From: Denitrovibrio acetiphilus DSM 12809
GTDB lineage: Bacteria; Chrysiogenota; Deferribacteres; Deferribacterales; Geovibrionaceae
Direction of reading: 5' to 3'
Assembly: GCF_000025725.1 (NCBI RefSeq)
Contig: NC_013943.1
Span: 1,116,001 to 1,180,000 of the forward strand
Length of the DNA: 64,000 nt
Each line of letters begins with the position of its first letter. The stretch's first letter is position 1. The translations under genes were made by a program, and so were the position numbers. Positions 1 to 64,000 of this stretch are shown in pieces. The notes below the pieces were generated by a model. It saw nothing but the letters and a program-made list of their open reading frames with translations. It was not told the origin of the DNA and did no database searches.

Positions 1-1047
1 CAGGATTGTAGGTTGCATAAAAGAACCTTTTTCAGGGACTTTAGGTCCGACTTCTATTGCTTTAGCACCGTTTTTAACAGCTTCTTTGATTTTTTCCTTT
101 AATTCGTCAACAGCGCCCTGAGATGACAGCGGGGCAAGGTCTGTTTTTGGATCCATAGGATCTCCTGCACGCAAACCAGCGACTCCTTCTTTATACTTTT
201 CAAAGAAAGTATCATATACCTCGTCAACTATTATCATGCGCTTAGAAGAAACACAAACCTGTCCGCCGTTCCAGTGACGTCCGAAAACAGCCCATTTTAC
301 AGTTTTATCCATATCAGCATCAGCAAGCACTATAAATGCGTCTGCGCCGCCAAGTTCCATTGTTGACTTCTTTAGCGCCTTTGCTGCCTGAGAAGCTACT
401 ATTGCTCCGGCAACTTCTGATCCGGTCAGAGCTACGCCACACACTCTCGGGTCGCTGATTATTTTTTCAACTTGTGAGCGGTTGGGGTACAGATTTTTGA
501 ATCCGCCCTTAGGAAGTCCTGCATCGAGCATAAGCTTTTCAAAAGCGGCTGCGGATTGCGGAACATTTGATGCATGTTTAAGCAGCATTGTGTTCCCGGC
601 TGAAAGCTGTGGAGCAATAATACGTGCGATCTGATAATAAGGGAAGTTCCACGGCTCAACAGCGAGAATGACGCCGAGAGGCTCATGAACAAGTGTGAAT
701 TCGCCTTCATCAGGGTTCGCTACTTCTATTTTTTCAGGCTTAAGGAGTTTTTCGGCATTGACAGCATAATATTCAAAAATTTGTGCTGATAGTTCGACTT
801 CTGCCTCTGCTTCTCCTATTATTTTGCCCATTTCGAGAGTAAGGATCTTCGCAAATTCTCTTTTTGATTTGCGTAAGATATCTGCCGCTTTTTGCATGAC
901 AGCAGCACGTTCTTTAAACGAAGTAGTGCGCCAAAGTTTGAACCTATCGTCTGCATCTGTTATTGCCTGTTCTACTTCAGCGTCGGTAGAATCTGGAAAT
1001 TTTTTTACGAGTTCGCCGGTGAAGGGGTTCACTGTAGCATAAGACAT
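1..1047 (-). CDS. Aldehyde dehydrogenase (succinate-semialdehyde dehydrogenase-like), 3' end outside window
   Basis: Oxidises an aldehyde to the acid with NAD(P)+; the opening residues MSYATVNPFTGE and overall pattern resemble the succinate-semialdehyde dehydrogenase branch of the ALDH superfamily. 349 codons are visible, reading in frame to the left window edge, of an expected ~450. The family residues are present: Asn134 in EPWNFPYY, Glu231 in MELGG and the nucleophile Cys265 in GGQVCVSSKR. The start is the ATG at 1047, behind CAGGAG. Substrate choice is inferred from general resemblance only. It is host-type chromosome left of the integrated island. Confidence 0.88.
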   Translation of the reverse strand, partial: MSYATVNPFTGELVKKFPDSTDAEVEQAITDADDRFKLWRTTSFKERAAVMQKAADILRKSKREFAKILTLEMGKIIGEAEAEVELSAQIFEYYAVNAEKLLKPEKIEVANPDEGEFTLVHEPLGVILAVEPWNFPYYQIARIIAPQLSAGNTMLLKHASNVPQSAAAFEKLMLDAGLPKGGFKNLYPNRSQVEKIISDPRVCGVALTGSEVAGAIVASQAAKALKKSTMELGGADAFIVLADADMDKTVKWAVFGRHWNGGQVCVSSKRMIIVDEVYDTFFEKYKEGVAGLRAGDPMDPKTDLAPLSSQGAVDELKEKIKEAVKNGAKAIEVGPKVPEKGSFMQPTIL

Positions 1048-1272
1048 AATAGTTTACTCCTGTGGCTTAGCATACCTATTGCGATAGCAAATCGTATGTT
1101 AGTCAATATTTATTTAGTACCAAAATAATATGGTAACTATATATTAATCTATTCTCTTGCAAACTAATGTCAATAACTGTTGGTGCTGATATCTGTTTTT
1201 TTGATAATTACAATCAATATCGATTAAGTTTTGTGCATATAGCTGCTGATTTACTGATCTGTTAGAAAAGGA

Positions 1273-1872
1273 TCTCAGGTAGAGTTTATACGTCAGTTCA
1301 AGTTTCTGCTGACCAGCCGAGACCAGTTTGAAATGTTTCAAAAGACTTTGCCGGAGACTCTGACAGATATACAGAGAGCTGTCAGGTTTTATTATTGTAT
1401 CAAGACAGCATTCGGTGCAAAGGTTACAGGACAAAGCTATGGTTATTCATGTAGGCGCCCGTCAAATCTAAATCTTTTGCGTGTGGAGGAAGACCTCTCT
1501 AATGCACACATAAGGTTATCAAGGGTTAACATCGAAAATCTGCATTATAACGTATGCGTTGAGAAGTATGACAGTCCGGATACTTTCTTTTATCTGGATC
1601 CGCCATATTATGATTGTGAAAACGATTACGGTAAGGGGCTGTTCGCAAAGTCAGACTTTCAGTTACTTGCCGCCAAGCTTGCCGGGGTAAAGGGTAAGTT
1701 TCTGCTGAGTATAAATGATATTCCAGAGATCAGAGATATCTTTCAGTCTTTTAATATAGACGAGGTACAGACGACATACAGCATCGGTGATAACCGATCA
1801 TCCGTCGCCGAGTTATTCATTTCAAACTATGTAAATGAAGAGGTAACAGTGGACTCTCTCTTGATGGATTAA
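1273..1872 (+). pseudogene. N-terminally truncated D12-class DNA adenine methyltransferase remnant
   Basis: The reading frame contains the D12/Dam family motif IV, DPPYYD (about 1603-1620), a TDIQRAVRFYY stretch and a C-terminal SSVAELFISNY. The N-terminal AdoMet-binding motif (FxGxG) is absent. In-frame homology-like sequence (VEFIRQFKFLL) continues upstream of the first ATG at 1333 as far as about 1273, beyond which a stop occurs at 1255, so the ATG is not the true start. Dam-type proteins of this class are usually 260-290 aa; only ~200 codons remain. It lies outside the island boundary at 1955, next to the former tRNA 3' end, and is best read as debris of an older phage-type element in the same tRNA site. 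Probably non-functional. Confidence 0.75.
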
Positions 1873-1919
1873 ACACGCACGTTGCACGCACAACAAGTGT
1901 AATACGAGTGTAAAAATAA

Positions 1920-1945
1920 AGGGCGGTGAGTTGCCTCATCGCCCT
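1920..1945 (-). terminator. Hairpin terminator, ancestral tRNA-Leu terminator displaced by the island
   Basis: An 11-bp stem (AGGGCGGTGAG with CTCATCGCCCT, one G-T pair) with a TTGC loop. Read on the minus strand it is followed by TTTATTTTT, the usual rho-independent form. It begins ten bases beyond the 21-bp tRNA fragment at 1955-1975. In the uninterrupted chromosome it would therefore have directly followed the tRNA-Leu gene. Confidence 0.7.
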
Positions 1946-1954
1946 AAGTTATTA

Positions 1955-1975
1955 TGCCGAGAGGGGGATTTGAAC
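1955..1975. other. Left attachment repeat of the genomic island (tRNA-Leu 3' fragment)
   Basis: A 21-bp sequence beginning TGCCGAGAGGGGGATTTG is repeated exactly at 27861-27881, where it forms the 3' acceptor/T-arm part of an intact tRNA-Leu. The flanking bases differ on both sides, so the repeat is exactly 21 bp. This is the expected scar of tyrosine-recombinase integration into a tRNA 3' end. Confidence 0.9.
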
Positions 1976-2081
1976 TGAAAAGCGTATAGGAAACAGCGGG
2001 AAATAGAAGGAGTAAAAGTGAATAACTACAAACACTTTAGTCGATATGCTATTTCCCGCATATTCCCGCTAATTCCATCAT

Positions 2082-2103
2082 TCTGTCAGAATTCTGTCAG
2101 AAT
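2082..2103 (+). repeat. Doubled TCTGTCAGAAT motif, left island end
   Basis: Two tandem 11-bp units TCTGTCAGAAT/TCTGTCAGAAT (the second starts at 2093). The same doubled motif recurs with one mismatch at 27792-27813 inside the other end of the island, and once at 5081-5091. The placement ~110 bp inside the left repeat and ~50 bp inside the right one fits arm-type integrase or excisionase binding sites; that role is inferred. Confidence 0.65.
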
Positions 2104-2185
2104 GGATTTTATTGAAAGATTTTGTTATAACATTTGGATTTTATCTTTTATATATATACAATATTGTCTATACACGGGATAATGC

Positions 2186-3265
2186 ATGAGAAAAAATTTA
2201 AGATTTAATAGAAACGAATATAGAAACAAACACCAATATTTGGACGATTTTACAAAAATTAGAAGTTTTGATAGGAATTCATATGAGGGCTTTATCAAGT
2301 GTAAGTTGATACATGGTAAGTCCTATTCGATTATAGTGCCTGATCAGATATATGTTGATATAAACGGCAATTTGTATTGGTTGCAGCCATTTTATTTTGT
2401 AGCTAGCTTTATAAGCTTTTATGATGCTCATGAGCTATGTACCTTAAATATAGATATTTCATATGGTGCTAATATTGAAGTAAAATTCAATAACACTGAT
2501 AAACTTAACAATTTAGAAGACGGAAGTGTTTTGTATAAATGTACAATTCATGGTCCCGAATACATTTATAATTATAGGACTGGCTATGCTAAGATAGTTG
2601 ATGATATCCCTTATATTGAATTGTTCCACCATACATCTGTAAAAGCCAAAAAAAGTATACTTTCTTCTGGTTCCTTTAATACATCAGATTGGAATATCCA
2701 GGGAACCAAAAAAGCACTTAATATAAGTTATTTGTATTTGACACCATTGCCTATAATTAAATATTCAGCAGATCTTCAGCAAATAGCAATGTCATCAATA
2801 GGTAAGTTTCCTTTGAGGTTAGATGGGAATTATACGACGAATCCTGATTTATTATTAGATGTTTATAGGGAATCAACAGTTAATAGAAAGAGTACATTGA
2901 GTTTTTGGGTCAATGCGTCGTATATATCATCACAACCGATTTATTTTCATACAGCTAATTCGGTATCACCTGCTTATTATGAAATTGTTGCTCCCTTTAT
3001 TCACAGAATCGGTGTTGAGAAGTCAACATTAGTACTTATCGAAAATGGCGAATTACTACCAGTTAAGCCTAAAAGTACAACGTATGTCATTATTGGTGAT
3101 GCAAGTACTATTTCAGGTCTACAAGCACCTTTTGCTGAAGATGATATTTCTGACTTAGCTAAAATCGAATATGTTTTTTCAGGTGAAGAAATAATTGATT
3201 TCTGGAAGAGTCACTCAAATACAGATCAGTACTCGGTTAAGGACATTGAAAAAATAGAGTATTAA
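2186..3265 (+). CDS. Hypothetical island protein with possible ADP-ribosyltransferase-like C-terminal half
   Basis: A 359-aa protein not firmly recognised. The N-terminal ~140 residues look like a beta-rich domain with a conserved-looking HGPEYIYNYRTGY segment. The second half contains LFHHTS (about residues 145-150), then ILSSG, QGTKKAL and YLYLTPLP (about residues 178-185). This order of H-H-T followed by Y-x-T is reminiscent of the ART/Tpt1-type fold (HxT, then YFT), but the match is by eye and weak. No signal peptide or membrane segment is apparent. It is the first cargo gene inside the left attachment repeat, transcribed alone behind an AT-rich promoter region; a weak GGGAT precedes the ATG. 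It could be a toxin or an anti-phage effector, but no function is proven by the sequence. Confidence 0.6.
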   Translation: MRKNLRFNRNEYRNKHQYLDDFTKIRSFDRNSYEGFIKCKLIHGKSYSIIVPDQIYVDINGNLYWLQPFYFVASFISFYDAHELCTLNIDISYGANIEVKFNNTDKLNNLEDGSVLYKCTIHGPEYIYNYRTGYAKIVDDIPYIELFHHTSVKAKKSILSSGSFNTSDWNIQGTKKALNISYLYLTPLPIIKYSADLQQIAMSSIGKFPLRLDGNYTTNPDLLLDVYRESTVNRKSTLSFWVNASYISSQPIYFHTANSVSPAYYEIVAPFIHRIGVEKSTLVLIENGELLPVKPKSTTYVIIGDASTISGLQAPFAEDDISDLAKIEYVFSGEEIIDFWKSHSNTDQYSVKDIEKIEY

Positions 3266-3315
3266 GTGTTTATCACAATGTTTTATGAACTTAGCCAATG
3301 TAGAGTTTTCTGTTT

Positions 3316-3369
3316 TGTCCTTGCATAAAAGGATATAAAAGGTTATATTTATCCTTGCAAGAGAGGATA
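3316..3369 (+). promoter_or_regulatory. Two HipB-like operator sites upstream of the ATPase-hipS unit
   Basis: Two near-identical sites 34 bp apart: TGTCC-N10-GGATA (3316-3335) and TATCC-N10-GGATA (3350-3369), both starting the spacer with TTGCA. The second overlaps the ribosome binding site and lies 3 bp before the ATG at 3373. Known HipB operators in E. coli are TATCC-N8-GGATA; the half-sites match but the spacer is 10 here. No hipB gene lies nearby, so the repressor would have to act in trans or has been lost. Confidence 0.55.
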
Positions 3370-3372
3370 GAT

Positions 3373-4662
3373 ATGAGAGAGACATTTAAGACGTTAATCA
3401 CAGATTTTCAGGAAAGAAAGTTAAACGGCATAGTTCCCAGAGAATATAATATTCCTGTGGACAGTGACAAGATAATATCTTTGATCGGTGTCAGGCGTTG
3501 CGGTAAGACATATATACTCTTTGATGTTATCAACAAACTCAGAGAAACCATTCAGCCGGAAAATATAATCTATATAAATTTTGAAGATGACCGTCTTTTC
3601 CCAATAGAGGCAAAAGACCTTGATGCTCTGATGGAAGGATACTATGAAATGTATCCTAATAAACGTGATGAACTGGTTTATGTGCTCCTTGATGAAGTCC
3701 AGAATATCCCCGAATGGGAAAGATATGTCCGTAGGATATACGACACTCTAAATGTCAGAATTTTTGTCACAGGCTCGTCCTCAAAGCTTCTCAGTAAAGA
3801 AATAGCTACATCTCTGCGTGGCAGAACACTAACTTACGAAATATTCCCTTATTCTTTTGCTGACTTCCTGAAGGCAAAAGATATAAAAGTGAATGTTAAT
3901 AGTTCCTCATCGGTAAGCCATATAAAGAATGCCCTCAATGAATTTCTCACAGACGGCAGCTTTCCGGAAACTCTAGCGCAAACGCCAGACATAAAAAGGC
4001 GAATACTCAGGGATTACCTTGACCTTATAGTCTACAAAGACATAGTTGAAAGGTATGGTGTGAAAAACAACAGCCTCCTGAAGCACATAATAAAATACAG
4101 CTTCTGCAACATAGGAACGCTCGTCAGCCTCAACAAACTATACAATGAATTTAAGTCTCAGGGCTATAAAGTCGGTAAAGATACTGTCTTCGACTATTAT
4201 TCTTACCTTGAAGATGCGTATGCGGTTTTTAGTACCCCTATATTCAGAAATAACATCAGGGAAGAGAACCGTAACCCAAGAAAGATATATGCAGTAGATA
4301 ACGGCTTTAAAGGCGTGTATGACGCATTTGTGACCGATGACTACAGCAAGCTTTATGAAAATGCAGTATTCCTGCATCTGAGAAGGCAAACACCTGAAGT
4401 TTATTATTACAGCGGTAAGCAGGAAGTAGATTTCTATTGCCGGATAGACAGCAGACAGCTTTTGGTCAATGTGAGCTACAGGATAGACAGCCAAAGCACC
4501 AGAGAGCGTGAAATAAACGGCCTTGTTGAAGCTATGGAATATTTCAAAATGAAAGAAGCCTGCCTGATAACTGAAGATCATGAGGAAACTATATCCGTAG
4601 GAGACAATAAGATATTCGTTCTTCCTCTCTGGAAATGGCTGTTAGGAGCTATAAATGCGTAA
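3373..4662 (+). CDS. AAA-type ATPase with C-terminal DUF4143 domain
   Basis: A 429-aa member of the ATP-binding AAA_14/DUF4143 family, common in anaerobes and of unknown physiological role. Walker A is GVRRCGKT (residues 39-46), Walker B is YVLLDEVQN (about residue 105-113) and a sensor-like VTGSSSKLL follows. The DUF4143-type C-terminal part contains the characteristic EVDFYCR stretch near residue 350, a possible PD-(D/E)xK-like core. An upstream in-frame TTG (3355) exists, but AGAGGAT directly before ATG 3373 favours the later start. Its end overlaps the next gene by 8 bp, indicating translational coupling with the HipS-like protein. Confidence 0.85.
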   Translation: MRETFKTLITDFQERKLNGIVPREYNIPVDSDKIISLIGVRRCGKTYILFDVINKLRETIQPENIIYINFEDDRLFPIEAKDLDALMEGYYEMYPNKRDELVYVLLDEVQNIPEWERYVRRIYDTLNVRIFVTGSSSKLLSKEIATSLRGRTLTYEIFPYSFADFLKAKDIKVNVNSSSSVSHIKNALNEFLTDGSFPETLAQTPDIKRRILRDYLDLIVYKDIVERYGVKNNSLLKHIIKYSFCNIGTLVSLNKLYNEFKSQGYKVGKDTVFDYYSYLEDAYAVFSTPIFRNNIREENRNPRKIYAVDNGFKGVYDAFVTDDYSKLYENAVFLHLRRQTPEVYYYSGKQEVDFYCRIDSRQLLVNVSYRIDSQSTREREINGLVEAMEYFKMKEACLITEDHEETISVGDNKIFVLPLWKWLLGAINA

Positions 4663-4963
4663 AGCTCTTGTTTATCAGCATGGTGTGGCAGCCGGATATT
4701 TGATTAAAAAAGAAAAGACCTATGAATTTCACTATTTGGCTGGTTATGAAGGTGTAGCTATTTCTCTAACCATGCCTGTAAAAGATGAACCATATATTTT
4801 TGAAAGTTTCCCACCGTTTTTTGACGGCTTGCTGCCAGAAGGCTATATGCTGGAATCTCTCCTGGAAAGGTGCAAGATCGACCGCACTGATTATTTTAGT
4901 CAATTAGTAACAGTCGGAGCTAATATGGTTGGATCTGTTGCGGTAAAAGAGATTATAGATTAA
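4655..4963 (+). CDS. HipA N-terminal domain protein (HipS-like), orphan
   Basis: A 102-aa protein consisting only of the HipA N-terminal subdomain (Couple_hipA type), with the diagnostic FFDGLLPEGYMLESLL at about residues 49-64. Known HipBST systems encode such a short HipS beside a HipT kinase and a HipB repressor; HipS there acts as antitoxin. Here neither kinase nor repressor is present up- or downstream. Instead the gene overlaps the 3' end of an AAA/DUF4143 ATPase by 8 bp. It ends normally with no remnant of a kinase in the following 230 bp. The function is open: a degraded HipBST or a new pairing. Confidence 0.82.
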   Translation: MRKALVYQHGVAAGYLIKKEKTYEFHYLAGYEGVAISLTMPVKDEPYIFESFPPFFDGLLPEGYMLESLLERCKIDRTDYFSQLVTVGANMVGSVAVKEIID

Positions 4964-5080
4964 TTGCGTCTCTTATCTAATCACGAACAGTAATATTCTA
5001 AGTAATATCAAAGTATGAAACTTTAGTGTTGTCAAAATACGAACACCAAAATGAACACTGATTATTTGATATTCTCTTAA

Positions 5081-5091
5081 TCTGTCAGAAT
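5081..5091 (+). repeat. Single TCTGTCAGAAT motif in the gap before the helicase operon
   Basis: An exact single copy of the 11-bp unit found doubled at both island ends. It lies within the 246-bp gap 4964-5209, which otherwise is AT-rich and presumably carries the promoter of the helicase operon. I see no gene in the gap. Confidence 0.5.
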
Positions 5092-5209
5092 GCTTCGAGA
5101 ATGGTTTATATTCGATGAAATTCATGATATTGTTAGAGCGGAATGTGAATGTTTTTCACTTTTCCAAAATCAAATTTAATATTTTAGAATAGAAAGCGTG
5201 AAGGGAAAT

Positions 5210-8200
5210 ATGCATGAGCAAGAACTGAAGAAGTTATTATACATATATCGAGAGTTAATTGATGCTAGCCAACAAATCTACAAAGTTCCTGAGTCATATG
5301 AATTAGCTGCTCAATTGTCATTAGATGCTTTTGATAAACTGATTTCAGTAGTATTATCAGGTGATTCTTCAGGCAATGTTACTTTTCCAATTAATAGCCT
5401 TCAAAATCATGATTATGATGCAGTACAAAATTTATTGCAAAAAATTGAAAATATAAAAGCAGAAGATGGTAAGACTGATGATTATAATTATTTTATTGCA
5501 TTTCCAGCTCATAGAAAAAATGGGTTTTATTCGCCATTCTGCATTATTGATGGTGTATCGATTACGGAATACGATTTGAATATATCGCTTACAGAAAAAA
5601 ACATCCGTTTTACTAAAGCATTTCTTGACCATATACAAACTGATTCTGGAAGTTATTGCAATCTTTTTAAAAACATCATTGAGAAGCATTATGGCAATCA
5701 GCTTAATTTGGATGAAAATAAAATTAATAGCTATTTTGAAAAGCTATCTAAAGATGTTAAAGAATATTTTGTAGAAGAATTATTTGATCTTGGTAAGGAT
5801 GTTTTGTCCAATCTCTCTGGTCTTAGTTATGTAAAATTCTTTGTTGATTTGATTATGATTTCTGCAGGATCAAGTTATGATTCATTCAAATCTCATTTAA
5901 ATGAAAAGAAAAAAATCGAATTTATTGATGGTACTATCGATAGCGTATTTATATTTGCGTATCCTTCAGCAAAGTATTATACAAAGCTTATCCAGGATTA
6001 TTCAAACTTACTGAAAGAACCTTATTCTAAAGCATTTATAAAAAGCCTTTGCTCAAAACTTGATTTTGCAAATACAACAAATATTTGTCTTCGATATTTA
6101 GGAGAAACTAACCCCGACCTTCCTTTAAATATTTATCAGTACAAATCATTCCATTTAGCTAATAAGAATAGTAAAGTTGCAATACAAGGACCTCCAGGGA
6201 CTGGTAAAAGTAAACTTATTACATCTATTCTTGCTTCTCGATACGTAGAAATTGTTTTAAATCTTTCAAGTGAAAAAGCCAAAATTGATGAAAATGTCGA
6301 TTTAATGACTCTAGTATCAAGTACAAATAATGAAGCTGTTAGAAATATCTATGACAAATTTAATGGCGAAGATGGATTCCTTTTGCTGGGGAATGATGAG
6401 AATAGAAAAATAACTTCGTATAAAATCTATGATTTTCTAGAAAGTATACGTGAAACAGGTAATTATATTTTTGATCAAGAAAATTCTAGAACTAGACTTG
6501 CTGAACAAGTTATTGAAATGAACCAACTTGATGTCAAGACTACGACTATAATTGAATCAATTGAAAGAATGCAATCTGAATTGACTGGTTTACAAACGGA
6601 TTTTAAAAACACATCTGTGAAGATTAGAGGTTTAAAAAGACTGCTGGTTAAAATATTTAGAAAAGACAAAGAACTTATAGATACATTTAAAGCAGGGCTC
6701 TTAAATAATTTACTTAATGACTTGAGCACACAGCTAAAAAAGAGAGAAGTATTTAAAGATGATTTAGCATTACTCGAGACTCCTGAATTAGGTTTTTGGT
6801 CTGTTTTCCCTTGTATGGCTTTACCTGCATTGAAAAGAGATAAAGCGGTTTTGCTTAATATGTGTAAAAAATTTGCTGCTGAGTATGGTGAAGAACCTAA
6901 AAGGTTACAAGAATTTCGTGGTGAGTATCAAAGAGTTGATCTAATTAACCACTATCGAAGTTATCTAACTGAGTTCTTAAATGAAGCTACTAAAGAGACC
7001 GAAGAATTATACAGGCTTTGTGTTGAACTAATGGGTAAATTGAATGAATACCAAATCTTATGTGATATAAAAAATGAATTACTACATAAAATTAGTGCTT
7101 TAAGTTTGGGAATCACAAATGCTGAGAATGAATACAGTCTAATACAGGTAAGACATTGTGGTTTAGCATATTCTTGCTTTGATAAAGCTCAGAAACTGCA
7201 CTTGCCACTTTTGAAAAAGAAATATATTGATGATGAAGCTTTTAAGCTTAAAATAGATGAAATTTTTGAAGTAGTTCAGAGCCTTATAAATAGTTACTCT
7301 GGATTAAATTCAAAACCTCCTGCTTGGTATAGACTTTTTAAAAAAGGTAACCTTTCTGTACTAGCGACAATCTATCCTGTGATATTTTCTACTTCTCTTT
7401 CCATTGGCGGAGCTATTCCTCTTGGCGTTGAGCTGGGTATGGGCATTATGGATGAGGCAGGACAAACTCTTTTTTCATATGCTTTACCTTTAATACATCG
7501 AACAAAATCATTCATCTCTATAGGCGATTTAAATCAGTTACCTCCTATTACAAATAATGTTGAAGAGCGAATAGAGGACTTACTGAATCAGTATAATCTT
7601 GATAGAGAATGTTATAAAAAATATGATTTTAATTACTCGCTACAGAAAGTATTTGAAGATGAATGTTTATTCAAAGAAACACTAAGATTTCATTTCAGGT
7701 GTAAACCAGAAATTATGAAATTTTTTAATGATACGTTCTATAAAGGTCAATTGATTAATCAACTCCCTATGTATGAAGATTTAGGAATACCTGCTTTGGG
7801 TTTTTATAACATAGCCGGTGAGACTGAAATTGAAAATGGTTCGCTATATAACAATGCTGAAATTGACCAAGTTCTTAGAGCAATCGAATATTTAATAGGA
7901 AATGGGATTGAAGTTGGTGACATAGGGGTTGTAGCCCCATACAGGGCTCACATAAGTAAATTACGTAAGAAAATACCACATGAGGTTAGAGTTGGTACGG
8001 TGCATACATTTCAAGGTGGAGAAAAGAAAGTAATCATTATGACTTCTGTAGTGACAACTGGGAATGTTAATTTTTTAGATCAATCTTATTTGATTAATGT
8101 CGCTATTTCGAGAGCCCAACAATCATTCATATTTATTGGCAATATGAAGACCCTTGAAAATAAGGGCAATAATATATCAAAGCTAGTGCTTTATATGCAG

Positions 8201-8239
8201 AGTCACGGGGAAGATTTATCTAAAATTTACTTAAACTAG
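5210..8239 (+). CDS. UPF1-like superfamily 1 helicase/ATPase
   Basis: About 1009 aa; DNA or RNA helicase of the AAA_11/AAA_12 (UPF1/DNA2-like) SF1 type. Helicase motifs in order: Walker A GPPGTGKS (about residues 327-334), a long coiled insert (about 410-690), MGIMDEAGQ (motif II, DEAG), SIGDLNQLPPI (motif III), LRFHFRCKPEIMKFF (motif IV), VGTVHTFQGGEKKVI (motif V) and LINVAISRAQ (motif VI). The N-terminal ~320 residues are not recognised. The ATG at 5210 has AAGGGA close upstream; a GTG at 5198 is an alternative start. The HEPN gene starts 16 bp after its stop, so the two are probably co-transcribed. Related helicases occur in several defence systems, which is the context suggested here. Confidence 0.88.
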   Translation: MHEQELKKLLYIYRELIDASQQIYKVPESYELAAQLSLDAFDKLISVVLSGDSSGNVTFPINSLQNHDYDAVQNLLQKIENIKAEDGKTDDYNYFIAFPAHRKNGFYSPFCIIDGVSITEYDLNISLTEKNIRFTKAFLDHIQTDSGSYCNLFKNIIEKHYGNQLNLDENKINSYFEKLSKDVKEYFVEELFDLGKDVLSNLSGLSYVKFFVDLIMISAGSSYDSFKSHLNEKKKIEFIDGTIDSVFIFAYPSAKYYTKLIQDYSNLLKEPYSKAFIKSLCSKLDFANTTNICLRYLGETNPDLPLNIYQYKSFHLANKNSKVAIQGPPGTGKSKLITSILASRYVEIVLNLSSEKAKIDENVDLMTLVSSTNNEAVRNIYDKFNGEDGFLLLGNDENRKITSYKIYDFLESIRETGNYIFDQENSRTRLAEQVIEMNQLDVKTTTIIESIERMQSELTGLQTDFKNTSVKIRGLKRLLVKIFRKDKELIDTFKAGLLNNLLNDLSTQLKKREVFKDDLALLETPELGFWSVFPCMALPALKRDKAVLLNMCKKFAAEYGEEPKRLQEFRGEYQRVDLINHYRSYLTEFLNEATKETEELYRLCVELMGKLNEYQILCDIKNELLHKISALSLGITNAENEYSLIQVRHCGLAYSCFDKAQKLHLPLLKKKYIDDEAFKLKIDEIFEVVQSLINSYSGLNSKPPAWYRLFKKGNLSVLATIYPVIFSTSLSIGGAIPLGVELGMGIMDEAGQTLFSYALPLIHRTKSFISIGDLNQLPPITNNVEERIEDLLNQYNLDRECYKKYDFNYSLQKVFEDECLFKETLRFHFRCKPEIMKFFNDTFYKGQLINQLPMYEDLGIPALGFYNIAGETEIENGSLYNNAEIDQVLRAIEYLIGNGIEVGDIGVVAPYRAHISKLRKKIPHEVRVGTVHTFQGGEKKVIIMTSVVTTGNVNFLDQSYLINVAISRAQQSFIFIGNMKTLENKGNNISKLVLYMQSHGEDLSKIYLN

Positions 8240-8255
8240 CGGGGTATAATTTCTA

Positions 8256-9698
8256 ATGGATATTATAGAAATATCGCAAATGGCTGATAAAGCAATTTTA
8301 GAGCGTAATGGTTTCATTATGGAACATCTTGTAGAAGGAATTTGTAATGTACTGCCAACGCTAGAAAATGACATAAAAAGTAAAGCATATTATACACTTG
8401 CTAACCTATATTCTGAAATTGGGCATTTGAATAGTGAGAATATATATGGTTGGATGAATGATAAGTATCCTAAATACCTAGTGCTGAGCATGAATGCTTA
8501 CCGAGAGTGTCTTTCGCAAAATGATAATCAATTAACAGAACCTGTGGTGAATTATGCAAATACGCTGAATCAGTTTTGTCGTACTGTAGAAGCAGCTAAT
8601 TATTGGAAGTGTGACTTTTCATTAGTTGGTGATTCAGCACCTGTTTCTTTTTTACATATGGGTAATGCTATCGGGTGGTTATCCCAATTTTTAGAAGATA
8701 ATGGCCATGAATTAGAATTTCAGCTTAAATCGTATAAACTATTAAAAGATTTACAGAAAAATGTTGATAAAGTTGAACATGTCGGTATTATTCTCACTAT
8801 AAAAGAAGATGAGAGGCTAAACAGACACTTGTCATATGGTGACAAACATTTTGTAGATATAAACTCATCAATAGATACTTTTTCCAAACCTTCTTATTCT
8901 GAAAAGGAAGAAGAATACAGGAAATGGGTTTTAAGTCAAAACCTTTTTGCTAACCCAATGAATATTATTACAAAAGAGTGGGTTGCTGCTACTGATATTC
9001 TTCAATTTCCAAGTCATACTGTTAAAGTAGCTGAAGGTCCATATTATATGGCTGCATTTTCATCAATCAAAAGAGAGTATTGCTTTGCTCGACATTTACT
9101 TTATGAAGGAATACACGGATTACATCCTAAATATGAAAATAAGGATCTATATTTAGTCGATACTCTTGATTATGTTTCTTACGATGGGGGTATAGAAAAA
9201 ATTAAAGCTGCTTTTCGTATTGCCTTTAGTCTATTTGATAGTCTTTATAAGCTTCTATACGAGTATTTTGTTGAGAAGAAGAATATTTCTGAAAAAGTAT
9301 ATTTTTACCCAAGTCATTTTAGGAAACATTTTTCTTCATTTGAGAGAAACCCATTTATTAATGCTTTATTCTGGCTTTCATGTGATTTGACTGATAATGA
9401 CGAAATGAAAGATTGGAAAGCACCAAACCCGAATGGGAAAGACTTTAGAAAGATTAGAAATGCTCTAGAGCACAATTGGCTGAGGGTGGCTGATTCAGGA
9501 TCGTTTTATTCTGGTGAAATTGATTATGCGTATACAATAACTATGCAGAATTTAACTGAAAAAACATTAGAACTTATTACATTAGCAAGGGCTGCACTGT
9601 TTTATACGGCATTTGCTGTTCGGTGTAATGAAATGCATAAGAAAAAAGACCTAGATAAAAGTGTTAGTAACCCTGTGAATATTTGGAGGACAATTTAG
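8256..9698 (+). CDS. LA2681-type HEPN domain protein (putative RNase effector)
   Basis: 480 aa. The C-terminal two thirds resemble the LA2681-like HEPN family: EYRKWVLSQNLFANPMN at about residue 226, FSSIKREYCFARHLLYEG at about 270, and the HEPN R-x4-H motif RNALEHN at residues 401-407. HEPN proteins with this motif are usually metal-independent RNases used in toxin or abortive-infection roles. The N-terminal part looks helical and TPR-like (YYTLANLYSEIG, VVNYANTLNQF). It is the second gene of a tight run: 16 bp after the helicase and 43 bp before the STAND gene. Family assignment is by eye. Confidence 0.78.
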   Translation: MDIIEISQMADKAILERNGFIMEHLVEGICNVLPTLENDIKSKAYYTLANLYSEIGHLNSENIYGWMNDKYPKYLVLSMNAYRECLSQNDNQLTEPVVNYANTLNQFCRTVEAANYWKCDFSLVGDSAPVSFLHMGNAIGWLSQFLEDNGHELEFQLKSYKLLKDLQKNVDKVEHVGIILTIKEDERLNRHLSYGDKHFVDINSSIDTFSKPSYSEKEEEYRKWVLSQNLFANPMNIITKEWVAATDILQFPSHTVKVAEGPYYMAAFSSIKREYCFARHLLYEGIHGLHPKYENKDLYLVDTLDYVSYDGGIEKIKAAFRIAFSLFDSLYKLLYEYFVEKKNISEKVYFYPSHFRKHFSSFERNPFINALFWLSCDLTDNDEMKDWKAPNPNGKDFRKIRNALEHNWLRVADSGSFYSGEIDYAYTITMQNLTEKTLELITLARAALFYTAFAVRCNEMHKKKDLDKSVSNPVNIWRTI

Positions 9699-9741
9699 TT
9701 TAATACTAAATATTTATACTCAATAGATTGTGAGGATTATA

Positions 9742-11717
9742 ATGTCAGGTGGTAGGCATGCATTAAAAGGATTTGAATATCAGGCAACAGTAAATTTATA
9801 TTTGGTCTTAAAACATTTTTTTGACTCTTCACAAGGGGTATCTATTCGTCCAGAAGGAGAGGATGATCTTGTTGTTTTTTCATCTAGCGGTGTTGACAGC
9901 GATTACTATCAAGTAAAAAAACCAAAAGAATTTGATAATGGTGAACTTAAAAATGAACCATGGACACTAAATGACGTAATCCAAGTATTATTAATTGGAA
10001 GCTACGACAGATTAAAGGCCAATAATTCACGTCAGTTTTGGGTTCTAGGTGATGATGTAAGTGCAGAAGTAAATGAATTGGTTGCGTCAAAAAGCAATAA
10101 CTTATTGTATTTGAGAGCATTACATACCTTAGCTCGTGACGATTCAGGAGTTATTCCAAAAGATTATAAAAAATGTTCAAATTTATTGAGGTGGTTCCCA
10201 AATAAATGTACAGGTATTGCGGAACTTATTCAAACATTTAGGTGTAAGGCGGTTGGTTTAGGTATCCCACATGCAGCAATTAATGAATATGCGGAATCAC
10301 TTACTGAAATCCATAAACATCTTCCAAGTGTATTAACAAGAATATCAATAAAAGCAAAATTTGGACTTGTTGAAGATATAAGGGCTAAAACAAGTAAAAT
10401 GTTAATAGATTTCTATGGCCTTGATTGGGAGATTGTAAAAGATACTCTGATTCCTGGATTAAGAAATTACCTTTATGGTATTTCTACTAGTTTAAATAAA
10501 GTGATCACCAAAGCTGATTTTGAGGCTGAGGTAAGAACTGTATGGCCCAAAATGACTTTAGTTTGTGAACCACCAATAATAAAAAATATGCTAAAACGAG
10601 ACTCAATAGTTAAAGAAATATTAAAGCGTTCCAAGCAAGGACCCTTAGAAATAATAGGTGGCTCTGGCTCCGGTAAGACAACTATTGCAAAAGCACTTTT
10701 TGAAGAGATTAAATATATTAGTCCATCTACAAGGCCGCTCTATTTGGAAGTTAGGCATGATACTAAGTTTAAAGATGTATTAATTGGGATTGCTTTCCAC
10801 CTTCGTGCTTTTGGTAATGGTCAATTATTTCCTTTAGTTGTTAATTATAAAGTTTCGGATGAACGTGCGATTATTGAATTTGCTGAGAACTGCTCACTTG
10901 TCGATACGTTTATTATTATTGATTTAGTCGAAGGAGGGTGCAGCGATCATTTTGCACGAGATATTGAGAGGTTTCTTGAGAATTTATCAAACGATCTTTT
11001 TAAATTAATTATAATGGGACAGGATAGTTCTTTTCGTATGCTGTCTGGCTTCCAGAAGAAAACATTGAAGTTGCCAGACCTGTTGTTATTGCCAGGACTT
11101 AGTTTTGAAGAATTTATTAAGTTAATGCAACTTGTAAATCCAGGTTTAGTAGACCGTAATAATCTTTTCAAAATATATAATCGACTTACAGCATCTCGCT
11201 CCTCCGGTCTTTATGTGCAAGACGCATGTTCTATTGCAGAGGTTTCAACATTCGATGATATGGAGCAGTTATCGGCAATGCCTCCTTCGGAGTTTTTAAA
11301 AGAAGCTGCCTATAAGAAATATTCACTTCTATCTGACGATTTAAAACCTGCAGCTGATCAGTTGTTATGCTTTTTGTTGCCTTTTTCTATTGATGAAGCG
11401 GTTAAACTCTTTCCTGATAAAAGGATAAAAGAAGCAATTAAAGAGTTAAATAAGCTTGGTCTGCTCACGCCTCTTACTAATAATAGATATGAGTTTCATG
11501 AAACTACACGTAAAGGTTTGGAAGAATTTATTCCGATAATTCAACGACATAAAATTAATGAGATATTGGCTGATTATTATAACGATAAAGACGACATATC
11601 AGCTGCTGTTTATCACTTTGAAAGAGCAGGTGAAATTAACAAAGCTCATGATTTATGTCGTCAGTCATTTTTAACGGGGAATTTTAGAGGAGGACTTTCT
11701 CCTTATCTACTAAAAAA
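9742..11717 (+). pseudogene. Giant STAND NTPase with N-terminal Cap4/DUF4297-like nuclease domain, segment 1 of 3 (interrupted by IS elements)
   Basis: First part of a gene that, after removal of two insertions with their target duplications, reads as one frame of 1687 codons (9742-11717 + 15886-18758 + 21300-21511; 1976+2873+212 nt = 5061 nt). The N-terminal ~110 residues resemble the Cap4/DUF4297 PD-(D/E)xK nuclease: FEYQ, then PEGEDDLVVF and YYQVKK. A STAND-type P-loop NTPase follows: Walker A GGSGSGKT (residues 306-313), Walker B FIIIDLVEG and MGQDSS. The C-terminal ~1100 residues are helical, HEAT/TPR-like. This architecture is that of Avs2-like antiviral STAND proteins, which sense phage proteins and then cleave DNA. 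ATG 9742 is preferred over GTG 9730 because GAGG sits 6 bp before it. As found, translation stops within the IS4 end at 11736. Confidence 0.82.
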
Positions 11718-11841
11718 CTCAAGTTTCGCATCTTGATATAGTGCGATAACTTGTTGTTATAGCTAGGATAACAATAGAAAAAGTCTCACATAGATGGTAT
11801 ATTGATTTTCCAATAACAATTACATCAAGGAGACTTTTTCT

Positions 11842-12531
11842 ATGCTTGAGAATAAATCATGGCAGTCTGAAATACAAGCGGCATTGTGGAAAGAATTTGA
11901 GATATTCCGAGTAATGAAGGCTTTGCAACTGCGTACAATTGCCTATAGGTGCGGTATTTCAAAGAATCAGGGCGTCGAGCCGTTTTCGATTCTTGTGGCT
12001 TTAGTTTTTCTGACTTTTCTCGGTAAGAGCGTTCACCATTTTGTTTCCCATTGCCGGAACAGTCTATTTGATTTAGGCGGTAAAGATGTTTTTTATCGTT
12101 TAAGTACACGTACAAGTATCAATTGGCGGCGTTTTATGATGGATATATCGCTTAATGTGATCAGATATTTCAAATCATTCAGCAGCTGGCAGCAGCGTGT
12201 TCTTGTAATTGATGACACAGTAATTCAGAAAGCCGGCAAAAAGATAGAAGAAGTATCATGGGTGTTTGACCATAGCAAAGGTAAAAGCGTGAAAGGCTTC
12301 AGTGCTGTTGTGCTTGGCTGGAGTGATCGTGCGTCATTTGTCCCTGTAGATTTTGCTTTGCAGCGAAGCAGCAGAAAAGTATTCAAACAATCGACAGAAA
12401 TTGAAATGGATAAGCGGATGCTGGCGTGGCATCGTCGACAGGAAGCAGTAAAAGACAAACCAACACTGGTAAAGGAAATGCTTAAACGGGCGAAACAGAA
12501 GGGTCTGGATGCTGGGGCTGTTCTGTTTGAC
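11842..12531 (+). pseudogene. IS4-type DDE transposase, N-terminal half
   Basis: 230 codons of a 466-aa transposase. It contains the first catalytic Asp in VIDDTVIQKAG and runs to LFD, where the IS21 insertion follows immediately after the presumed second catalytic Asp codon (12529-12531). The ATG at 11842 has AAGGAG upstream. The frame resumes at 15167. Broken, thus this IS4 copy cannot move on its own. Confidence 0.85.
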
Positions 12532-12650
12532 TGCCTGTATCGGCTTATTCGGACAGTGGGATCGGAAACATTCGGACAGCGTATCGGTCGTCGGACACTT
12601 TTGCCGCAAGGTAACCTTTTTCTGATTATAAGAACCAGTTCATCTATAAA

Positions 12651-13385
12651 TCAAGCGTTATCCGCCTGAATTTTCCTTATACTTTCACCTTTAAGTTTGA
12701 TCTTGTGACTGCTATGCAGCAGTCTGTCCAGAATGGCGTCAGCCACAGTGTCGTTGTTGAGATAGTCATACCAGCGATCTACAGGCAGTTGCGAGGTGAC
12801 GATAACACTGCTGATACCCGCACGATCCTCAATCACCTCAAGAAGGTCGTTGGCATCATCGGTGGTGAGCGGATTAATTCCGAAGTCATCAAGGATGAGC
12901 AGATTATATTTGGCTATTTTATTAAGCCCCTTAACATAAGTACCGTCCAGTCTTGCCAGCTTCATCTCATCCATAAGCCTGGGAAGTCGGTAGTATCTAG
13001 CGGTGAGTCCGTCCCTTACAACCATATTGGCGAGAGCCTGAGCAATAAAGCTCTTCCCTGTTCCTGTGGGGCCTGTGATAAGTATATTCTGCTTTTTATT
13101 CAGATACTCACCTGAGATGAGCGAAAGCATAGCTGACTTATCAAGCCCCCTTGGTATCGTGTAGTCGATATCCTCGACCCTTGCGTTGAGGTCTTTGAAC
13201 TTCGCCTGCGCCATGTTCCTCTTTATCTTGCGTGACAGCCTCTCTGCTGATTCCGCCTGCAGAAGCTGAAGCAGACGATCCTCAAACGGCAGATCTCTGT
13301 ACTGTGGATTCTCCATCTGTCTGGAAAGAGCTGCCTCCAGTCCGGCGAGCTTCAGCTCTGCAATAAGGTTTTCTAACTTTGACAT
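12651..13385 (-). CDS. istB: IS21-family ATPase IstB (copy 1)
   Basis: 244-aa helper ATPase of IS21 transposition, related to DnaA/DnaC. Walker A is GPTGTGKS, Walker B LLILDDFG, sensor VIVTSQLP. It acts with IstA on target DNA. Start ATG at 13385 behind GAGGAGG; it overlaps the end of istA by 13 bp. Length is typical for IstB. Confidence 0.93.
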   Translation of the reverse strand: MSKLENLIAELKLAGLEAALSRQMENPQYRDLPFEDRLLQLLQAESAERLSRKIKRNMAQAKFKDLNARVEDIDYTIPRGLDKSAMLSLISGEYLNKKQNILITGPTGTGKSFIAQALANMVVRDGLTARYYRLPRLMDEMKLARLDGTYVKGLNKIAKYNLLILDDFGINPLTTDDANDLLEVIEDRAGISSVIVTSQLPVDRWYDYLNNDTVADAILDRLLHSSHKIKLKGESIRKIQADNA

Positions 13386-14917
13386 TTGTCCTCCTCTTTA
13401 TAATAGTCTCTCCCCCGCACATTATTATGATTGCTGAGCGGAGCAGTGTTCTTCTCATCCTTCTCAAGATATATTTTACTGCTAAGTATGGATTCAAGGC
13501 TCTTTACTGAATAAGCTCTTATCTCTACAGCCTTCTTACATGCCATGTTGAAGTCACTTTTATCATGGCTTTTTGCTCTGCTGAGGATAGCTATACATGT
13601 CCTGTAAGCGTTTGCCGGATGACTTCTGGAATCAAGGATATTCTTCATGAGCCTTGCAGTATCGAAGCCTATAGAGCCTGCCCAGTTGAGTATACGTGTA
13701 GGGTTCCATTTCTCCTGCCACATGACATGATTCGGCGGCATGTGCTCTGTGAGAGTGGAACCTCTCTTTGACTTAGGGTGGATGGCTACAGGGTATCCTT
13801 TGTGATGTATTTCAACAGTGGTAGCGGAGTGCCATACGTCCACCTTGTTCTTTATGAGCTTGTAAGGGACAGAGTATCTGCTGCCGGAAACATCCACATG
13901 ATAGTCGACTCCTACATGTCTTATCAGATACTCACGATACTGATATCTCTCCTTTGGCAGGGGCAGCATCTCAGGACGGTCTATCTCATTCAGAAGCTCA
14001 AGACGGCTCTTGCCGATACCTCTTATGACTTTATTGTTATAGGCCTCAGTAAGCGGAGCTATGGCAGAGTTCAGTTCCTGCACGGTGTTAAACAATCTGT
14101 TTCTGAGCTTTGCAAGTACCCATCTCTGTATCCCCTGAACTGCCTGTTCTACCTTTGCTTTGTCCTGAGGTTTCGCAGGTCTGGCAGGGATGACTGCACA
14201 ACCGTAATACTTAGCCATGTCTGAGTAGCTGCTGTTGACCGTAAGAACATCTCTGGTGTGTTTAGTTACTGCTGATTTCAGATTATCCGGCACTACGGTC
14301 TTTGAAACTGCACCGTAATATTCAAATGCGAGACTATGAGACAGGATGAATGATTCTTTCTTCTGGCTTTCTGTTGCATGTACGAACACAGCTCCCGATG
14401 CTCCAAGAGCTGATACAAAGATCTGTGCCTCACTCACTTCTCCTGTATAGCGGTCTACTATATCCATTGTCAGGCCGGAATAGTCTACGAACATTATTTC
14501 ACCGGCGTTGTATATCTGGCGCATGGTCGGACTTAGACGGGATATGTGTTTCTTGCAGTACTCTTTGAACTGAGTGTAGTTATAGCCGTCGGGATGGACT
14601 GATTTATACTCCTGCCATAACAGAAGCCATGTGACACCCTTGCGTCGTTTCTCTCTGGCGATATAATCCAGATCCGGCATAGGGAAGGTTCGGTTCAAAG
14701 GCATTGACCTTTCTGGAAAGAGACGGCTGTACAGCTCATCTTCGGATACTGAAGACAATTCCTCAGCCTTAAGGCCTGTTATACGGAAACGGTTCACATA
14801 GTCTGATACCGTTGACTTAGGGATTCCGGTGGATACCGATATCTGACGGATGGAAAGCTGGTTTATGTATCTTAGGCGTATTACCTCTTTGATCTCGCTC
14901 ATTGTTAACCTCGTCAT
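13373..14917 (-). CDS. istA: IS21-family transposase IstA (copy 1)
   Basis: DDE transposase, about 514 aa. It has an N-terminal helix-turn-helix (IRLRYINQLSIRQISVSTGIPKSTV), an integrase-core with MFVDYSGLTMDIVD and VVPDNLKSAV, and a C-terminal IstA domain. The ATG at 14917 follows GGAGG; an in-frame TTG at 14929 is less likely. It resembles copy 3 (22724-24262) far more than copy 2. Confidence 0.92.
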   Translation of the reverse strand: MTRLTMSEIKEVIRLRYINQLSIRQISVSTGIPKSTVSDYVNRFRITGLKAEELSSVSEDELYSRLFPERSMPLNRTFPMPDLDYIAREKRRKGVTWLLLWQEYKSVHPDGYNYTQFKEYCKKHISRLSPTMRQIYNAGEIMFVDYSGLTMDIVDRYTGEVSEAQIFVSALGASGAVFVHATESQKKESFILSHSLAFEYYGAVSKTVVPDNLKSAVTKHTRDVLTVNSSYSDMAKYYGCAVIPARPAKPQDKAKVEQAVQGIQRWVLAKLRNRLFNTVQELNSAIAPLTEAYNNKVIRGIGKSRLELLNEIDRPEMLPLPKERYQYREYLIRHVGVDYHVDVSGSRYSVPYKLIKNKVDVWHSATTVEIHHKGYPVAIHPKSKRGSTLTEHMPPNHVMWQEKWNPTRILNWAGSIGFDTARLMKNILDSRSHPANAYRTCIAILSRAKSHDKSDFNMACKKAVEIRAYSVKSLESILSSKIYLEKDEKNTAPLSNHNNVRGRDYYKEEDKCQS

Positions 14918-14959
14918 ATTTGCCTCCAACTTATTATTGGAGGACAGTTTAAAGGTTAA

Positions 14960-15159
14960 CCTTGCTGGCGGGAAGTGTCCGAGCTCCGCTAAGCTGTCCG
15001 AAGGCCGATACAGTGTCCGGCGAGCGCTACAGTGTCCGGCGAGCGCTACAGTGTCCGAGCACCGATAGACTGTCCGGCGGCCGCTATGGTGTCCGAATGT
15101 TTCCGCTACGGTGTCCGACGGGAAAACGCTACGCTGTCCGAGTCACGCCGCTACGAGCA
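14960..15159. repeat. Array of TnpA-type binding repeats at the IS21 copy 1 end
   Basis: About eight copies of a ~20-bp unit GTGTCCG followed by variable bases and CGCTAC/CGATAC, including two adjacent identical copies near 15014-15053. Counterparts in reverse orientation (TCGGACA) occur in the first ~70 bp of the element. Multiple end repeats are known in IS21 elements. Confidence 0.75.
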
Positions 15160-15166
15160 GTTTGAC

Positions 15167-15877
15167 AGCTGGTACTGTATGCCGAGGCTGGTGTCGTCAA
15201 TTTATAATGAGATAGGCTATGACGTGATTGCCATGCTTAAAACTACACCGACATTGACTGTTGCTGTAAATGGCAAGGTATACTCAACCAAACGCTTATG
15301 GGAATGTGTTGTTCCAGATTTGATTAAGGCAACAGTAACAATTGGCAAAGATCGGGTGTCTGTATCTTCCATCAATGCTTTTTTCGGTTCAACTCTGGTT
15401 AAGCTGGTCTTCTGTCAGCCATCTGAGAAAAGTAAATCAAAGAAGCCTATTATTCTACTGTCTACGGATACATCTTTGACATCGGCAAAAATAATTGAAA
15501 CCTATGGTCAGCGTTGGGCAGTAGAAGTGTTGTTTAAAGATGCCAAGAGCAAGCTTTTCTTTGGGAAAAATCAATCCAGAACCTTTGAGGCTACTATTTG
15601 CTTCCTAACACTATCGCTCGTTAGGTTTATCATCCTGAGCTATATGGAACGGATAAATGGTGATTTCCGTCACAAAGGCAGTCTGTATGAGGGTCTGCGT
15701 TATGAGGTCGAAGAACTGAATATTCTGGCGTTTATGGAAAAATTCATAAACCGATTATTATCAATAATTGATGGAGCAAAGGAAACATTTACAGTTTTTA
15801 TGAATAAATTGGCTGGAATACAGGAAATGGTAAGGCTTTCAATACAGAATCTGATGTTTCAAAGGTGCGAAACTTGA
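15167..15877 (+). pseudogene. IS4-type DDE transposase, C-terminal half
   Basis: Continues the transposase of 11842-12531 in frame with SWYCMPRL. It contains the catalytic Glu in YGQRWAVEVLFKDAKS, the Y-(2)-R-(3)-E signature of the IS4 group. It ends with TGA at 15875-15877, inside the right inverted repeat. Confidence 0.82.
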
Positions 15878-15885
15878 GTAAAAAA

Positions 15886-18758
15886 TAAATTAATTTCAGA
15901 AGATGAAATTGTGGAACTATTAATTAATGAAGATGAAGTCAGTAAACATTATATGTTACCAGAGATGCTTAGGGGTATGGGAAATACAGAAACAGCAAAT
16001 GTGTTATTAAAGTATGCAAAAAATAATACTGTCAAATTTAAAGAGAATTATCAGTGGGCATGGAGAATGGTCGAGGCAATATTAATTTGTGAGCCTACAA
16101 TGGTAGAAGAGCTCATTAGTTTTGGCCTAGATGGTAAGATAAATGATAATGGTAAAGAAGATCGCTTAGAGAGAGTAATTCAGGGGATTTGCATAAAGAG
16201 TCAGCCAGTCATTAAACCAAGTGCAATGTCATTCTTTATGAAACTGCCTAGTAAAGTACAATACAGACTTATTCCTGTTTTTTTTAAAGATAAACGCCGT
16301 GAAGTTTTAACTCCTATTATGCAATTCATATATGAAAAACAAGCCAATATAGACTCAAAGATTTACTTAAACCAACTTGTTAAATTTAATAATTCTGATG
16401 AAATCAATGAGTTTTTAGCGTCTATTCCTATGCCATCTACACATGGGAAAATGTTATTACATAATTCTATTCTGTTTGGCATATTGGAGTCGATAATTTG
16501 GAAAGAACAAAATACAATACGTTCTCAATGCATTAGTGTTTTTGAGCAAAATTGTACTGATGAAAAGATATTGTTAAATGCATTGCGTGTACTTGTATTT
16601 TTACAAGATGATCGTTGCTTAACAATTGCAAAGCAAATTCCATTTAAGAAAGATAGTTTCCTAAGTACCTTTGCTGGCTTTATTCCATTATTCTTTAAAC
16701 ATAAAGTCGATTTTGAAGAATACCGTATGCGTGTGTTAGATGTAGAGCTAGATAATGAGATACGACTGCAAGCATTTTTTGTGTTGAGTGCAGCAGGTAT
16801 CGATATTGGTCAAACTTTAGATGAGTTGGAAAAAATAGATGAAGGTTCGGCAAATATTTGGGACTTCTCTGCTCTCATGTTTTCAATACAGAATCCTTCT
16901 AAAAGAGTAATACCTATCTTTGAAAAATCTTTTGAAGATTCTCCTGAAAATAATCCATTTCTGATATTAATTAATAGGTTTGGAGAACTTGATGGCGATG
17001 ATGTAACAGATTTTTTATTACGAATGTTAAGATCAAGGCTATCTGAAGCTAATATTCTTGCTTGTTTAAGTTTGCAAAACAGAAGGGACAAAAGAGCCCT
17101 GCCAGCTTTGTTAAGTCTGATTAGGGAAAGCAATGATGTGCAAATTGTTCAGACAGCATTAGTTGCTGCGATAGCGAGTGGTCCAGACAATATTAATGAA
17201 TTTATGGACATTTGGGAAAGGTTTCCTGAAAGTTATTTATGGAGATGTGTCCTAATAGGCAGACTTAGGGCTAGCTCTGATGCTGACTGGTTATGTGAGA
17301 TAGCAATTGATAAAAATCAACATTGGCAGCTGAGACGTACTGCAGTTATGGCTGCAAGTAGATTACCATTTGAATTAGCTTTAGAGAAAATATATTTGAC
17401 TATTATGGGGGAGGAATCTTCTTTTAAAATTGATAATCACCCTTCACTTATTATGCATAATATTATTGCCCCATTGGTCTTGAAAGAAGGGGGAGCTTTA
17501 TTGCGATTTTATTTAAGAGGCGAAGATGCATTTGTTGACTTTTGGGGAGATTTGTTTAAAGAGATGTCACAAGGAGCTAGTTATCCCGCCCCTGAAGGTT
17601 CGGAGAAAAGCACAGCGACATGGCTGTTTCATAAGCTTACAGAAGAAGGATTTCCGAAGAATCAAAGTGCTCAAGATTCAATTCTGAATGATTTACATAT
17701 TCCTATTGTACAAGCATCAATTTTAAGAGGATTTAGATTGTGTAACCGAATTGATCTGATAGAGAAATATATTATGGAAGCCAATTCTGAGTGGCTACTT
17801 TTGCGCTCAATATGCGAATGGGCTAAACATAATTATACTGACGCAGATATCGACCGTTTAAAGAAATTAGTTGCAAAAACATCATTTCAGAGTTCTGTTT
17901 GTGTGAAAAATGTTCTTAGTAATATCAGTCGCCCCATAGTTAGCAAGACTTCTCAATCAGATATTTATAAGACATTTCAAACATGTAACCTTGAGCCTCG
18001 TGTTACTTTGCATTTTCAAGACATCATAGATGCCATTGATTCAGGACGATTTAAATATGATGAAAATTACAGTATTGAAAACATGTCTAAAGATAAGTTC
18101 ATTTATTTGGTAAATGAACTGAACCCATCCAACGACTATAAAATATCACATGATATAAATGAACCTGCTATCGGCTTTGGTGAAAGTGGACCTTTAATTA
18201 AAGAGATGAAACCTATAAGTATCAGTGCTAATAATGAAAACAAAGTACGTAAGTATTTACGCACGCTTATTGCTACTTTCAATAAATATGAAGTTGATAT
18301 CCCTTGGCATAAAAGTTTGCTTTCTGGTGGGGCAGGGCATCATGATCATATAGCATATGAATATGGTCTTGGCTTTTTACGTTTACTTGGTAAGCAAGGA
18401 AATATGGATATGTTCTATTCTGAATTGGAAAAGTATCATTATGATATTTTGCCTCGCATGGATAAATATCTCAGTGATCCTTTAGTAAAATGCCTTATCG
18501 ATGATCGAATTGTTCCATACTTGCGAAGATATGTTAATGCAGGTACAGACAAAATGCTTCTTTCTGTATGTTCATTAGCCTCATATCTTGATAGTCCAGC
18601 TGTTGATCAAGTCTTAAGTGATCTTTTTTACAGGTGGTATAATAAATTTGATAGAGCAAGTAAAGATACCCAACATAATAATAATCGTGAGCTTTGGCAA
18701 TCGTTTAATATTTTAAAAAAACACCCTAGGTTTAAAGTAATTTGTGATTATGATGTGA
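15886..18758 (+). pseudogene. STAND NTPase gene, segment 2 of 3 (helical-repeat sensor region)
   Basis: Middle part of the interrupted STAND gene. It supplies ~957 codons with no recognisable catalytic motif but with a strongly helical pattern and repeated leucine/alanine-rich helices resembling HEAT/ARM repeats, for example LLPALLSLIRESNDVQIVQTALVAAIASG near 17100. In Avs proteins the C-terminal repeat region is the sensor that binds phage proteins; the same role here is inferred. A GTG at 15911 could allow separate expression of this piece, but no ribosome binding site supports this. It is cut at 18758 by IS21 copy 2. Confidence 0.75.
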
Positions 18759-18942
18759 TTTTGCAGTTCAATTGACCCCCCTGGCGGCAAATATTTGCAG
18801 CTGAATTGACCCCCCATATTTGCAATTCAATTGACCCCTCTGTGGTGTCAGCTTTTGTAAAAAGTTTTGTAAAAATCTCTCCTTTGTATAATGCCTCCAT
18901 AGAAAATAACTATGGAGAAATTGAATGCGAAAGGAGTACCAC

Positions 18943-20484
18943 ATGCACGACATCCTGGATATTCTACGACGCAGAAAGCATGGCGACGGCTTTAAGACGA
19001 TCGCCAAGGCTCGCAAGATGTCTAGAAACACCATCAGGAAATACATAGAACTGGCTGTCACTTTGGGTTTCGAAAGTGACAGTGAGCCACCACTGGAGGA
19101 GATCGCATACGGTGTCTACCGCAAAGTATACGGAGACGGTTCTCGCCCAGTCAGTGAGTGCCGTAAAGTTCTTATTCCATACAAAGAGAAACTGGAACAC
19201 TGGCTGAGTGAAGAGCGCCTCACTATGACCAAGATTCATTCTCTTCTTAAGCGTCATGGTGTTTCTGTAAGCTATGACACACTGCGCCGCTACCTTCATG
19301 AAGATCTTGGTTTCTTTAAGCACAACACAGTCCGCATGCCTGAAACTGCTCCAGGCGAATACGCAGAGGTTGATTTCGGTCGTCTGGGGCTTTTATATGA
19401 CCCTGAGACAGACAGAAGGCGTGTGGTCCATGCATTGATAGTGACTTTGCCTTACAGCCGCTATCAGTATGTTCACCTTTGCCATAGCATGAAATTCCAG
19501 GAAGTAATCACCGGTCTGGAATCAGCCTGGGAATTCTTCGGCGGTGTTCCTGCGAAAGTGATTGTCGACAACATGAAGACAGCCATAGATAAGGCAGACC
19601 GTTATGATGCGCAGTTCAACCGCTACTTTTATGAGTATGCTTGTTACCGTGGATTTATCATAGACCCTGCAAGGGCAGTTGCTCCGAAAGACAAGCCTAA
19701 AGTTGAAAGAAATGTATCATATGTCAGAGATAACTTCTTTAAAGGAGAGACATTCAGGAGCCTTTCCCATGCACAGGAAGCAGCAGATGCCTGGTGCAGA
19801 ACTGTCTCCGGCATGCGTATACATGGCACAACTAAAAAGCATCCCCGCATTGTATTTGATATGGAAGAGCAGGCGAATCTGCTCCCTCTGGAACAGGAGC
19901 GTTACGATGTACCTTTCTGGGGAACCTGCAAAGTGCATCCAGACCATCATATCCGTATTCAAAGCGCTCTTTATTCTGTCCCCACTGTATACATAGGCAA
20001 AGAGGTTTCTGTAAGGCTGGACAGCAAGCTGGTTCGCATTTACCACAAAGAGCAGCAGATAAAGGTGCATAGTCGTATGAAAAAAGGTAAACGCTCAACA
20101 GACACCAGTGACTATCCTGAAGAGAAACGTGGATACACCATGAAGAGCTGTGAATATCATATTTATAAGGCTAAAGAAGTAGGTTTCTACTGCGGAGAAT
20201 TTATGGAGCGTCTGCTATCCGGTGACTTCCCATGGCAGAATCTAAGGCAGGCTCAGAAACTCATCCGGGATGCTGATAAATATGGTCATGGTCGTATGGA
20301 GCAGGCATGTCAGCGGGCAGTAAGCTTCGACCTCATCAATGTGTACAGAGTAGTAAATATAATTGAGCTCTCTATGCAGAATAATGAGGTAGAAAAATCT
20401 TCCTGTAAAGTGCTGAAACCCGCTAAATTTACACGCAATAAAAACTATTTCTACGAAGGAGGTCACGATGACACTATCAAATGA
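18943..20484 (+). CDS. istA: IS21-family transposase IstA (copy 2)
   Basis: About 513 aa. N-terminal HTH (GDGFKTIAKARKMSRNTIRKYIE), catalytic core with EYAEVDFGRLGL and VIVDNMKTAI, and C-terminal IstA domain. ATG 18943 has AGGAG 7 bp upstream; an in-frame ATG at 18925 lacks one. Overlaps istB by 17 bp. Complete-looking. Confidence 0.92.
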   Translation: MHDILDILRRRKHGDGFKTIAKARKMSRNTIRKYIELAVTLGFESDSEPPLEEIAYGVYRKVYGDGSRPVSECRKVLIPYKEKLEHWLSEERLTMTKIHSLLKRHGVSVSYDTLRRYLHEDLGFFKHNTVRMPETAPGEYAEVDFGRLGLLYDPETDRRRVVHALIVTLPYSRYQYVHLCHSMKFQEVITGLESAWEFFGGVPAKVIVDNMKTAIDKADRYDAQFNRYFYEYACYRGFIIDPARAVAPKDKPKVERNVSYVRDNFFKGETFRSLSHAQEAADAWCRTVSGMRIHGTTKKHPRIVFDMEEQANLLPLEQERYDVPFWGTCKVHPDHHIRIQSALYSVPTVYIGKEVSVRLDSKLVRIYHKEQQIKVHSRMKKGKRSTDTSDYPEEKRGYTMKSCEYHIYKAKEVGFYCGEFMERLLSGDFPWQNLRQAQKLIRDADKYGHGRMEQACQRAVSFDLINVYRVVNIIELSMQNNEVEKSSCKVLKPAKFTRNKNYFYEGGHDDTIK

Positions 20485-21214
20485 ACTGAAACAGACAGTA
20501 AAAAAACTAAGGCTGTCGGGAATACTGGCTACTTTACCGGAACGGATGGCTTATGCCAAACAGCAGCACCTGACATATGCAGAGTTTCTTGAGTTGGTAA
20601 TGCAGGATGAAGTGGACAGGCGTCTTCATAACCAGGTGGATAATCAAATGAAAAAAGCTGGTATTAACCCCTTTGAGACACTGGAGAGATATGACTTCGA
20701 CGCTCCGGTGCAGGTAGACAGAGAAATGATCAAAGGACTGTTCGGTCTGAATTTTATTGAGGAAAAAGATAACGTGATGCTGTGCGGACCTGTCGGTGTT
20801 GGTAAAACATATCTGGCAAATGCATTGGCCCACGCTGCTGTGCGAAGAGGTAAAAAAGTCCTGATGGTCAGAGCAGAGAAACTTTTTAAAAGACTGCAGC
20901 AGTCCAGAGCTGACTACTCCTATGAGAAGGCTCTGCTTGGATTTATTACTCCCGATATGCTTATTATAGATGACTTCGGACTGAAGGCATTGAATGAACA
21001 ACAGTCTACTGACTTCTATGAGATTGTTGTGGAAAGGTACGGGAGAGCATCTACTGTGATCACAAGCAACAGGGATACGGATGAATGGCTGGAACTATTC
21101 CATGACCCGATTCTCGCAAACTCGGCACTCGACAGGTTGGTGCATAATGCATACAGAGTTGTCATTGAGGGTGAGAGCTATAGAAAAATTAAATCCAGAA
21201 AAAAGTTGATTTAA
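20468..21214 (+). CDS. istB: IS21-family ATPase IstB (copy 2)
   Basis: 248 aa. Walker A GPVGVGKT, Walker B MLIIDDFG, sensor VITSNRD. Strong GAAGGAGG before the ATG. Helper ATPase of the element's transposition. Confidence 0.93.
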   Translation: MTLSNELKQTVKKLRLSGILATLPERMAYAKQQHLTYAEFLELVMQDEVDRRLHNQVDNQMKKAGINPFETLERYDFDAPVQVDREMIKGLFGLNFIEEKDNVMLCGPVGVGKTYLANALAHAAVRRGKKVLMVRAEKLFKRLQQSRADYSYEKALLGFITPDMLIIDDFGLKALNEQQSTDFYEIVVERYGRASTVITSNRDTDEWLELFHDPILANSALDRLVHNAYRVVIEGESYRKIKSRKKLI

Positions 21215-21299
21215 AAAGGAAGATGACGTAAACAAAAATTAAGGAGAGAGGGGGTCAATTAACCTGCAAATCAGAGGGGTCAATTGAACTGCAAAATGA

Positions 21300-21511
21300 C
21301 ACTTGATTTAAGGCTTTTAGAAATTTTGGATTGTAATCTCCCTTGGTATAAAAGAGACGATATTATCGACGTAATTAAAGAGAGTCCAAGAAGTTACATT
21401 AAAATTGAAACATTATTACGAGAATCAGCACAATTTGAACATTATCTCAATGATGAAGTTGATCGATTAGATAGTATTGCTGAGGGGCTTTTTACACAAT
21501 ATCATAAGTAA
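21300..21511 (+). pseudogene. STAND NTPase gene, segment 3 of 3 (C-terminus)
   Basis: The last 70 codons of the interrupted STAND gene, continuing as TLDLRLLEILDCNLPWYKR and ending in FTQYHK at a TAA (21509-21511). The frame agrees with segment 2 after removing IS21 copy 2. The apparent start at 21284 lies in the IS end and is not real. It converges with the fic remnant, with a few bases between stops. Confidence 0.75.
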
Positions 21512-21513
21512 TA

Positions 21514-21855
21514 TTAGCTAAATAGTCCCGGCAGCCAGAATTCTTTTGCTTCCTCGGTTATACCGAGACTGACGGGGGCTTTTTTATCTTTGGAAACTAG
21601 CAAACCTCTTTTGAGAAGTTCGGATAAAGCTTGGCTGGCTACGGTACGGCTTTGGATGCCCATGATGTCTGCTGCCTCACCACGTCTGAACTCGCCTTCT
21701 TTGACTGCGTAAGCCACAAGTTTGAATGACTTAGAGTGTAAGCCTTCTTTGTTTATCAAGAGGCTTATATGGGCTTCTATGCGGTCAAGTAATCCCTGTT
21801 GATCAATCAGCTTACCCATGAACTCTACTTGGTCTATACAGCACTTCAGGAAGAA
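21514..21855 (-). pseudogene. Fic family protein, C-terminal remnant cut by IS3
   Basis: About 113 codons remain, starting in FFLKCCIDQVEFM and ending with the winged-helix C-terminal domain usual for Fic AMPylase-type proteins (GEAADIMGIQSRTVASQALSELLKRGLL). The Fic core with HPFxxGNGR and the N-terminus are absent. They do not reappear on the other side of the IS3 element at 25830, so sequence was deleted rather than merely interrupted. Non-functional as found. Confidence 0.8.
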
Positions 21856-21884
21856 AGAGGTGGTCCCCATATTCTGTACAGTTT

Positions 21885-22467
21885 TTAGACCGAAATAAGG
21901 TGTAAACTCTCAGTCATTTTATCATCTTTTTTCCAAATCTGAATCCCTAATCCGTTATAAGCTTCATATGGTGTTCTATCAGCCAGAGAAGAATGCGGTC
22001 TCCTAGTGTTGTATAAATTTATCCAGTTACTAAGCCCTCGCTTCAGATCGTGGCCGTTATCAAATGCATGCAGATATACGAAGCTATACTTCAATGTCCT
22101 CCAGATTCGCTCGATCATGACATTATCCATCCAGCGGCCTCTGCCATCCATAGAGATTCTAACACCAGCATCTTTAAGAGTCTGTGTGAACTCATAGCTG
22201 GTAAACTGACTGCCCTGGTCGGTGTTAAATATTTCAGGTGTTCCGTATTTTTCAAGAGCCTCTTCCAGTGCAGCAACACAGAAATCAGAATCAAGACTGT
22301 TTGAGAGTCTCCAGCTCAGAACTTTTCTGCTGTACCAGTCCATAATTGCCACCAGATAGAGAAATCCACGCCTCATAGGCATGTAAGTAATATCTGAACA
22401 CCAAACCTGATTGGGACGGCTTATATCCAGCCCCCTGAGCAGATACGGGTACTTTTTATGAGCAGGA
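21885..22467 (-). pseudogene. IS3 transposase OrfB, C-terminal part
   Basis: Carries the rve integrase core: AIMDWYSRKVLSW (first Asp), NTDQGSQFTS (second Asp) and a final NTRRPHSSL. The N-terminal part lies at 25168-25454 beyond IS21 copy 3; together they equal the intact 289-aa OrfB at 61014-61883. Confidence 0.88.
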
Positions 22468-22723
22468 TGCGAAATCCGGAGTTGATTGGACAGTCAATCC
22501 GGTTTTAATTGGACACCATTTCCGGAATTGATTGGACACTCAATCCGTAATTAACTGGACAGTGAATCCGGAAATGACTGGACACTTAAGTGCAACAGCC
22601 GGATTTGTATTTGTGTCCTGTTTTATCATTTGAATTGAATTTTACGTTAATCTTCCGAGCCTATAGAATCTGTCTCAAAAACAGGAGAGACAGATGCGAC
22701 GACGCAAGAAAGGAAGGTTAACA

Positions 22724-24262
22724 ATGAAATATCTTCGTGAAGTAATCCGCCTTTACAATCTGGGCGGTCTCAGCAACCGTCAGATAGCCAAAGCCTGCAA
22801 TGTATCACCAACGACAGCAGGCGGATGCATCAACAAGTACATAGATTCAGGCATACCTTATGAAACATTTGCCGAGCTTCCGGACGAGAAGCTTGAGTCA
22901 ATCTTTTACCCCAAAGAACCAGATCAGCCAGTATACTCCCGCCCAATGCCGGATATGGAGTACCTTTGCAAAGAGCTTAAGCGCAAAGGGGTGACTCTTC
23001 AGCTTCTCTGGGAAGAGTATATTCGTGAGAATCCCGGAGGCTACAGCCGTTCCCAGTTCTCTTACCACTATCAGCAGTGGAGTAAAAAGATTAATCCGAC
23101 GATGCGGTTTAATCATAAAGCAGGCGAGAAGGTATTTGTAGACTTCTCCGGTTACAAGCCTGAGATCGTAAATCCAATAACAGGCGAGGTGACATCAGTA
23201 GATCTCTTTGTAGCGACCTTAGGAGCAAGTTCATACACCTATGCGGTATGTGTTCCTGACCAGACGAAAGAGTTCTGGATAGAAGCCCATGTAAAGATGT
23301 TCGATTTCTTCGGCGGCGTTCCTGAATGCATAGTGCCGGATAATCTTAAGTCTGGAGTAACGTCCCCATGCTTTTACGATCCTGATATAAATCCCGGTTA
23401 CGCAGACATGGCGGCGCATTACGGCATCGCAGTTGTCCCCGCAAGACCAGGTAAACCAAAGGATAAGGGTAAAGTAGAGAACGGCGTACTTAACGTTCAG
23501 CGCCGTATCCTTGCTGTACTCCGTAACCGCACATTCAACAGCATACAGGAACTCAACAGCGCAGTGGCGGAAGAGCTTGTAAATCTTAACGACAGACCCA
23601 TGCAGCACATGAAGTCATCCCGCAGACAGCTGTTCAAAGAATTAGACCAGCCTGCACTGAAACCTCTCCCATTTGAAAGATTCGAACAGTACAGCTGGAA
23701 AAAAGCCAAGGTGAATTTCAACTATCATGTGCAGATTGGAGATGCTCACTACAGTGTCCCATGGCGACTTATGGGCGAAACTGTAGATATCAAATACAAC
23801 AGCAGGATAGTTCAGATACTGCATAAGAATAAATGTATAGCATCACACCCTCGGTCTTTTAAGCGTGGATACTATGCTACCTCTGCCGCCCACATGCCGC
23901 CCAATCATCAGTTCGTCGCCTCAGGCTGGACACCAGAGAGAATGAACAAATGGGCGTCAAAGACAGCCGGAGTGTACACCGCCAAAGCAATAGATGCCAT
24001 TATAGACAGCAGGCAGTTTCCGGAACAGGCTTACAAGAGCTGTATGGGTGTTATTAAGCTTTCGAAGTATTACCCGCCGGAAAGACTTGAGAAGGCATGC
24101 CGTATGGTTCTGGAGAGCGGCACTGTCAGATATAACAGCATTAAGTCTATCCTTGAAAAAGGTCTGGATAAAATACACTACCTTGAAGGAGAACCAAGAA
24201 AGAATCTTGTCCATGAGAATATCAGGGGCAATGAGTACTACCGTATAAAAGGAGATGATTGA
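22724..24262 (+). CDS. istA: IS21-family transposase IstA (copy 3)
   Basis: About 512 aa. N-terminal HTH (LGGLSNRQIAKACNVSPTTAG), core with KVFVDFSGYKPEIV and CIVPDNLKSGV, then the IstA C-terminal domain. The ATG at 22724 follows GGAAGG; an in-frame ATG at 22694 would add ten basic residues and cannot be excluded. Confidence 0.92.
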   Translation: MKYLREVIRLYNLGGLSNRQIAKACNVSPTTAGGCINKYIDSGIPYETFAELPDEKLESIFYPKEPDQPVYSRPMPDMEYLCKELKRKGVTLQLLWEEYIRENPGGYSRSQFSYHYQQWSKKINPTMRFNHKAGEKVFVDFSGYKPEIVNPITGEVTSVDLFVATLGASSYTYAVCVPDQTKEFWIEAHVKMFDFFGGVPECIVPDNLKSGVTSPCFYDPDINPGYADMAAHYGIAVVPARPGKPKDKGKVENGVLNVQRRILAVLRNRTFNSIQELNSAVAEELVNLNDRPMQHMKSSRRQLFKELDQPALKPLPFERFEQYSWKKAKVNFNYHVQIGDAHYSVPWRLMGETVDIKYNSRIVQILHKNKCIASHPRSFKRGYYATSAAHMPPNHQFVASGWTPERMNKWASKTAGVYTAKAIDAIIDSRQFPEQAYKSCMGVIKLSKYYPPERLEKACRMVLESGTVRYNSIKSILEKGLDKIHYLEGEPRKNLVHENIRGNEYYRIKGDD

Positions 24263-24264
24263 AT

Positions 24265-25014
24265 ATGGAACTAACGGAAATGATGACACAGCTCAGACTT
24301 AAAGGATTCATTCAGGCGTATGAGCTACAGCGCAAGATGCTGGAGGTGGATGAGCTCAGTTTCGATGAGAGGCTGAGAATCCTTCTGGAACATGAGTCTC
24401 TGTACAGGGAAGACAGACAGCTCAGCCTGCTTCTAAAGAAAGCTAAACTCAGGTATACTGGTGCTTGCATAGAGGACATTCGGTACAGGAACGGCAGGAA
24501 CATTACAAAGCAGATGATGCTGGAGCTTGGCAAGAATGATTGGGTTCGCAAACACAGGAATATCATAATCACCGGAGCCTCTGGAGTTGGGAAGACTTAT
24601 ATCGCCTGCGCTCTCGGCAACAGCGCATGCCGAAACGGAATAAAGTCCCTCTATGTCAGACTTCCGAGGCTCCTTCAGGAGCTTAAGGTGGCAAGAACAG
24701 ATGGTTCTTACGTAAAGGTGCTTACTCAGCTGTCCAAGGTAAACGTACTGATAGTTGACGACTGGGGGCTTGATACTCTCAACGACCATGAGAGGAAGGA
24801 CTTCCTTGAGGTCATGGAAGACCGCTACTCCGCTAGGTCCACTATTATCGCTACTCAGATACCTGTTGATAAATGGCATGACATCATAGGTGATCACACT
24901 ATCGCTGACGCCATATGTGACAGGCTTGTGCATAACGCCGAACACTTACAGCTTACTGGCGAGTCGCTCAGGAAAGAGAAAGAGCAGAGCTCTGTTAACA
25001 TGAAAAATGAATAG
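24265..25014 (+). CDS. istB: IS21-family ATPase IstB (copy 3)
   Basis: 249 aa. Walker A GASGVGKT, Walker B VLIVDDWG, sensor IIATQIP. The ATG at 24265 follows GGAG by ~9 bp and starts two bases after the istA stop. Intact. Confidence 0.93.
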   Translation: MELTEMMTQLRLKGFIQAYELQRKMLEVDELSFDERLRILLEHESLYREDRQLSLLLKKAKLRYTGACIEDIRYRNGRNITKQMMLELGKNDWVRKHRNIIITGASGVGKTYIACALGNSACRNGIKSLYVRLPRLLQELKVARTDGSYVKVLTQLSKVNVLIVDDWGLDTLNDHERKDFLEVMEDRYSARSTIIATQIPVDKWHDIIGDHTIADAICDRLVHNAEHLQLTGESLRKEKEQSSVNMKNE

Positions 25015-25167
25015 AGTTACCACTGAAAGCTTGACCAAAGATGGACATTTAGATATTTAAGAGGAGTAGGAAGATTAACTGAATTCAAACTGACCAATCA
25101 AAACCGGAATCACTGTCCAGTCATTTCCGGATTCAGTGTCCAATTACACCGGAATACGCAAGCAGGA

Positions 25168-25454
25168 TGAGGATTACTGGTCTTAGGCTTCTGATAAACA
25201 GCAGCTATCCCCATCTTATTCATCAGTCTGCGTATACGCTTACGACCAACATTGTATCCATACCTTCGGAGAGTCTTTGACATCTGCCTGGAGCCGAAGT
25301 CAGGCGTCATCATAAACTGCTCGTCTATAATACGCATAAGTTCAAGGTTTAAAGCAGACTCTCCAGACTCTTGATAATAAAAGCTGGAGCGACTGATACT
25401 AAGAAGCCGGCACTGCTTGCTAATTGAGAGCTTGCTTCCAGAATTTTCTATCAT
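25168..25454 (-). pseudogene. IS3 transposase OrfB, N-terminal part
   Basis: Starts MIENSGSKLSISKQCRLL behind GGAGGAAG and contains the HTH_21-type region (DEQFMMTPDFGSRQMSKTLRR region). Separated from its C-terminal part (21885-22467) by IS21 copy 3. Confidence 0.87.
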
Positions 25455-25474
25455 AAACTTCCTCCGGGATATGC

Positions 25475-25780
25475 TTACCGTTTCCCGAAGGCTCGTTGCA
25501 AAAAATCTCGTTCCACCGTTAGTTGTCCTATTTTTGCATGAAGATCCTTTATTTCTGCTTCTGACATTTCTTCTGACTTGCTGGACTTATTTGAAAAGAT
25601 TGTCGACATTCCTTTGATGGCTTCACTCTTCCATTTAGAAATCTGGTTCGGATGAACATTATACTTGGCTGATAATTCCGATAAGGTCAGTTCTTCCCTC
25701 AGAGCTTCAAGAGCTACTTTTGATTTAAACTCGGCTGAGTAGCGGGTACGTTTTGTTTTTGACATCGTGTGATCCTCCAA
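25475..25780 (-). CDS. IS3 transposase OrfA (copy 1)
   Basis: 101-aa IS3 OrfA with an HTH_Tnp_1 domain (RYSAEFKSKVALEAL, LSELSAKYNVHPNQISKWK) and a C-terminal leucine-zipper-like helix. Identical to the copy at 61904-62209. The first ATG at 25780 (MEDHTMSK) and an ATG at 25765 (MSKTKRTRY) are both possible starts. Confidence 0.92.
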   Translation of the reverse strand: MEDHTMSKTKRTRYSAEFKSKVALEALREELTLSELSAKYNVHPNQISKWKSEAIKGMSTIFSNKSSKSEEMSEAEIKDLHAKIGQLTVERDFLQRAFGKR

Positions 25781-25831
25781 TATGCTTTTTCCACCTTAGC
25801 ATATTGTACAGATTTCTGGGACCACCTCTAT

Positions 25832-26386
25832 ATGACTCTCACTAAGCATACATTTGCAAAAGGTATTAAAATCCTTTCTGTGTTACTAGGTTCAGATAAA
25901 GTTAATCTGGACAAAAGGTTTAATATTGAAATTTGGTATGCATCGCTTTTAGATCTTGATGATGATCAATTTCAAAAAGCCTGTATCTACTTAGTTCAGA
26001 ATACAAAATGGCATCCTTCAATTGCGGAAATACGAGAAACGGCGCAATTCATATACGAAGCAACACAAGGCAATTCTTATACTGCAGAAGGACAATGGCA
26101 AGTTTTTAAAGATGCTGTCACAAGTCATCCTGGGGCTGCGGGGCTTGAAAAGTTTTTTGAAAGGGGAGAGCAATTCTTTGATGATCCTGTAACAAATTCT
26201 GTAGCGCAAACAATATATAAAGACTTTGCAACTTCCAATATCTCAGAAACAGGGAATTGGAGAGCAAGATTTATAAGTAGCTACAATAATACGAAATCTT
26301 TTGGTAATAAAACTGCTCAAGTGCAGAGACTGGATAACATCATAAGTATTGTATGTAATAAAAAGAAGGAGTTAAGTCATGAATAA
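25832..26386 (+). CDS. Phage-type replication protein, helicase-loader-like (G39P-like), 5' end possibly replaced by IS3
   Basis: 184 aa from the ATG three bases beyond the IS3 end. The N-terminal ~65 residues follow the pattern of phage helicase loader/inhibitor G39P-type proteins (IEIWYASLLDLDDDQFQKACIYLVQN, then WHPSIAEIRE). The C-terminal part is unrecognised. Since the native sequence before the ATG is only two bases, the original ribosome binding site or N-terminus was lost. Overlaps the downstream excisionase-like gene by 8 bp. Supports a phage-satellite-like origin for the island. Assignment moderate. Confidence 0.6.
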   Translation: MTLTKHTFAKGIKILSVLLGSDKVNLDKRFNIEIWYASLLDLDDDQFQKACIYLVQNTKWHPSIAEIRETAQFIYEATQGNSYTAEGQWQVFKDAVTSHPGAAGLEKFFERGEQFFDDPVTNSVAQTIYKDFATSNISETGNWRARFISSYNNTKSFGNKTAQVQRLDNIISIVCNKKKELSHE

Positions 26387-26588
26387 TCACACTCAAGAAG
26401 AACTCCTGACTTATGAGGAATTAGCACGAGAGTTAAAAATGTCTGTTAAGACGTTACAGAACTGGAAAAGCTTAGGGGTTTTTCACCCAAAAGAATATGT
26501 GAAATTTGGTGATTCCAAACAAGCTGATATCAGATTTAAGAAATCTGCAATTTATGCTCGTATCAAGGATGGAAAATTTATAAAATAA
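26379..26588 (+). CDS. Small HTH protein, excisionase/AlpA-like
   Basis: 69 aa with a MerR-type winged helix-turn-helix: LTYEELARELKMSVKTLQNWKSLG. Directly upstream of the integrase (16-bp gap), the usual place of an excisionase or directionality factor. Probably binds near the attachment sites, possibly the TCTGTCAGAAT repeats; this is inferred. Confidence 0.8.
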   Translation: MNNHTQEELLTYEELARELKMSVKTLQNWKSLGVFHPKEYVKFGDSKQADIRFKKSAIYARIKDGKFIK

Positions 26589-26604
26589 GAGGAAGGAGGT
26601 ATTT

Positions 26605-27837
26605 ATGGCACAAGTTAAGACCAAAACTGTGCGAGTGCGTAAAGACAAAGACCGACTACTCTTAGATTTCTACTATAGTGATGTGAGATGTCGAGAGTAT
26701 TTGAGTGTTCAGGCCAACAAAGAAGGTCGGAGGTATGCAGAAAGACAGGCGAAGTTGCTAGAGCAAGCTATTCTTGATGGCAACTTTGAATATGCTGAGT
26801 GGTTTCCAAACTCAAAGAAATGTCGGCTGTTTAACTCTGTGAGGAAGAGTCACAAGACTTTTGCAGAGGTTGCGGAAGAGTGGAAAGAGCATGTTGAGCG
26901 TTTACACAAAGCAGGAGAGCTTAAACGGACAACTCTCAGAAACTATATGAACTCCCTAAAGTCAATACTTGACTATTTTGCAATCTATGAGATGCAGAAT
27001 ATCACAAAGTCTTTGGTGGATGACTATAAGTTTGAATTGTTAGATAAGCCTCTTTCAAAGAAGAGTATAAACAACAAGCTCACACCCTTAAGGCGTATTT
27101 TCGACTATGCTTATGAAATGGGCTACATCGAGCATAACGTAATGGATAGGGTTAAGAACTTCACTCTGGAACTACCAGAGATCGAGCCGTTCAATCAGTT
27201 AGAGGTTCAGGCAATTCTGAATCATCTTCAGAAGAACAATCCTAAGTTTCATGCAATGTTCACGATCTTGTTTCATACTGGAATGAGAATCGGCGAAGTG
27301 TTGGCTATGAAATGGAAAAACTTTGATGAGATGTTCTGCTCTTACCACGTTAAAGAACACTTCACAGAGAAGCGATTGGACACTCCGAAGACCAAAGCGT
27401 CTAAAAGGATAGTTCCTCTCACTGATGAGGCTATGAAGGCTCTCAGAAACCATAAGCAGTATACCTTTATGAAGTCTGACTTCATCTTTTGCAATCAGTA
27501 CGGTGATCCTTGGGTATCATCGGACAACATCATGAAGCAAGTATGGGAACCAATGCTGAAGAAGCTGGGGATTGCCTACCGCATTATCTATCAATGCAGA
27601 CACACCCACGCAAGTCTGTCTATTCTGGCTGGCGATAACCTCGCACATATCGCTGAAAGGATGGGACACAAGAATGTCGGGACACTCATAACCCGATACG
27701 CAAAATACGTTAAATCAGTACAATTTCAACAGCCGAAAATCGGCTCATTCCTCTCAAATTCGGGGCATGATTTACAGTCTGGCGGGCACAATCTGTCAGA
27801 ATACTGTCAGAATCAAGAAAGCCCCATCACTAACTAA
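26605..27837 (+). CDS. int: Tyrosine recombinase (island integrase)
   Basis: 410 aa. N-terminal arm-binding domain (about 1-75, rich in basic residues), SAM-like core-binding domain (about 90-185), and catalytic domain with HTGMRIGEVLAMKW (first Arg), a QCRHTHAS box II with Tyr instead of the usual His three residues before Arg, GH in RMGHKNVG, and the Tyr nucleophile in ITRYAKY. Good AAGGAGG before ATG 26605. It is transcribed toward the intact tRNA-Leu, 23 bp away, where it would catalyse insertion into the tRNA 3' end. Its last ~15 codons coincide with the right doubled 11-bp repeat. Confidence 0.92.
   Translation: MAQVKTKTVRVRKDKDRLLLDFYYSDVRCREYLSVQANKEGRRYAERQAKLLEQAILDGNFEYAEWFPNSKKCRLFNSVRKSHKTFAEVAEEWKEHVERLHKAGELKRTTLRNYMNSLKSILDYFAIYEMQNITKSLVDDYKFELLDKPLSKKSINNKLTPLRRIFDYAYEMGYIEHNVMDRVKNFTLELPEIEPFNQLEVQAILNHLQKNNPKFHAMFTILFHTGMRIGEVLAMKWKNFDEMFCSYHVKEHFTEKRLDTPKTKASKRIVPLTDEAMKALRNHKQYTFMKSDFIFCNQYGDPWVSSDNIMKQVWEPMLKKLGIAYRIIYQCRHTHASLSILAGDNLAHIAERMGHKNVGTLITRYAKYVKSVQFQQPKIGSFLSNSGHDLQSGGHNLSEYCQNQESPITN
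27792..27813 (+). repeat. Doubled TCTGTCAGAAT-type motif, right island end
   Basis: TCTGTCAGAAT followed by ACTGTCAGAAT, the counterpart of 2082-2103 in the same orientation with one mismatch. It lies inside the 3' end of the integrase gene, about 48 bp from the attachment repeat. Confidence 0.65.
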
Positions 27838-27856
27838 TTAGTAATAGGGCTCTTTT
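27820..27856. terminator. Bidirectional terminator between integrase and tRNA-Leu
   Basis: Stem AGCCC/GGGCT with an additional inner CTAA/TTAG pairing; plus strand continues CTCTTTT, minus strand continues TTTCTT. The integrase stop codon (27835-27837) is inside the loop. On the minus strand it replaces the tRNA's original terminator now at 1920. Confidence 0.65.
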
Positions 27857-27860
27857 AGAG

Positions 27861-27881
27861 TGCCGAGAGGGGGATTTGAAC
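27861..27881. other. Right attachment repeat of the genomic island
   Basis: Exact 21-bp copy of 1955-1975, here forming the 3' end of the intact tRNA-Leu gene. It marks the right boundary; the island measures about 25.9 kb between repeats. Confidence 0.9.
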
Positions 27882-27945
27882 CCCCACACTGTTATCCAGC
27901 ACATGAACCTGAATCATGCGTGTCTACCAATTCCACCACCTCGGC
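27861..27945 (-). tRNA. tRNA-Leu (anticodon CAG)
   Basis: 85-nt class II tRNA: acceptor stem GCCGAGG paired to CTCTCGGC with discriminator A, anticodon stem CATGA/TCATG with loop TTCAGGT (anticodon CAG), a long variable arm and a TTCAAAT T-loop. The CCA end is not encoded. It is the integration site of the island and remains intact after insertion. Confidence 0.95.
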
Positions 27946-27968
27946 AATACCAAATTGTGGTAAAGGGG

Positions 27969-27997
27969 TTTATACAGCTTTAACAAGGATATGTCAA
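27969..27997 (-). promoter_or_regulatory. Sigma-70-type promoter of tRNA-Leu
   Basis: On the minus strand TTGACA (27997-27992), 17-bp spacer, TATAAA (27974-27969), ending 24 bp before the tRNA 5' end. Confidence 0.75.
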
Positions 27998-28042
27998 GAA
28001 AGATATGTGCTATTTCCTCACTTAAAATCCTAACTGATAAGT

Positions 28043-28897
28043 TCATTTCAGGTTCTGAAAAAGTGTTTTCCAATCAAAGTCTATTTTATGAAAACCATCC
28101 AGATCACATACGTTTTTTGCTCTGCTTGTGCGATACATAGTAAGAAATATGTTGATGAGTTTTTCTTTTTTTGCTTTTTCCATATCCCGCCTGATGAGAA
28201 GATATATCCCGGGGACGCTTTCAGTAGTTCCTATTATTTTTAAATTATCTTTTATAAAGTCCGGCATAAATTTCACATTTTCCCAGACACCGGAACAGAT
28301 TATAGCTGCGTCAGTTTTTTTCAGATAAACATTGTTGACAGCCTGCGCTTTGTCGTTAGTAACATAGTATCCGACCGAATTCTCTGTCACAGGAGAATCT
28401 GCGGACTGTACCATTCGAAATTTTAACCCTGTTGATTCGATCATTTTTTTAGGCAGGAGAAATGCCGGGACTGATTCCGTGTTTATTACGGTTACAATTT
28501 TCCCGTTTAGGTCATTTACGCTGTGTATTACTGAGTCTTTTCTTGTGACTATAAAACCTTTGATATAAACACTACCGTTTCTGCTCACAAGGAGCACTGG
28601 CTCCATATTTGTATTATCAGCAATGATGGAGGCGAAATACAAAGATTCTACCATTATGTCAATTTTCTTATCTTTAATTATACTGATAAGCTCAGGTACG
28701 TCTGCATTTTCAGCATTATATATTTTATATGAATCATAATGTTTACCTTTTAGCTCTTCAATGACCTGTTCACTTAGTTTTTGCAGATTTACCAGTCCGT
28801 TTGCCGGGTCACTTGCAGAGCGTCCGACCTTAAGCGGTTCACTCACTGCACTAATAGATGCTAGGATCAACATTAACACTAAAAGGTGTTTGAGCAT
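28043..28897 (-). CDS. PhnD-like periplasmic substrate-binding protein
   Basis: 284 aa with a signal peptide (MLKHLLVLMLILASISAVSE) and a PF12974-type fold (phosphate/phosphonate-binding family): DIMVESLYFASIIAD, a GFIVTRKDS strand, NDLNGKIVTVIN and AVNNVYLKKTDAAIICSG. Such proteins bind phosphonates, oxyanions or act as sensor input domains. No permease or ATPase genes lie beside it, so it may work alone or with a distant transporter. Starts 2 bp after the stop of the CoA-binding protein gene. Confidence 0.75.
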   Translation of the reverse strand: MLKHLLVLMLILASISAVSEPLKVGRSASDPANGLVNLQKLSEQVIEELKGKHYDSYKIYNAENADVPELISIIKDKKIDIMVESLYFASIIADNTNMEPVLLVSRNGSVYIKGFIVTRKDSVIHSVNDLNGKIVTVINTESVPAFLLPKKMIESTGLKFRMVQSADSPVTENSVGYYVTNDKAQAVNNVYLKKTDAAIICSGVWENVKFMPDFIKDNLKIIGTTESVPGIYLLIRRDMEKAKKEKLINIFLTMYRTSRAKNVCDLDGFHKIDFDWKTLFQNLK

Positions 28898-28899
28898 AT

Positions 28900-29322
28900 T
28901 TACTTATCTCCGGCAAGCCCCAGCCTGAGGTATTCTTTGAAGATGCACTTATCCTGAACAAAAGGGATTTCCGCAACGTTGGCAATTTGTGCTGCTTCAA
29001 CAGACTCTACACCTTCCTGAAGCCATATAAGTTTTGCGTTTTTACCCGCAGCAGCACGAACTATCTCCGGTGCGTATGCGCTTTGGCGGAAAACATCGAC
29101 AACGTCCGGCTCAAAGGGGACATCTTCAACAGAGTCATATGTAGGGATACCCAAAACTTCCTTTTCGATAGGATTAACTGGGGTAACATCATAACCGTTT
29201 TTAATTAAGAATTTCATAATGCCGTTACTGGCTCTTTCGGGTTTGTTTGATGCACCGACAATAACTATTGTCTTGGCGTTTTTTATGAGCTCTCTGAGCT
29301 TGTCATCACTTAGGTTTTGCAT
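28900..29322 (-). CDS. CoA-binding domain protein (YccU-like)
   Basis: 140 aa, Rossmann-type CoA_binding_2 family: TIVIVGASNKPERASNGIMKFL, DVTPVNPIEKEVLG, DVVDVFRQSAY and LIWLQEGVES. Function of the family is not settled; it binds CoA via the N-terminal glycine motif. AAGGAG precedes ATG 29322. Forms a two-gene unit with the PhnD-like gene. Confidence 0.88.
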   Translation of the reverse strand: MQNLSDDKLRELIKNAKTIVIVGASNKPERASNGIMKFLIKNGYDVTPVNPIEKEVLGIPTYDSVEDVPFEPDVVDVFRQSAYAPEIVRAAAGKNAKLIWLQEGVESVEAAQIANVAEIPFVQDKCIFKEYLRLGLAGDK

Positions 29323-29514
29323 TTAATAACTCCTTGGCTTGTTGTGATATCATAGTAGTTCTGGTATTCGCTTAAAACCACTGTGTATAATGAGTCAATA
29401 TAAACATACATTGTTATAAAAGCAACACCTTACAAATTGATTATCTCGGGTATTTGGTTAATAATCCATTGAATTTCTGGTAGAATTGTCACTATATTAT
29501 AGAAGGAGTTGAAA

Positions 29515-30144
29515 ATGATGCAGGGGCTTTATACTGGTGCAAATGCCATCTCAGTCTATAAAAATTCGCTGATAAATACTGCCAATAATGTTGCCAATAT
29601 AAATACGCCTTATTTTAAAAGTAATACTCTCCAGCTTAACGAGATGGAGCAGGGTGGAGTAAGTATCTCTTCTATAAGGCAGAATCAGGATTTATCATAT
29701 ACTATCAGTTCTGGCAGAACTCTTGACTTTGTTATTGACGGATCCGGGCAGTTCAGGCTGGAAGACAACAACGGCACATCCTATACCAGAAATGGAGTAT
29801 TTTATCTGGATGCTGAAGGGGATGTGGTTGACAGTGGCGGACGTAAACTCCTTGAGGATGTTGTGAAACCGGGAGAATCCGCAGAAAGTCTTTCTGTGGG
29901 CGAAGACGGCAGTTTCACTGTTGACGGTGAGTTCCGCGGGAAAATAGATGTTTATGACAGCTATGGTAACAAAATACCTGAAAACCTTTACATGCTGAGG
30001 TCAGGAATGCTTGAGGTTTCTGATGTCGATTACGCAAGAGAGGTTGTGGATATGATAGTTACAAAGAACGCTTTCAGTGCCAACACCTCATCAGTCAGAA
30101 CATATGATGATATGCTTGGTTTGATTGTCAATCTTGTAGGGTGA
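29515..30144 (+). CDS. Flagellar basal-body rod protein, short FlgF/FlgG type
   Basis: About 209 aa. N-terminal rod motif (LYTGANAISVYKNSLINTANNVANINTPYFKSN), a middle LDFVIDGSGQFRL stretch and C-terminal EVVDMIVTKNAFSANTSSVRTYDDM, which are the helical ends shared by axial flagellar proteins. Shorter than FlgG (~260), nearer to FlgF-like variants. ATG 29515 follows GAAGGAG. No other flagellar gene is adjacent. Exported by the flagellar type III system and built into the rod. Confidence 0.82.
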   Translation: MMQGLYTGANAISVYKNSLINTANNVANINTPYFKSNTLQLNEMEQGGVSISSIRQNQDLSYTISSGRTLDFVIDGSGQFRLEDNNGTSYTRNGVFYLDAEGDVVDSGGRKLLEDVVKPGESAESLSVGEDGSFTVDGEFRGKIDVYDSYGNKIPENLYMLRSGMLEVSDVDYAREVVDMIVTKNAFSANTSSVRTYDDMLGLIVNLVG

Positions 30145-31222
30145 CAGGGATTTCAATGAAGAATGTCGTGCCTTCATTTGCAATGGAGGTGAAATAGATA
30201 CGACCTTTAAGATATCTTTCAGTCAGCAGTTTCATGCTGTAAGTCCCAAGACCGCTCCCTTCTTCTTTGGTTGTGAATGATCTTTTGAATATGCTGCTTT
30301 TAACATCTTCGGTCATTACTGTTTTATTGTTTACGCTTAAAGTGACAACGCTGCCGGAACGCTCAAAGTCTATTGTTACCTGTTGCCCTTTGGTGGATGC
30401 TTCGCAGGCATTTTTTATCATATTTATAAGCACGCGTTTCAGCAGGACTGGGTCAGTTTGAATATGTGTATTTGTAGCTGTGAAAAGACATTTGATATCC
30501 ACACCATAATCGATGATGCTGCTTTTTAAAAATTCGCATACATCTTTAAGAATTTCTTTTGTGCATATTTTCGCAGGATTAACTTTAAGTTCGTCTTTTT
30601 CTGCCATGGTTATTATGCGCTGAGCCTGTATTTCGTTTTTAAGAGTATCCATCGCAGATATCAGGAGAGCCATATTCTCTGTGTCTCCTTTGCTTTTAAC
30701 ACCGCACTGGTTTGACATGATTTCGGCTATAAGGCTTATTCCGTTCACGATATTATTTATATCATGGAAAAATATCCTTTCCAGAAGATTTTTACGTGTT
30801 TCAGAGCTCACATCCTGAATGCAGTATAAGGTGAAAAGGTTATCCTGAATCAGGAGAGGGGATGCGCTCACCTCAAGATCAAATGCATTACCGTTTGTCC
30901 CGACGATACGGCATTCACTGAAAGAAGCTTCCCCGTTTAAACTTTTCTCAATACTTTCATTACCGCCGCAGTATTTACAGAAATCTGTAGTTCCGCACAT
31001 GTCATCGCCTTTTACCGCGTGTATGCAGTTAAAGGCATTTCCGGGACGTAGCCCTAGTTTTGCAGAAAGCTGGTGTTGATCGGAGAATTTTTCGAATTTT
31101 TCATTGAAAAAGATAATTTTTCTATCGGCATCAAGTACCATGGTCATTTCATGAACAGCATTCAGGGTTTTAACCAGTACGGGTTGTTGATTAACAAATT
31201 TGGTAAATCTATCTGCGGGCAT
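30128..31222 (-). CDS. PAS-domain sensor histidine kinase
   Basis: About 364 aa, cytoplasmic (no membrane segment). PAS domain at about 20-140 with an unusual Cys set (CIHAVKGDDMCGTTDFCKYCGG), H-box FFHDINNIVNG, N-box NMIKNACEAS and G-box EEGSGLGTYSMK. The Cys cluster is common in PAS kinases that may hold heme, a metal or respond to redox; here that is inferred. ATG 31222 with AGGTG upstream is preferred over GTG 31231. No response regulator is adjacent. Its 3' end overlaps that of the flagellar gene by 17 bp. Confidence 0.85.
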   Translation of the reverse strand: MPADRFTKFVNQQPVLVKTLNAVHEMTMVLDADRKIIFFNEKFEKFSDQHQLSAKLGLRPGNAFNCIHAVKGDDMCGTTDFCKYCGGNESIEKSLNGEASFSECRIVGTNGNAFDLEVSASPLLIQDNLFTLYCIQDVSSETRKNLLERIFFHDINNIVNGISLIAEIMSNQCGVKSKGDTENMALLISAMDTLKNEIQAQRIITMAEKDELKVNPAKICTKEILKDVCEFLKSSIIDYGVDIKCLFTATNTHIQTDPVLLKRVLINMIKNACEASTKGQQVTIDFERSGSVVTLSVNNKTVMTEDVKSSIFKRSFTTKEEGSGLGTYSMKLLTERYLKGRIYFTSIANEGTTFFIEIPVTLQD

Positions 31223-31382
31223 CAGACACACCTAATATAAATAAATTCAGTAAATTGCTGAATTACATAGCTATCATAACAGTATAATTTTCATATGCAA
31301 CTTAAAATATATGAAAGGTATAGTTGAATTACGCGGCGGAAGCTGATAATATTTCCTCCATATATTATTGAGGAGGCTCAGT

Positions 31383-33032
31383 TTGAAGCAGATTCTTCAG
31401 TCCCTTCTGGACACAGCAATTGAAGATATGATCAAAGAGAACGGACTTGAGGGTTCCGTTCCAGAATATACAATAGAAGTCCCAAATAACTCTGAACACG
31501 GAGATTTTGCAGCTAATGCTGCAATGAAATCTGCCAGAATATTCCGTACAAAACCTATGGATATTGCAAAAAAACTTTGTGAGAGAGTAAAGCACCCGAT
31601 GATAAAAAAATCTGAGGCCGTTATGCCGGGCTTTATCAATTTCTTTATAGATAACGGTTTTTATCATGATGTGGTAAAACGGGCAGCGACAGATGACAGC
31701 TTTTTTGAGAGCGATATGGGGCAAAAACGTAAGACGATGGTGGAGTTTGTAAGTGCAAACCCTACAGGTCCTCTCCATGTCGGGCACGGCAGGAATGCCG
31801 CATACGGCGACAGTCTCGCAAAAATACTTGCTGCTGCCGGTTTTGACGTCCATACAGAATATTACGTTAACGATGCCGGAAATCAGATGAATAACCTCGG
31901 TAAGAGCATATATGTAAGGTATATGGAACTTGCAGGGGGGGAGATCCCTTTTCCCGAAGACGGATATCATGGTGAATATATTATAGATATTGCTAAAGAA
32001 CTTTTTGAGGAACACGGGCACAAAATTGCAGAAATGCCTGAGAAAGAAGGGACAGATGTTTGCTTTAAGAAAGGGCTGAAGGATATTACCGCCAATATTG
32101 CCAACACTCTTAAGAACTTTAAAGTTGATATGGAAGAGTATTTCAGCGAAAAATCACTTTACGAAAACGGCGATGTACCGGCAAGTCTTGATTATCTGAA
32201 AGAGAGAGGATTCATCTATGAACTGGACGGTGCTTTGTGGTTTAAGTCCACTGAGTTTGGCGATGATAAAGATAGAGTTGTTAAAAGGAGCAATGGTGAA
32301 TATACTTACTTTGCGTCTGACATTGCGTATCATAAAAACAAGTATGACCGCGGTTTTAAAACTACAATAGATGTCTGGGGAGCTGACCATCACGGATATG
32401 TGAAACGGCTTAGCTCTGCAATCGAGGCTATCGGGTACGAAGACAGAGAGTTTGCTGTGAGTCTCATCCAGATGGTAAACCTTGTTAATGGCGGCGAACG
32501 TGTTTCGATGTCTACAAGAGCAGGGTCATTTATAGAGCTTGACTGGCTTATTAACGAGGTCGGAAGTGATGCTTCAAGGTATTTTTACTCTATGAGGGAC
32601 TATGAAGCTCAGTTTGATTTTGACATCGCTCTTGCGAAAAAACGTGAGTCGGATAACCCTGTTTTCTACATCCAATATGCCCATGCAAGAGTGCAGTCTG
32701 TTCTTCGTAAGGCGGCTGAAGAAAATATAGCCTATGAAATTTGCGCAGGACTTGATAATCTTAATTCAAAAGAAGAGCTTGAGTTAATTAAAAAGATTTA
32801 CGATTATATAAATGTACTGGAACAGTCCGCACGGAACAGACAGCCCCACAGGGTTGGTTATTACCTTCAGGAGCTGGCTGCGATGTTCCATAGTTACTAC
32901 TTTAACAATAAAATGTTAAACAGTGATAACAAAGACCTTACCTCTGCAAGGCTCACCCTTGCGCAGGCTGTAGGTAACACCATCAGAAACGGACTGGCAC
33001 TGCTTGGTGTCAGCGCACCTGACAGGATGTAA
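31383..33032 (+). CDS. argS: Arginyl-tRNA synthetase
   Basis: 549 aa, class I synthetase charging tRNA-Arg. N-terminal Add-1 domain, HIGH-type motif HVGHGRN, KMSKS-type VSMSTRAG and a C-terminal DALR anticodon-binding domain with final GVSAPDRM. The start is probably TTG 31383, 6 bp after GAGGAGG; the upstream TTG 31368 overlaps that Shine-Dalgarno. The SD can pair with CCTCC 15 bp upstream (31355-31359). Followed after 3 bp by the SPOR protein gene. Confidence 0.96.
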   Translation: MKQILQSLLDTAIEDMIKENGLEGSVPEYTIEVPNNSEHGDFAANAAMKSARIFRTKPMDIAKKLCERVKHPMIKKSEAVMPGFINFFIDNGFYHDVVKRAATDDSFFESDMGQKRKTMVEFVSANPTGPLHVGHGRNAAYGDSLAKILAAAGFDVHTEYYVNDAGNQMNNLGKSIYVRYMELAGGEIPFPEDGYHGEYIIDIAKELFEEHGHKIAEMPEKEGTDVCFKKGLKDITANIANTLKNFKVDMEEYFSEKSLYENGDVPASLDYLKERGFIYELDGALWFKSTEFGDDKDRVVKRSNGEYTYFASDIAYHKNKYDRGFKTTIDVWGADHHGYVKRLSSAIEAIGYEDREFAVSLIQMVNLVNGGERVSMSTRAGSFIELDWLINEVGSDASRYFYSMRDYEAQFDFDIALAKKRESDNPVFYIQYAHARVQSVLRKAAEENIAYEICAGLDNLNSKEELELIKKIYDYINVLEQSARNRQPHRVGYYLQELAAMFHSYYFNNKMLNSDNKDLTSARLTLAQAVGNTIRNGLALLGVSAPDRM

Positions 33033-33035
33033 AAA

Positions 33036-33803
33036 GTGTTTGGCAAAAAGAAAAACGAAGACAACTCTACTGAAGCTTCGGCAGAAAAGAAGCCTGCCGG
33101 TGATAAGCCGATTGTCAGCAAAGGTTTCGGCAATACTATTATTTTATTTATAGTATTTTTCATCGTGTTCACCGTGATAGTGACCGGCGTTGCATTCTTT
33201 GCAGATAAGGTTAATTTCTCCGGCTCTAAGAATGACAAAAACCTTGAGGATTTACTTCCTCATGAAAAACTCACTGACCCTAAAGCGGGTGAAAGCACTG
33301 AGTATGTTATTGATGAAAAAGGCAATTTAGACAAAATGGACGAGCAGAAGGCAGATCAGGAGCTTAAAATTCCGGAAGCGAAACCTTTACCGGAGACTAA
33401 GCCGGCTCCTTTGCCGCCGATAGATATAAAGCCGAGTGTAAAAAAAGAACAGCCTGCACCTAAAAAAGTTACTAAGGCTCCTGCTGCGAAAACTTCTAAG
33501 CCAGTTGCTAAACCAGCACCGTCAAAAGCTGTAAGTCCTCTTGAAAAGCTTTCAGCAAAAGCTACAACAGGTGATTACGCTGTGCAGATCGCTTCTTTTA
33601 AAAATATTAAATATGCCGAAAATGAAAAGGCAAAGCTCAGTAAGATACTTCCGGATGTTTTCATCGTTAAGGCTGATCTTGGTGAAAAAGGCGTGTGGTA
33701 CAGAGTGCGCTGCTACAACGGGGTTAGCTATCAGGAAGCAAAGGTTAAGTCTGCTGAAATTGCGAAGAGAACAAATCACAAGCCCTATCCAATGAAAAAA
33801 TAA
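33036..33803 (+). CDS. SPOR-domain membrane protein
   Basis: 255 aa. One membrane segment (about 30-53), a Pro/Lys/Ala-rich linker (about 105-175) and a C-terminal SPOR domain (TTGDYAVQIASFKNIKYAENEKAKLSK...WYRVRCYNG). SPOR domains bind denuded peptidoglycan at division sites. GTG start at 33036, directly after argS. Overlaps the next gene by 1 bp (TAATG). Confidence 0.88.
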   Translation: MFGKKKNEDNSTEASAEKKPAGDKPIVSKGFGNTIILFIVFFIVFTVIVTGVAFFADKVNFSGSKNDKNLEDLLPHEKLTDPKAGESTEYVIDEKGNLDKMDEQKADQELKIPEAKPLPETKPAPLPPIDIKPSVKKEQPAPKKVTKAPAAKTSKPVAKPAPSKAVSPLEKLSAKATTGDYAVQIASFKNIKYAENEKAKLSKILPDVFIVKADLGEKGVWYRVRCYNGVSYQEAKVKSAEIAKRTNHKPYPMKK

Positions 33804-34954
33804 TGTTAAAAAAACTTTTTATACTGCTGACCCTGCTCATAGTGGCGGGGTCTTCTTTTGCCCAGAGCTATCCTGCGCTTAATGGTGTACAGGTGTTTGT
33901 TCTGGATAGTAAATATGATGGGAATATTGACAACTTCTTTGCCGGGCTAAAAGAGCGGGGGATAGACTCCGTATTTCTGCGTGTTTTTCATAATAGCATA
34001 GACAGATACCACTATCTGGACACAAACGAAAAGTGCAAAAGCGGTGTTTATTTTAAAACTGATTCTGCATGTGTTATTCGTGATGTCCTCGGAGAGGCAG
34101 TATCTGCTGCCCGAAAATATGATATGAAGGTCTTTGCGTGGATGGCGACAAGATCATTATCATTTCTTAAAAAACCGCTATATATGGAGAAAGAGTTTCG
34201 TAAGGGCGGGCTTGCGGACGGCTATGGCATGTCAATATTTCAACCGGAGGCAGCTGAGAGAGTTAAGAAGCTTTTTCGTGATCTAGCCTTTTATGACATA
34301 GACGGGATACTTTTTCAGGATGATTTTATATTGAGATACAGAGAGGGTGCGTCACCGTATGCGGTAAAAGCCTACGAAGATGATACCGGTATAAAGCTTT
34401 CATATAATAAGCTTTTCGGCTGCACAGGCGGAAACGGTATAACTAAAGTGCCGGGCGGTTGCCCTGACACGTTTCTCCCCTGGACTGAATGGAAAAACAG
34501 TAAAATGATGGAATTTTACCAAAGTCTTAAGATAGAGAGTATGAAAGTTAACCCTGATCTGGTTTTTGCGGGGAATGTTTATTATGAGACACCGCTGGAA
34601 AAGCGTAAAGGGATGAGCTGGTATTCGCAAAGTATCGGCTCAATGCTTGAATTCGGTTTCGATTACCTTGCTGTTATGGGGTATCACGACCAGATAGCGG
34701 GCGAACTGAATCTTGTCCGTGATGATGCATTAAATTTAGTTGGTCAGATGGCTGACAATCTTAAAGATGAAGTTGATGCTTCTTCACGTATACTTATGAA
34801 AGTACAGAGAATTTCATTCAGCAATTCCAAAAAGCTGAGTGACGATAATATTTCGTCCTTGTGCAGTATGCTTTCAGAACATCCGGAGATCAGCCGCATC
34901 CTTTTACCTGTGAACAAAGTGGAAGACCTTGCCGGAACCTGTTTTTCCAATTAA
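33803..34954 (+). CDS. Secreted glycoside-hydrolase-like protein (PgaB C-terminal/GHL13 type)
   Basis: 383 aa with signal peptide (MLKKLFILLTLLIVAGSSFA). TIM-barrel-like sequence with FDYLAVMGYHDQ and the GHL13 signature YDIDGILFQDDFILRYREGASPYA (acidic pair DD near residue 174). This is the domain fused to the deacetylase in PgaB, where it hydrolyses poly-N-acetylglucosamine; here it stands alone. The substrate is unknown. Translationally coupled to the SPOR gene, so a cell-wall or exopolysaccharide role is plausible. Confidence 0.7.
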   Translation: MLKKLFILLTLLIVAGSSFAQSYPALNGVQVFVLDSKYDGNIDNFFAGLKERGIDSVFLRVFHNSIDRYHYLDTNEKCKSGVYFKTDSACVIRDVLGEAVSAARKYDMKVFAWMATRSLSFLKKPLYMEKEFRKGGLADGYGMSIFQPEAAERVKKLFRDLAFYDIDGILFQDDFILRYREGASPYAVKAYEDDTGIKLSYNKLFGCTGGNGITKVPGGCPDTFLPWTEWKNSKMMEFYQSLKIESMKVNPDLVFAGNVYYETPLEKRKGMSWYSQSIGSMLEFGFDYLAVMGYHDQIAGELNLVRDDALNLVGQMADNLKDEVDASSRILMKVQRISFSNSKKLSDDNISSLCSMLSEHPEISRILLPVNKVEDLAGTCFSN

Positions 34955-35025
34955 AATTTGCACTGGGGTATCTCAACTGTTAAACTTTAAAGACATTAAA
35001 AATAACTCAGCAGAGGTATATTATT

Positions 35026-35688
35026 ATGGCTAAAATTGGTGTGATCCTGAGCGGATGCGGAGTATTTGACGGATCTGAAATATATGAATCAGTCCTTACT
35101 CTGTATTTCCTTCAGAAAAACGGTGCCGAAGTTATTATGATGGCTCCTGATGTCGAACAAATGCACGTTATTAATCATTTGAAAGGCGAGCCCGCAGAGG
35201 GAGAGAGCAGAAATGTCCTTGTGGAGGCAGCACGCATTGCACGGGGAGACATTAAAGATATGGCTGATGTTGACGTGTCTGATTTTGATGCTCTTGCGAT
35301 ACCGGGCGGATTTGGTGCAGCCAAAAATCTTACCACTTTTGCTGTGGACGGTCCGGACTGTCAGATAAATCCAGATGTTTTAAGGCTTGTCAGGAAAACA
35401 CTTGAAGCGGGTAAGCCATTAGCTGCAATATGCATTGCTCCTGTTATTGTTGCAAAGGCTCTCGAAGAGACAGGTGTGAAGAGCAAGCTCACTATCGGTA
35501 GCGAAGAGGCTGTCGCCGCTGGGATAGAGAAGCTTGGCAGTGAACATGTTGAGTGTCCGGTATCTGAATTCGTGGTGGACAGAGAAAATAAAATAGTCAC
35601 AACACCTGCGTATATGCTCGGACAGAACATTGTTGAAGTGGCAGAAGGTATAGAGAAGACCTGTAAAGAACTTTTGTCAATGATCTGA
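35026..35688 (+). CDS. elbB: ElbB-type glyoxalase / class I glutamine amidotransferase-like protein
   Basis: 220 aa of the DJ-1/PfpI-related ElbB family (also called sigma cross-reacting protein 27A): GVILSGCGVFDGSEIYESVLTLY, LAIPGGFGAAKNL, catalytic-type Cys in AAICIAPVIVAKAL, and VDRENKIVTTPAYMLG. Weak glyoxalase activity is reported for the family; its cellular role is not settled. RBS CAGAGG before the ATG. Followed by a terminator. Confidence 0.92.
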   Translation: MAKIGVILSGCGVFDGSEIYESVLTLYFLQKNGAEVIMMAPDVEQMHVINHLKGEPAEGESRNVLVEAARIARGDIKDMADVDVSDFDALAIPGGFGAAKNLTTFAVDGPDCQINPDVLRLVRKTLEAGKPLAAICIAPVIVAKALEETGVKSKLTIGSEEAVAAGIEKLGSEHVECPVSEFVVDRENKIVTTPAYMLGQNIVEVAEGIEKTCKELLSMI

Positions 35689-35721
35689 GTATCTTTTTAC
35701 AATAAAATATGAGATTATATT

Positions 35722-35745
35722 AGGGGTGATGTCGCCCCTTTTTTT
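35722..35745 (+). terminator. Rho-independent terminator after elbB
   Basis: GGGGTG...CGCCCC-type stem with short loop followed by seven T. Confidence 0.85.
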
Positions 35746-35836
35746 GACATTAATTTTTAATTTACATACTTATTACTGGCATGTTTGCACCTTGATAAAA
35801 AAAGGTATTTAGGCTAACTTGTTCAGGGGTTTACTA

Positions 35837-36604
35837 ATGAGAATACTTCTTGCTAATGACGATGGAATTTACTCTGAAGGGATTTATGCTCTTTATAAAA
35901 AACTGACGGAGATAGCAGACGTTACTGTAGTTGCGCCGATAACCGAACAGTCTGCTGTCGGGCACGCAATAACTGTTGCTGATCCTCTCCGTGTTGTGGA
36001 TTTTTATAAATTCGGCGAATTTTTCGGATACGGGATAAAAGGCTCGCCTGCTGACTGTGTGAAGATAGCCATAAGCGATATTATGGACAGGAAACCCGAT
36101 CTTGTTGTTTCCGGTATAAATCACGGAGCGAATCTCGCTACTAATGTTATTTATTCCGGTACAGTTTCTGCTGCTACTGAAGGGGCCATGATGGGAGTTC
36201 GTTCTGTTGCGGTAAGCCTTGCTACTAAAGAGAAATATGATTTTACGACCTCTGCTGAAATAGGGGCGTATTTTGCTAAGTATATGTACAGCTCGTCACT
36301 TCCTGATAATGCTGTACTGAACATAAATGTTCCTGCGCTGTCTAAAGAGAGGATAAAAGGATGGAGGTTTGCCAGACAGGGGAACTCCAAATACCTTGAC
36401 ACTTTTGCCAAACGTACTGATCCCAGAGGAGGCAGTTATTACTGGCTCACCGGGGAGAAGGTTGAGATTGATGTGACACCCGAAAGTGATGAATACATGG
36501 TTGAGAACGGGTATGTCAGTGTTACGCCTCTTATGTTTGATATGACAGACTACAGGATGTACGATCAATTAAAAGATACGGAGGGTAAGGGTGAGTTTAG
36601 CTAG
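35837..36604 (+). CDS. surE: 5'/3'-nucleotidase SurE
   Basis: 255 aa. Metal-dependent nucleoside monophosphate phosphatase: N-terminal LLANDDGIYSEG with the Asp pair, VVAPITEQSAVGHAIT, and the SGINHGANLATNVIYSGTVSAA active-site stretch. ATG 35837 has AGGGG 7 bp upstream; the TTG at 35819 is not needed. Overlaps the small lipoprotein gene. Confidence 0.95.
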   Translation: MRILLANDDGIYSEGIYALYKKLTEIADVTVVAPITEQSAVGHAITVADPLRVVDFYKFGEFFGYGIKGSPADCVKIAISDIMDRKPDLVVSGINHGANLATNVIYSGTVSAATEGAMMGVRSVAVSLATKEKYDFTTSAEIGAYFAKYMYSSSLPDNAVLNINVPALSKERIKGWRFARQGNSKYLDTFAKRTDPRGGSYYWLTGEKVEIDVTPESDEYMVENGYVSVTPLMFDMTDYRMYDQLKDTEGKGEFS

Positions 36605-36719
36605 GAAATTCATACTTGCTGTTCTAATTGTGTCAGCTTTCAGCGGTATCGTTGGATGCGATGGTGGGTGCTCAGGCGCTAACCCGACATCACCTGAACA
36701 GTCAGAGAGTACAAACTGA
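36591..36719 (+). CDS. Small putative lipoprotein, 42 aa
   Basis: GTG-initiated frame overlapping the end of surE by 14 bp, with GGAGG 6 bp upstream. The product has a basic start and hydrophobic signal (MSLARKFILAVLIVSAF), then GIVGC as a somewhat atypical lipobox at residue 23, and a short polar Cys/Ser/Pro-containing tail. It ends 5 bp before the TPR gene. Its position, RBS and signal make a real gene likely; function unknown. Confidence 0.62.
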   Translation: MSLARKFILAVLIVSAFSGIVGCDGGCSGANPTSPEQSESTN

Positions 36720-36724
36720 TAAAC

Positions 36725-39379
36725 ATGAAGAAAATTATAGTAATTTTTTTAACTATATTCATTTTTTCGATATCTCATGCTGAAGTGGAGGTGCCCGGTT
36801 TTGCCTTCACAGGTAAAGAAATCTCTGACTTCAGCATCAGACCATCCTTTAAGAATATCTCAGTATCTTTTAATGTGAAATCTGACTTTGACACATATCT
36901 CCGCCAGGAGGGCTTCAGGCTCGAAACCGGCGAAACAAAAGATTATAAAAGTGAAGATCCGGGGGGTATATATTCCGGAGGAATAGGTACGTCTTTATCT
37001 TCTGTTTTCGTAGGGGACAGGGCTTACCGGAATAATATCGTCAAGGCATATCTGGATCACAAATATCTTGATGTTATAAAATCCTATAATAAATATTACG
37101 AGAAAAAGATAAAGGGGACGTCTTTTGAAGAGGAAGTCCGACTTGTCTATTCTTTTGCTATGATGGAGACAGGGTCAATATCCCAGTCCCTTGACATACT
37201 TAAAAATACTGCCAGAAACGGCAAAGGTTATAGAACTGTTGCGGCAGACAGAGTAGCCGAATATATGCTGAACATGAAAGCTTATGAAGAGATGGATATC
37301 TTTTCCGGCTCACTTGAAAGTCAGACACCTTATACCCTTTACGGGTGGCTATACTCGCTTCTGAATCTCAAACGCTTTGACCGTCTTGTTAAAACCTTTG
37401 ATGCGAATAAAGATATTATTTCGCAGGACGGCAGATTTTATGATTTTTATATAACTGCCAGATACTCTCAGGGCGGTTTCGATGATGTAATAAAAGACGC
37501 TGACAGGAGCACACCCAATACTGTCGGGCTTGTTGCAGATGCGTACCTTGTCAAAGGGGACAGAGCTTCTGCGGACGGTCTGATTTCCGGAATGGAACAG
37601 GGCTCTGTGAAACGCGTTCTGATGGCTAAATCTGCTGTGCTTAAAGGTGATCTTGTTCGCGCGGGTGAATTATTAAGCGAGCTGGACAATGACGAGGATA
37701 TGCTTAACCTGTTTTATTACTACATAGGCAAATCCTATCCAAAGATGAACCTTGAATTCCTTTCCCAGTTTAACTTCAAAAGCCGAATCAATGCCGATTA
37801 CCTGAAGTTTTACACCGGAGTATACTATCTGGCGTCTGGCGACAGTAAGACTGCAATACGTTATCTTGACGCTGTTATTTTTAACACTGAGCTCTCCGAA
37901 CTCGCTTACTATTACAGAGGACTTGCCTATTCAACGTTGGACCTGAACAGAGCGGAGAGATATTTCCTTAAATATATAGAGAACAGCTCGGATGAAGAAA
38001 AAATTAATGTCAGCAAATATATGCTGGCTCAGATGAAATATATAGCAGGGGCGTATGATGACGCTCTTATGCTGCTCACCACATGCAAAACAGATTATTG
38101 CAAAGTGCTTAAATCAAGGATTTTCCTAGCAAAAGAGAAATACGAACTTGCATGGGTAAATGTTGATAATGTTAAAGGGGATGATGCAGCACTTATCCGT
38201 GCCACTGTCCTTTTTCATAAAAAGAAGTATGGCGACGCATTGGATTATCTGAAGCTTATTAAGCACAAGGGGCGTGACAGTGATTATCTGGCTATGCTCT
38301 GCTGGCTGAAGCTGGGCAACTTTTATGAAGCGGGGACGATCTTCCGTAATTATAATAAAGATGAAGAGTTTATCAGCAGCTACCTTGAGCATCTTTTCCT
38401 GAATGGTCAGTATAGTCAGGTATTGAAACTGACTGATGGTAAGGCTGAATACAGCCTCATAAGAGCGAAGTCACTCTTTTCGCTTGGGAAGCTTACGGAT
38501 GCCGCAAAGCTTTATAATGTGATAATCAGAAACGGACAAAACAGTTTCGATGCATGGAACGGACTGCTTTCAACCTATACAGCCATGAACGACGGGGCGA
38601 AGTTTGAAGAGACTTCAAGACGTATTACAGAAGTAAAAGAGAATTTCGATAAGAAAGATTTCCTTGTCTACCAGACGGCTGTTCAGGCTTTAGAGCTGAA
38701 GAATACAAAGCTCGCCACAGTTCTTCTTAACTACTTTTTTGACAGCTTTTTCACCTCTGCATATAAAAATGATGCGTACCTGCTGCGAGGGAAGCTTTTC
38801 CGTGATACGGGGCGTATAACACAATGCCTTAACGATGCTGAAGTTATGCTGAGCGAAGGGAAAAGCGATGATGCTCTTTTTCTGAAAGCCGAGTGTCTTC
38901 AAACCACTAAACCTAAACAGGCTCTTGCCATTTTCGAAGATATGACAAAGAATTCCGGCAGGTTCCGTGACTTGTCATACAGTAAGCTTATTGACCTTTA
39001 CAGCACTCCGGCTGATATACTGCGCGCTGTCAATTACTTCAAAGGGCAGGATACAGTAAGATATTATTCAGGACTAGACAGATATCTTGCCACGCTTGAT
39101 AAGAAAGAGCTGGCTGAAAACAGGGCGCTGCTTGATGAAATGATAGCAGATAAAAACCCGGCTGGTTTAGCTGCTGCTTATTTTTACATAGGTGTAATAA
39201 GCTATAATGAAGGAAAATACGAGGAAGCTGCGATTCAATTTATGAAAAGCCACTATCTTTTCCCGACGTCTGAATATAGTGCTAAAAGCCTTAAGATGAC
39301 TATAGAAGCTTACAAAAAAATGGGACGTAATGACGACATCCCTGTACTTGAGAAAAAACTCAAAGCAATGAAGAGATGA
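36725..39379 (+). CDS. Large periplasmic TPR-repeat protein
   Basis: 884 aa with signal peptide (MKKIIVIFLTIFIFSISHA). Many tetratricopeptide-like units across residues ~130-870, e.g. KTAIRYLDAVIFNTELSELAYYYRGLAYSTLDLNRAERYF and YIGVISYNEGKYEEAAIQFMKSHYLFP. No catalytic motif seen. It is followed after 16 bp by exbB, exbD and tonB, so it likely acts as a periplasmic or outer-membrane-associated partner of that proton-motive-force-driven complex. This link is inferred from the operon. Confidence 0.8.
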   Translation: MKKIIVIFLTIFIFSISHAEVEVPGFAFTGKEISDFSIRPSFKNISVSFNVKSDFDTYLRQEGFRLETGETKDYKSEDPGGIYSGGIGTSLSSVFVGDRAYRNNIVKAYLDHKYLDVIKSYNKYYEKKIKGTSFEEEVRLVYSFAMMETGSISQSLDILKNTARNGKGYRTVAADRVAEYMLNMKAYEEMDIFSGSLESQTPYTLYGWLYSLLNLKRFDRLVKTFDANKDIISQDGRFYDFYITARYSQGGFDDVIKDADRSTPNTVGLVADAYLVKGDRASADGLISGMEQGSVKRVLMAKSAVLKGDLVRAGELLSELDNDEDMLNLFYYYIGKSYPKMNLEFLSQFNFKSRINADYLKFYTGVYYLASGDSKTAIRYLDAVIFNTELSELAYYYRGLAYSTLDLNRAERYFLKYIENSSDEEKINVSKYMLAQMKYIAGAYDDALMLLTTCKTDYCKVLKSRIFLAKEKYELAWVNVDNVKGDDAALIRATVLFHKKKYGDALDYLKLIKHKGRDSDYLAMLCWLKLGNFYEAGTIFRNYNKDEEFISSYLEHLFLNGQYSQVLKLTDGKAEYSLIRAKSLFSLGKLTDAAKLYNVIIRNGQNSFDAWNGLLSTYTAMNDGAKFEETSRRITEVKENFDKKDFLVYQTAVQALELKNTKLATVLLNYFFDSFFTSAYKNDAYLLRGKLFRDTGRITQCLNDAEVMLSEGKSDDALFLKAECLQTTKPKQALAIFEDMTKNSGRFRDLSYSKLIDLYSTPADILRAVNYFKGQDTVRYYSGLDRYLATLDKKELAENRALLDEMIADKNPAGLAAAYFYIGVISYNEGKYEEAAIQFMKSHYLFPTSEYSAKSLKMTIEAYKKMGRNDDIPVLEKKLKAMKR

Positions 39380-39395
39380 TAAAGGAGGATTCTTT

Positions 39396-40013
39396 ATGCT
39401 TGATTTCAATATGGAGCTGATACAGAAGGGCGGGGTTCTGATGTATCCTATTATTTTTCTTTCTGTGCTCGCACTGGCTGTTTTTCTGGAGAGGCTTGTG
39501 ACCCTGCGTACATCCAGATATGTTCCTGCTCTTCTTAAAGAGAAGATTAAGCAGGCTCTTCAGAATAATGATACGAAAGAAGCGATATCAATGTGTGAGA
39601 AGGACGGCTCTGCTCTTGCAAACGTTTGCACAGACCTTCTTAAAAACCTTGATCTGCCTCTTCAGCGTCTTATGGAAACTGTTGAGGAGTCAGGTAGATT
39701 TCAGTCGAACAGGCTGACACGCTTTCTTCCGACCTTGCAGGCAATCGCAAGCATAGCACCTTTGCTCGGTTTGCTCGGTACTGTTCTTGGTATGATAAAA
39801 ACGTTTATCGTTATCGGTCAGCAGGGTGTGGGCAATGCTCAGGCTCTGGCTGGTGGTATCTCTGAAGCGCTTATAACAACGGCTGCGGGGCTTTCTGTAG
39901 CAATCCCGACAGTTGTTTTTTACTATATTGTCCGTTTTCGTTCCGACCGTGTTATGATCGAACTTGAGAGAGCAGTAAGTGAAATAATCAACCAGATATT
40001 CAAAGAGGCTTAA
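39396..40013 (+). CDS. ExbB/TolQ family proton channel protein
   Basis: 205 aa, MotA/TolQ/ExbB family: three membrane segments (about 13-32, 110-135, 150-175), with LQAIASIAPLLGLLGTVLGMIKTF and ALITTAAGLSVAIPTVVFYY typical of the channel helices. Energises TonB or Tol with ExbD/TolR, the next gene. RBS AAGGAGG. Cannot be told apart from TolQ by sequence; the TonB-like third gene favours ExbB. Confidence 0.92.
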   Translation: MLDFNMELIQKGGVLMYPIIFLSVLALAVFLERLVTLRTSRYVPALLKEKIKQALQNNDTKEAISMCEKDGSALANVCTDLLKNLDLPLQRLMETVEESGRFQSNRLTRFLPTLQAIASIAPLLGLLGTVLGMIKTFIVIGQQGVGNAQALAGGISEALITTAAGLSVAIPTVVFYYIVRFRSDRVMIELERAVSEIINQIFKEA

Positions 40014-40418
40014 ATGAAATTTTCCAAAAAGGGAGACAATAATAATAATATAGAGGTGAACCTTACACCTCTTATTGACGTAGTTTTCCTGCTTCTCATC
40101 TTTTTCATGGTGTCCACTACGTTTATCTACTCAAACTCTATCGACGTAAATCTTCCCGCTGCAAAAGGGGACGAAACAAGCGTCAGTGAGAATATACGCG
40201 TGGTGCTTACTCAGTCCGGTGTGATAAACATCGATGGTAAAGCATACCCTGAAAATGCTGTGGAAAAACATCTTGCACAGATGAAGAAGAGCAAGCCGGA
40301 AAGCACTGTCATTATAGAAGCTGACAAAAACGTGACTCACGGTAGGGTCGTTTTTGTTATGGATGCCAGCCGCAAGGCGGGTTTCGATAAATTTGCTATA
40401 GCTGTAGAAGAGGAATAA
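40014..40418 (+). CDS. ExbD/TolR family protein
   Basis: 134 aa. Single N-terminal membrane helix with the proton-carrying Asp in VNLTPLIDVVFLLLIFFMVSTTF, then a periplasmic domain (VIIEADKNVTHGRVVFVMDASRKAGFDKFAIAVEE). ATG immediately follows the exbB stop. Confidence 0.93.
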   Translation: MKFSKKGDNNNNIEVNLTPLIDVVFLLLIFFMVSTTFIYSNSIDVNLPAAKGDETSVSENIRVVLTQSGVINIDGKAYPENAVEKHLAQMKKSKPESTVIIEADKNVTHGRVVFVMDASRKAGFDKFAIAVEEE

Positions 40419-41135
40419 ATGTTACTCAGATTTCTGCCGGCACTGCTTATATCTATGCTGGTTCACTTTCTTATTCTGGGAGCGGTACCGGGGTTTGACC
40501 TTATACTTAAGCCCAGAAAGAGGATAGTGGATGTTGAGATAATTACGTCTTCCATAAGGGAGCTTCCTCCTGCTCCTGTCCAGAAGACCGGCTCAAGTGC
40601 AGTTAGCAAAAACGCAGAAACTAACGAGGCTACAGCTCCCGCTCTTACTGTACCGGATATCGATATTCCGGATATCGCAGATACAAAAGAGCTGGATGTT
40701 AAAATACCTGATCTCAATGTGACAAGGCTTGAAAATACCAGCAGGTTGAAACCTGATAAGGAGCTTTTGAAAGAGCTGAAATCAACTTCAGATGAATTCC
40801 AGAAGGCAAATAAGCCAGGGGAAGGTATCCAGTCTGATGTAACTGGAACGGATGCCAGCGCAAGAGACTTCTTTGTAATAAAGAACCTGAACAGAAACAG
40901 AAAACTGACCAATACTCCGGATAAACCGACTTTTTCTCTCACCGCAGATACGTCTGTGCGTCTCAGTTTTAAAGTTGACAGAGAAGGGAACACCTATTCC
41001 ATAACGCTTTTGAACAGTACAGACTCACAGATTGAGCGTCTTGCCATTGACTTTGTGAAGAAATTAAAGTTTAATGCCGTTCTGTCGGAGCAGTCAGAAT
41101 CCGCAGAAATAATATTAAATTTCAGAGTCAGATAG
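40419..41135 (+). CDS. TonB-family energy transducer
   Basis: 238 aa. Short N-terminal membrane helix (about 5-25), a periplasmic Pro/Thr/Asp-rich linker with IDIPDIA repeats, and a TonB C-terminal domain (VRLSFKVDREGNTYSITLLNSTDSQIERLAIDFVKKLKFN). Transmits force from ExbB/D to outer-membrane partners. Starts at the exbD stop; ends overlapping the methyltransferase start. Confidence 0.85.
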   Translation: MLLRFLPALLISMLVHFLILGAVPGFDLILKPRKRIVDVEIITSSIRELPPAPVQKTGSSAVSKNAETNEATAPALTVPDIDIPDIADTKELDVKIPDLNVTRLENTSRLKPDKELLKELKSTSDEFQKANKPGEGIQSDVTGTDASARDFFVIKNLNRNRKLTNTPDKPTFSLTADTSVRLSFKVDREGNTYSITLLNSTDSQIERLAIDFVKKLKFNAVLSEQSESAEIILNFRVR

Positions 41136-42289
41136 TGGACAATAACTTAGATAACACATTAGAAAAATACGTAGAACAGCTTATCAGTGAAAAAGGTCAG
41201 ATAACCTTTGCTGAGTTTATGGATATTGCTCTTTACCATGAAGGGCTTGGCTATTACCAGAAACAGAATCCATTCGGTCAGCAGGGGAGCTTTTATACTT
41301 CTGTAAATGCGTCAGAATCCTTCGGGCGAACCCTTGCACGTTCCTTTGTGTATATGACTGAGCTCTTAAAGCTTGAACACCGTTTTTGTGAAATGGGTGC
41401 AGGTTCGGGTATGCTGGCGAATGACATTCTTAACTTTCTTAAAGAGCGGGAGCCGAAATTCTACGAAAGTCTTGACTACCTTATAATAGAAAAGAGCGGA
41501 TACCTTATAGAGCGCCAGAAAGAACTTTTGGATAAGGCACATACGGGTAAAGTTAAGTGGATCAGATTCGAAGAGCTGGACGACTTTAAGGGTGTTTTCT
41601 ACTCTAATGAGCTCGTTGATGCATTCCCTGTTCACAGGGTTATCCGTATGGACGGTGAGCTTAAAGAACTTTACGTTAAAAAGATAGACGGTGCTCTCCG
41701 TTTTAATCCGGGGGAGCTTTCTACTCCTGAATTGCAGGATTTCCTTGATACTATTAACCTGAAAGTGACAGAGACCCAGATAGTTGATATTAACCTTGAT
41801 CTCCGCCGTTTTATCGAAGCAATGGCGGACAAGATAACCAAAGGTGTTATGCTGACCATCGATTATGGTTTTGAAGCTCCTATGCTTTATCAGTCCTACA
41901 GGCGTGACGGCACAGTTACCTGTTATTACAATCACACTCAGAATAATGATTTTTTTGACCGGATAGGCTATCAGGATATTACCGCTTTTGTGGATTTCAC
42001 TTCTCTTTCTCTTTACGGTGCGGAAAAAGGACTTGAACCTATGGCGTATATGCCTCAGTGGCTCTTTCTCGTACAGTCGGGGATTCTTGACGAGATAAAC
42101 GAAGCTGAAAATGATCTGTCTAAAGCATCTATCAAAGCTCTCATTATGCCGGATGGTGGATTTGGTACAAATTTTCAGGCATTTATACAGGGGAAAGGTA
42201 TAGACATTCCCAAAGACTTTAAATACGCAAAACCTGCGAAAGAGACTTTAGCGGAAATGGCAGAATTTTTTAAACCGCTGGAGAACTGA
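41135..42289 (+). CDS. MidA/NDUFAF7-type SAM-dependent methyltransferase
   Basis: 384 aa, Methyltransf_28 family. N-terminal ITFAEFMDIALYHEGLGYYQ and GQQGSFYTSVNASESFG, SAM-binding CEMGAGSGMLANDIL, and FYSNELVDAFPVHRV, all family hallmarks. The mitochondrial homologue methylates an Arg in a complex I subunit; a bacterial target is not established. GTG start overlaps the tonB stop by 1 bp. Confidence 0.9.
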   Translation: MDNNLDNTLEKYVEQLISEKGQITFAEFMDIALYHEGLGYYQKQNPFGQQGSFYTSVNASESFGRTLARSFVYMTELLKLEHRFCEMGAGSGMLANDILNFLKEREPKFYESLDYLIIEKSGYLIERQKELLDKAHTGKVKWIRFEELDDFKGVFYSNELVDAFPVHRVIRMDGELKELYVKKIDGALRFNPGELSTPELQDFLDTINLKVTETQIVDINLDLRRFIEAMADKITKGVMLTIDYGFEAPMLYQSYRRDGTVTCYYNHTQNNDFFDRIGYQDITAFVDFTSLSLYGAEKGLEPMAYMPQWLFLVQSGILDEINEAENDLSKASIKALIMPDGGFGTNFQAFIQGKGIDIPKDFKYAKPAKETLAEMAEFFKPLEN

Positions 42290-42358
42290 TTTTTTAATTT
42301 TCTTTTGCTAAGTCATTTTACCGCATAAGCATATTTAAAACATAATCTATTGTCTGTT

Positions 42359-42375
42359 ATGGCACTGTTCCTGCT
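42359..42375 (+). promoter_or_regulatory. Sigma-54-type promoter before the first ALGYD-motif protein
   Basis: ATGGCAC-N5-CTGCT: GG (42361-42362) and GC (42373-42374) are separated by exactly 10 bp, as required for sigma-54. Located 35 bp before the ATG at 42410. Confidence 0.65.
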
Positions 42376-42409
42376 TATATCTATGAAAAATAGAAATAAG
42401 GAGGAAAAA

Positions 42410-42844
42410 ATGTACATCACCACGAACTATAACGCTTCGGCTTACTCTGAACTTGTTGAGAGTACATCAGCCAAGCAGAAATCACTTGTGGACTACCTGA
42501 CAGACGATGACAGTAGCTCAAAAAGTTCATTTGATTCAGTTTCTTTGTCTGCGGAAACTTATGCTGCTATTAAAGAAAATAACCCCGACCTTCTAACTGC
42601 TCTTGGCTATGATCAGGATGCAGATTCATCTGAAACAACATCAACATCGTCTTCCAGTTCGCTTCTGGACAAAGTACAGCTTTCAGCAGAGGCATATGCT
42701 GTGCTCAAAGAGACAAATCCTGAAGTTCTGGAGGCACTTGGATATGATCTAAGCGCTGATGAAACAGTTTCCGCTAAAGATGAAAAGGAAACAGATGCGG
42801 AAGAGTCTTCCTCGGACGACAGTGATACAGAAGAATCTGCATAA
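42410..42844 (+). CDS. Acidic small protein with two LSAE(A/T)YA..LKE.NP..L.ALGYD repeats
   Basis: 144 aa, unrecognised. Two copies of a ~27-residue motif: VSLSAETYAAIKENNPDLL/TALGYD (about 50-75) and VQLSAEAYAVLKETNPEVL/EALGYD (about 90-115), joined by Ser/Asp/Thr-rich linkers and an acidic tail. No signal peptide. ATG 42410 follows AAGGAGG; the upstream in-frame ATG overlaps the sigma-54 promoter. The next gene carries the same motif. The motif recalls short helical hairpins but I know no family for it. Confidence 0.75.
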   Translation: MYITTNYNASAYSELVESTSAKQKSLVDYLTDDDSSSKSSFDSVSLSAETYAAIKENNPDLLTALGYDQDADSSETTSTSSSSSLLDKVQLSAEAYAVLKETNPEVLEALGYDLSADETVSAKDEKETDAEESSSDDSDTEESA

Positions 42845-42867
42845 AGGTGAAAAATTTTCCGTATTTT

Positions 42868-42884
42868 CTGGCACAAAGAATGCT
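42868..42884 (+). promoter_or_regulatory. Sigma-54-type promoter before the second ALGYD-motif protein
   Basis: CTGGCAC-N5-ATGCT with GG (42870-42871) and GC (42882-42883) 10 bp apart; 34 bp before the ATG at 42918. Near-consensus in the -24 half. Confidence 0.75.
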
Positions 42885-42917
42885 TAATAACCTTTGAAAC
42901 CTGAAAGGGGGAATAAT

Positions 42918-43388
42918 ATGATCGTGAACGGGGTATTTTACCAGTCTTCAAAAACAAGCACAGCCGTTGAGTCAACCGATGTTGAACCTCTTGCGTCGCA
43001 TCTGACCAAAGAGAGTGAAGAAAAGGCAAAGTCTGTTTCAGACTCTGTCCAGCTTTCTGAAGAAGCATATACCGCTCTGAAAGAGTATGCTCCTGAAGCT
43101 CTTACTGCTCTTGGTTATGACTTCAATGACAAGAATGTTGTGCTTGAAGAGATGAAAGAGATTGCAAAAGAAAAATATTTTAACATGGACTCACAGGGCA
43201 TGCCTATCCCTGAATCTGAAGAGGGGATGATCAGCGCTCTTGAGGTTGCAAACAGATATATTGAAGCCCTGAATTCTATTGAGCCGGATGAGCTGCATGA
43301 AGCTGTAGCCGGAGCTAACAGCGCAAGTGCAGACAGCTCTCTGAGTCTGAGTGATATCGCTGGGGTCAGAGAATACCTGCGCGTTTAA
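42918..43388 (+). CDS. Small protein with one LSEEAY.ALKE..PE.L.ALGYD motif
   Basis: 156 aa, unrecognised, paralogous to the preceding gene through VQLSEEAYTALKEYAPEAL/TALGYD (about residues 37-62). A helical C-terminal part follows (MISALEVANRYIEALNSIEPDELHEA, LSLSDIAGVREYL). No signal peptide. ATG 42918 lies 9 bp after AAAGGGGG. Has its own sigma-54-type promoter. Confidence 0.75.
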   Translation: MIVNGVFYQSSKTSTAVESTDVEPLASHLTKESEEKAKSVSDSVQLSEEAYTALKEYAPEALTALGYDFNDKNVVLEEMKEIAKEKYFNMDSQGMPIPESEEGMISALEVANRYIEALNSIEPDELHEAVAGANSASADSSLSLSDIAGVREYLRV

Positions 43389-43403
43389 ATTGGTAAATTG
43401 TCG

Positions 43404-43997
43404 TTAGTCATTTATATATTCGAAATCTTTGCTGAAAACGTACCTGACTGAGTGAGCGGTCAGGTCGTTCAGCATGGATATGTTGAAGTTGTCAAATTTT
43501 GTTGTCACATAATGGTTATTGACAGCAAAACCCTCGAAATTTATCCCTTCTGCCTCCAGAAAATGTTTGTTCAAGAGGGCATGGTTTACACAGCCAAGTC
43601 TGCTGGGGACAACGACTATGCATGAAAGCCCGCACTCTTTAGCCAGATGATAGTTCATGTAATCATCATCCAGAGGAACCATTATTCCGCCAGCCCCCTC
43701 GACAATAAGCCAGTCATAGCCGGACACGGAATTGATAGTTTCAACCGTCTCCTCGAAAGGAAACTGTTCAAATGCTATGTATGGAGCAACTGGCGGCTCT
43801 GCAGTATATAGAACACGGCAGTCAGCTCCGGACATCTCCTGCACTGTTTTTGCATCGTCATCGGCTGGATAACCTGTCTGGACAGGTTTGATATAGCAGA
43901 CCTTTTTACCGCTTTGAACCAAATGTCTGCACAGAAGACCGCTGAAGTATGTTTTTCCGACCTCGGTGTCGGTTCCGGTTATATATATTTTTTTCAT
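43404..43997 (-). CDS. bioD: Dethiobiotin synthetase
   Basis: 197 aa. Converts diaminopelargonate, CO2 and ATP to dethiobiotin. P-loop GTDTEVGKTYFS at the N-terminus, KPVQTG, and VEGAGGIMVPLDDDY. Follows bioA with no gap on the minus strand. Confidence 0.95.
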   Translation of the reverse strand: MKKIYITGTDTEVGKTYFSGLLCRHLVQSGKKVCYIKPVQTGYPADDDAKTVQEMSGADCRVLYTAEPPVAPYIAFEQFPFEETVETINSVSGYDWLIVEGAGGIMVPLDDDYMNYHLAKECGLSCIVVVPSRLGCVNHALLNKHFLEAEGINFEGFAVNNHYVTTKFDNFNISMLNDLTAHSVRYVFSKDFEYIND

Positions 43998-45323
43998 CTA
44001 AAGCACCTCAAAAATTGATTCGTGGGCAATGTCTACTAACTTAATCATCTCATCCTCTGTTATCACATATGGCGGCATAAAGTATATTACATCCCCGAGG
44101 TTGCGCAGGTATGCTCCTTTTGTGATTGATTTACGGAATATCTGAAATCCTGTCCGGTCTTTCCAGTCGAAGCTCTCTTTTGTTTTCACATCTTTAACAA
44201 GCTCAACGGCAGAGACACAGCCGAGGTGCCTTATCTCGCCAACGTGCGGTTGTCCTTTGAACTTTTTATTTATATATTCATGCATGACAGGGAATTTTTT
44301 TCTGTTTTCCTCTATGATATTCAGCTCTTTGAACATCTTCATTGTTTCGTTTGCTACAGCGCAGGCGAGGGGGTTCCCTGTAAAGCTGTGACTGTGCAGG
44401 AATGCTTTTAGGGTTGTGTAGTCATCATAAAATGCAGAGTATATTTCGTCTGTTGTGAGCACAGCGGACATAGGCAGATAACCGGACGTCAGCCCTTTCG
44501 AGACACAAATGAAGTCCGGCTGAACGCCTGCCTGCTCAAGGGCGAACATTGTGCCGGTGCGACCGAAGCCTGAGGCTATTTCGTCAAATATGGTATGTAT
44601 GTCGTAAGCTTTTGCAGCCTCACAAAGTTTTTGCAGATATAACGGCGGATACATCTTCATTCCGCCCGCGCACTGAAGAAGCGGTTCAATTATAACCGCT
44701 GTTATTTCGTTTGCGTGTTTCTCTATGGTACGTTCCATATGCTCAAAGCACTGGGCGGAGCACTCATTTCGAGTTTTTCCGTATGGGCACCTGTAGCAGT
44801 CAGGACCCTGCACACGGATATTTTCAATCATTATGTCGCCGTATAGCTCTGTGTAAAGTTCTTCTCCGCAGACAGAAAGTGCGCCTAGTGTTTCACCATG
44901 ATATCCGGAGTCGAGGTATAGGTAGCGTTTTTTAGAAGTGACTCCATTGTTTTTACGGTAGCCGTAGCTGAGCTTCATGGCTGATTCCACAGCAGCGGAG
45001 CCTATGTCGGCGTAGAAAACTTTTGTCAGGTTTTCAGGTGTAACGCTGAGGAGCTGTTCAGTCAGTTTTAATGCCGGATCGTGGGTTATCCCTGCAAAAA
45101 TCACGTGTTCGATCTTGTCCAGCTGGTTTTTGATTGCGTCTTTCAGTCTTGGGTTATTATGACCGAAAATATTTACCCACCAGCTTGAAACTGCGTCTAT
45201 GTATTTATTGTTTTTATCGTCGTAGAGGTATATACCCTCGCCACGCTCTATTTTAATTATCGGATATGTTTCGTGATCTTTCATCTGGGTACAGGGGTGC
45301 CAGATGTTCGTAACTGGTTTCAT
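43998..45323 (-). CDS. bioA: Adenosylmethionine-8-amino-7-oxononanoate aminotransferase
   Basis: 441 aa, PLP enzyme of biotin synthesis. N-terminal IWHPCTQMKDH, SSWWVNIFGHNNP, FDEIASGFGRTGTMFA and the PLP Lys in FICVSKGLTSGYLPMSA. AAGGAG precedes ATG 45323. Starts the minus-strand bioA-bioD unit, facing away from bioF. Confidence 0.96.
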   Translation of the reverse strand: MKPVTNIWHPCTQMKDHETYPIIKIERGEGIYLYDDKNNKYIDAVSSWWVNIFGHNNPRLKDAIKNQLDKIEHVIFAGITHDPALKLTEQLLSVTPENLTKVFYADIGSAAVESAMKLSYGYRKNNGVTSKKRYLYLDSGYHGETLGALSVCGEELYTELYGDIMIENIRVQGPDCYRCPYGKTRNECSAQCFEHMERTIEKHANEITAVIIEPLLQCAGGMKMYPPLYLQKLCEAAKAYDIHTIFDEIASGFGRTGTMFALEQAGVQPDFICVSKGLTSGYLPMSAVLTTDEIYSAFYDDYTTLKAFLHSHSFTGNPLACAVANETMKMFKELNIIEENRKKFPVMHEYINKKFKGQPHVGEIRHLGCVSAVELVKDVKTKESFDWKDRTGFQIFRKSITKGAYLRNLGDVIYFMPPYVITEDEMIKLVDIAHESIFEVL

Positions 45324-45538
45324 TTATCTTACTCCTTAGGTATTCCGGAAAGGTCTCTGGTGTGGTGAAGCAATCTTTCAGATGGCAGTGTTTCAACAGT
45401 TGGAAGACTGGTTCACTCCGGTAGAGTTCATCGTAGTAATTTAACATATCAGATGTTGTTTGTCATTAAACGCTAACATTTGAACTTGTAAATTGTAGCA
45501 AATTGTGTAGTTTTATTTGTTAGGGATGTAGGTGAATA

Positions 45539-45955
45539 ATGAGTAAAGATAAATTTTGTAAACAGAATAAGGACTATGAACTTTATAAGGCTTCCTTGAC
45601 AGCTTTTTTTCAGAATGAATTGGAGCACGATAAATCTTTATTAAGCATATCTATTGCTGCTATAGGTTTTTATATCGCATTATTTTCAACTAGTAATATA
45701 AAAGTTGATAATATTTCGTGTATTGTTATTTTGATTGCAGTTTCTTCATATGCATTTACGATTTTAATTATCTTGCTTATCTTTTATTATAATAAGAAAC
45801 AAATTTTAGAGATTATTTCAAATCCGACTAATGCTAAAGATATCGAAATGTTAGACTTTTGGGATAAGTTTAAATATTTTCCTTTTATATTTGGGTGCCT
45901 TGCAAGTGTTATTTATTTTTTAAATATTATGATCAGTAAAATAGGAGAAGCTTAA
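45539..45955 (+). CDS. Small membrane protein with three predicted helices
   Basis: 138 aa, unrecognised. Polar N-terminus (~30 residues), membrane segments at about 37-55, 60-88 and 112-132. Markedly more AT-rich than the bio genes around it. AGGTG precedes the ATG. Its stop overlaps the next small gene (TAATG), so the two form one unit. It sits between bioA and bioF, probably as a foreign insertion; it might be a membrane effector, but no motif proves this. Confidence 0.6.
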   Translation: MSKDKFCKQNKDYELYKASLTAFFQNELEHDKSLLSISIAAIGFYIALFSTSNIKVDNISCIVILIAVSSYAFTILIILLIFYYNKKQILEIISNPTNAKDIEMLDFWDKFKYFPFIFGCLASVIYFLNIMISKIGEA

Positions 45956-46110
45956 TGTCAGATAAAAAAAATAAGTTCTATGATGGTTTTAGTGAAATTA
46001 ATGCAAGTAATACTATGTCTAGTAGTGACTTAATTTCTAAAAAAGAGTGTTTTCGTGTTGTTAGTGCGAATCAGCAATCGACAAAGGATATTAAACCTAA
46101 AAAAAAATAA
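45955..46110 (+). CDS. 51-aa hydrophilic protein coupled to the membrane protein
   Basis: ATG overlaps the stop of 45539-45955 by 1 bp, with AGGAG ~9 bp upstream. Product is basic, Ser/Lys/Asn-rich, with a KPKKK end and no hydrophobic part. Unrecognised. The tight coupling suggests that it partners the membrane protein. Confidence 0.5.
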   Translation: MSDKKNKFYDGFSEINASNTMSSSDLISKKECFRVVSANQQSTKDIKPKKK

Positions 46111-46170
46111 TTGGCTCTTTAAATCTTTATAATTATTGAACAGTATTTTCTGCTCTGATATTATCGTGAT

Positions 46171-47328
46171 ATGAGAGACAAAATACTAAGAGAACTGGAA
46201 AAGATCAAAGCCGAAGACCTCTACAGAGAAATGCCTGCCATGACAGAAGGGGCTGGGCGATATGTCGAAATAGGGGGGCTGCAATACCTGAACCTGTCTT
46301 CGAACAATTATCTGGGGCTGTCCGGCGTCGAATCTGTAAGGGAAGAGGCTGAAAAAGCTTTGAGGCAGTACGGAACAACGAGCGGTGCGTCCCGCATAGT
46401 AACCGGAAATTATAAGCTCTATGATGATCTTGAGCGCAAAACAGCAAGTTATAAAAACTGCGAGAGGGCTCTTGTGTTTAACTCCGGTTATGCGGCTAAC
46501 CTTGCCGTTTACACATCACTCTGCGGACGTGAGACACATGTTTTTTCAGATAAACTGAATCACGCAAGCATCATTGACGGCATCCGCCTTTCCGGTGCGA
46601 AACACATCCGTTACAAACACAATGACATGGCAGACCTTGAGGCTCTGCTTGAAAAATATAAAGACGTAAAAGAGAAAGTGATCGCCACAGATACTGTTTT
46701 CAGCATGGACGGTGACGTCTGCCAGCTTTACAGGATAGTTAGTTTGGCGGAGAAGTACGGCGCAATGATTATTATTGACGAAGCACATGCAACTGGTGTT
46801 TTTGGGCGTGGGCGTGGCTATGCTCACGAGATAGGGCTCGCCGACAGGGTTGACGTGCATATGGGTACATTCAGCAAGGCTCTGGGCTCTTTTGGCGGAT
46901 ATGTGGCATCAAGCGAAGTTATTATCGATTATCTGCGCAACAAAGCACGTTCGTTTATCTATTCCACATCGTTACCTCCGGCTGTTGTCGGTGCTTCTGT
47001 TGGTGCACTGAAATATCTGGCGAAAAAACCGGAGATAGGCGGCAGGCTCCTCGATGCTGCGGAGGATTTACGTTTTTATCTGTCACAGATTGGGTTTGAG
47101 ACTGGAATGAGCATGAGTCAGATCATCCCTGTCGTGCTCGGAGGGAATAAACGGGCATTGCTGGCGAAAGAATTTTTACTGTCTAAAGGGCTTTATGTGG
47201 CTGCCATCAGACCACCGACAGTTCCGGTAAACACTGCAAGGCTGAGGCTCTCGCTTCGTCTTGATGTTCTGGACGAAATGGACAGGATAAAATCTGCCTT
47301 CAAAGAGATGAAAGAGGCGGGTATATGA
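46171..47328 (+). CDS. bioF: 8-amino-7-oxononanoate synthase
   Basis: 385 aa, PLP-dependent condensation of pimeloyl-ACP/CoA with alanine. LNLSSNNYLGLSG, IVTGNYKLYDDLE, IIDEAHATGVFGRGRG, and the PLP Lys in MGTFSKALGSFGGY. First gene of a plus-strand bioF-esterase-bioC unit; ATGA overlap with the next gene. Confidence 0.95.
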   Translation: MRDKILRELEKIKAEDLYREMPAMTEGAGRYVEIGGLQYLNLSSNNYLGLSGVESVREEAEKALRQYGTTSGASRIVTGNYKLYDDLERKTASYKNCERALVFNSGYAANLAVYTSLCGRETHVFSDKLNHASIIDGIRLSGAKHIRYKHNDMADLEALLEKYKDVKEKVIATDTVFSMDGDVCQLYRIVSLAEKYGAMIIIDEAHATGVFGRGRGYAHEIGLADRVDVHMGTFSKALGSFGGYVASSEVIIDYLRNKARSFIYSTSLPPAVVGASVGALKYLAKKPEIGGRLLDAAEDLRFYLSQIGFETGMSMSQIIPVVLGGNKRALLAKEFLLSKGLYVAAIRPPTVPVNTARLRLSLRLDVLDEMDRIKSAFKEMKEAGI

Positions 47329-47912
47329 AAGATGTATTTATATCCGGCTGGTGCGGATATCCTGAGATTTTCGGTGATTTTGCAGATGAGTTCGATTTTG
47401 TTGTACCTTTTGTGACGCATTCACTGCGGGACATTGACGATCTGGTGCAGGAGGGCGGAAGAAACCTCTTTGCATGGTCAACCGGGGCTTACCTCATGCT
47501 TGACCAGCCTGTGCGTCCGAATTTTGAGAATATTGTTCTTGCTGCACCATTTAAAAAATTTACCAAATATACCCCTGCAAAAGTTCTGGAAAAGATGGTA
47601 CTAAAATTTGCCCAGTTTCCGGACAAAGTTATTGAAGATTTTTTTAAGAGGTGTAAAAGCCCTGTTATCCCCTTAATGGTTGAGGGGCAATTTTATATAC
47701 TTATGCATCAGCTTAAGTTTCTTATGAACACAAATATTGAAGAAATAGAGTGGGATATGACTGGAGTCACTCTTCTTCACGGGGCAGAAGATGTAATCGT
47801 TGATATCGAAGCATCACGTGATATCCAGTGGGAGACTTCGTGCCTGCTTACTGAGCTGGACGGGGTGGGGCATTATATTCCGCCGGAGATACTTAAACAG
47901 CATAAGATATGA
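47325..47912 (+). CDS. Alpha/beta-hydrolase in biotin operon, probable pimeloyl-ACP methyl ester esterase
   Basis: 195 aa. Presumed triad: Ser in FAWSTGAYL (an AWSTG elbow in place of the usual GxSxG with Gly first), Asp in LLHGAEDVIVD and His in DGVGHYIPPE. In the BioC route a demethylating esterase (BioH, BioG, BioJ, BioK, BioV types) is required; this gene lies between bioF and bioC with 4-bp overlaps on both sides, which makes that role likely. The sequence is BioG-like in length and position, but the exact subtype is uncertain. Confidence 0.75.
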   Translation: MKDVFISGWCGYPEIFGDFADEFDFVVPFVTHSLRDIDDLVQEGGRNLFAWSTGAYLMLDQPVRPNFENIVLAAPFKKFTKYTPAKVLEKMVLKFAQFPDKVIEDFFKRCKSPVIPLMVEGQFYILMHQLKFLMNTNIEEIEWDMTGVTLLHGAEDVIVDIEASRDIQWETSCLLTELDGVGHYIPPEILKQHKI

Positions 47913-48649
47913 AAATACACATTAAGCGTTCGTTCGACGCATCATGCTCCACATATGACTCATCCTGTGACATACAGCGCATGGTCGCCGCCTGTCTTGC
48001 CGAAAAGCTTTCCTCCGGTCACAGTAATATTCTTGAAATAGGCACGGGGACAGGGGTTTATACTGACGAACTCCATAAGAAATATCCCGATGCCAGAACA
48101 ACATGTGTTGATATTTCTCAACCCCTGCTTAAAGAGGCTATGGGGAAACATCCGGACAACTTATACATTTGTGCAGACGGGGAGCGTCTCCCCCTTAGTT
48201 GCGGGTTTGACCTCATCACCGGTTCGTCAACGCTCCAGTGGTTCTCGAATCCTGCGGAGAGTATTCCGGACATGCTGAAACTTCTTAAGCCAGGTGGTAG
48301 ATTCGGTTTTTCTATTTTTGCAAAAGGCACTTTTACTGAGATGGCAATACTTAATAAAATGACAGGTTTCGGCTCAGTATACGATCTGCGTTCATGTGAT
48401 GAATACATCGAAATAATGCAGGGGTATGATGTGGAGTTTGAAACGAAAGAATATGTGCTCTTTTATGATTCAGTTAAAGAATTTCTTCAAAAGCAGAAGG
48501 GTACCGGAGCGACATTTACAGGGGCAAAGAAATTTACTTCAAAGTCTTCATATCAGAAGTTCGTAGAGCTTTACCCTGAACTGTTCGGTGAAAAAGGCAA
48601 GATACCTGTGACTTACAATATTTTATATATGCACGGACGGATTAGATGA
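47909..48649 (+). CDS. bioC: Malonyl-ACP O-methyltransferase
   Basis: 246 aa, SAM-dependent. N-terminal IKRSFDASCSTYDSSCDIQ, SAM motif ILEIGTGTGVYTDEL, and DLITGSSTLQWFSNP typical of BioC. Makes the methyl ester that starts pimeloyl synthesis. Overlaps the esterase gene (ATGA). Confidence 0.92.
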   Translation: MKIHIKRSFDASCSTYDSSCDIQRMVAACLAEKLSSGHSNILEIGTGTGVYTDELHKKYPDARTTCVDISQPLLKEAMGKHPDNLYICADGERLPLSCGFDLITGSSTLQWFSNPAESIPDMLKLLKPGGRFGFSIFAKGTFTEMAILNKMTGFGSVYDLRSCDEYIEIMQGYDVEFETKEYVLFYDSVKEFLQKQKGTGATFTGAKKFTSKSSYQKFVELYPELFGEKGKIPVTYNILYMHGRIR

Positions 48650-48732
48650 TCATGCAGAATAAACCTAAGTAGGTTAGATGCGCAACATTTTTGTGGGGCA
48701 TTGATGCCATTCCCTGTTGATGATACAAAGCT

Positions 48733-49662
48733 TTAGAAGATTATAAGGTGTATTACCCCCCTGATAGTAATGCCGAGCATTGCGCCAATTATTGCAGGTC
48801 TGGCTATTGATGCTGTTTTTGCCCCGGCTGTCATCAGTACGGCTATCCCCACCAGATCGAAAGGATTCATGATAAATCCTGCAATCCTGTTGAATTCAGG
48901 TACAGACAAGATGCCTTCTTTAAGCATATCAAATGTGATGCCCATCATTGCTGTACCCCCTGCGAGAAACTTTGTCACAATGGGCAGAACACTAGCTCCG
49001 GTTATTCCAAATACTCCGAGAATGGGGGAAAGTATATTTTCGAGCATGGTTATTGCATTGAAGTGTTTTAGAAAGCCTACAAAGCAGATGGCAAGTATCA
49101 GTAGCGGAATAGATTTGAAAACAATATTGAGGGCTTCCTGACTGCCTTTTATTACTGTATTTAGAGCATTTTCTGTATGGTTGGATGTCACTTGCAGTGT
49201 GTCAGTAAAAGATTCTTCCCCCAGTGTTCTGGCAAATATATAGTATGTGGCGGATGCAGATATAAGGCCACCTATTAGGGATGTTGCAAAGATTACAGGG
49301 AGGTTTAGCCCCACAGCCGCCATAGGGAATGTTACGTTTGCCTGAGACATCGTAAGAACCATAGAGAAGACAGTGGCTAATCGCCGCTTGTCTGTACCAT
49401 CTGTCTCCATTATCGCAAATGTTGCCATGGGGGCAGCAAAGCTTACAAGCATTATCTGGAGGGCGGCAAATATCCCGATACCAGGGATCCCGAAAGGCTT
49501 TACGAGAGGTGCGAGCAGTTTGGCTGTGAATGCGAGAACTCCTTTTGCCTCCATCAGCTTCATAAAGCCCATCATAACAACCAGTATAGGCAGCAGGATG
49601 TATAGAGCGATGTCAACTCCTGTTTTACCGGAGGTCAGGATAATATTAATTATAGCTTCCAT
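48733..49662 (-). CDS. Nucleoside-recognition (Gate) domain membrane protein
   Basis: 309 aa with about eight membrane helices in two Gate repeats (LPILVVMMGFMKLMEAKGV..., SIPLLILAICFVGFLKHFNAITMLENILSPILGVFG). This family includes SpmA/SpmB and Na+/nucleoside-like transporters; its substrate is unknown. Stands alone; weak ribosome binding site. Confidence 0.82.
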   Translation of the reverse strand: MEAIINIILTSGKTGVDIALYILLPILVVMMGFMKLMEAKGVLAFTAKLLAPLVKPFGIPGIGIFAALQIMLVSFAAPMATFAIMETDGTDKRRLATVFSMVLTMSQANVTFPMAAVGLNLPVIFATSLIGGLISASATYYIFARTLGEESFTDTLQVTSNHTENALNTVIKGSQEALNIVFKSIPLLILAICFVGFLKHFNAITMLENILSPILGVFGITGASVLPIVTKFLAGGTAMMGITFDMLKEGILSVPEFNRIAGFIMNPFDLVGIAVLMTAGAKTASIARPAIIGAMLGITIRGVIHLIIF

Positions 49663-49699
49663 ATGTGATTATTACACATATTAGAAACAAATTACAAAG

Positions 49700-50434
49700 C
49701 TATCTCCTGCCGCATACAGGGCAGTCAGGGTTTCTTTTGAGTTTTGGCGTTATGGTACGCATGGTGTTGAAGTCTATATGCATCATTTTCCCTTTCAGCG
49801 GTGTTCCGTGTTTCGTGATTATCTTTACAGCTTCGACAGCGGCGAGCGAGCCTATTGTCCCTGACACTGCGCCCAATACTCCAAAACCGAGCTCTTTCCA
49901 GTCTGGCACGTCTTCTGATACAAAACATCGCAGACATGCAGTTTCATGTGGGAATATGTTAAAATAATAACCGACCATATCGTCCATTGCTGCTTCTATC
50001 ATCGGTACACCGAGCTTAACACATGCGTTGTTCATCGCCATACGTTCAGGAAAGTTTGGTCTTGCTGACACGGCAACATCGCACCCTTCGATAAATTTTT
50101 CTGCTTTATTTTCGTTCAGGCGTATATTGTGCATTTCAAGTTCTATGTCTGGGTTTATTTTAAGAATGTTTTCAACCGCGATATCTATTCTGGGCTCGCC
50201 AATACGGTTGACATCCATCAGGTGCTGACGATTCATATTGCTCTCAGTGAGGTTTCCGTAGTGAGATATCACCATTCTGCCTATACCTGCTGATGCGAGA
50301 TATGCAGCTGTTGCACCACCCAGACCGCCTATCCCCCCTATAAAAACAGAAGAGTTTTTTAATATATCCTGTTTTTCTCTACCGAAGTCCTTTAGCATTA
50401 TCTGACGTTTATATCTTTCGTAGTAATCATGCAT
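49700..50434 (-). CDS. ThiF/MoeB/HesA-family E1-like adenylyltransferase
   Basis: About 244 aa. MHDYYERYKRQIMLKDFGREKQ, nucleotide-binding GGIGGLGGATAAYLASAG, R-x4-Q in MNRQHLMD, and two CxxC pairs (CLRC and CPVC near the C-terminus) for structural zinc. Activates the C-terminus of a ubiquitin-like sulfur carrier (ThiS/MoaD type). The partner gene is not adjacent. Start ATG 50434 has GGAG upstream, preferred to 50446. Confidence 0.88.
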   Translation of the reverse strand: MHDYYERYKRQIMLKDFGREKQDILKNSSVFIGGIGGLGGATAAYLASAGIGRMVISHYGNLTESNMNRQHLMDVNRIGEPRIDIAVENILKINPDIELEMHNIRLNENKAEKFIEGCDVAVSARPNFPERMAMNNACVKLGVPMIEAAMDDMVGYYFNIFPHETACLRCFVSEDVPDWKELGFGVLGAVSGTIGSLAAVEAVKIITKHGTPLKGKMMHIDFNTMRTITPKLKRNPDCPVCGRR

Positions 50435-50577
50435 TTTCCGCTCCATGTAAATAATAATATTGATATTCTAGAACTATCTCCGGAAATTGCAAGATTTGCA
50501 TATGGAATATATGTATTGTTTTCCTCTATGATGTTTGACTGTCGCTGACTATGTTTGTCAATGAATTGTAACATTGA

Positions 50578-50604
50578 AAAAGGGGTACCCTGCGGCACCC
50601 CTTA
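50578..50604 (-). terminator. Terminator of the yjcH-actP unit
   Basis: Read on the minus strand: AAGGGGT and ACCCCTT arms around a 10-base loop, followed by a T run. Located 29 bp after the actP stop. Confidence 0.85.
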
Positions 50605-50632
50605 AAGAAGGTTGAAATGTATAAACCTATTT

Positions 50633-52189
50633 TTAGTGGTCTGAAGCGGAATCTGCTCCAACACCAAGGTAAGTACGTATTTTTTGCTCCTCGAATTTTT
50701 CCTGAGCTTCAAGATCCGGAACCATTATAGAACCTATCCATGAACCGATGAAAGCGAGAGGCAGTGAAACTACTGTAGGAAATTTATAAGGAAAGAGTGC
50801 TGTTTCGTTGCCGAGCAGCTCAACCCATACTGTCGGGCTGATAATGATGAGTACCATTGCGGAAAGCCCACCGAAGAGGATACCCATAACAGCGCCCGTC
50901 GTGCTGAACTTCTTCCATACTATAGAGAGGAACAGCGCAGGGAAGTTTGAGCTCGCTGCAATGGAGAATGCCAGAGCGACAAGAAAAGCAACGTTCTGTC
51001 CTTTGAAAAGTATCCCGAGCCCCACAGCAACAACACCGTAGATTATTGTGGCAACTCTTGCTGCTTTCAGTTTTTCACTGTCGTCAGCCTGTCCTTTTTT
51101 AAACGTGCTGATGTAAAGGTCGTTAGCAAGGGCAGCAGAAGCAGCCAGCGCAAGACCGGCAACAACCGCAAGGATAGTTGCAAAGGCAACGGCTGAGATG
51201 AACCCGAGGAAAGGTGTTCCACCTACGAGCTGCGCCAGCATAGGGGCAGCCATATTACCGCCGGAACCAACAGCCATTATTGCCTCTTTACCCATAAGGA
51301 CAACTGCTGCGAAGCCGACTATAGGAATTATCAGATAAAAGTATCCGATGAAAGTTGTAGCATAAACAACGGATTTTCTCGCCTCTTTAGCATCCGGCAC
51401 TGTGAAGAAACGCATGAGGATGTGCGGAAGTCCCAGAAGTCCGAGCATGAGAGCAAGACCAAGTGAAACCGCTTCCACAGGGCTTTTTACCAAACCGCCG
51501 GGGCGGAACATCTCTGCACCTATCTGTGTTTCAACTGCACCGTACAGGTTGCTGGGGCTGAAACCGAATTTAGAAAGAGCAAGGATCGCAAGCACTGTTA
51601 CACCGAAGAGAAGGAGACATGCCTTGATGATCTGTACCCATGTTGTGGCAAGCATACCGCCGAAGATAACGTACATGAGCATAACTGTACCAACTATGAT
51701 TTCAGCCATAGTATAAGGGATACCGAACATAAGCTCTATGAGTTTACCTGAGCCGACCATTTGGGCTACTGTATAGGATATGACAACCATTAAACCTGTT
51801 ATAGCAGAAGCTGTTCTGATAGGTCCCTGCTTGAGGCGTGATGCCACAACGTCGGCAAAACTGTATTTACCGAGGTTACGAAGGGGTTCTGCTATAAGGA
51901 ACATAAGCGCAGGCCATCCGACAAGCCAGCCCACAGCGTATATCATACCGTCAAATCCTTGAAGAGCCACCATACCTGAGATCCCGAGGAAGGATGCGGC
52001 AGACATATAGTCACCTGCAAGTGCAAGACCGTTCTGAAAGCCGGAGATTCCGCCTCCGCCAGTGTAATAGCTGCCTGCGGACTGCTGCTGTTTTCTGGAT
52101 ACAAACCATGTCACTGCAAAAGTGAGCATTACCACGAGTACGAAGCAGCCTATTGCGACTGCATTTGGTTCGCCAAAATTAAACTTCAT
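50633..52189 (-). CDS. actP: Sodium:solute symporter, cation/acetate symporter ActP
   Basis: 518 aa, SSS family with ~13 membrane helices. Core GLALAGDYMSAASFLGISG is the ActP-type signature near residue 52-70. Takes up acetate with Na+ or H+. AAGGAGGG precedes ATG 52189, 14 bp after the yjcH-like gene. Confidence 0.92.
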   Translation of the reverse strand: MKFNFGEPNAVAIGCFVLVVMLTFAVTWFVSRKQQQSAGSYYTGGGGISGFQNGLALAGDYMSAASFLGISGMVALQGFDGMIYAVGWLVGWPALMFLIAEPLRNLGKYSFADVVASRLKQGPIRTASAITGLMVVISYTVAQMVGSGKLIELMFGIPYTMAEIIVGTVMLMYVIFGGMLATTWVQIIKACLLLFGVTVLAILALSKFGFSPSNLYGAVETQIGAEMFRPGGLVKSPVEAVSLGLALMLGLLGLPHILMRFFTVPDAKEARKSVVYATTFIGYFYLIIPIVGFAAVVLMGKEAIMAVGSGGNMAAPMLAQLVGGTPFLGFISAVAFATILAVVAGLALAASAALANDLYISTFKKGQADDSEKLKAARVATIIYGVVAVGLGILFKGQNVAFLVALAFSIAASSNFPALFLSIVWKKFSTTGAVMGILFGGLSAMVLIIISPTVWVELLGNETALFPYKFPTVVSLPLAFIGSWIGSIMVPDLEAQEKFEEQKIRTYLGVGADSASDH

Positions 52190-52202
52190 TGGTCAGCCCT
52201 CC

Positions 52203-52487
52203 TTACAGCATCTTCTTAAGTTCTTCGACTTCTTTGTCGTAGACTTTGTTTGCCCAGACAACATAGATGACTGTCAGAAGCCATGCAGAGATGATGACTC
52301 CAACTGTCAGGTATATGCCGACTGTGGTGTGTTCGCCGACCTTCTGGGCGATAAAATCTTTGTCAAATGCGATCAAGAGAACGTAACCGTAATAGATTAC
52401 AAACAAGATCATCAACATGATGAAACTGAACGTCCATCTTTTTCTGATGAGCGCTTTGAATCTTTCCGAGTTTAAAACATCGTGCAT
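52203..52487 (-). CDS. yjcH: DUF485 membrane protein (YjcH)
   Basis: 94 aa with two membrane helices (about 22-45 and 58-80) and the DUF485 pattern FKALIRKRWTFSFIMLM. Regularly found upstream of actP. Strong AAGGAGG before the ATG. Confidence 0.92.
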   Translation of the reverse strand: MHDVLNSERFKALIRKRWTFSFIMLMILFVIYYGYVLLIAFDKDFIAQKVGEHTTVGIYLTVGVIISAWLLTVIYVVWANKVYDKEVEELKKML

Positions 52488-52965
52488 TCTCTCCTCCTTG
52501 CGTAATGTTTAACTGTTAAGAAAAATATGATCAGTCAACATTTGATGAACTCTGAGTGTTAAATATGTTGCCTGAATTTTAAAACATCTTTCTCTTTTCA
52601 TGGGTAATTAATTACATTATCTAAATCAAGTGTCAAGATGTTTTTTATGATATGATTAATTATTAGTAGTTTAGATCATAATCTCTTTTTGTGGAAATTT
52701 ATCATAAGTACACAAATGAGATGTTCACTATAGACTAAAATTCGCTCTGTATAAGCCTTCTGAGATTATTTATAATCAACAATAAATACCTATATTTTAA
52801 GGATAAATTTACAATAATAGAATATATGCGTATTTTAATATAAGTAGTACTTTTCGTTATACGTTGATATTATTTACTGAATATTATAATATTTACTTGT
52901 ATTTAGAACATATTTATAAAATAAATTTACAGTGCAAATATATTGATTAGAGGTTAAAAATAATT
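52488..52965. promoter_or_regulatory. AT-rich divergent promoter region (478 bp)
   Basis: No coding frame. Between the minus-strand yjcH-actP unit and the plus-strand cNMP/CBS gene. A minus-strand TTGACA (52636-52631) with a TAATTA 16 bp on is a possible promoter. The stretch 52740-52950 is very AT-rich with several short TATTTA/AATATT runs. I see no clear operator. Confidence 0.4.
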
Positions 52966-54852
52966 ATGAAGTTTACAAATATTTCAGAGGACTCAAAAAT
53001 AATTCAGCAGCTTCAGTCGTTTTACCTGTTCAATCATGTTCCGGTTAAGAGGCTGAGTGTCATGACAGGAAAAGCTCAGGTTGTGTATCTGGATAAAGAC
53101 GAATACATCTTTAAAAGAGGCGAGTCCTACCACAGGGGAGTTTACGTTATCCTGAGCGGCAAAGCTGAGCTTTATAATGATAACGGTACTAATATTGAGA
53201 TGGTCTATGGAGATATGATCGGGCTGACTACTTTTTTGGGAAAATCAAATTATTATGTTACAGCAAGGGCAGAAGAAGAATGTGAACTGATTTTCTTACC
53301 TGAAATATGCATATATAAGCTCATGGAGGAAGTCGAGGATTTCAGAATAAAATATAATAAAATGACTTTTGAGCGCCTGTCAAAACTTTCAGGAGGTAAC
53401 CCCGCAAACCTTACAGAAAATACATATAAATCTGTTGGCGGGTGTATGGTGACGCCTATATTCACCATAAATACTGATGAAAGCATATTCGATGCATCGG
53501 CAATGATGGCAGAACATAAGATCGGTTCCCTTGTTGTTACAGATGATGATGGTCGTCTCGCCGGGCTGCTCACTTCAAAACAGCTTGTTCATAAATATAT
53601 GGCAAATCCTGACCGGGAAAATATGGCTGTCGATGTGCTGAAATATATGAATGTTGACCCGGTAGCTATGCCTCCGGAGTTTCCTATAGTGGAAGCTATC
53701 GCCGAACTTCAGGAGCAAGGGGAGGATTATGCGGTAGTCGTGAAGTCTGACAAGCCTGTCGGTCTGATATCAAATAAGGACCTGATGAATATTGTTTTTC
53801 AGAACAGCAACATTTACAACGCTCATATAAACGGGATGACTACCCTTGAACAGCTTCGGGAAGCCCATAGTAAGCTCTTTGAGATAGCTAAAACTCTGGT
53901 TTCTAATTCGCGCCTTACAAGCACTGTGCTGCCCGTTTTGTCTGCAGTACACATAAACATACAGAAAAAAGTTTTTAAGATAACGTTGGACGGAGCCCCG
54001 TCAGAGATGCTTGAGGTTATGCAGAAGGTTGGTAACTCTATGATAATAATGGGGAGTGGGGGGCGTAGAGAGATGATGCTTGACCCTGATCAGGATCATG
54101 CTTTTGTACTCGATAATTCCGCTTCAGGTGAAGACAAAAAGCACTTTGTAAGGTTTGGTGAGATGCTTGCAGAGAACCTAGCATATGTTGGTTATGAAAA
54201 GTGCAAAGGTAATATCATGGCATCTAATCCGGATATGGTTAAAACACTGAAAGAGTGGAAAAAGGTCATAGCAGGCTGGATTAGCAATCCGGGCAGTGAA
54301 GGTTTTTTGTGGTCTTCGGTTTTCTTTGATATGGATAGGTTTGAAGGGGATGAAAAACTTGTGTGGGAGCTTAAAGAGTTTATATCGGTGAGTGTGCCCG
54401 AACGTCCTGTATTTCTGGTGCAGATGCTCGAGCGCGACCTTAACACAAGGCAGCCAATTAATTTTTTCGGCAGGATTAATCTTGAAAAAGAGGGGGAGAA
54501 GAAAGGGACTATAAACCTCAAGTCTTCCGCTCTTACTTTTCTTGTGGATGTTACCCGGGCATACACCCTGAAAGCAGGCTTGAACGACCTTAATACTCTG
54601 GAACGGACTAAGCATCTTGAGCGTAAAAAAGTTCTTTCAGCAGAAACCGTTTCCGACTTTCAAAGCTCATATGAGACGATAGTTGACTTATTGCTAAAAG
54701 AGCAGATAGCGAAGGTTGAACACGGGGGTGAAGCTAATAAAAATATTGACCCCTCACAGCTCTCTTTGTACAATCAGGAGCGGCTTAAAAATTCGCTTCA
54801 GTTTATTACTAAGTATCTTAGTAAAGCATTGAGAAATTTAAAGATGGGCTAA
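52966..54852 (+). CDS. cNMP-binding/CBS/DUF294 nucleotidyltransferase-like regulatory protein
   Basis: 628 aa. Cyclic-nucleotide-binding fold (about 15-135), CBS pair (about 152-275: GCMVTPIFTINTDESIFDASAMM...VMKY region), then a DUF294 nucleotidyltransferase domain with GSGGRREMMLDPDQDHAFVL (Gly-Ser then D-x-D) and a C-terminal helical domain. The same architecture is often encoded with actP-type acetate symporters, as here (divergent neighbour). Probably a regulator that modifies or senses nucleotides. Confidence 0.9.
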   Translation: MKFTNISEDSKIIQQLQSFYLFNHVPVKRLSVMTGKAQVVYLDKDEYIFKRGESYHRGVYVILSGKAELYNDNGTNIEMVYGDMIGLTTFLGKSNYYVTARAEEECELIFLPEICIYKLMEEVEDFRIKYNKMTFERLSKLSGGNPANLTENTYKSVGGCMVTPIFTINTDESIFDASAMMAEHKIGSLVVTDDDGRLAGLLTSKQLVHKYMANPDRENMAVDVLKYMNVDPVAMPPEFPIVEAIAELQEQGEDYAVVVKSDKPVGLISNKDLMNIVFQNSNIYNAHINGMTTLEQLREAHSKLFEIAKTLVSNSRLTSTVLPVLSAVHINIQKKVFKITLDGAPSEMLEVMQKVGNSMIIMGSGGRREMMLDPDQDHAFVLDNSASGEDKKHFVRFGEMLAENLAYVGYEKCKGNIMASNPDMVKTLKEWKKVIAGWISNPGSEGFLWSSVFFDMDRFEGDEKLVWELKEFISVSVPERPVFLVQMLERDLNTRQPINFFGRINLEKEGEKKGTINLKSSALTFLVDVTRAYTLKAGLNDLNTLERTKHLERKKVLSAETVSDFQSSYETIVDLLLKEQIAKVEHGGEANKNIDPSQLSLYNQERLKNSLQFITKYLSKALRNLKMG

Positions 54853-54938
54853 TTAATGTTTTATGCCCATTATGCGCCAATGATCTTTATTGAGCTTGTG
54901 TATTCTGATAGTTAAAATCCATGCGTATGGGGTCTTAT

Positions 54939-55331
54939 ATGAAAAAAATGATTGTCCTTGTTTCTGTTGAAAATGTTTCCGCAGCGGAAAAAGTTATAAA
55001 GAAGGCTAAGGCACAACTTGGACTTGATAAAGGTCGGCGTGTACTTAAAAAAGATAATACGAGAATTCTTTTTTCTTCCGGAATTATTCAGAAAAGTTTT
55101 GAAAATGTGGAGAAATTAGCGAAATTTAAAGATTATGACATGATCATTATTCCCGTTTATGGCGAAAACGTTAAAGCCTACCCGAAAATTCATGATATTA
55201 AAATATATGTTAACAACCAGCTTGGCTTTTCTGTTTTTATCTGCGCTGTACGTCCGAATCCGGCAGATAAAGACGTTGATGATGCAGTAGAAAATATCTT
55301 CGATATAGTGACTGCTAACATAGGGTTGTGA
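54939..55331 (+). CDS. Hypothetical protein, 130 aa
   Basis: Unrecognised. Alternating beta/alpha pattern (MIVLVSVENVSAAEKVIKKAKAQLG...DYDMIIIPVYGENVKAYPKI...IKIYVNNQLGFSVFICAV). ATG 54939 has GGGG 6 bp upstream. Lies 7 bp before the polysaccharide-type gene, probably the same operon. Confidence 0.65.
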   Translation: MKKMIVLVSVENVSAAEKVIKKAKAQLGLDKGRRVLKKDNTRILFSSGIIQKSFENVEKLAKFKDYDMIIIPVYGENVKAYPKIHDIKIYVNNQLGFSVFICAVRPNPADKDVDDAVENIFDIVTANIGL

Positions 55332-55338
55332 TTCCGGC

Positions 55339-56712
55339 ATGTCCTCAAAGATAGCCTTTGTCTGTAACCACAGGCGAACAGCTACTTTTAAACGGGTCGC
55401 TGAAAGGCTGGAGAGGTCAGGACATAAGGCTTTCTGGATATCAACTGGTTCCGGACTTGTTAAAGATATTCTTGCTTCTGTGGAAGAGAGTAAAGTTGTT
55501 GATATATCAATATTTTCAGATGTTGATTTAGGTGCGTTGGCTGATCTTGAACGATATTCTGAAATATCTGTTAACGGCATGATAGCTTCAGACAGAGTTT
55601 TACGTACAAAGCCCTATAGTGTTGCACTTGCATATATTTCATGTGCATATCTGAAAATCAGAAACTTTCTGGTAAATAATAATGTTGAGATTGTTTTTGG
55701 TGAAGCAACATGGGGGGGAGAGCTCGTTTGTGCTGCTGTCTGCCGTGAACTGGGTATACCATTCCTTAAACCTGTTACAATAAGGTGTCCGTCCGGACGC
55801 TTTGCCTTTTTCGAAGGGGTCTTTTTGCGGGAGCCCGTTGCTACCGGTAAAACTGTTGATATCAGTGTTGGGCAGGAACTCTATGATAGCTTCGTGACCC
55901 GCTGGAAAAAACCTTTTTATATGAATCTCCCCCGTAAGAGTCTTATTAAATCATTTTGTTATCACGCCGTAAGACATTTGCGCGGTGATGTTAATGATAT
56001 GACTATGCCTTCGTTTTTCAGCCTTGTTTCAGATAAGCTCAGAAACTTTATAAACAGCATAGCTGTAAGGATAGGCTGTAACTGTGGTCTACCGCAGAAA
56101 TACTGCTATTTTCCTTTGCATGTTCAGCCGGAAGCTACTATTGATATTCTCGGTTTGTACTGTGCGAATCAGAAAGAGCTAATAAATAATCTTGCCAAAG
56201 CTATGCCTGCCGGGGTTAAGCTTGTGGTTAAGCCTCATCCGCTTAAATCTATTGGTATGGATTTCTACAGGTATCTTAAACGAAACCCTGTCGTTGTGGT
56301 CGCGAATCCGGTGACAAACAGCGAAACACTAATAAGAAATGCTTCTGCTGTGGTTTCAGTTAGCGGGACAGCGTGTCTTGAAGCGGGTATATATGGAATA
56401 CCAGCTTTTGTCTTTGCTGACATGTATTTCCAGCAGTTGAGCTCTGTTAAACATGTTGAGTCTTTTGGGGAAATATACAGTGTTTTAAAATCAACAAGGG
56501 AACGTAAGCACCACGTTGAAAGCACATACCGGTTTCTTGCTAAAATGTATTCTGTGTCATATGACGGGTATGCGGAGTCGCCGGATGTATATGCTGATGC
56601 TCTGAGTGAACAAAACATCAGCAATATCGTTATTGGATTTAAAGAAATGATCGATTACTACTCTTCTTCAAAATCAGCTACCGCTGACTCGATCTGCTCA
56701 AGATTGATCTGA
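55339..56712 (+). CDS. Capsule polysaccharide biosynthesis-type protein
   Basis: 457 aa, resembling the KpsS/LipB-like capsule family: N-terminal KIAFVCNHRRTATFKRVAERL, the YFPLHVQPEATIDI stretch (about residue 255), VKLVVKPHPL and SVSGTACLEAGIYGIPAFVF, typical of the GT-B C-terminal half. Likely a glycosyltransferase acting on a surface glycan. No further glycan genes nearby. Its 3' end overlaps the convergent gene by 55 bp. Confidence 0.72.
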   Translation: MSSKIAFVCNHRRTATFKRVAERLERSGHKAFWISTGSGLVKDILASVEESKVVDISIFSDVDLGALADLERYSEISVNGMIASDRVLRTKPYSVALAYISCAYLKIRNFLVNNNVEIVFGEATWGGELVCAAVCRELGIPFLKPVTIRCPSGRFAFFEGVFLREPVATGKTVDISVGQELYDSFVTRWKKPFYMNLPRKSLIKSFCYHAVRHLRGDVNDMTMPSFFSLVSDKLRNFINSIAVRIGCNCGLPQKYCYFPLHVQPEATIDILGLYCANQKELINNLAKAMPAGVKLVVKPHPLKSIGMDFYRYLKRNPVVVVANPVTNSETLIRNASAVVSVSGTACLEAGIYGIPAFVFADMYFQQLSSVKHVESFGEIYSVLKSTRERKHHVESTYRFLAKMYSVSYDGYAESPDVYADALSEQNISNIVIGFKEMIDYYSSSKSATADSICSRLI

Positions 56713-57545
56713 TATGCTTCAAAGAGGGACGATTTTGCCTCTTCTGGTGATATATGCATACCTGAAACCACTATTTCTGTTTTGTGTTTAAGCTTTGCGC
56801 TGTAAAGATCGTGCTCTTCTGTTGACTGTTCATCAAAGTTTTTCCCTGCAACTTTAAGCTTGCCAGCAAAATTTTCTTCGAGCACTTTTTTTATAAACTT
56901 CCTGACAAGGTCTTTATCCAGCGAGCCTTTGGTGTGCCCCATAGAGACTGCAAGGTCTATTTTGAGCCCTTTCAGGGTGTTGAGCATTTCAAAATTACTT
57001 CCGTATTCACTATCCAATACATTGTCTACAAAATCGAGAGCCGGGGCTTCTATGCTTATGTTAAGCTTACGGTAGACTTCCCACTGTGTAACCTGATCGT
57101 AGGCGTTGTTTATGAAGATTGGGGTGCACCCTGCGGACTGATCATCTGTGAGCCATCGGGCAAAATCTGCGAAACCTGATGCACCCGGTCCGAATCCGCC
57201 GGAGAACATTATGACGCACTGAAGCATCGGGTCAATTAGCCCGTAGCTTATGTCACCAAGCATTCCGCCTTCAAGCGGTGCTTCCTCTATGTCGCCCTCA
57301 CGGTTAAACCAAACGGGTAGAAATTGTTTCTCTTTGATAAGACTGACAAAATGAAGCTTGCGGTCAGAAATTTCTATCGGGTCGAAGATCTTAAACATCA
57401 GCTCTTTAGATCGCCCATCGAAGAAACCGAAATCCATCCCTCCGTCAGCAAGTGTTGTGAGCCTGTCGTCAAGATCGTGGTAAAAAACTTCTTCAGCGGC
57501 TTCAAGCCTATAGTAGTTGATCGTAATATTTTTTCTTTCAGACAT
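56658..57545 (-). CDS. Hypothetical protein, 295 aa
   Basis: Unrecognised. Soluble, acidic. N-terminal ITINYYRLE, middle ISYGLIDPMLQCVIMFSGGFGPGASGFADFARWL, and C-terminal KLKHKTEIVVSGMHISPEEAKSSLFEAYQ. Divergent from the DUF77-like gene. AAGGGAA ~9 bp before the ATG. Confidence 0.68.
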   Translation of the reverse strand: MSERKNITINYYRLEAAEEVFYHDLDDRLTTLADGGMDFGFFDGRSKELMFKIFDPIEISDRKLHFVSLIKEKQFLPVWFNREGDIEEAPLEGGMLGDISYGLIDPMLQCVIMFSGGFGPGASGFADFARWLTDDQSAGCTPIFINNAYDQVTQWEVYRKLNISIEAPALDFVDNVLDSEYGSNFEMLNTLKGLKIDLAVSMGHTKGSLDKDLVRKFIKKVLEENFAGKLKVAGKNFDEQSTEEHDLYSAKLKHKTEIVVSGMHISPEEAKSSLFEAYQINLEQIESAVADFEEE

Positions 57546-57622
57546 ATTATTATTCCCTTGAGTTTATGAGGTCTCATCTTATACTATCACTTAGTGATTG
57601 CAAACGATTTTTGTTGAGGTGA

Positions 57623-57919
57623 ATGATGAGTGCAATGGCTTTTGTTTCGATAACACCGCTGGGAGATGGCGAAAGTGTTTCCTGCTATGTTTCGAGAGCC
57701 GTTAAAGTTATAAAAGAAAGTGGTCTGGAGTGGCAGCTGACCCCTATGGGAACCATTATCGAAGGGGACAGGCTTGAGGATGTTCTCGCTGTTATAAACA
57801 AAGCGTCAGAGATCCTTGAAGAGTGCAACAGGCTTTCTATATCCATAAAGATAGACTACAGGAGAGACAGAGCAGGCGGATTAGACAAAAAAGTTAAGTC
57901 TGTTTTGGAAAAGCTGTAA
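57623..57919 (+). CDS. MTH1187/YkoF-type thiamine-binding family protein
   Basis: 98 aa of the DUF77 family: AFVSITPLGDGESVSCYVSRAVKVIKESGLEWQLTPMGTIIEGD. Ferredoxin-like fold; some members bind thiamine. GAGGTG before ATG 57623 (or 57626). Confidence 0.9.
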   Translation: MMSAMAFVSITPLGDGESVSCYVSRAVKVIKESGLEWQLTPMGTIIEGDRLEDVLAVINKASEILEECNRLSISIKIDYRRDRAGGLDKKVKSVLEKL

Positions 57920-58072
57920 TATTATTTTATACACAAATATTAAGCATTGAATTAAGTAATTGGATTTCCTGCCGACTTGTTAGTTATATTTAGTAAAGCT
58001 GATTTTGTTTTGGTATGTGATTTGCTCTATAACAGGCATCAATTACTATTGTAAGTGCACTTGAGGTGTAAG

Positions 58073-58252
58073 GTGAAACCAGATAATGCTGTATACGGCA
58101 CAAGTGAACATCTTTCAGAAAGGGTTGAAGAACTAAAAGAGGTGTTGAAGCGCCTCCATAAGCACGGCTCTCTGCTGGATAAACAGAAGCATAAACTTGC
58201 AGATGTAGTCGACAGCATGGAAGAGATGCTTGATAAGCAATTGTCGAGTTAG
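58073..58252 (+). CDS. Small coiled-coil protein, 59 aa
   Basis: GTG-initiated with GAGGTG 6-9 bp upstream. Helical, heptad-like (VEELKEVLKRLHKHGSLLDKQKHKLADVVDSMEEMLDKQL). Unrecognised; may be a cytoplasmic adaptor. Confidence 0.5.
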   Translation: MKPDNAVYGTSEHLSERVEELKEVLKRLHKHGSLLDKQKHKLADVVDSMEEMLDKQLSS

Positions 58253-58583
58253 TACATTTTGATTTGGGAAGAATATATCTGAGCAAGGATGAACTTGTTT
58301 CTTTGTAGAATATATGCTGCACTCAAAACAGGTTAAGTTGACTCATTCGCCGTAGACAGCAGAAGTTGCTAAAATATTATTTCTATAAAAAATGAAAATT
58401 CATACTCTATCTGAGGATATGGGACATTTTGTTGTGTTAGTGTTAAATATGTTCTGTGTGGCTTATCAATTAACCCTGTGTACTTTTTTATCGTCAATAT
58501 GGAAAAATATTCCTTAATTTCTTCATGTTTTTTTCTTAATCGCTGAAATCAATGTCAATTCAGGTAATTATTTCCTTAAAAAA
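58253..58583. other. Gene-free stretch upstream of sigma-54 promoter
   Basis: 331 bp with no convincing coding frame. Probably holds the activator-binding sites for the sigma-54 promoter at 58584; no unambiguous inverted repeat was seen. Confidence 0.4.
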
Positions 58584-58600
58584 CTGGCACATCTCTTGTT
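58584..58600 (+). promoter_or_regulatory. Sigma-54-type promoter
   Basis: CTGGCAC-N5-TTGTT: GG (58586-58587) and GT (58598-58599) 10 bp apart; only one deviation (C to T) from the consensus -12 core. 35 bp before ATG 58635. Confidence 0.78.
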
Positions 58601-58634
58601 ATAAGTAACAACGAGAGAGAAACAGGAGCTAACT

Positions 58635-59039
58635 ATGGCATCAACAGCGGTTAACGGACAGAACTTCTTTCACAGCAGTAGCTTCAGCGAAAATGTAGTC
58701 TATGCTGCGCCTAATGAACAGATACTTGACAGAGTGTATGACTTTCCTGAAGCCCTGCCTGAGAAAGCTATGGACATGGTGGTGGAAATGGCATCCGATG
58801 ACAGCATTTCTAACAGAGAGATGGACTATATATATTTCATAGTTGTCACCCTACCTCTGATGGCAACATCAGGAATGTTTAAAGATCAGAAAAACTGGTT
58901 TCTTAAAGAGAACAGAGTAAGTTTTAAAGATTATATAAGATACAGGCTTAACAAGCTTAACTATATGTCAGTGAACAGCAATGATCAGCAATTTTGCGAA
59001 CGTATCAGGCAGCTTCTATGGAGATTTTCTGTCGTTTGA
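58635..59039 (+). CDS. Hypothetical protein under sigma-54-type promoter
   Basis: 134 aa, unrecognised. Polar N-terminus (ASTAVNGQNFFHSSSFSENVVYAAPNEQ), then a mostly helical body (ALPEKAMDMVVEMASDDSISNREMDYIYFIVVTLPLMA). RBS CAGGAG. Followed by a structured region and terminator at 59111-59140. Confidence 0.68.
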   Translation: MASTAVNGQNFFHSSSFSENVVYAAPNEQILDRVYDFPEALPEKAMDMVVEMASDDSISNREMDYIYFIVVTLPLMATSGMFKDQKNWFLKENRVSFKDYIRYRLNKLNYMSVNSNDQQFCERIRQLLWRFSVV

Positions 59040-59110
59040 CATCGCAAAACCGCGTAAAGCGGCAATAACTTTGGCGTCGAAAGCGTGAAGTAATTCGCGT
59101 TATACTGTCC

Positions 59111-59141
59111 TGGGGGTGCATTAGTGGTGTGCCCCCTTTTT
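59111..59141 (+). terminator. Terminator between the sigma-54 gene and the Tn7-like end
   Basis: GGGGGTGCA/TGTGCCCCC-type stem with ~10-base loop, followed by TTTTT. It lies about 12 bp before the putative transposon end at 59153. Confidence 0.75.
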
Positions 59142-59152
59142 AATTCAAAAAG

Positions 59153-59243
59153 TGTATCTTTCTAATCAAGTTTGACACTTTTCTAATTGGTCTGACATTT
59201 TTCTATTTAGTTGGACAATTTTTCAATTAGTCCGACATTCAGG
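59153..59243. repeat. Tn7-like transposon end with four ~21-bp TnsB-type repeats
   Basis: Repeat units begin at 59161, 59182, 59202 and 59223, each close to TCTAATTAGTCTGACATTTT. Tn7-family ends start with TGT and hold several ~20-22-bp TnsB sites; here TGTATC at 59153 is the candidate terminus. tnsA begins 45 bp further on. Confidence 0.75.
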
Positions 59244-59287
59244 TTTTATAGTGTTATACTATAGAAAATTGCTTTCAAGGTGATTAC

Positions 59288-60025
59288 ATGCCTGATCTTT
59301 CTTATGGACAACCTCAACTCAGCGAATATGAACCCGCTATCAAAATTCCCTGCACGAAAGGTCTTAACTCAACTGTCAGCAGAATAAATGGCAGTAAGAC
59401 AAGCAGGGTGCATCATCTGCTTTCCCGTAATGAGACAAGGTATTTCTATTATCTTGAGTGGGCGACTAATGTAAGTGATATCCGTGAGCAGTTTCCATTA
59501 GATATTGCTGAGACCAGAGAGATAGCAAACAAACTCGACTTAAAGCACGCTAATGTCAGAGGCAATGACATAATAATGACAACGGATTTCCTTATTTCTA
59601 TTGATAATAATCATGTTATTGCCAGAACATTTAAAATGAGCAAAGAGCTCAATAAAAAGAGTGTTCTTAAAAAGTTTGCTGTTGAAAAAGAGTACTGGGA
59701 CAGACGTGGTGTTGACTGGGGTATCGTGACAGAAAATGAAATCGACAACGTAATTGTTGCTAATATAGAGTTTTATCACCGTAGTCGTAGCTACCTCCAA
59801 GACGAAAAGATATCAGAAGAACACGTAAATGCAGTGCTCAGAGGCATTGGTACTGCTGAAGACAATCTGAAGAATGTTCTTTTGGGTACTGATGAGTATT
59901 ATGGTTTAGAGGTTGGACAAGCATTAAGTATATTTAAATGTCTGGTATTTAAGAAAAGAATAAAAGTGGATATGAGAAACAAATTTAGCATATCAATGAA
60001 ATGTAGGGATATTCAGGTGATGTAA
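59288..60025 (+). CDS. tnsA: TnsA-like endonuclease of a Tn7-like transposon
   Basis: 245 aa. HHLLSRNETRYFYYLEWATNVSDIREQFPL carries the catalytic Glu region, IIMTTDFLIS the catalytic Asp, and ARTFKMSKELNKK with KEYWDRRG the Lys/Trp region of TnsA_N. TnsA cuts the 5' ends of the transposon together with TnsB. AAGGTGA before ATG. Confidence 0.9.
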   Translation: MPDLSYGQPQLSEYEPAIKIPCTKGLNSTVSRINGSKTSRVHHLLSRNETRYFYYLEWATNVSDIREQFPLDIAETREIANKLDLKHANVRGNDIIMTTDFLISIDNNHVIARTFKMSKELNKKSVLKKFAVEKEYWDRRGVDWGIVTENEIDNVIVANIEFYHRSRSYLQDEKISEEHVNAVLRGIGTAEDNLKNVLLGTDEYYGLEVGQALSIFKCLVFKKRIKVDMRNKFSISMKCRDIQVM

Positions 60026-60027
60026 AA

Positions 60028-60984
60028 ATGATGATAGCAAAGAATCAGGTGCTTAAACTGGATGATGATAGATTAGTGAGAGTCTTGTGGGTTGATCCAA
60101 AGAGCGAGTTTGCGTTTATCTTTGATATAGAATCGTTATCAGTTCCGGAAAGGATAAGTATGCAGGAATTGTTTAACTCTTCAGAACCAGACGAAGATCT
60201 ATATGCGTATATCTTTGATGAGGAAGAGATTCCTGGAAATCATAAAACCAGAAGAGATAACAGGTGGAAGATAATATCAAGCATTGTATCTGAAGAACCT
60301 GAGATATACATGAAGAATCAGCGAGGTTTGCTTATTCAGGAGCTATCTCGTGTGACAGGATCACAGAAAAAGAGAATTTACGTTAATCTTAAACAATATT
60401 GGCAAAGGGGAATGACAAAGAATGCTCTGCTGCCTGACTACAATAACTGCGGCAGGTACGAGCATAGGGATGATGTGGCGAAATCCGGACGTAAAAGGAA
60501 ACATGCCGACAGGCTAGGTAATGGGGTTAAACTTACCCCCGAAATTAAAAAGATATTCCTGAAGGCATTCAAAAAATACAACAAAAATGCTCATAGACAA
60601 ACCTATAAAGGAGCATACGAAGATATGATTGCTGAGTATTTTCGAGAAGAGACTCACAGTGAAGGTGATAAGCAGCTTTATCCTTCCTATGGACAGTTTG
60701 TGAGGTTCTATCATGAAACTTATAGCAACGAAGAGGCTTTAAGATTTAAAAAAGGCACTAAAAAGTATATGAAGGACTACAGACCTGTTCTTGGTGATTC
60801 ATCAGGGGAAGCTAATTGCCCTGGTGGTCAATACCAGATCGATGCAACAATTGCCGATATCTACCTTGTTTCAGGCATGAACAGAGATTGGATTGTAGGC
60901 AGACCAGTGCTGTATTTTTGTGTGGATGTGTTTACCAGAATGGTCGCTGGCTTTTATGTCGGGTTTACTGGCCCTTCTTTGGAA
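60028..60984 (+). pseudogene. tnsB: TnsB-like transposase, truncated by IS3
   Basis: 319 native codons of an expected ~700. N-terminal winged-helix region, then the start of the integrase core with the first catalytic Asp in QYQIDATIADIYLV and VDVFTRMVAGFYVGF. The second catalytic Asp and the Glu are missing, and the frame continues ~10 codons into the IS3 end. tnsC, tniQ/tnsD and cargo are not found beyond the IS3, so the transposon is defective here. Confidence 0.87.
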
Positions 60985-61013
60985 AGAGGTGGTCCCCATA
61001 TTCTGTACAGTTT

Positions 61014-61883
61014 TTAGACCGAAATAAGGTGTAAACTCTCAGTCATTTTATCATCTTTTTTCCAAATCTGAATCCCTAATCCGTTATAAGCTTCATATGG
61101 TGTTCTATCAGCCAGAGAAGAATGCGGTCTCCTAGTGTTGTATAAATTTATCCAGTTACTAAGCCCTCGCTTCAGATCGTGGCCGTTATCAAATGCATGC
61201 AGATATACGAAGCTATACTTCAATGTCCTCCAGATTCGCTCGATCATGACATTATCCATCCAGCGGCCTCTGCCATCCATAGAGATTCTAACACCAGCAT
61301 CTTTAAGAGTCTGTGTGAACTCATAGCTGGTAAACTGACTGCCCTGGTCGGTGTTAAATATTTCAGGTGTTCCGTATTTTTCAAGAGCCTCTTCCAGTGC
61401 AGCAACACAGAAATCAGAATCAAGACTGTTTGAGAGTCTCCAGCTCAGAACTTTTCTGCTGTACCAGTCCATAATTGCCACCAGATAGAGAAATCCACGC
61501 CTCATAGGCATGTAAGTAATATCTGAACACCAAACCTGATTGGGACGGCTTATATCCAGCCCCCTGAGCAGATACGGGTACTTTTTATGAGCAGGATGAG
61601 GATTACTGGTCTTAGGCTTCTGATAAACAGCAGCTATCCCCATCTTATTCATCAGTCTGCGTATACGCTTACGACCAACATTGTATCCATACCTTCGGAG
61701 AGTCTTTGACATCTGCCTGGAGCCGAAGTCAGGCGTCATCATAAACTGCTCGTCTATAATACGCATAAGTTCAAGGTTTAAAGCAGACTCTCCAGACTCT
61801 TGATAATAAAAGCTGGAGCGACTGATACTAAGAAGCCGGCACTGCTTGCTAATTGAGAGCTTGCTTCCAGAATTTTCTATCAT
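61014..61883 (-). CDS. IS3 transposase OrfB (copy 2)
   Basis: 289 aa, complete: HTH_21 region, rve core with DITYMP/AIMDWYSRK, NTDQGSQFTS and the Glu near the NVMIERIWRTLK segment. Own ribosome binding site GGAGGAAG. Normally made as an OrfAB frameshift fusion in IS3 elements; a slip site was not identified. Confidence 0.94.
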   Translation of the reverse strand: MIENSGSKLSISKQCRLLSISRSSFYYQESGESALNLELMRIIDEQFMMTPDFGSRQMSKTLRRYGYNVGRKRIRRLMNKMGIAAVYQKPKTSNPHPAHKKYPYLLRGLDISRPNQVWCSDITYMPMRRGFLYLVAIMDWYSRKVLSWRLSNSLDSDFCVAALEEALEKYGTPEIFNTDQGSQFTSYEFTQTLKDAGVRISMDGRGRWMDNVMIERIWRTLKYSFVYLHAFDNGHDLKRGLSNWINLYNTRRPHSSLADRTPYEAYNGLGIQIWKKDDKMTESLHLISV

Positions 61884-61903
61884 AAACTTCCTCCGGGATA
61901 TGC

Positions 61904-62209
61904 TTACCGTTTCCCGAAGGCTCGTTGCAAAAAATCTCGTTCCACCGTTAGTTGTCCTATTTTTGCATGAAGATCCTTTATTTCTGCTTCTGACATTTCT
62001 TCTGACTTGCTGGACTTATTTGAAAAGATTGTCGACATTCCTTTGATGGCTTCACTCTTCCATTTAGAAATCTGGTTCGGATGAACATTATACTTGGCTG
62101 ATAATTCCGATAAGGTCAGTTCTTCCCTCAGAGCTTCAAGAGCTACTTTTGATTTAAACTCGGCTGAGTAGCGGGTACGTTTTGTTTTTGACATCGTGTG
62201 ATCCTCCAA
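61904..62209 (-). CDS. IS3 transposase OrfA (copy 2)
   Basis: 101 aa, identical to 25475-25780; HTH_Tnp_1 plus zipper-like C-terminus. Binds the inverted repeats. Confidence 0.94.
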   Translation of the reverse strand: MEDHTMSKTKRTRYSAEFKSKVALEALREELTLSELSAKYNVHPNQISKWKSEAIKGMSTIFSNKSSKSEEMSEAEIKDLHAKIGQLTVERDFLQRAFGKR

Positions 62210-62348
62210 TATGCTTTTTCCACCTTAGCATATTGTACAGATTTCTGGGACCACCTCTTGATGCAAAATTAGAGTAGTATGCTGTGATAAAATTGTGATG
62301 GGATTTGGCTAAAAGACGGATGAGCTGCCAGAGTTAGAACTTTTTGTC

Positions 62349-63623
62349 TTATTTGGGGAATCCTGTGAAAATTAATTCATACCCGTATTTTAAAGCACTG
62401 CATTCAGGATCGGGTTTATCGAACCTGCCGTATTTTTTATAAACAGCGGCCTTGCATCCTCCTCCGCAAATACTCATGAAATGGCAGTCGGAGCATTCAT
62501 CAATATCGTATGTGTGCACTCTTATATCATTGAGAACAGGGTTACAGATTATGCTTGCAAAGCTCTCTTCTATGACGTTTCCTAGCAAAAACATAGTTTC
62601 GTGCAGTAGATGGCACGGGAACACATTTCCTTTCATGTCAATGTTTAATGTAGATTTTCCTGTACCGCAACAAAATAGATTTCTAGTGCTTTGAAGAGTG
62701 ATAATGCTCTGACTGTTTCGGGTCGAAAGCCGGTTACGCTGCTTGTGCGAAAGATTATTTTCAGAGTCTATCAAAATTTCCATAAACTTTTTATAGTCAA
62801 GAGAAATACTGCCGTCAGAATCACTTATTTTCCTATAATTATTTGGTGTATAACCTCCGCCTTTATCAACGGAATACAGCATCATCTCCTGAAAAAGATG
62901 AACATTTCCGTCGTGAATTGTGGGGGCAATAGTGAAAGGCACATTGTATTTATGTAATGTATCTACCCCTGATACGGTCTCAGCAAACGTATCCCCCCGG
63001 GTAATCTCATTGGTTTCGTCATTGGTTCCGTCAAGGCTTACTTGGACATTTTTCAGATAGTTACAGGCAGAAAGCTTATCGGCGATCTCATCATTGATTT
63101 TCGAACCGTTTGTTAATACTTGAAAATTCAGCTTCCTGTTTTCAAGTATCTCTATCAGTTTAAGAAACTCAGGATGTAAAAGAGGCTCTCCGCCTGTAAC
63201 TAATATCTGAGCATTAGGATTAAAATTTGCGACTTTTTCGACAATTTTCGCAAAAATACTAGTTTCGATATAGCTGGTTACTTGGTTACGTTTGTTAATT
63301 TTGGGCTGAATATAGCAATATTTACAATTATAATTGCATAATTCAGATACTATGACATATACAGCATCCAACGCCCCGCCGTAATTGTTCGGTCTGGATT
63401 CTCTCATCCACCCTTCGTGGTTTAGCTTATTTATAAATTTTTCAACAACAGTTTTATCTATCTGTAAGTTCTCAATGATTTCTCTAGAGGCGCAGGTATC
63501 ATATCCCTTTAGAATATGAAATAACAGCAGTTCAAAATCATTAAAACAGCTCAAAGCTCCTGTTTCATCGTTTGAGAGAATATTTAAGTTGTTGATATTG
63601 GACGACTTTGTATATGGCAGCAT
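62349..63623 (-). CDS. Radical SAM/SPASM RiPP maturase
   Basis: 424 aa. N-terminal ~80 residues form a winged-helix-like region, possibly an RRE that recognises the leader peptide. The radical SAM cluster is CNYNCKYC (Cys96, 100, 103), followed by TGGEPLLHPEF. The C-terminal SPASM region has NLFCCGTGKSTLNIDMKGNVFPCHLL, CSDCHFMSICGGGC and a final PECSALKYG, enough Cys for two auxiliary 4Fe-4S clusters. Such enzymes install thioether, C-C or epimer changes in peptides. It follows the precursor gene by 14 bp. The downstream side is cut by IS3, so export or protease genes may be missing. Confidence 0.9.
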   Translation of the reverse strand: MLPYTKSSNINNLNILSNDETGALSCFNDFELLLFHILKGYDTCASREIIENLQIDKTVVEKFINKLNHEGWMRESRPNNYGGALDAVYVIVSELCNYNCKYCYIQPKINKRNQVTSYIETSIFAKIVEKVANFNPNAQILVTGGEPLLHPEFLKLIEILENRKLNFQVLTNGSKINDEIADKLSACNYLKNVQVSLDGTNDETNEITRGDTFAETVSGVDTLHKYNVPFTIAPTIHDGNVHLFQEMMLYSVDKGGGYTPNNYRKISDSDGSISLDYKKFMEILIDSENNLSHKQRNRLSTRNSQSIITLQSTRNLFCCGTGKSTLNIDMKGNVFPCHLLHETMFLLGNVIEESFASIICNPVLNDIRVHTYDIDECSDCHFMSICGGGCKAAVYKKYGRFDKPDPECSALKYGYELIFTGFPK

Positions 63624-63637
63624 GGTCTTGTTTTCTT

Positions 63638-63868
63638 TTAGACTTCGCCACCGACACTAACGCCGCCGCCTGCTCCAAGAGACCCGCAAACAGTAAGCCT
63701 TAATTCTGTTGTTTCAACCAGACCTCTGTTTGCTTTGTTGATAGTGGAAATATCAAGCTTATCAACGTCTAGTCCTTTTGTTGTAAGAACTTCTTTTGGG
63801 TTTTCCAAAAACTTTTGTTTCATTGCGTCATCAGAGTCAATTTGTTTTAAAACATCAATTAATTGCAT
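63638..63868 (-). CDS. RiPP precursor peptide with NHLP/Nif11-like leader and Gly/Cys core
   Basis: 76 aa. Leader: MQLIDVLKQIDSDDAMKQKFLENPKEVL followed by TTKGLDVDKLDIS, matching the leader style of NHLP or Nif11-type precursors (FLENPKEVL..KGLDV). Core (about 58-76): LTVCGSLGAGGGVSVGGEV, one Cys at 61, eight Gly. A strong AAGGAGG lies 7 bp before the ATG. Sits directly upstream of a radical SAM/SPASM maturase. The core type does not match a family I can name. Confidence 0.82.
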   Translation of the reverse strand: MQLIDVLKQIDSDDAMKQKFLENPKEVLTTKGLDVDKLDISTINKANRGLVETTELRLTVCGSLGAGGGVSVGGEV

Positions 63869-64000
63869 GGTGTACCTCCTTTTTAGTCACTGGAATAGCA
63901 TTTCATGTCATACCTAAATTAGTTAATATGAGCATAATTAATTTTAGCATCTTTTATTCACAAAACAGGCATAAAACAGTATTTTTGTGTATTTTTTTGT
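63869..64000. promoter_or_regulatory. Upstream region of the RiPP locus
   Basis: AT-rich, gene-free to the window edge. Contains the strong ribosome binding site of the precursor; a minus-strand promoter is likely here, but no clear -35/-10 pair was resolved. Confidence 0.35.

Follow-up and report, generated by a model that had tools for sequence, protein, structure and literature searches.

What are the two small genes that lie between a methyltransferase gene and bioD in Denitrovibrio acetiphilus, and to which cellular system do their products belong? The whole stretch of DNA analysed here, referred to as the window, covers 64 kb (positions 1116001-1180000) of the single-contig, 3,222,077-bp genome of this species (G000), which is placed by taxonomy in the Geovibrionaceae (Deferribacterota); genome-wide work in this genome consisted of pattern searches only. 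Both genes are read from the forward strand. Gene A (42410-42844) encodes an acidic protein of 144 aa devoid of cysteine and tryptophan and is preceded by the ribosome-binding site AAGGAGG (42398-42404), and gene B (42918-43388) encodes a protein of 156 aa behind the ribosome-binding site AAGGGGG (42905-42911). The pair is flanked by the methyltransferase gene (41135-42289), whose product reads as MidA-like, and by a convergent neighbour whose sequence points to bioD.

Elsewhere in the window, a lone flagellar protein of the rod/hook type, which appears FlgF/FlgG-like, is encoded at 29509-30144, outside the flagellar clusters and about 12 kb away from the A/B pair. One IS3-type transposase ORF is present in two copies with identical N-termini (25110-25454, truncated, and 61014-61883), and several further insertion sequences are located at 11.8-26 kb of the window.

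The repeat and its distribution

A 27-residue motif occurs twice in A, at 42533-42613 (DSVSLSAETYAAIKENNPDLLTALGYD, residues 42-68) and 42668-42748 (DKVQLSAEAYAVLKETNPEVLEALGYD, residues 87-113), and once in B, at 43041-43121 (DSVQLSEEAYTALKEYAPEALTALGYD, residues 42-68), all on the forward strand. The three copies share 18-19 of 27 residues in pairwise comparison, against a maximum of 13 in 2,000 shuffles of A, and the two full-length proteins match each other by BLASTP with E = 1e-10. Among the 58 ORFs of the window, the core D-x-[VI]-x-[LIVF]-S-x-x-A is found in A and B only. The initial annotation had described the genes as paralogues sharing a motif of about 27 residues, twice in the first and once in the second, and these values bear it out; the repeat itself stands as delimited there except for its start, which truly lies a few residues earlier, at D[SK]V. 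That annotation also knew no such family, which holds for Pfam, NCBIfam and PHROGs: searches of A and B against these collections, and against PDB sequences, returned chance-level matches only, with no family match in the PDB. The AlphaFold model of B has a mean pLDDT of 49, its first 45 residues being disordered and followed by low-confidence helices.

B is the family-wide, ancestral member of the pair. Both genes stand in the methyltransferase-bioD interval in genus g1 (G000, G001 and G002), a lone B orthologue occupies the same slot in the five genomes of g4 and the one genome of g2, and in the three genomes of g3 B is still next to bioD and parted from the methyltransferase gene. Each of the 12 family genomes searched therefore carries B, always adjoining bioD. 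A is confined to g1 (3/3 genomes). Comparison of the A and B profiles gave a probability of 96.6%, and A, which is related to B and stands in tandem with it in this genus only, looks to have arisen at the genus level by duplication of the N-terminal part of B.

When 46 genomes of the order were searched by profile, one convincing relative (E = 0.08) came to light outside the family, a 69-residue protein from family f4 (L125, 1376-1658, in G021) with a short form of the motif, DTVIISEEALSKL. This relationship gains weight because the ATG of the gene is also preceded, at about 35 nt, by a sigma-54 box, with an exact copy of the dyad described below at -21. The other weak matches that were inspected turned out to be other proteins or antisense frames. 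A related-locus search with the B sequence alone gave no match, and one with five close B sequences as the query gave only Seleniivibrio/Deferribacteraceae records. Since B was not found in flagellated relatives belonging to other families, it is not a core part of the flagellum.

Sigma-54 boxes and a dyad shared with flagellar promoters

Each gene is preceded on the forward strand by a sigma-54 (-24/-12) box of the type TGGCAY-N5-TTGCW with GG-N10-GC, namely TGGCACTGTTCCTGCT at 42360-42375 for A and TGGCACAAAGAATGCT at 42869-42884 for B, with gaps of 35 and 34 nt, respectively, between the GC and the ATG. These are the two best sigma-54 matches in the window. Because simulated DNA yields 0-5 equally high scores per 64-kb window, the score alone is no proof, which comes instead from position and conservation. 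A TGGCAY-type box with TGC and correct spacing precedes the ATG of every B orthologue (12/12), and equivalents precede the A orthologues (3/3, with those of G001 and G002), at similar distances from the start codon and in place while the flanking DNA diverges. The boxes are thus located as the initial annotation had them, GG-N10-GC promoters 34-35 bp before both start codons, and their conservation in every orthologue supports the sigma-54 control that it proposed.

From the comparison of B-orthologue promoters emerged a dyad with the consensus GGNAANNNTTNCC, just upstream of the -24 box, which we infer to be the site of an activator. At B it reads TGAAAAATTTTCC (42848-42860), 21 nt before the -24 box, and with at most one mismatch it is found at -21 to -23 from this box in 9/12 genomes, G000 included; at B in the three g3 genomes it was not found, although the sigma-54 box is present. 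Allowing one mismatch, the dyad lies in G000 within -150 to +70 of the boxes of flgB (one mismatch, at -20), the lipoprotein-flgFG operon (one mismatch, at +42), flgM, B and a further gene, C. In the same interval it is absent from 19 other sigma-54-like matches of this genome, among them those of nifA, nifB, nifV, lpxC, Fe-S genes, response-regulator genes and gene A. The dyad of B lies about 490 nt downstream of the box of A.

An exact dyad precedes the flgM box by 74-86 nt in 12/12 genomes, and the dyad is also present near flgM in two members of other families (G016 and G018); at the flgB promoters of other genomes it is less clear than in G000. Outside A, B and C, its presence at 3/3 flagellar promoters and 0/18 others gives P ~8e-4 by Fisher's exact test, a value to be read in the light of a consensus derived from B and C after these promoters had been seen, of the relatedness of the 12 genomes, and of some of the 19 matches not being real promoters. 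Several dyads fall within coding sequence, in the gene upstream of flgM and, in g4, at the C-terminus of the methyltransferase, and coding constraint could account for part of their conservation.

Among the flagellar, nitrogen and stress links first suggested for the pair, the flagellar one is favoured for B, as far as sequence can tell, because the promoters of flgB, flgFG and flgM also bear its dyad and neither the nif sites nor the other sigma-54-like sites do. The nif sites without the dyad speak against the nitrogen link. That A has no dyad of its own counts against the flagellar link, as does the missing dyad at B in g3. For Deferribacteres, a role of sigma-54 in controlling flagellar genes is already on record at gene-group level (PMC12316311); a literature search limited to open-access text found no mention of the dyad, A or B.

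Resemblance to FlgM and a proposed flagellar role

FlgM (PF04316), the exported anti-sigma-28 factor, is the closest comparison. It shares with the pair the sigma-54 promoter and with B the GGNAANNNTTNCC dyad, and like A and B it is a small protein that contains no cysteine or tryptophan and has a disordered N-terminus, rich in S/T/N/Q in all three. The core D-[ST]-V-x-[LI]-S-x-x-A is located at residues 36-43 in 12/15 FlgM sequences and at residues 42-56 in all A and B proteins, with the second A copy at 85-88; a similar segment is found in the FlgM chains of known structure 1rp3_B and 9wsf_B. The short D-x-V-x-[LI]-S-x-x-A segment that FlgM has near residue 37 is present in both proteins. 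Taken with the equal distance of the motif from the N-terminus, these features would suit FlgM paralogues that have diverged, use a D-V-x-L-S-x-x-A helix to bind sigma-28 and serve as decoys or weak anti-sigma factors. We consider this unlikely, given that the profile comparison of B with FlgM was weak (hhalign probability 14.8%, and 0.9% in a companion comparison) and that the Pfam FlgM profile gave no match above the cut-off to A or B. Moreover, the C-terminal sigma-28-binding signature G-x-Y-x-[VI]-S-G-x-x-[VI]-A-E-K is absent from the alignments of A and B, in which the FlgM C-terminal elements R, G-x-Y-x-[VI]-S-G and A-E-K-[IV]-V have no counterpart. Because they lack this signature, are strongly acidic and compare weakly by profile, A and B are not filed in the FlgM family; they differ from FlgM also in the longer ALGYD-type repeat of genus g1.

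On balance, and with a little more confidence than doubt, we propose that A and B are small disordered accessory proteins of the sigma-54 middle-class flagellar regulon in Geovibrionaceae, which are handled by export or compete with FlgM. Their regulation is well supported by inference, and their biochemical function is a conjecture. An active flagellar enhancer-binding protein would bind the putative GGNAANNNTTNCC site and turn on B and C together with flgB, flgFG and flgM, and A would probably be co-activated through the dyad of B or another site. The products, whose disordered N-terminus and D-[ST]-V-x-[LI]-S-x-x-A segment appear to resemble those of FlgM, would then be subject to the flagellar export system, whether as secreted substrates or as rivals of FlgM at a common partner, for which the export gate, a chaperone and sigma-28 are candidates. 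Judged by their sequences, they are probably FlgM-N-like, disordered proteins of the flagellar regulon that are exported by, or tune, the flagellar system.

To our knowledge, flagellar type III export has no conserved sequence signal, and A and B agree with its substrates in disorder and composition only. The export link, or an interaction with a partner of FlgM, is suggested because flagellar export substrates, in their monomeric state, have disordered N-termini (PMC9307174) and because the Campylobacter flagellar system offers a precedent in exporting small non-structural proteins, such as CiaC (PMC2764114). The CiaC/Cj1242-type proteins of Campylobacter jejuni (PMC2764114) may be likened to A and B in kind: they are small, have an unassigned fold and belong to a host with a sigma-54 flagellar system, but their flagellar type III export is known, and A and B come from free-living bacteria. 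With the sigma-54 middle-class flagellar operons of the same genome (flgB, flgFG and flgM) B shares a box type and a dyad identical in kind; unlike them, A and B are not core components, and their place is next to bioD, away from the flagellar clusters.

With A and B, which appear to be accessory proteins specific to this lineage within a sigma-54 flagellar regulon, an unannotated protein family gains a testable function class. The dyad provides a candidate flagellar activator site for a phylum in which the control of flagella has received little study. The data also suggest that a short FlgM segment has been reused in other proteins of one regulon, which bears on the timing of late flagellar export and sigma-28 release. 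A more specific version, which seems to us unlikely, holds that A and B form an undescribed FlgM-N-like family without the sigma-28-binding half, co-induced with FlgM via the unrecognised activator site GGNAANNNTTNCC and competing with it for export or sigma-28. If this were true, filament gene expression in Deferribacterota would have a second timer in these FlgM-N-like competitors.

The flagellar reading also has to be weighed against membership of A and B in a sigma-54 nitrogen or nitrate/anaerobic-respiration regulon, with no flagellar role. Sigma-54 boxes at nifB, nifV, nifA and Fe-S/cytochrome genes in G000 agree with such a regulon, as do the metabolic neighbours bioD and bioA, but no nif or respiratory promoter has the dyad of B, C, flgB, flgFG and flgM, and we regard it as quite unlikely. 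It is very doubtful that the two proteins serve as family-specific components, structural or at the surface, of the flagellum or of its sheath or hook cap, since the place of B in the flagellar regulon and an acidic, repeat-bearing, cysteine-free composition are set against a low-confidence disordered model and a search that found no similarity of A or B to rod, hook, cap or filament families. That the boxes and the motif are coincidental and the genes unconnected to sigma-54 is hardly credible, for even if such box scores arise in simulated DNA, the box keeps its position amid diverging flanks at B (12/12) and A (3/3) and the repeat stands far above shuffles.

Gene C and other small genes behind sigma-54 or sigma-54-like boxes

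The search for the dyad pattern in the 12 genomes repeatedly gave B plus one further gene, C (58635-59039, forward strand), which encodes 134 aa with no assigned function and would be the second member of a putative mini-regulon. It is preceded by an exact dyad, GGTAATTATTTCC (58563-58575), and by a sigma-54-like box on the same strand, TGGCACATCTCTTGTT (58585-58600), which, like the flgB box TTGGCATGATAATTGTT, has GT instead of GC. The AlphaFold model of its product has a pLDDT of 59 and gave no match below E 2 in a Foldseek search against the PDB. Orthologues of C are found in exactly the 12 B-bearing genomes of the 46 and in none of the other 34; in 7/12 the dyad before C is exact and stands 21-23 nt ahead of the -24 box, and where one contig holds both genes C lies roughly 10-20 kb from B. 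C is possibly a functional partner of B.

An order-wide search outside the family for the dyad with TGGCA gave mostly chance matches and, besides L125, one promoter-like case (L204, in G016), in which a 104-aa protein with no evident similarity to A or B follows a dyad and a sigma-54-like box. In G000, two small predicted secreted proteins of 58 and 73 aa are encoded immediately after sigma-54 boxes (L068 and L070, G000:C1:1693479 and 2253052); both have signal-peptide-like starts, and their leader and spacing are similar to each other.
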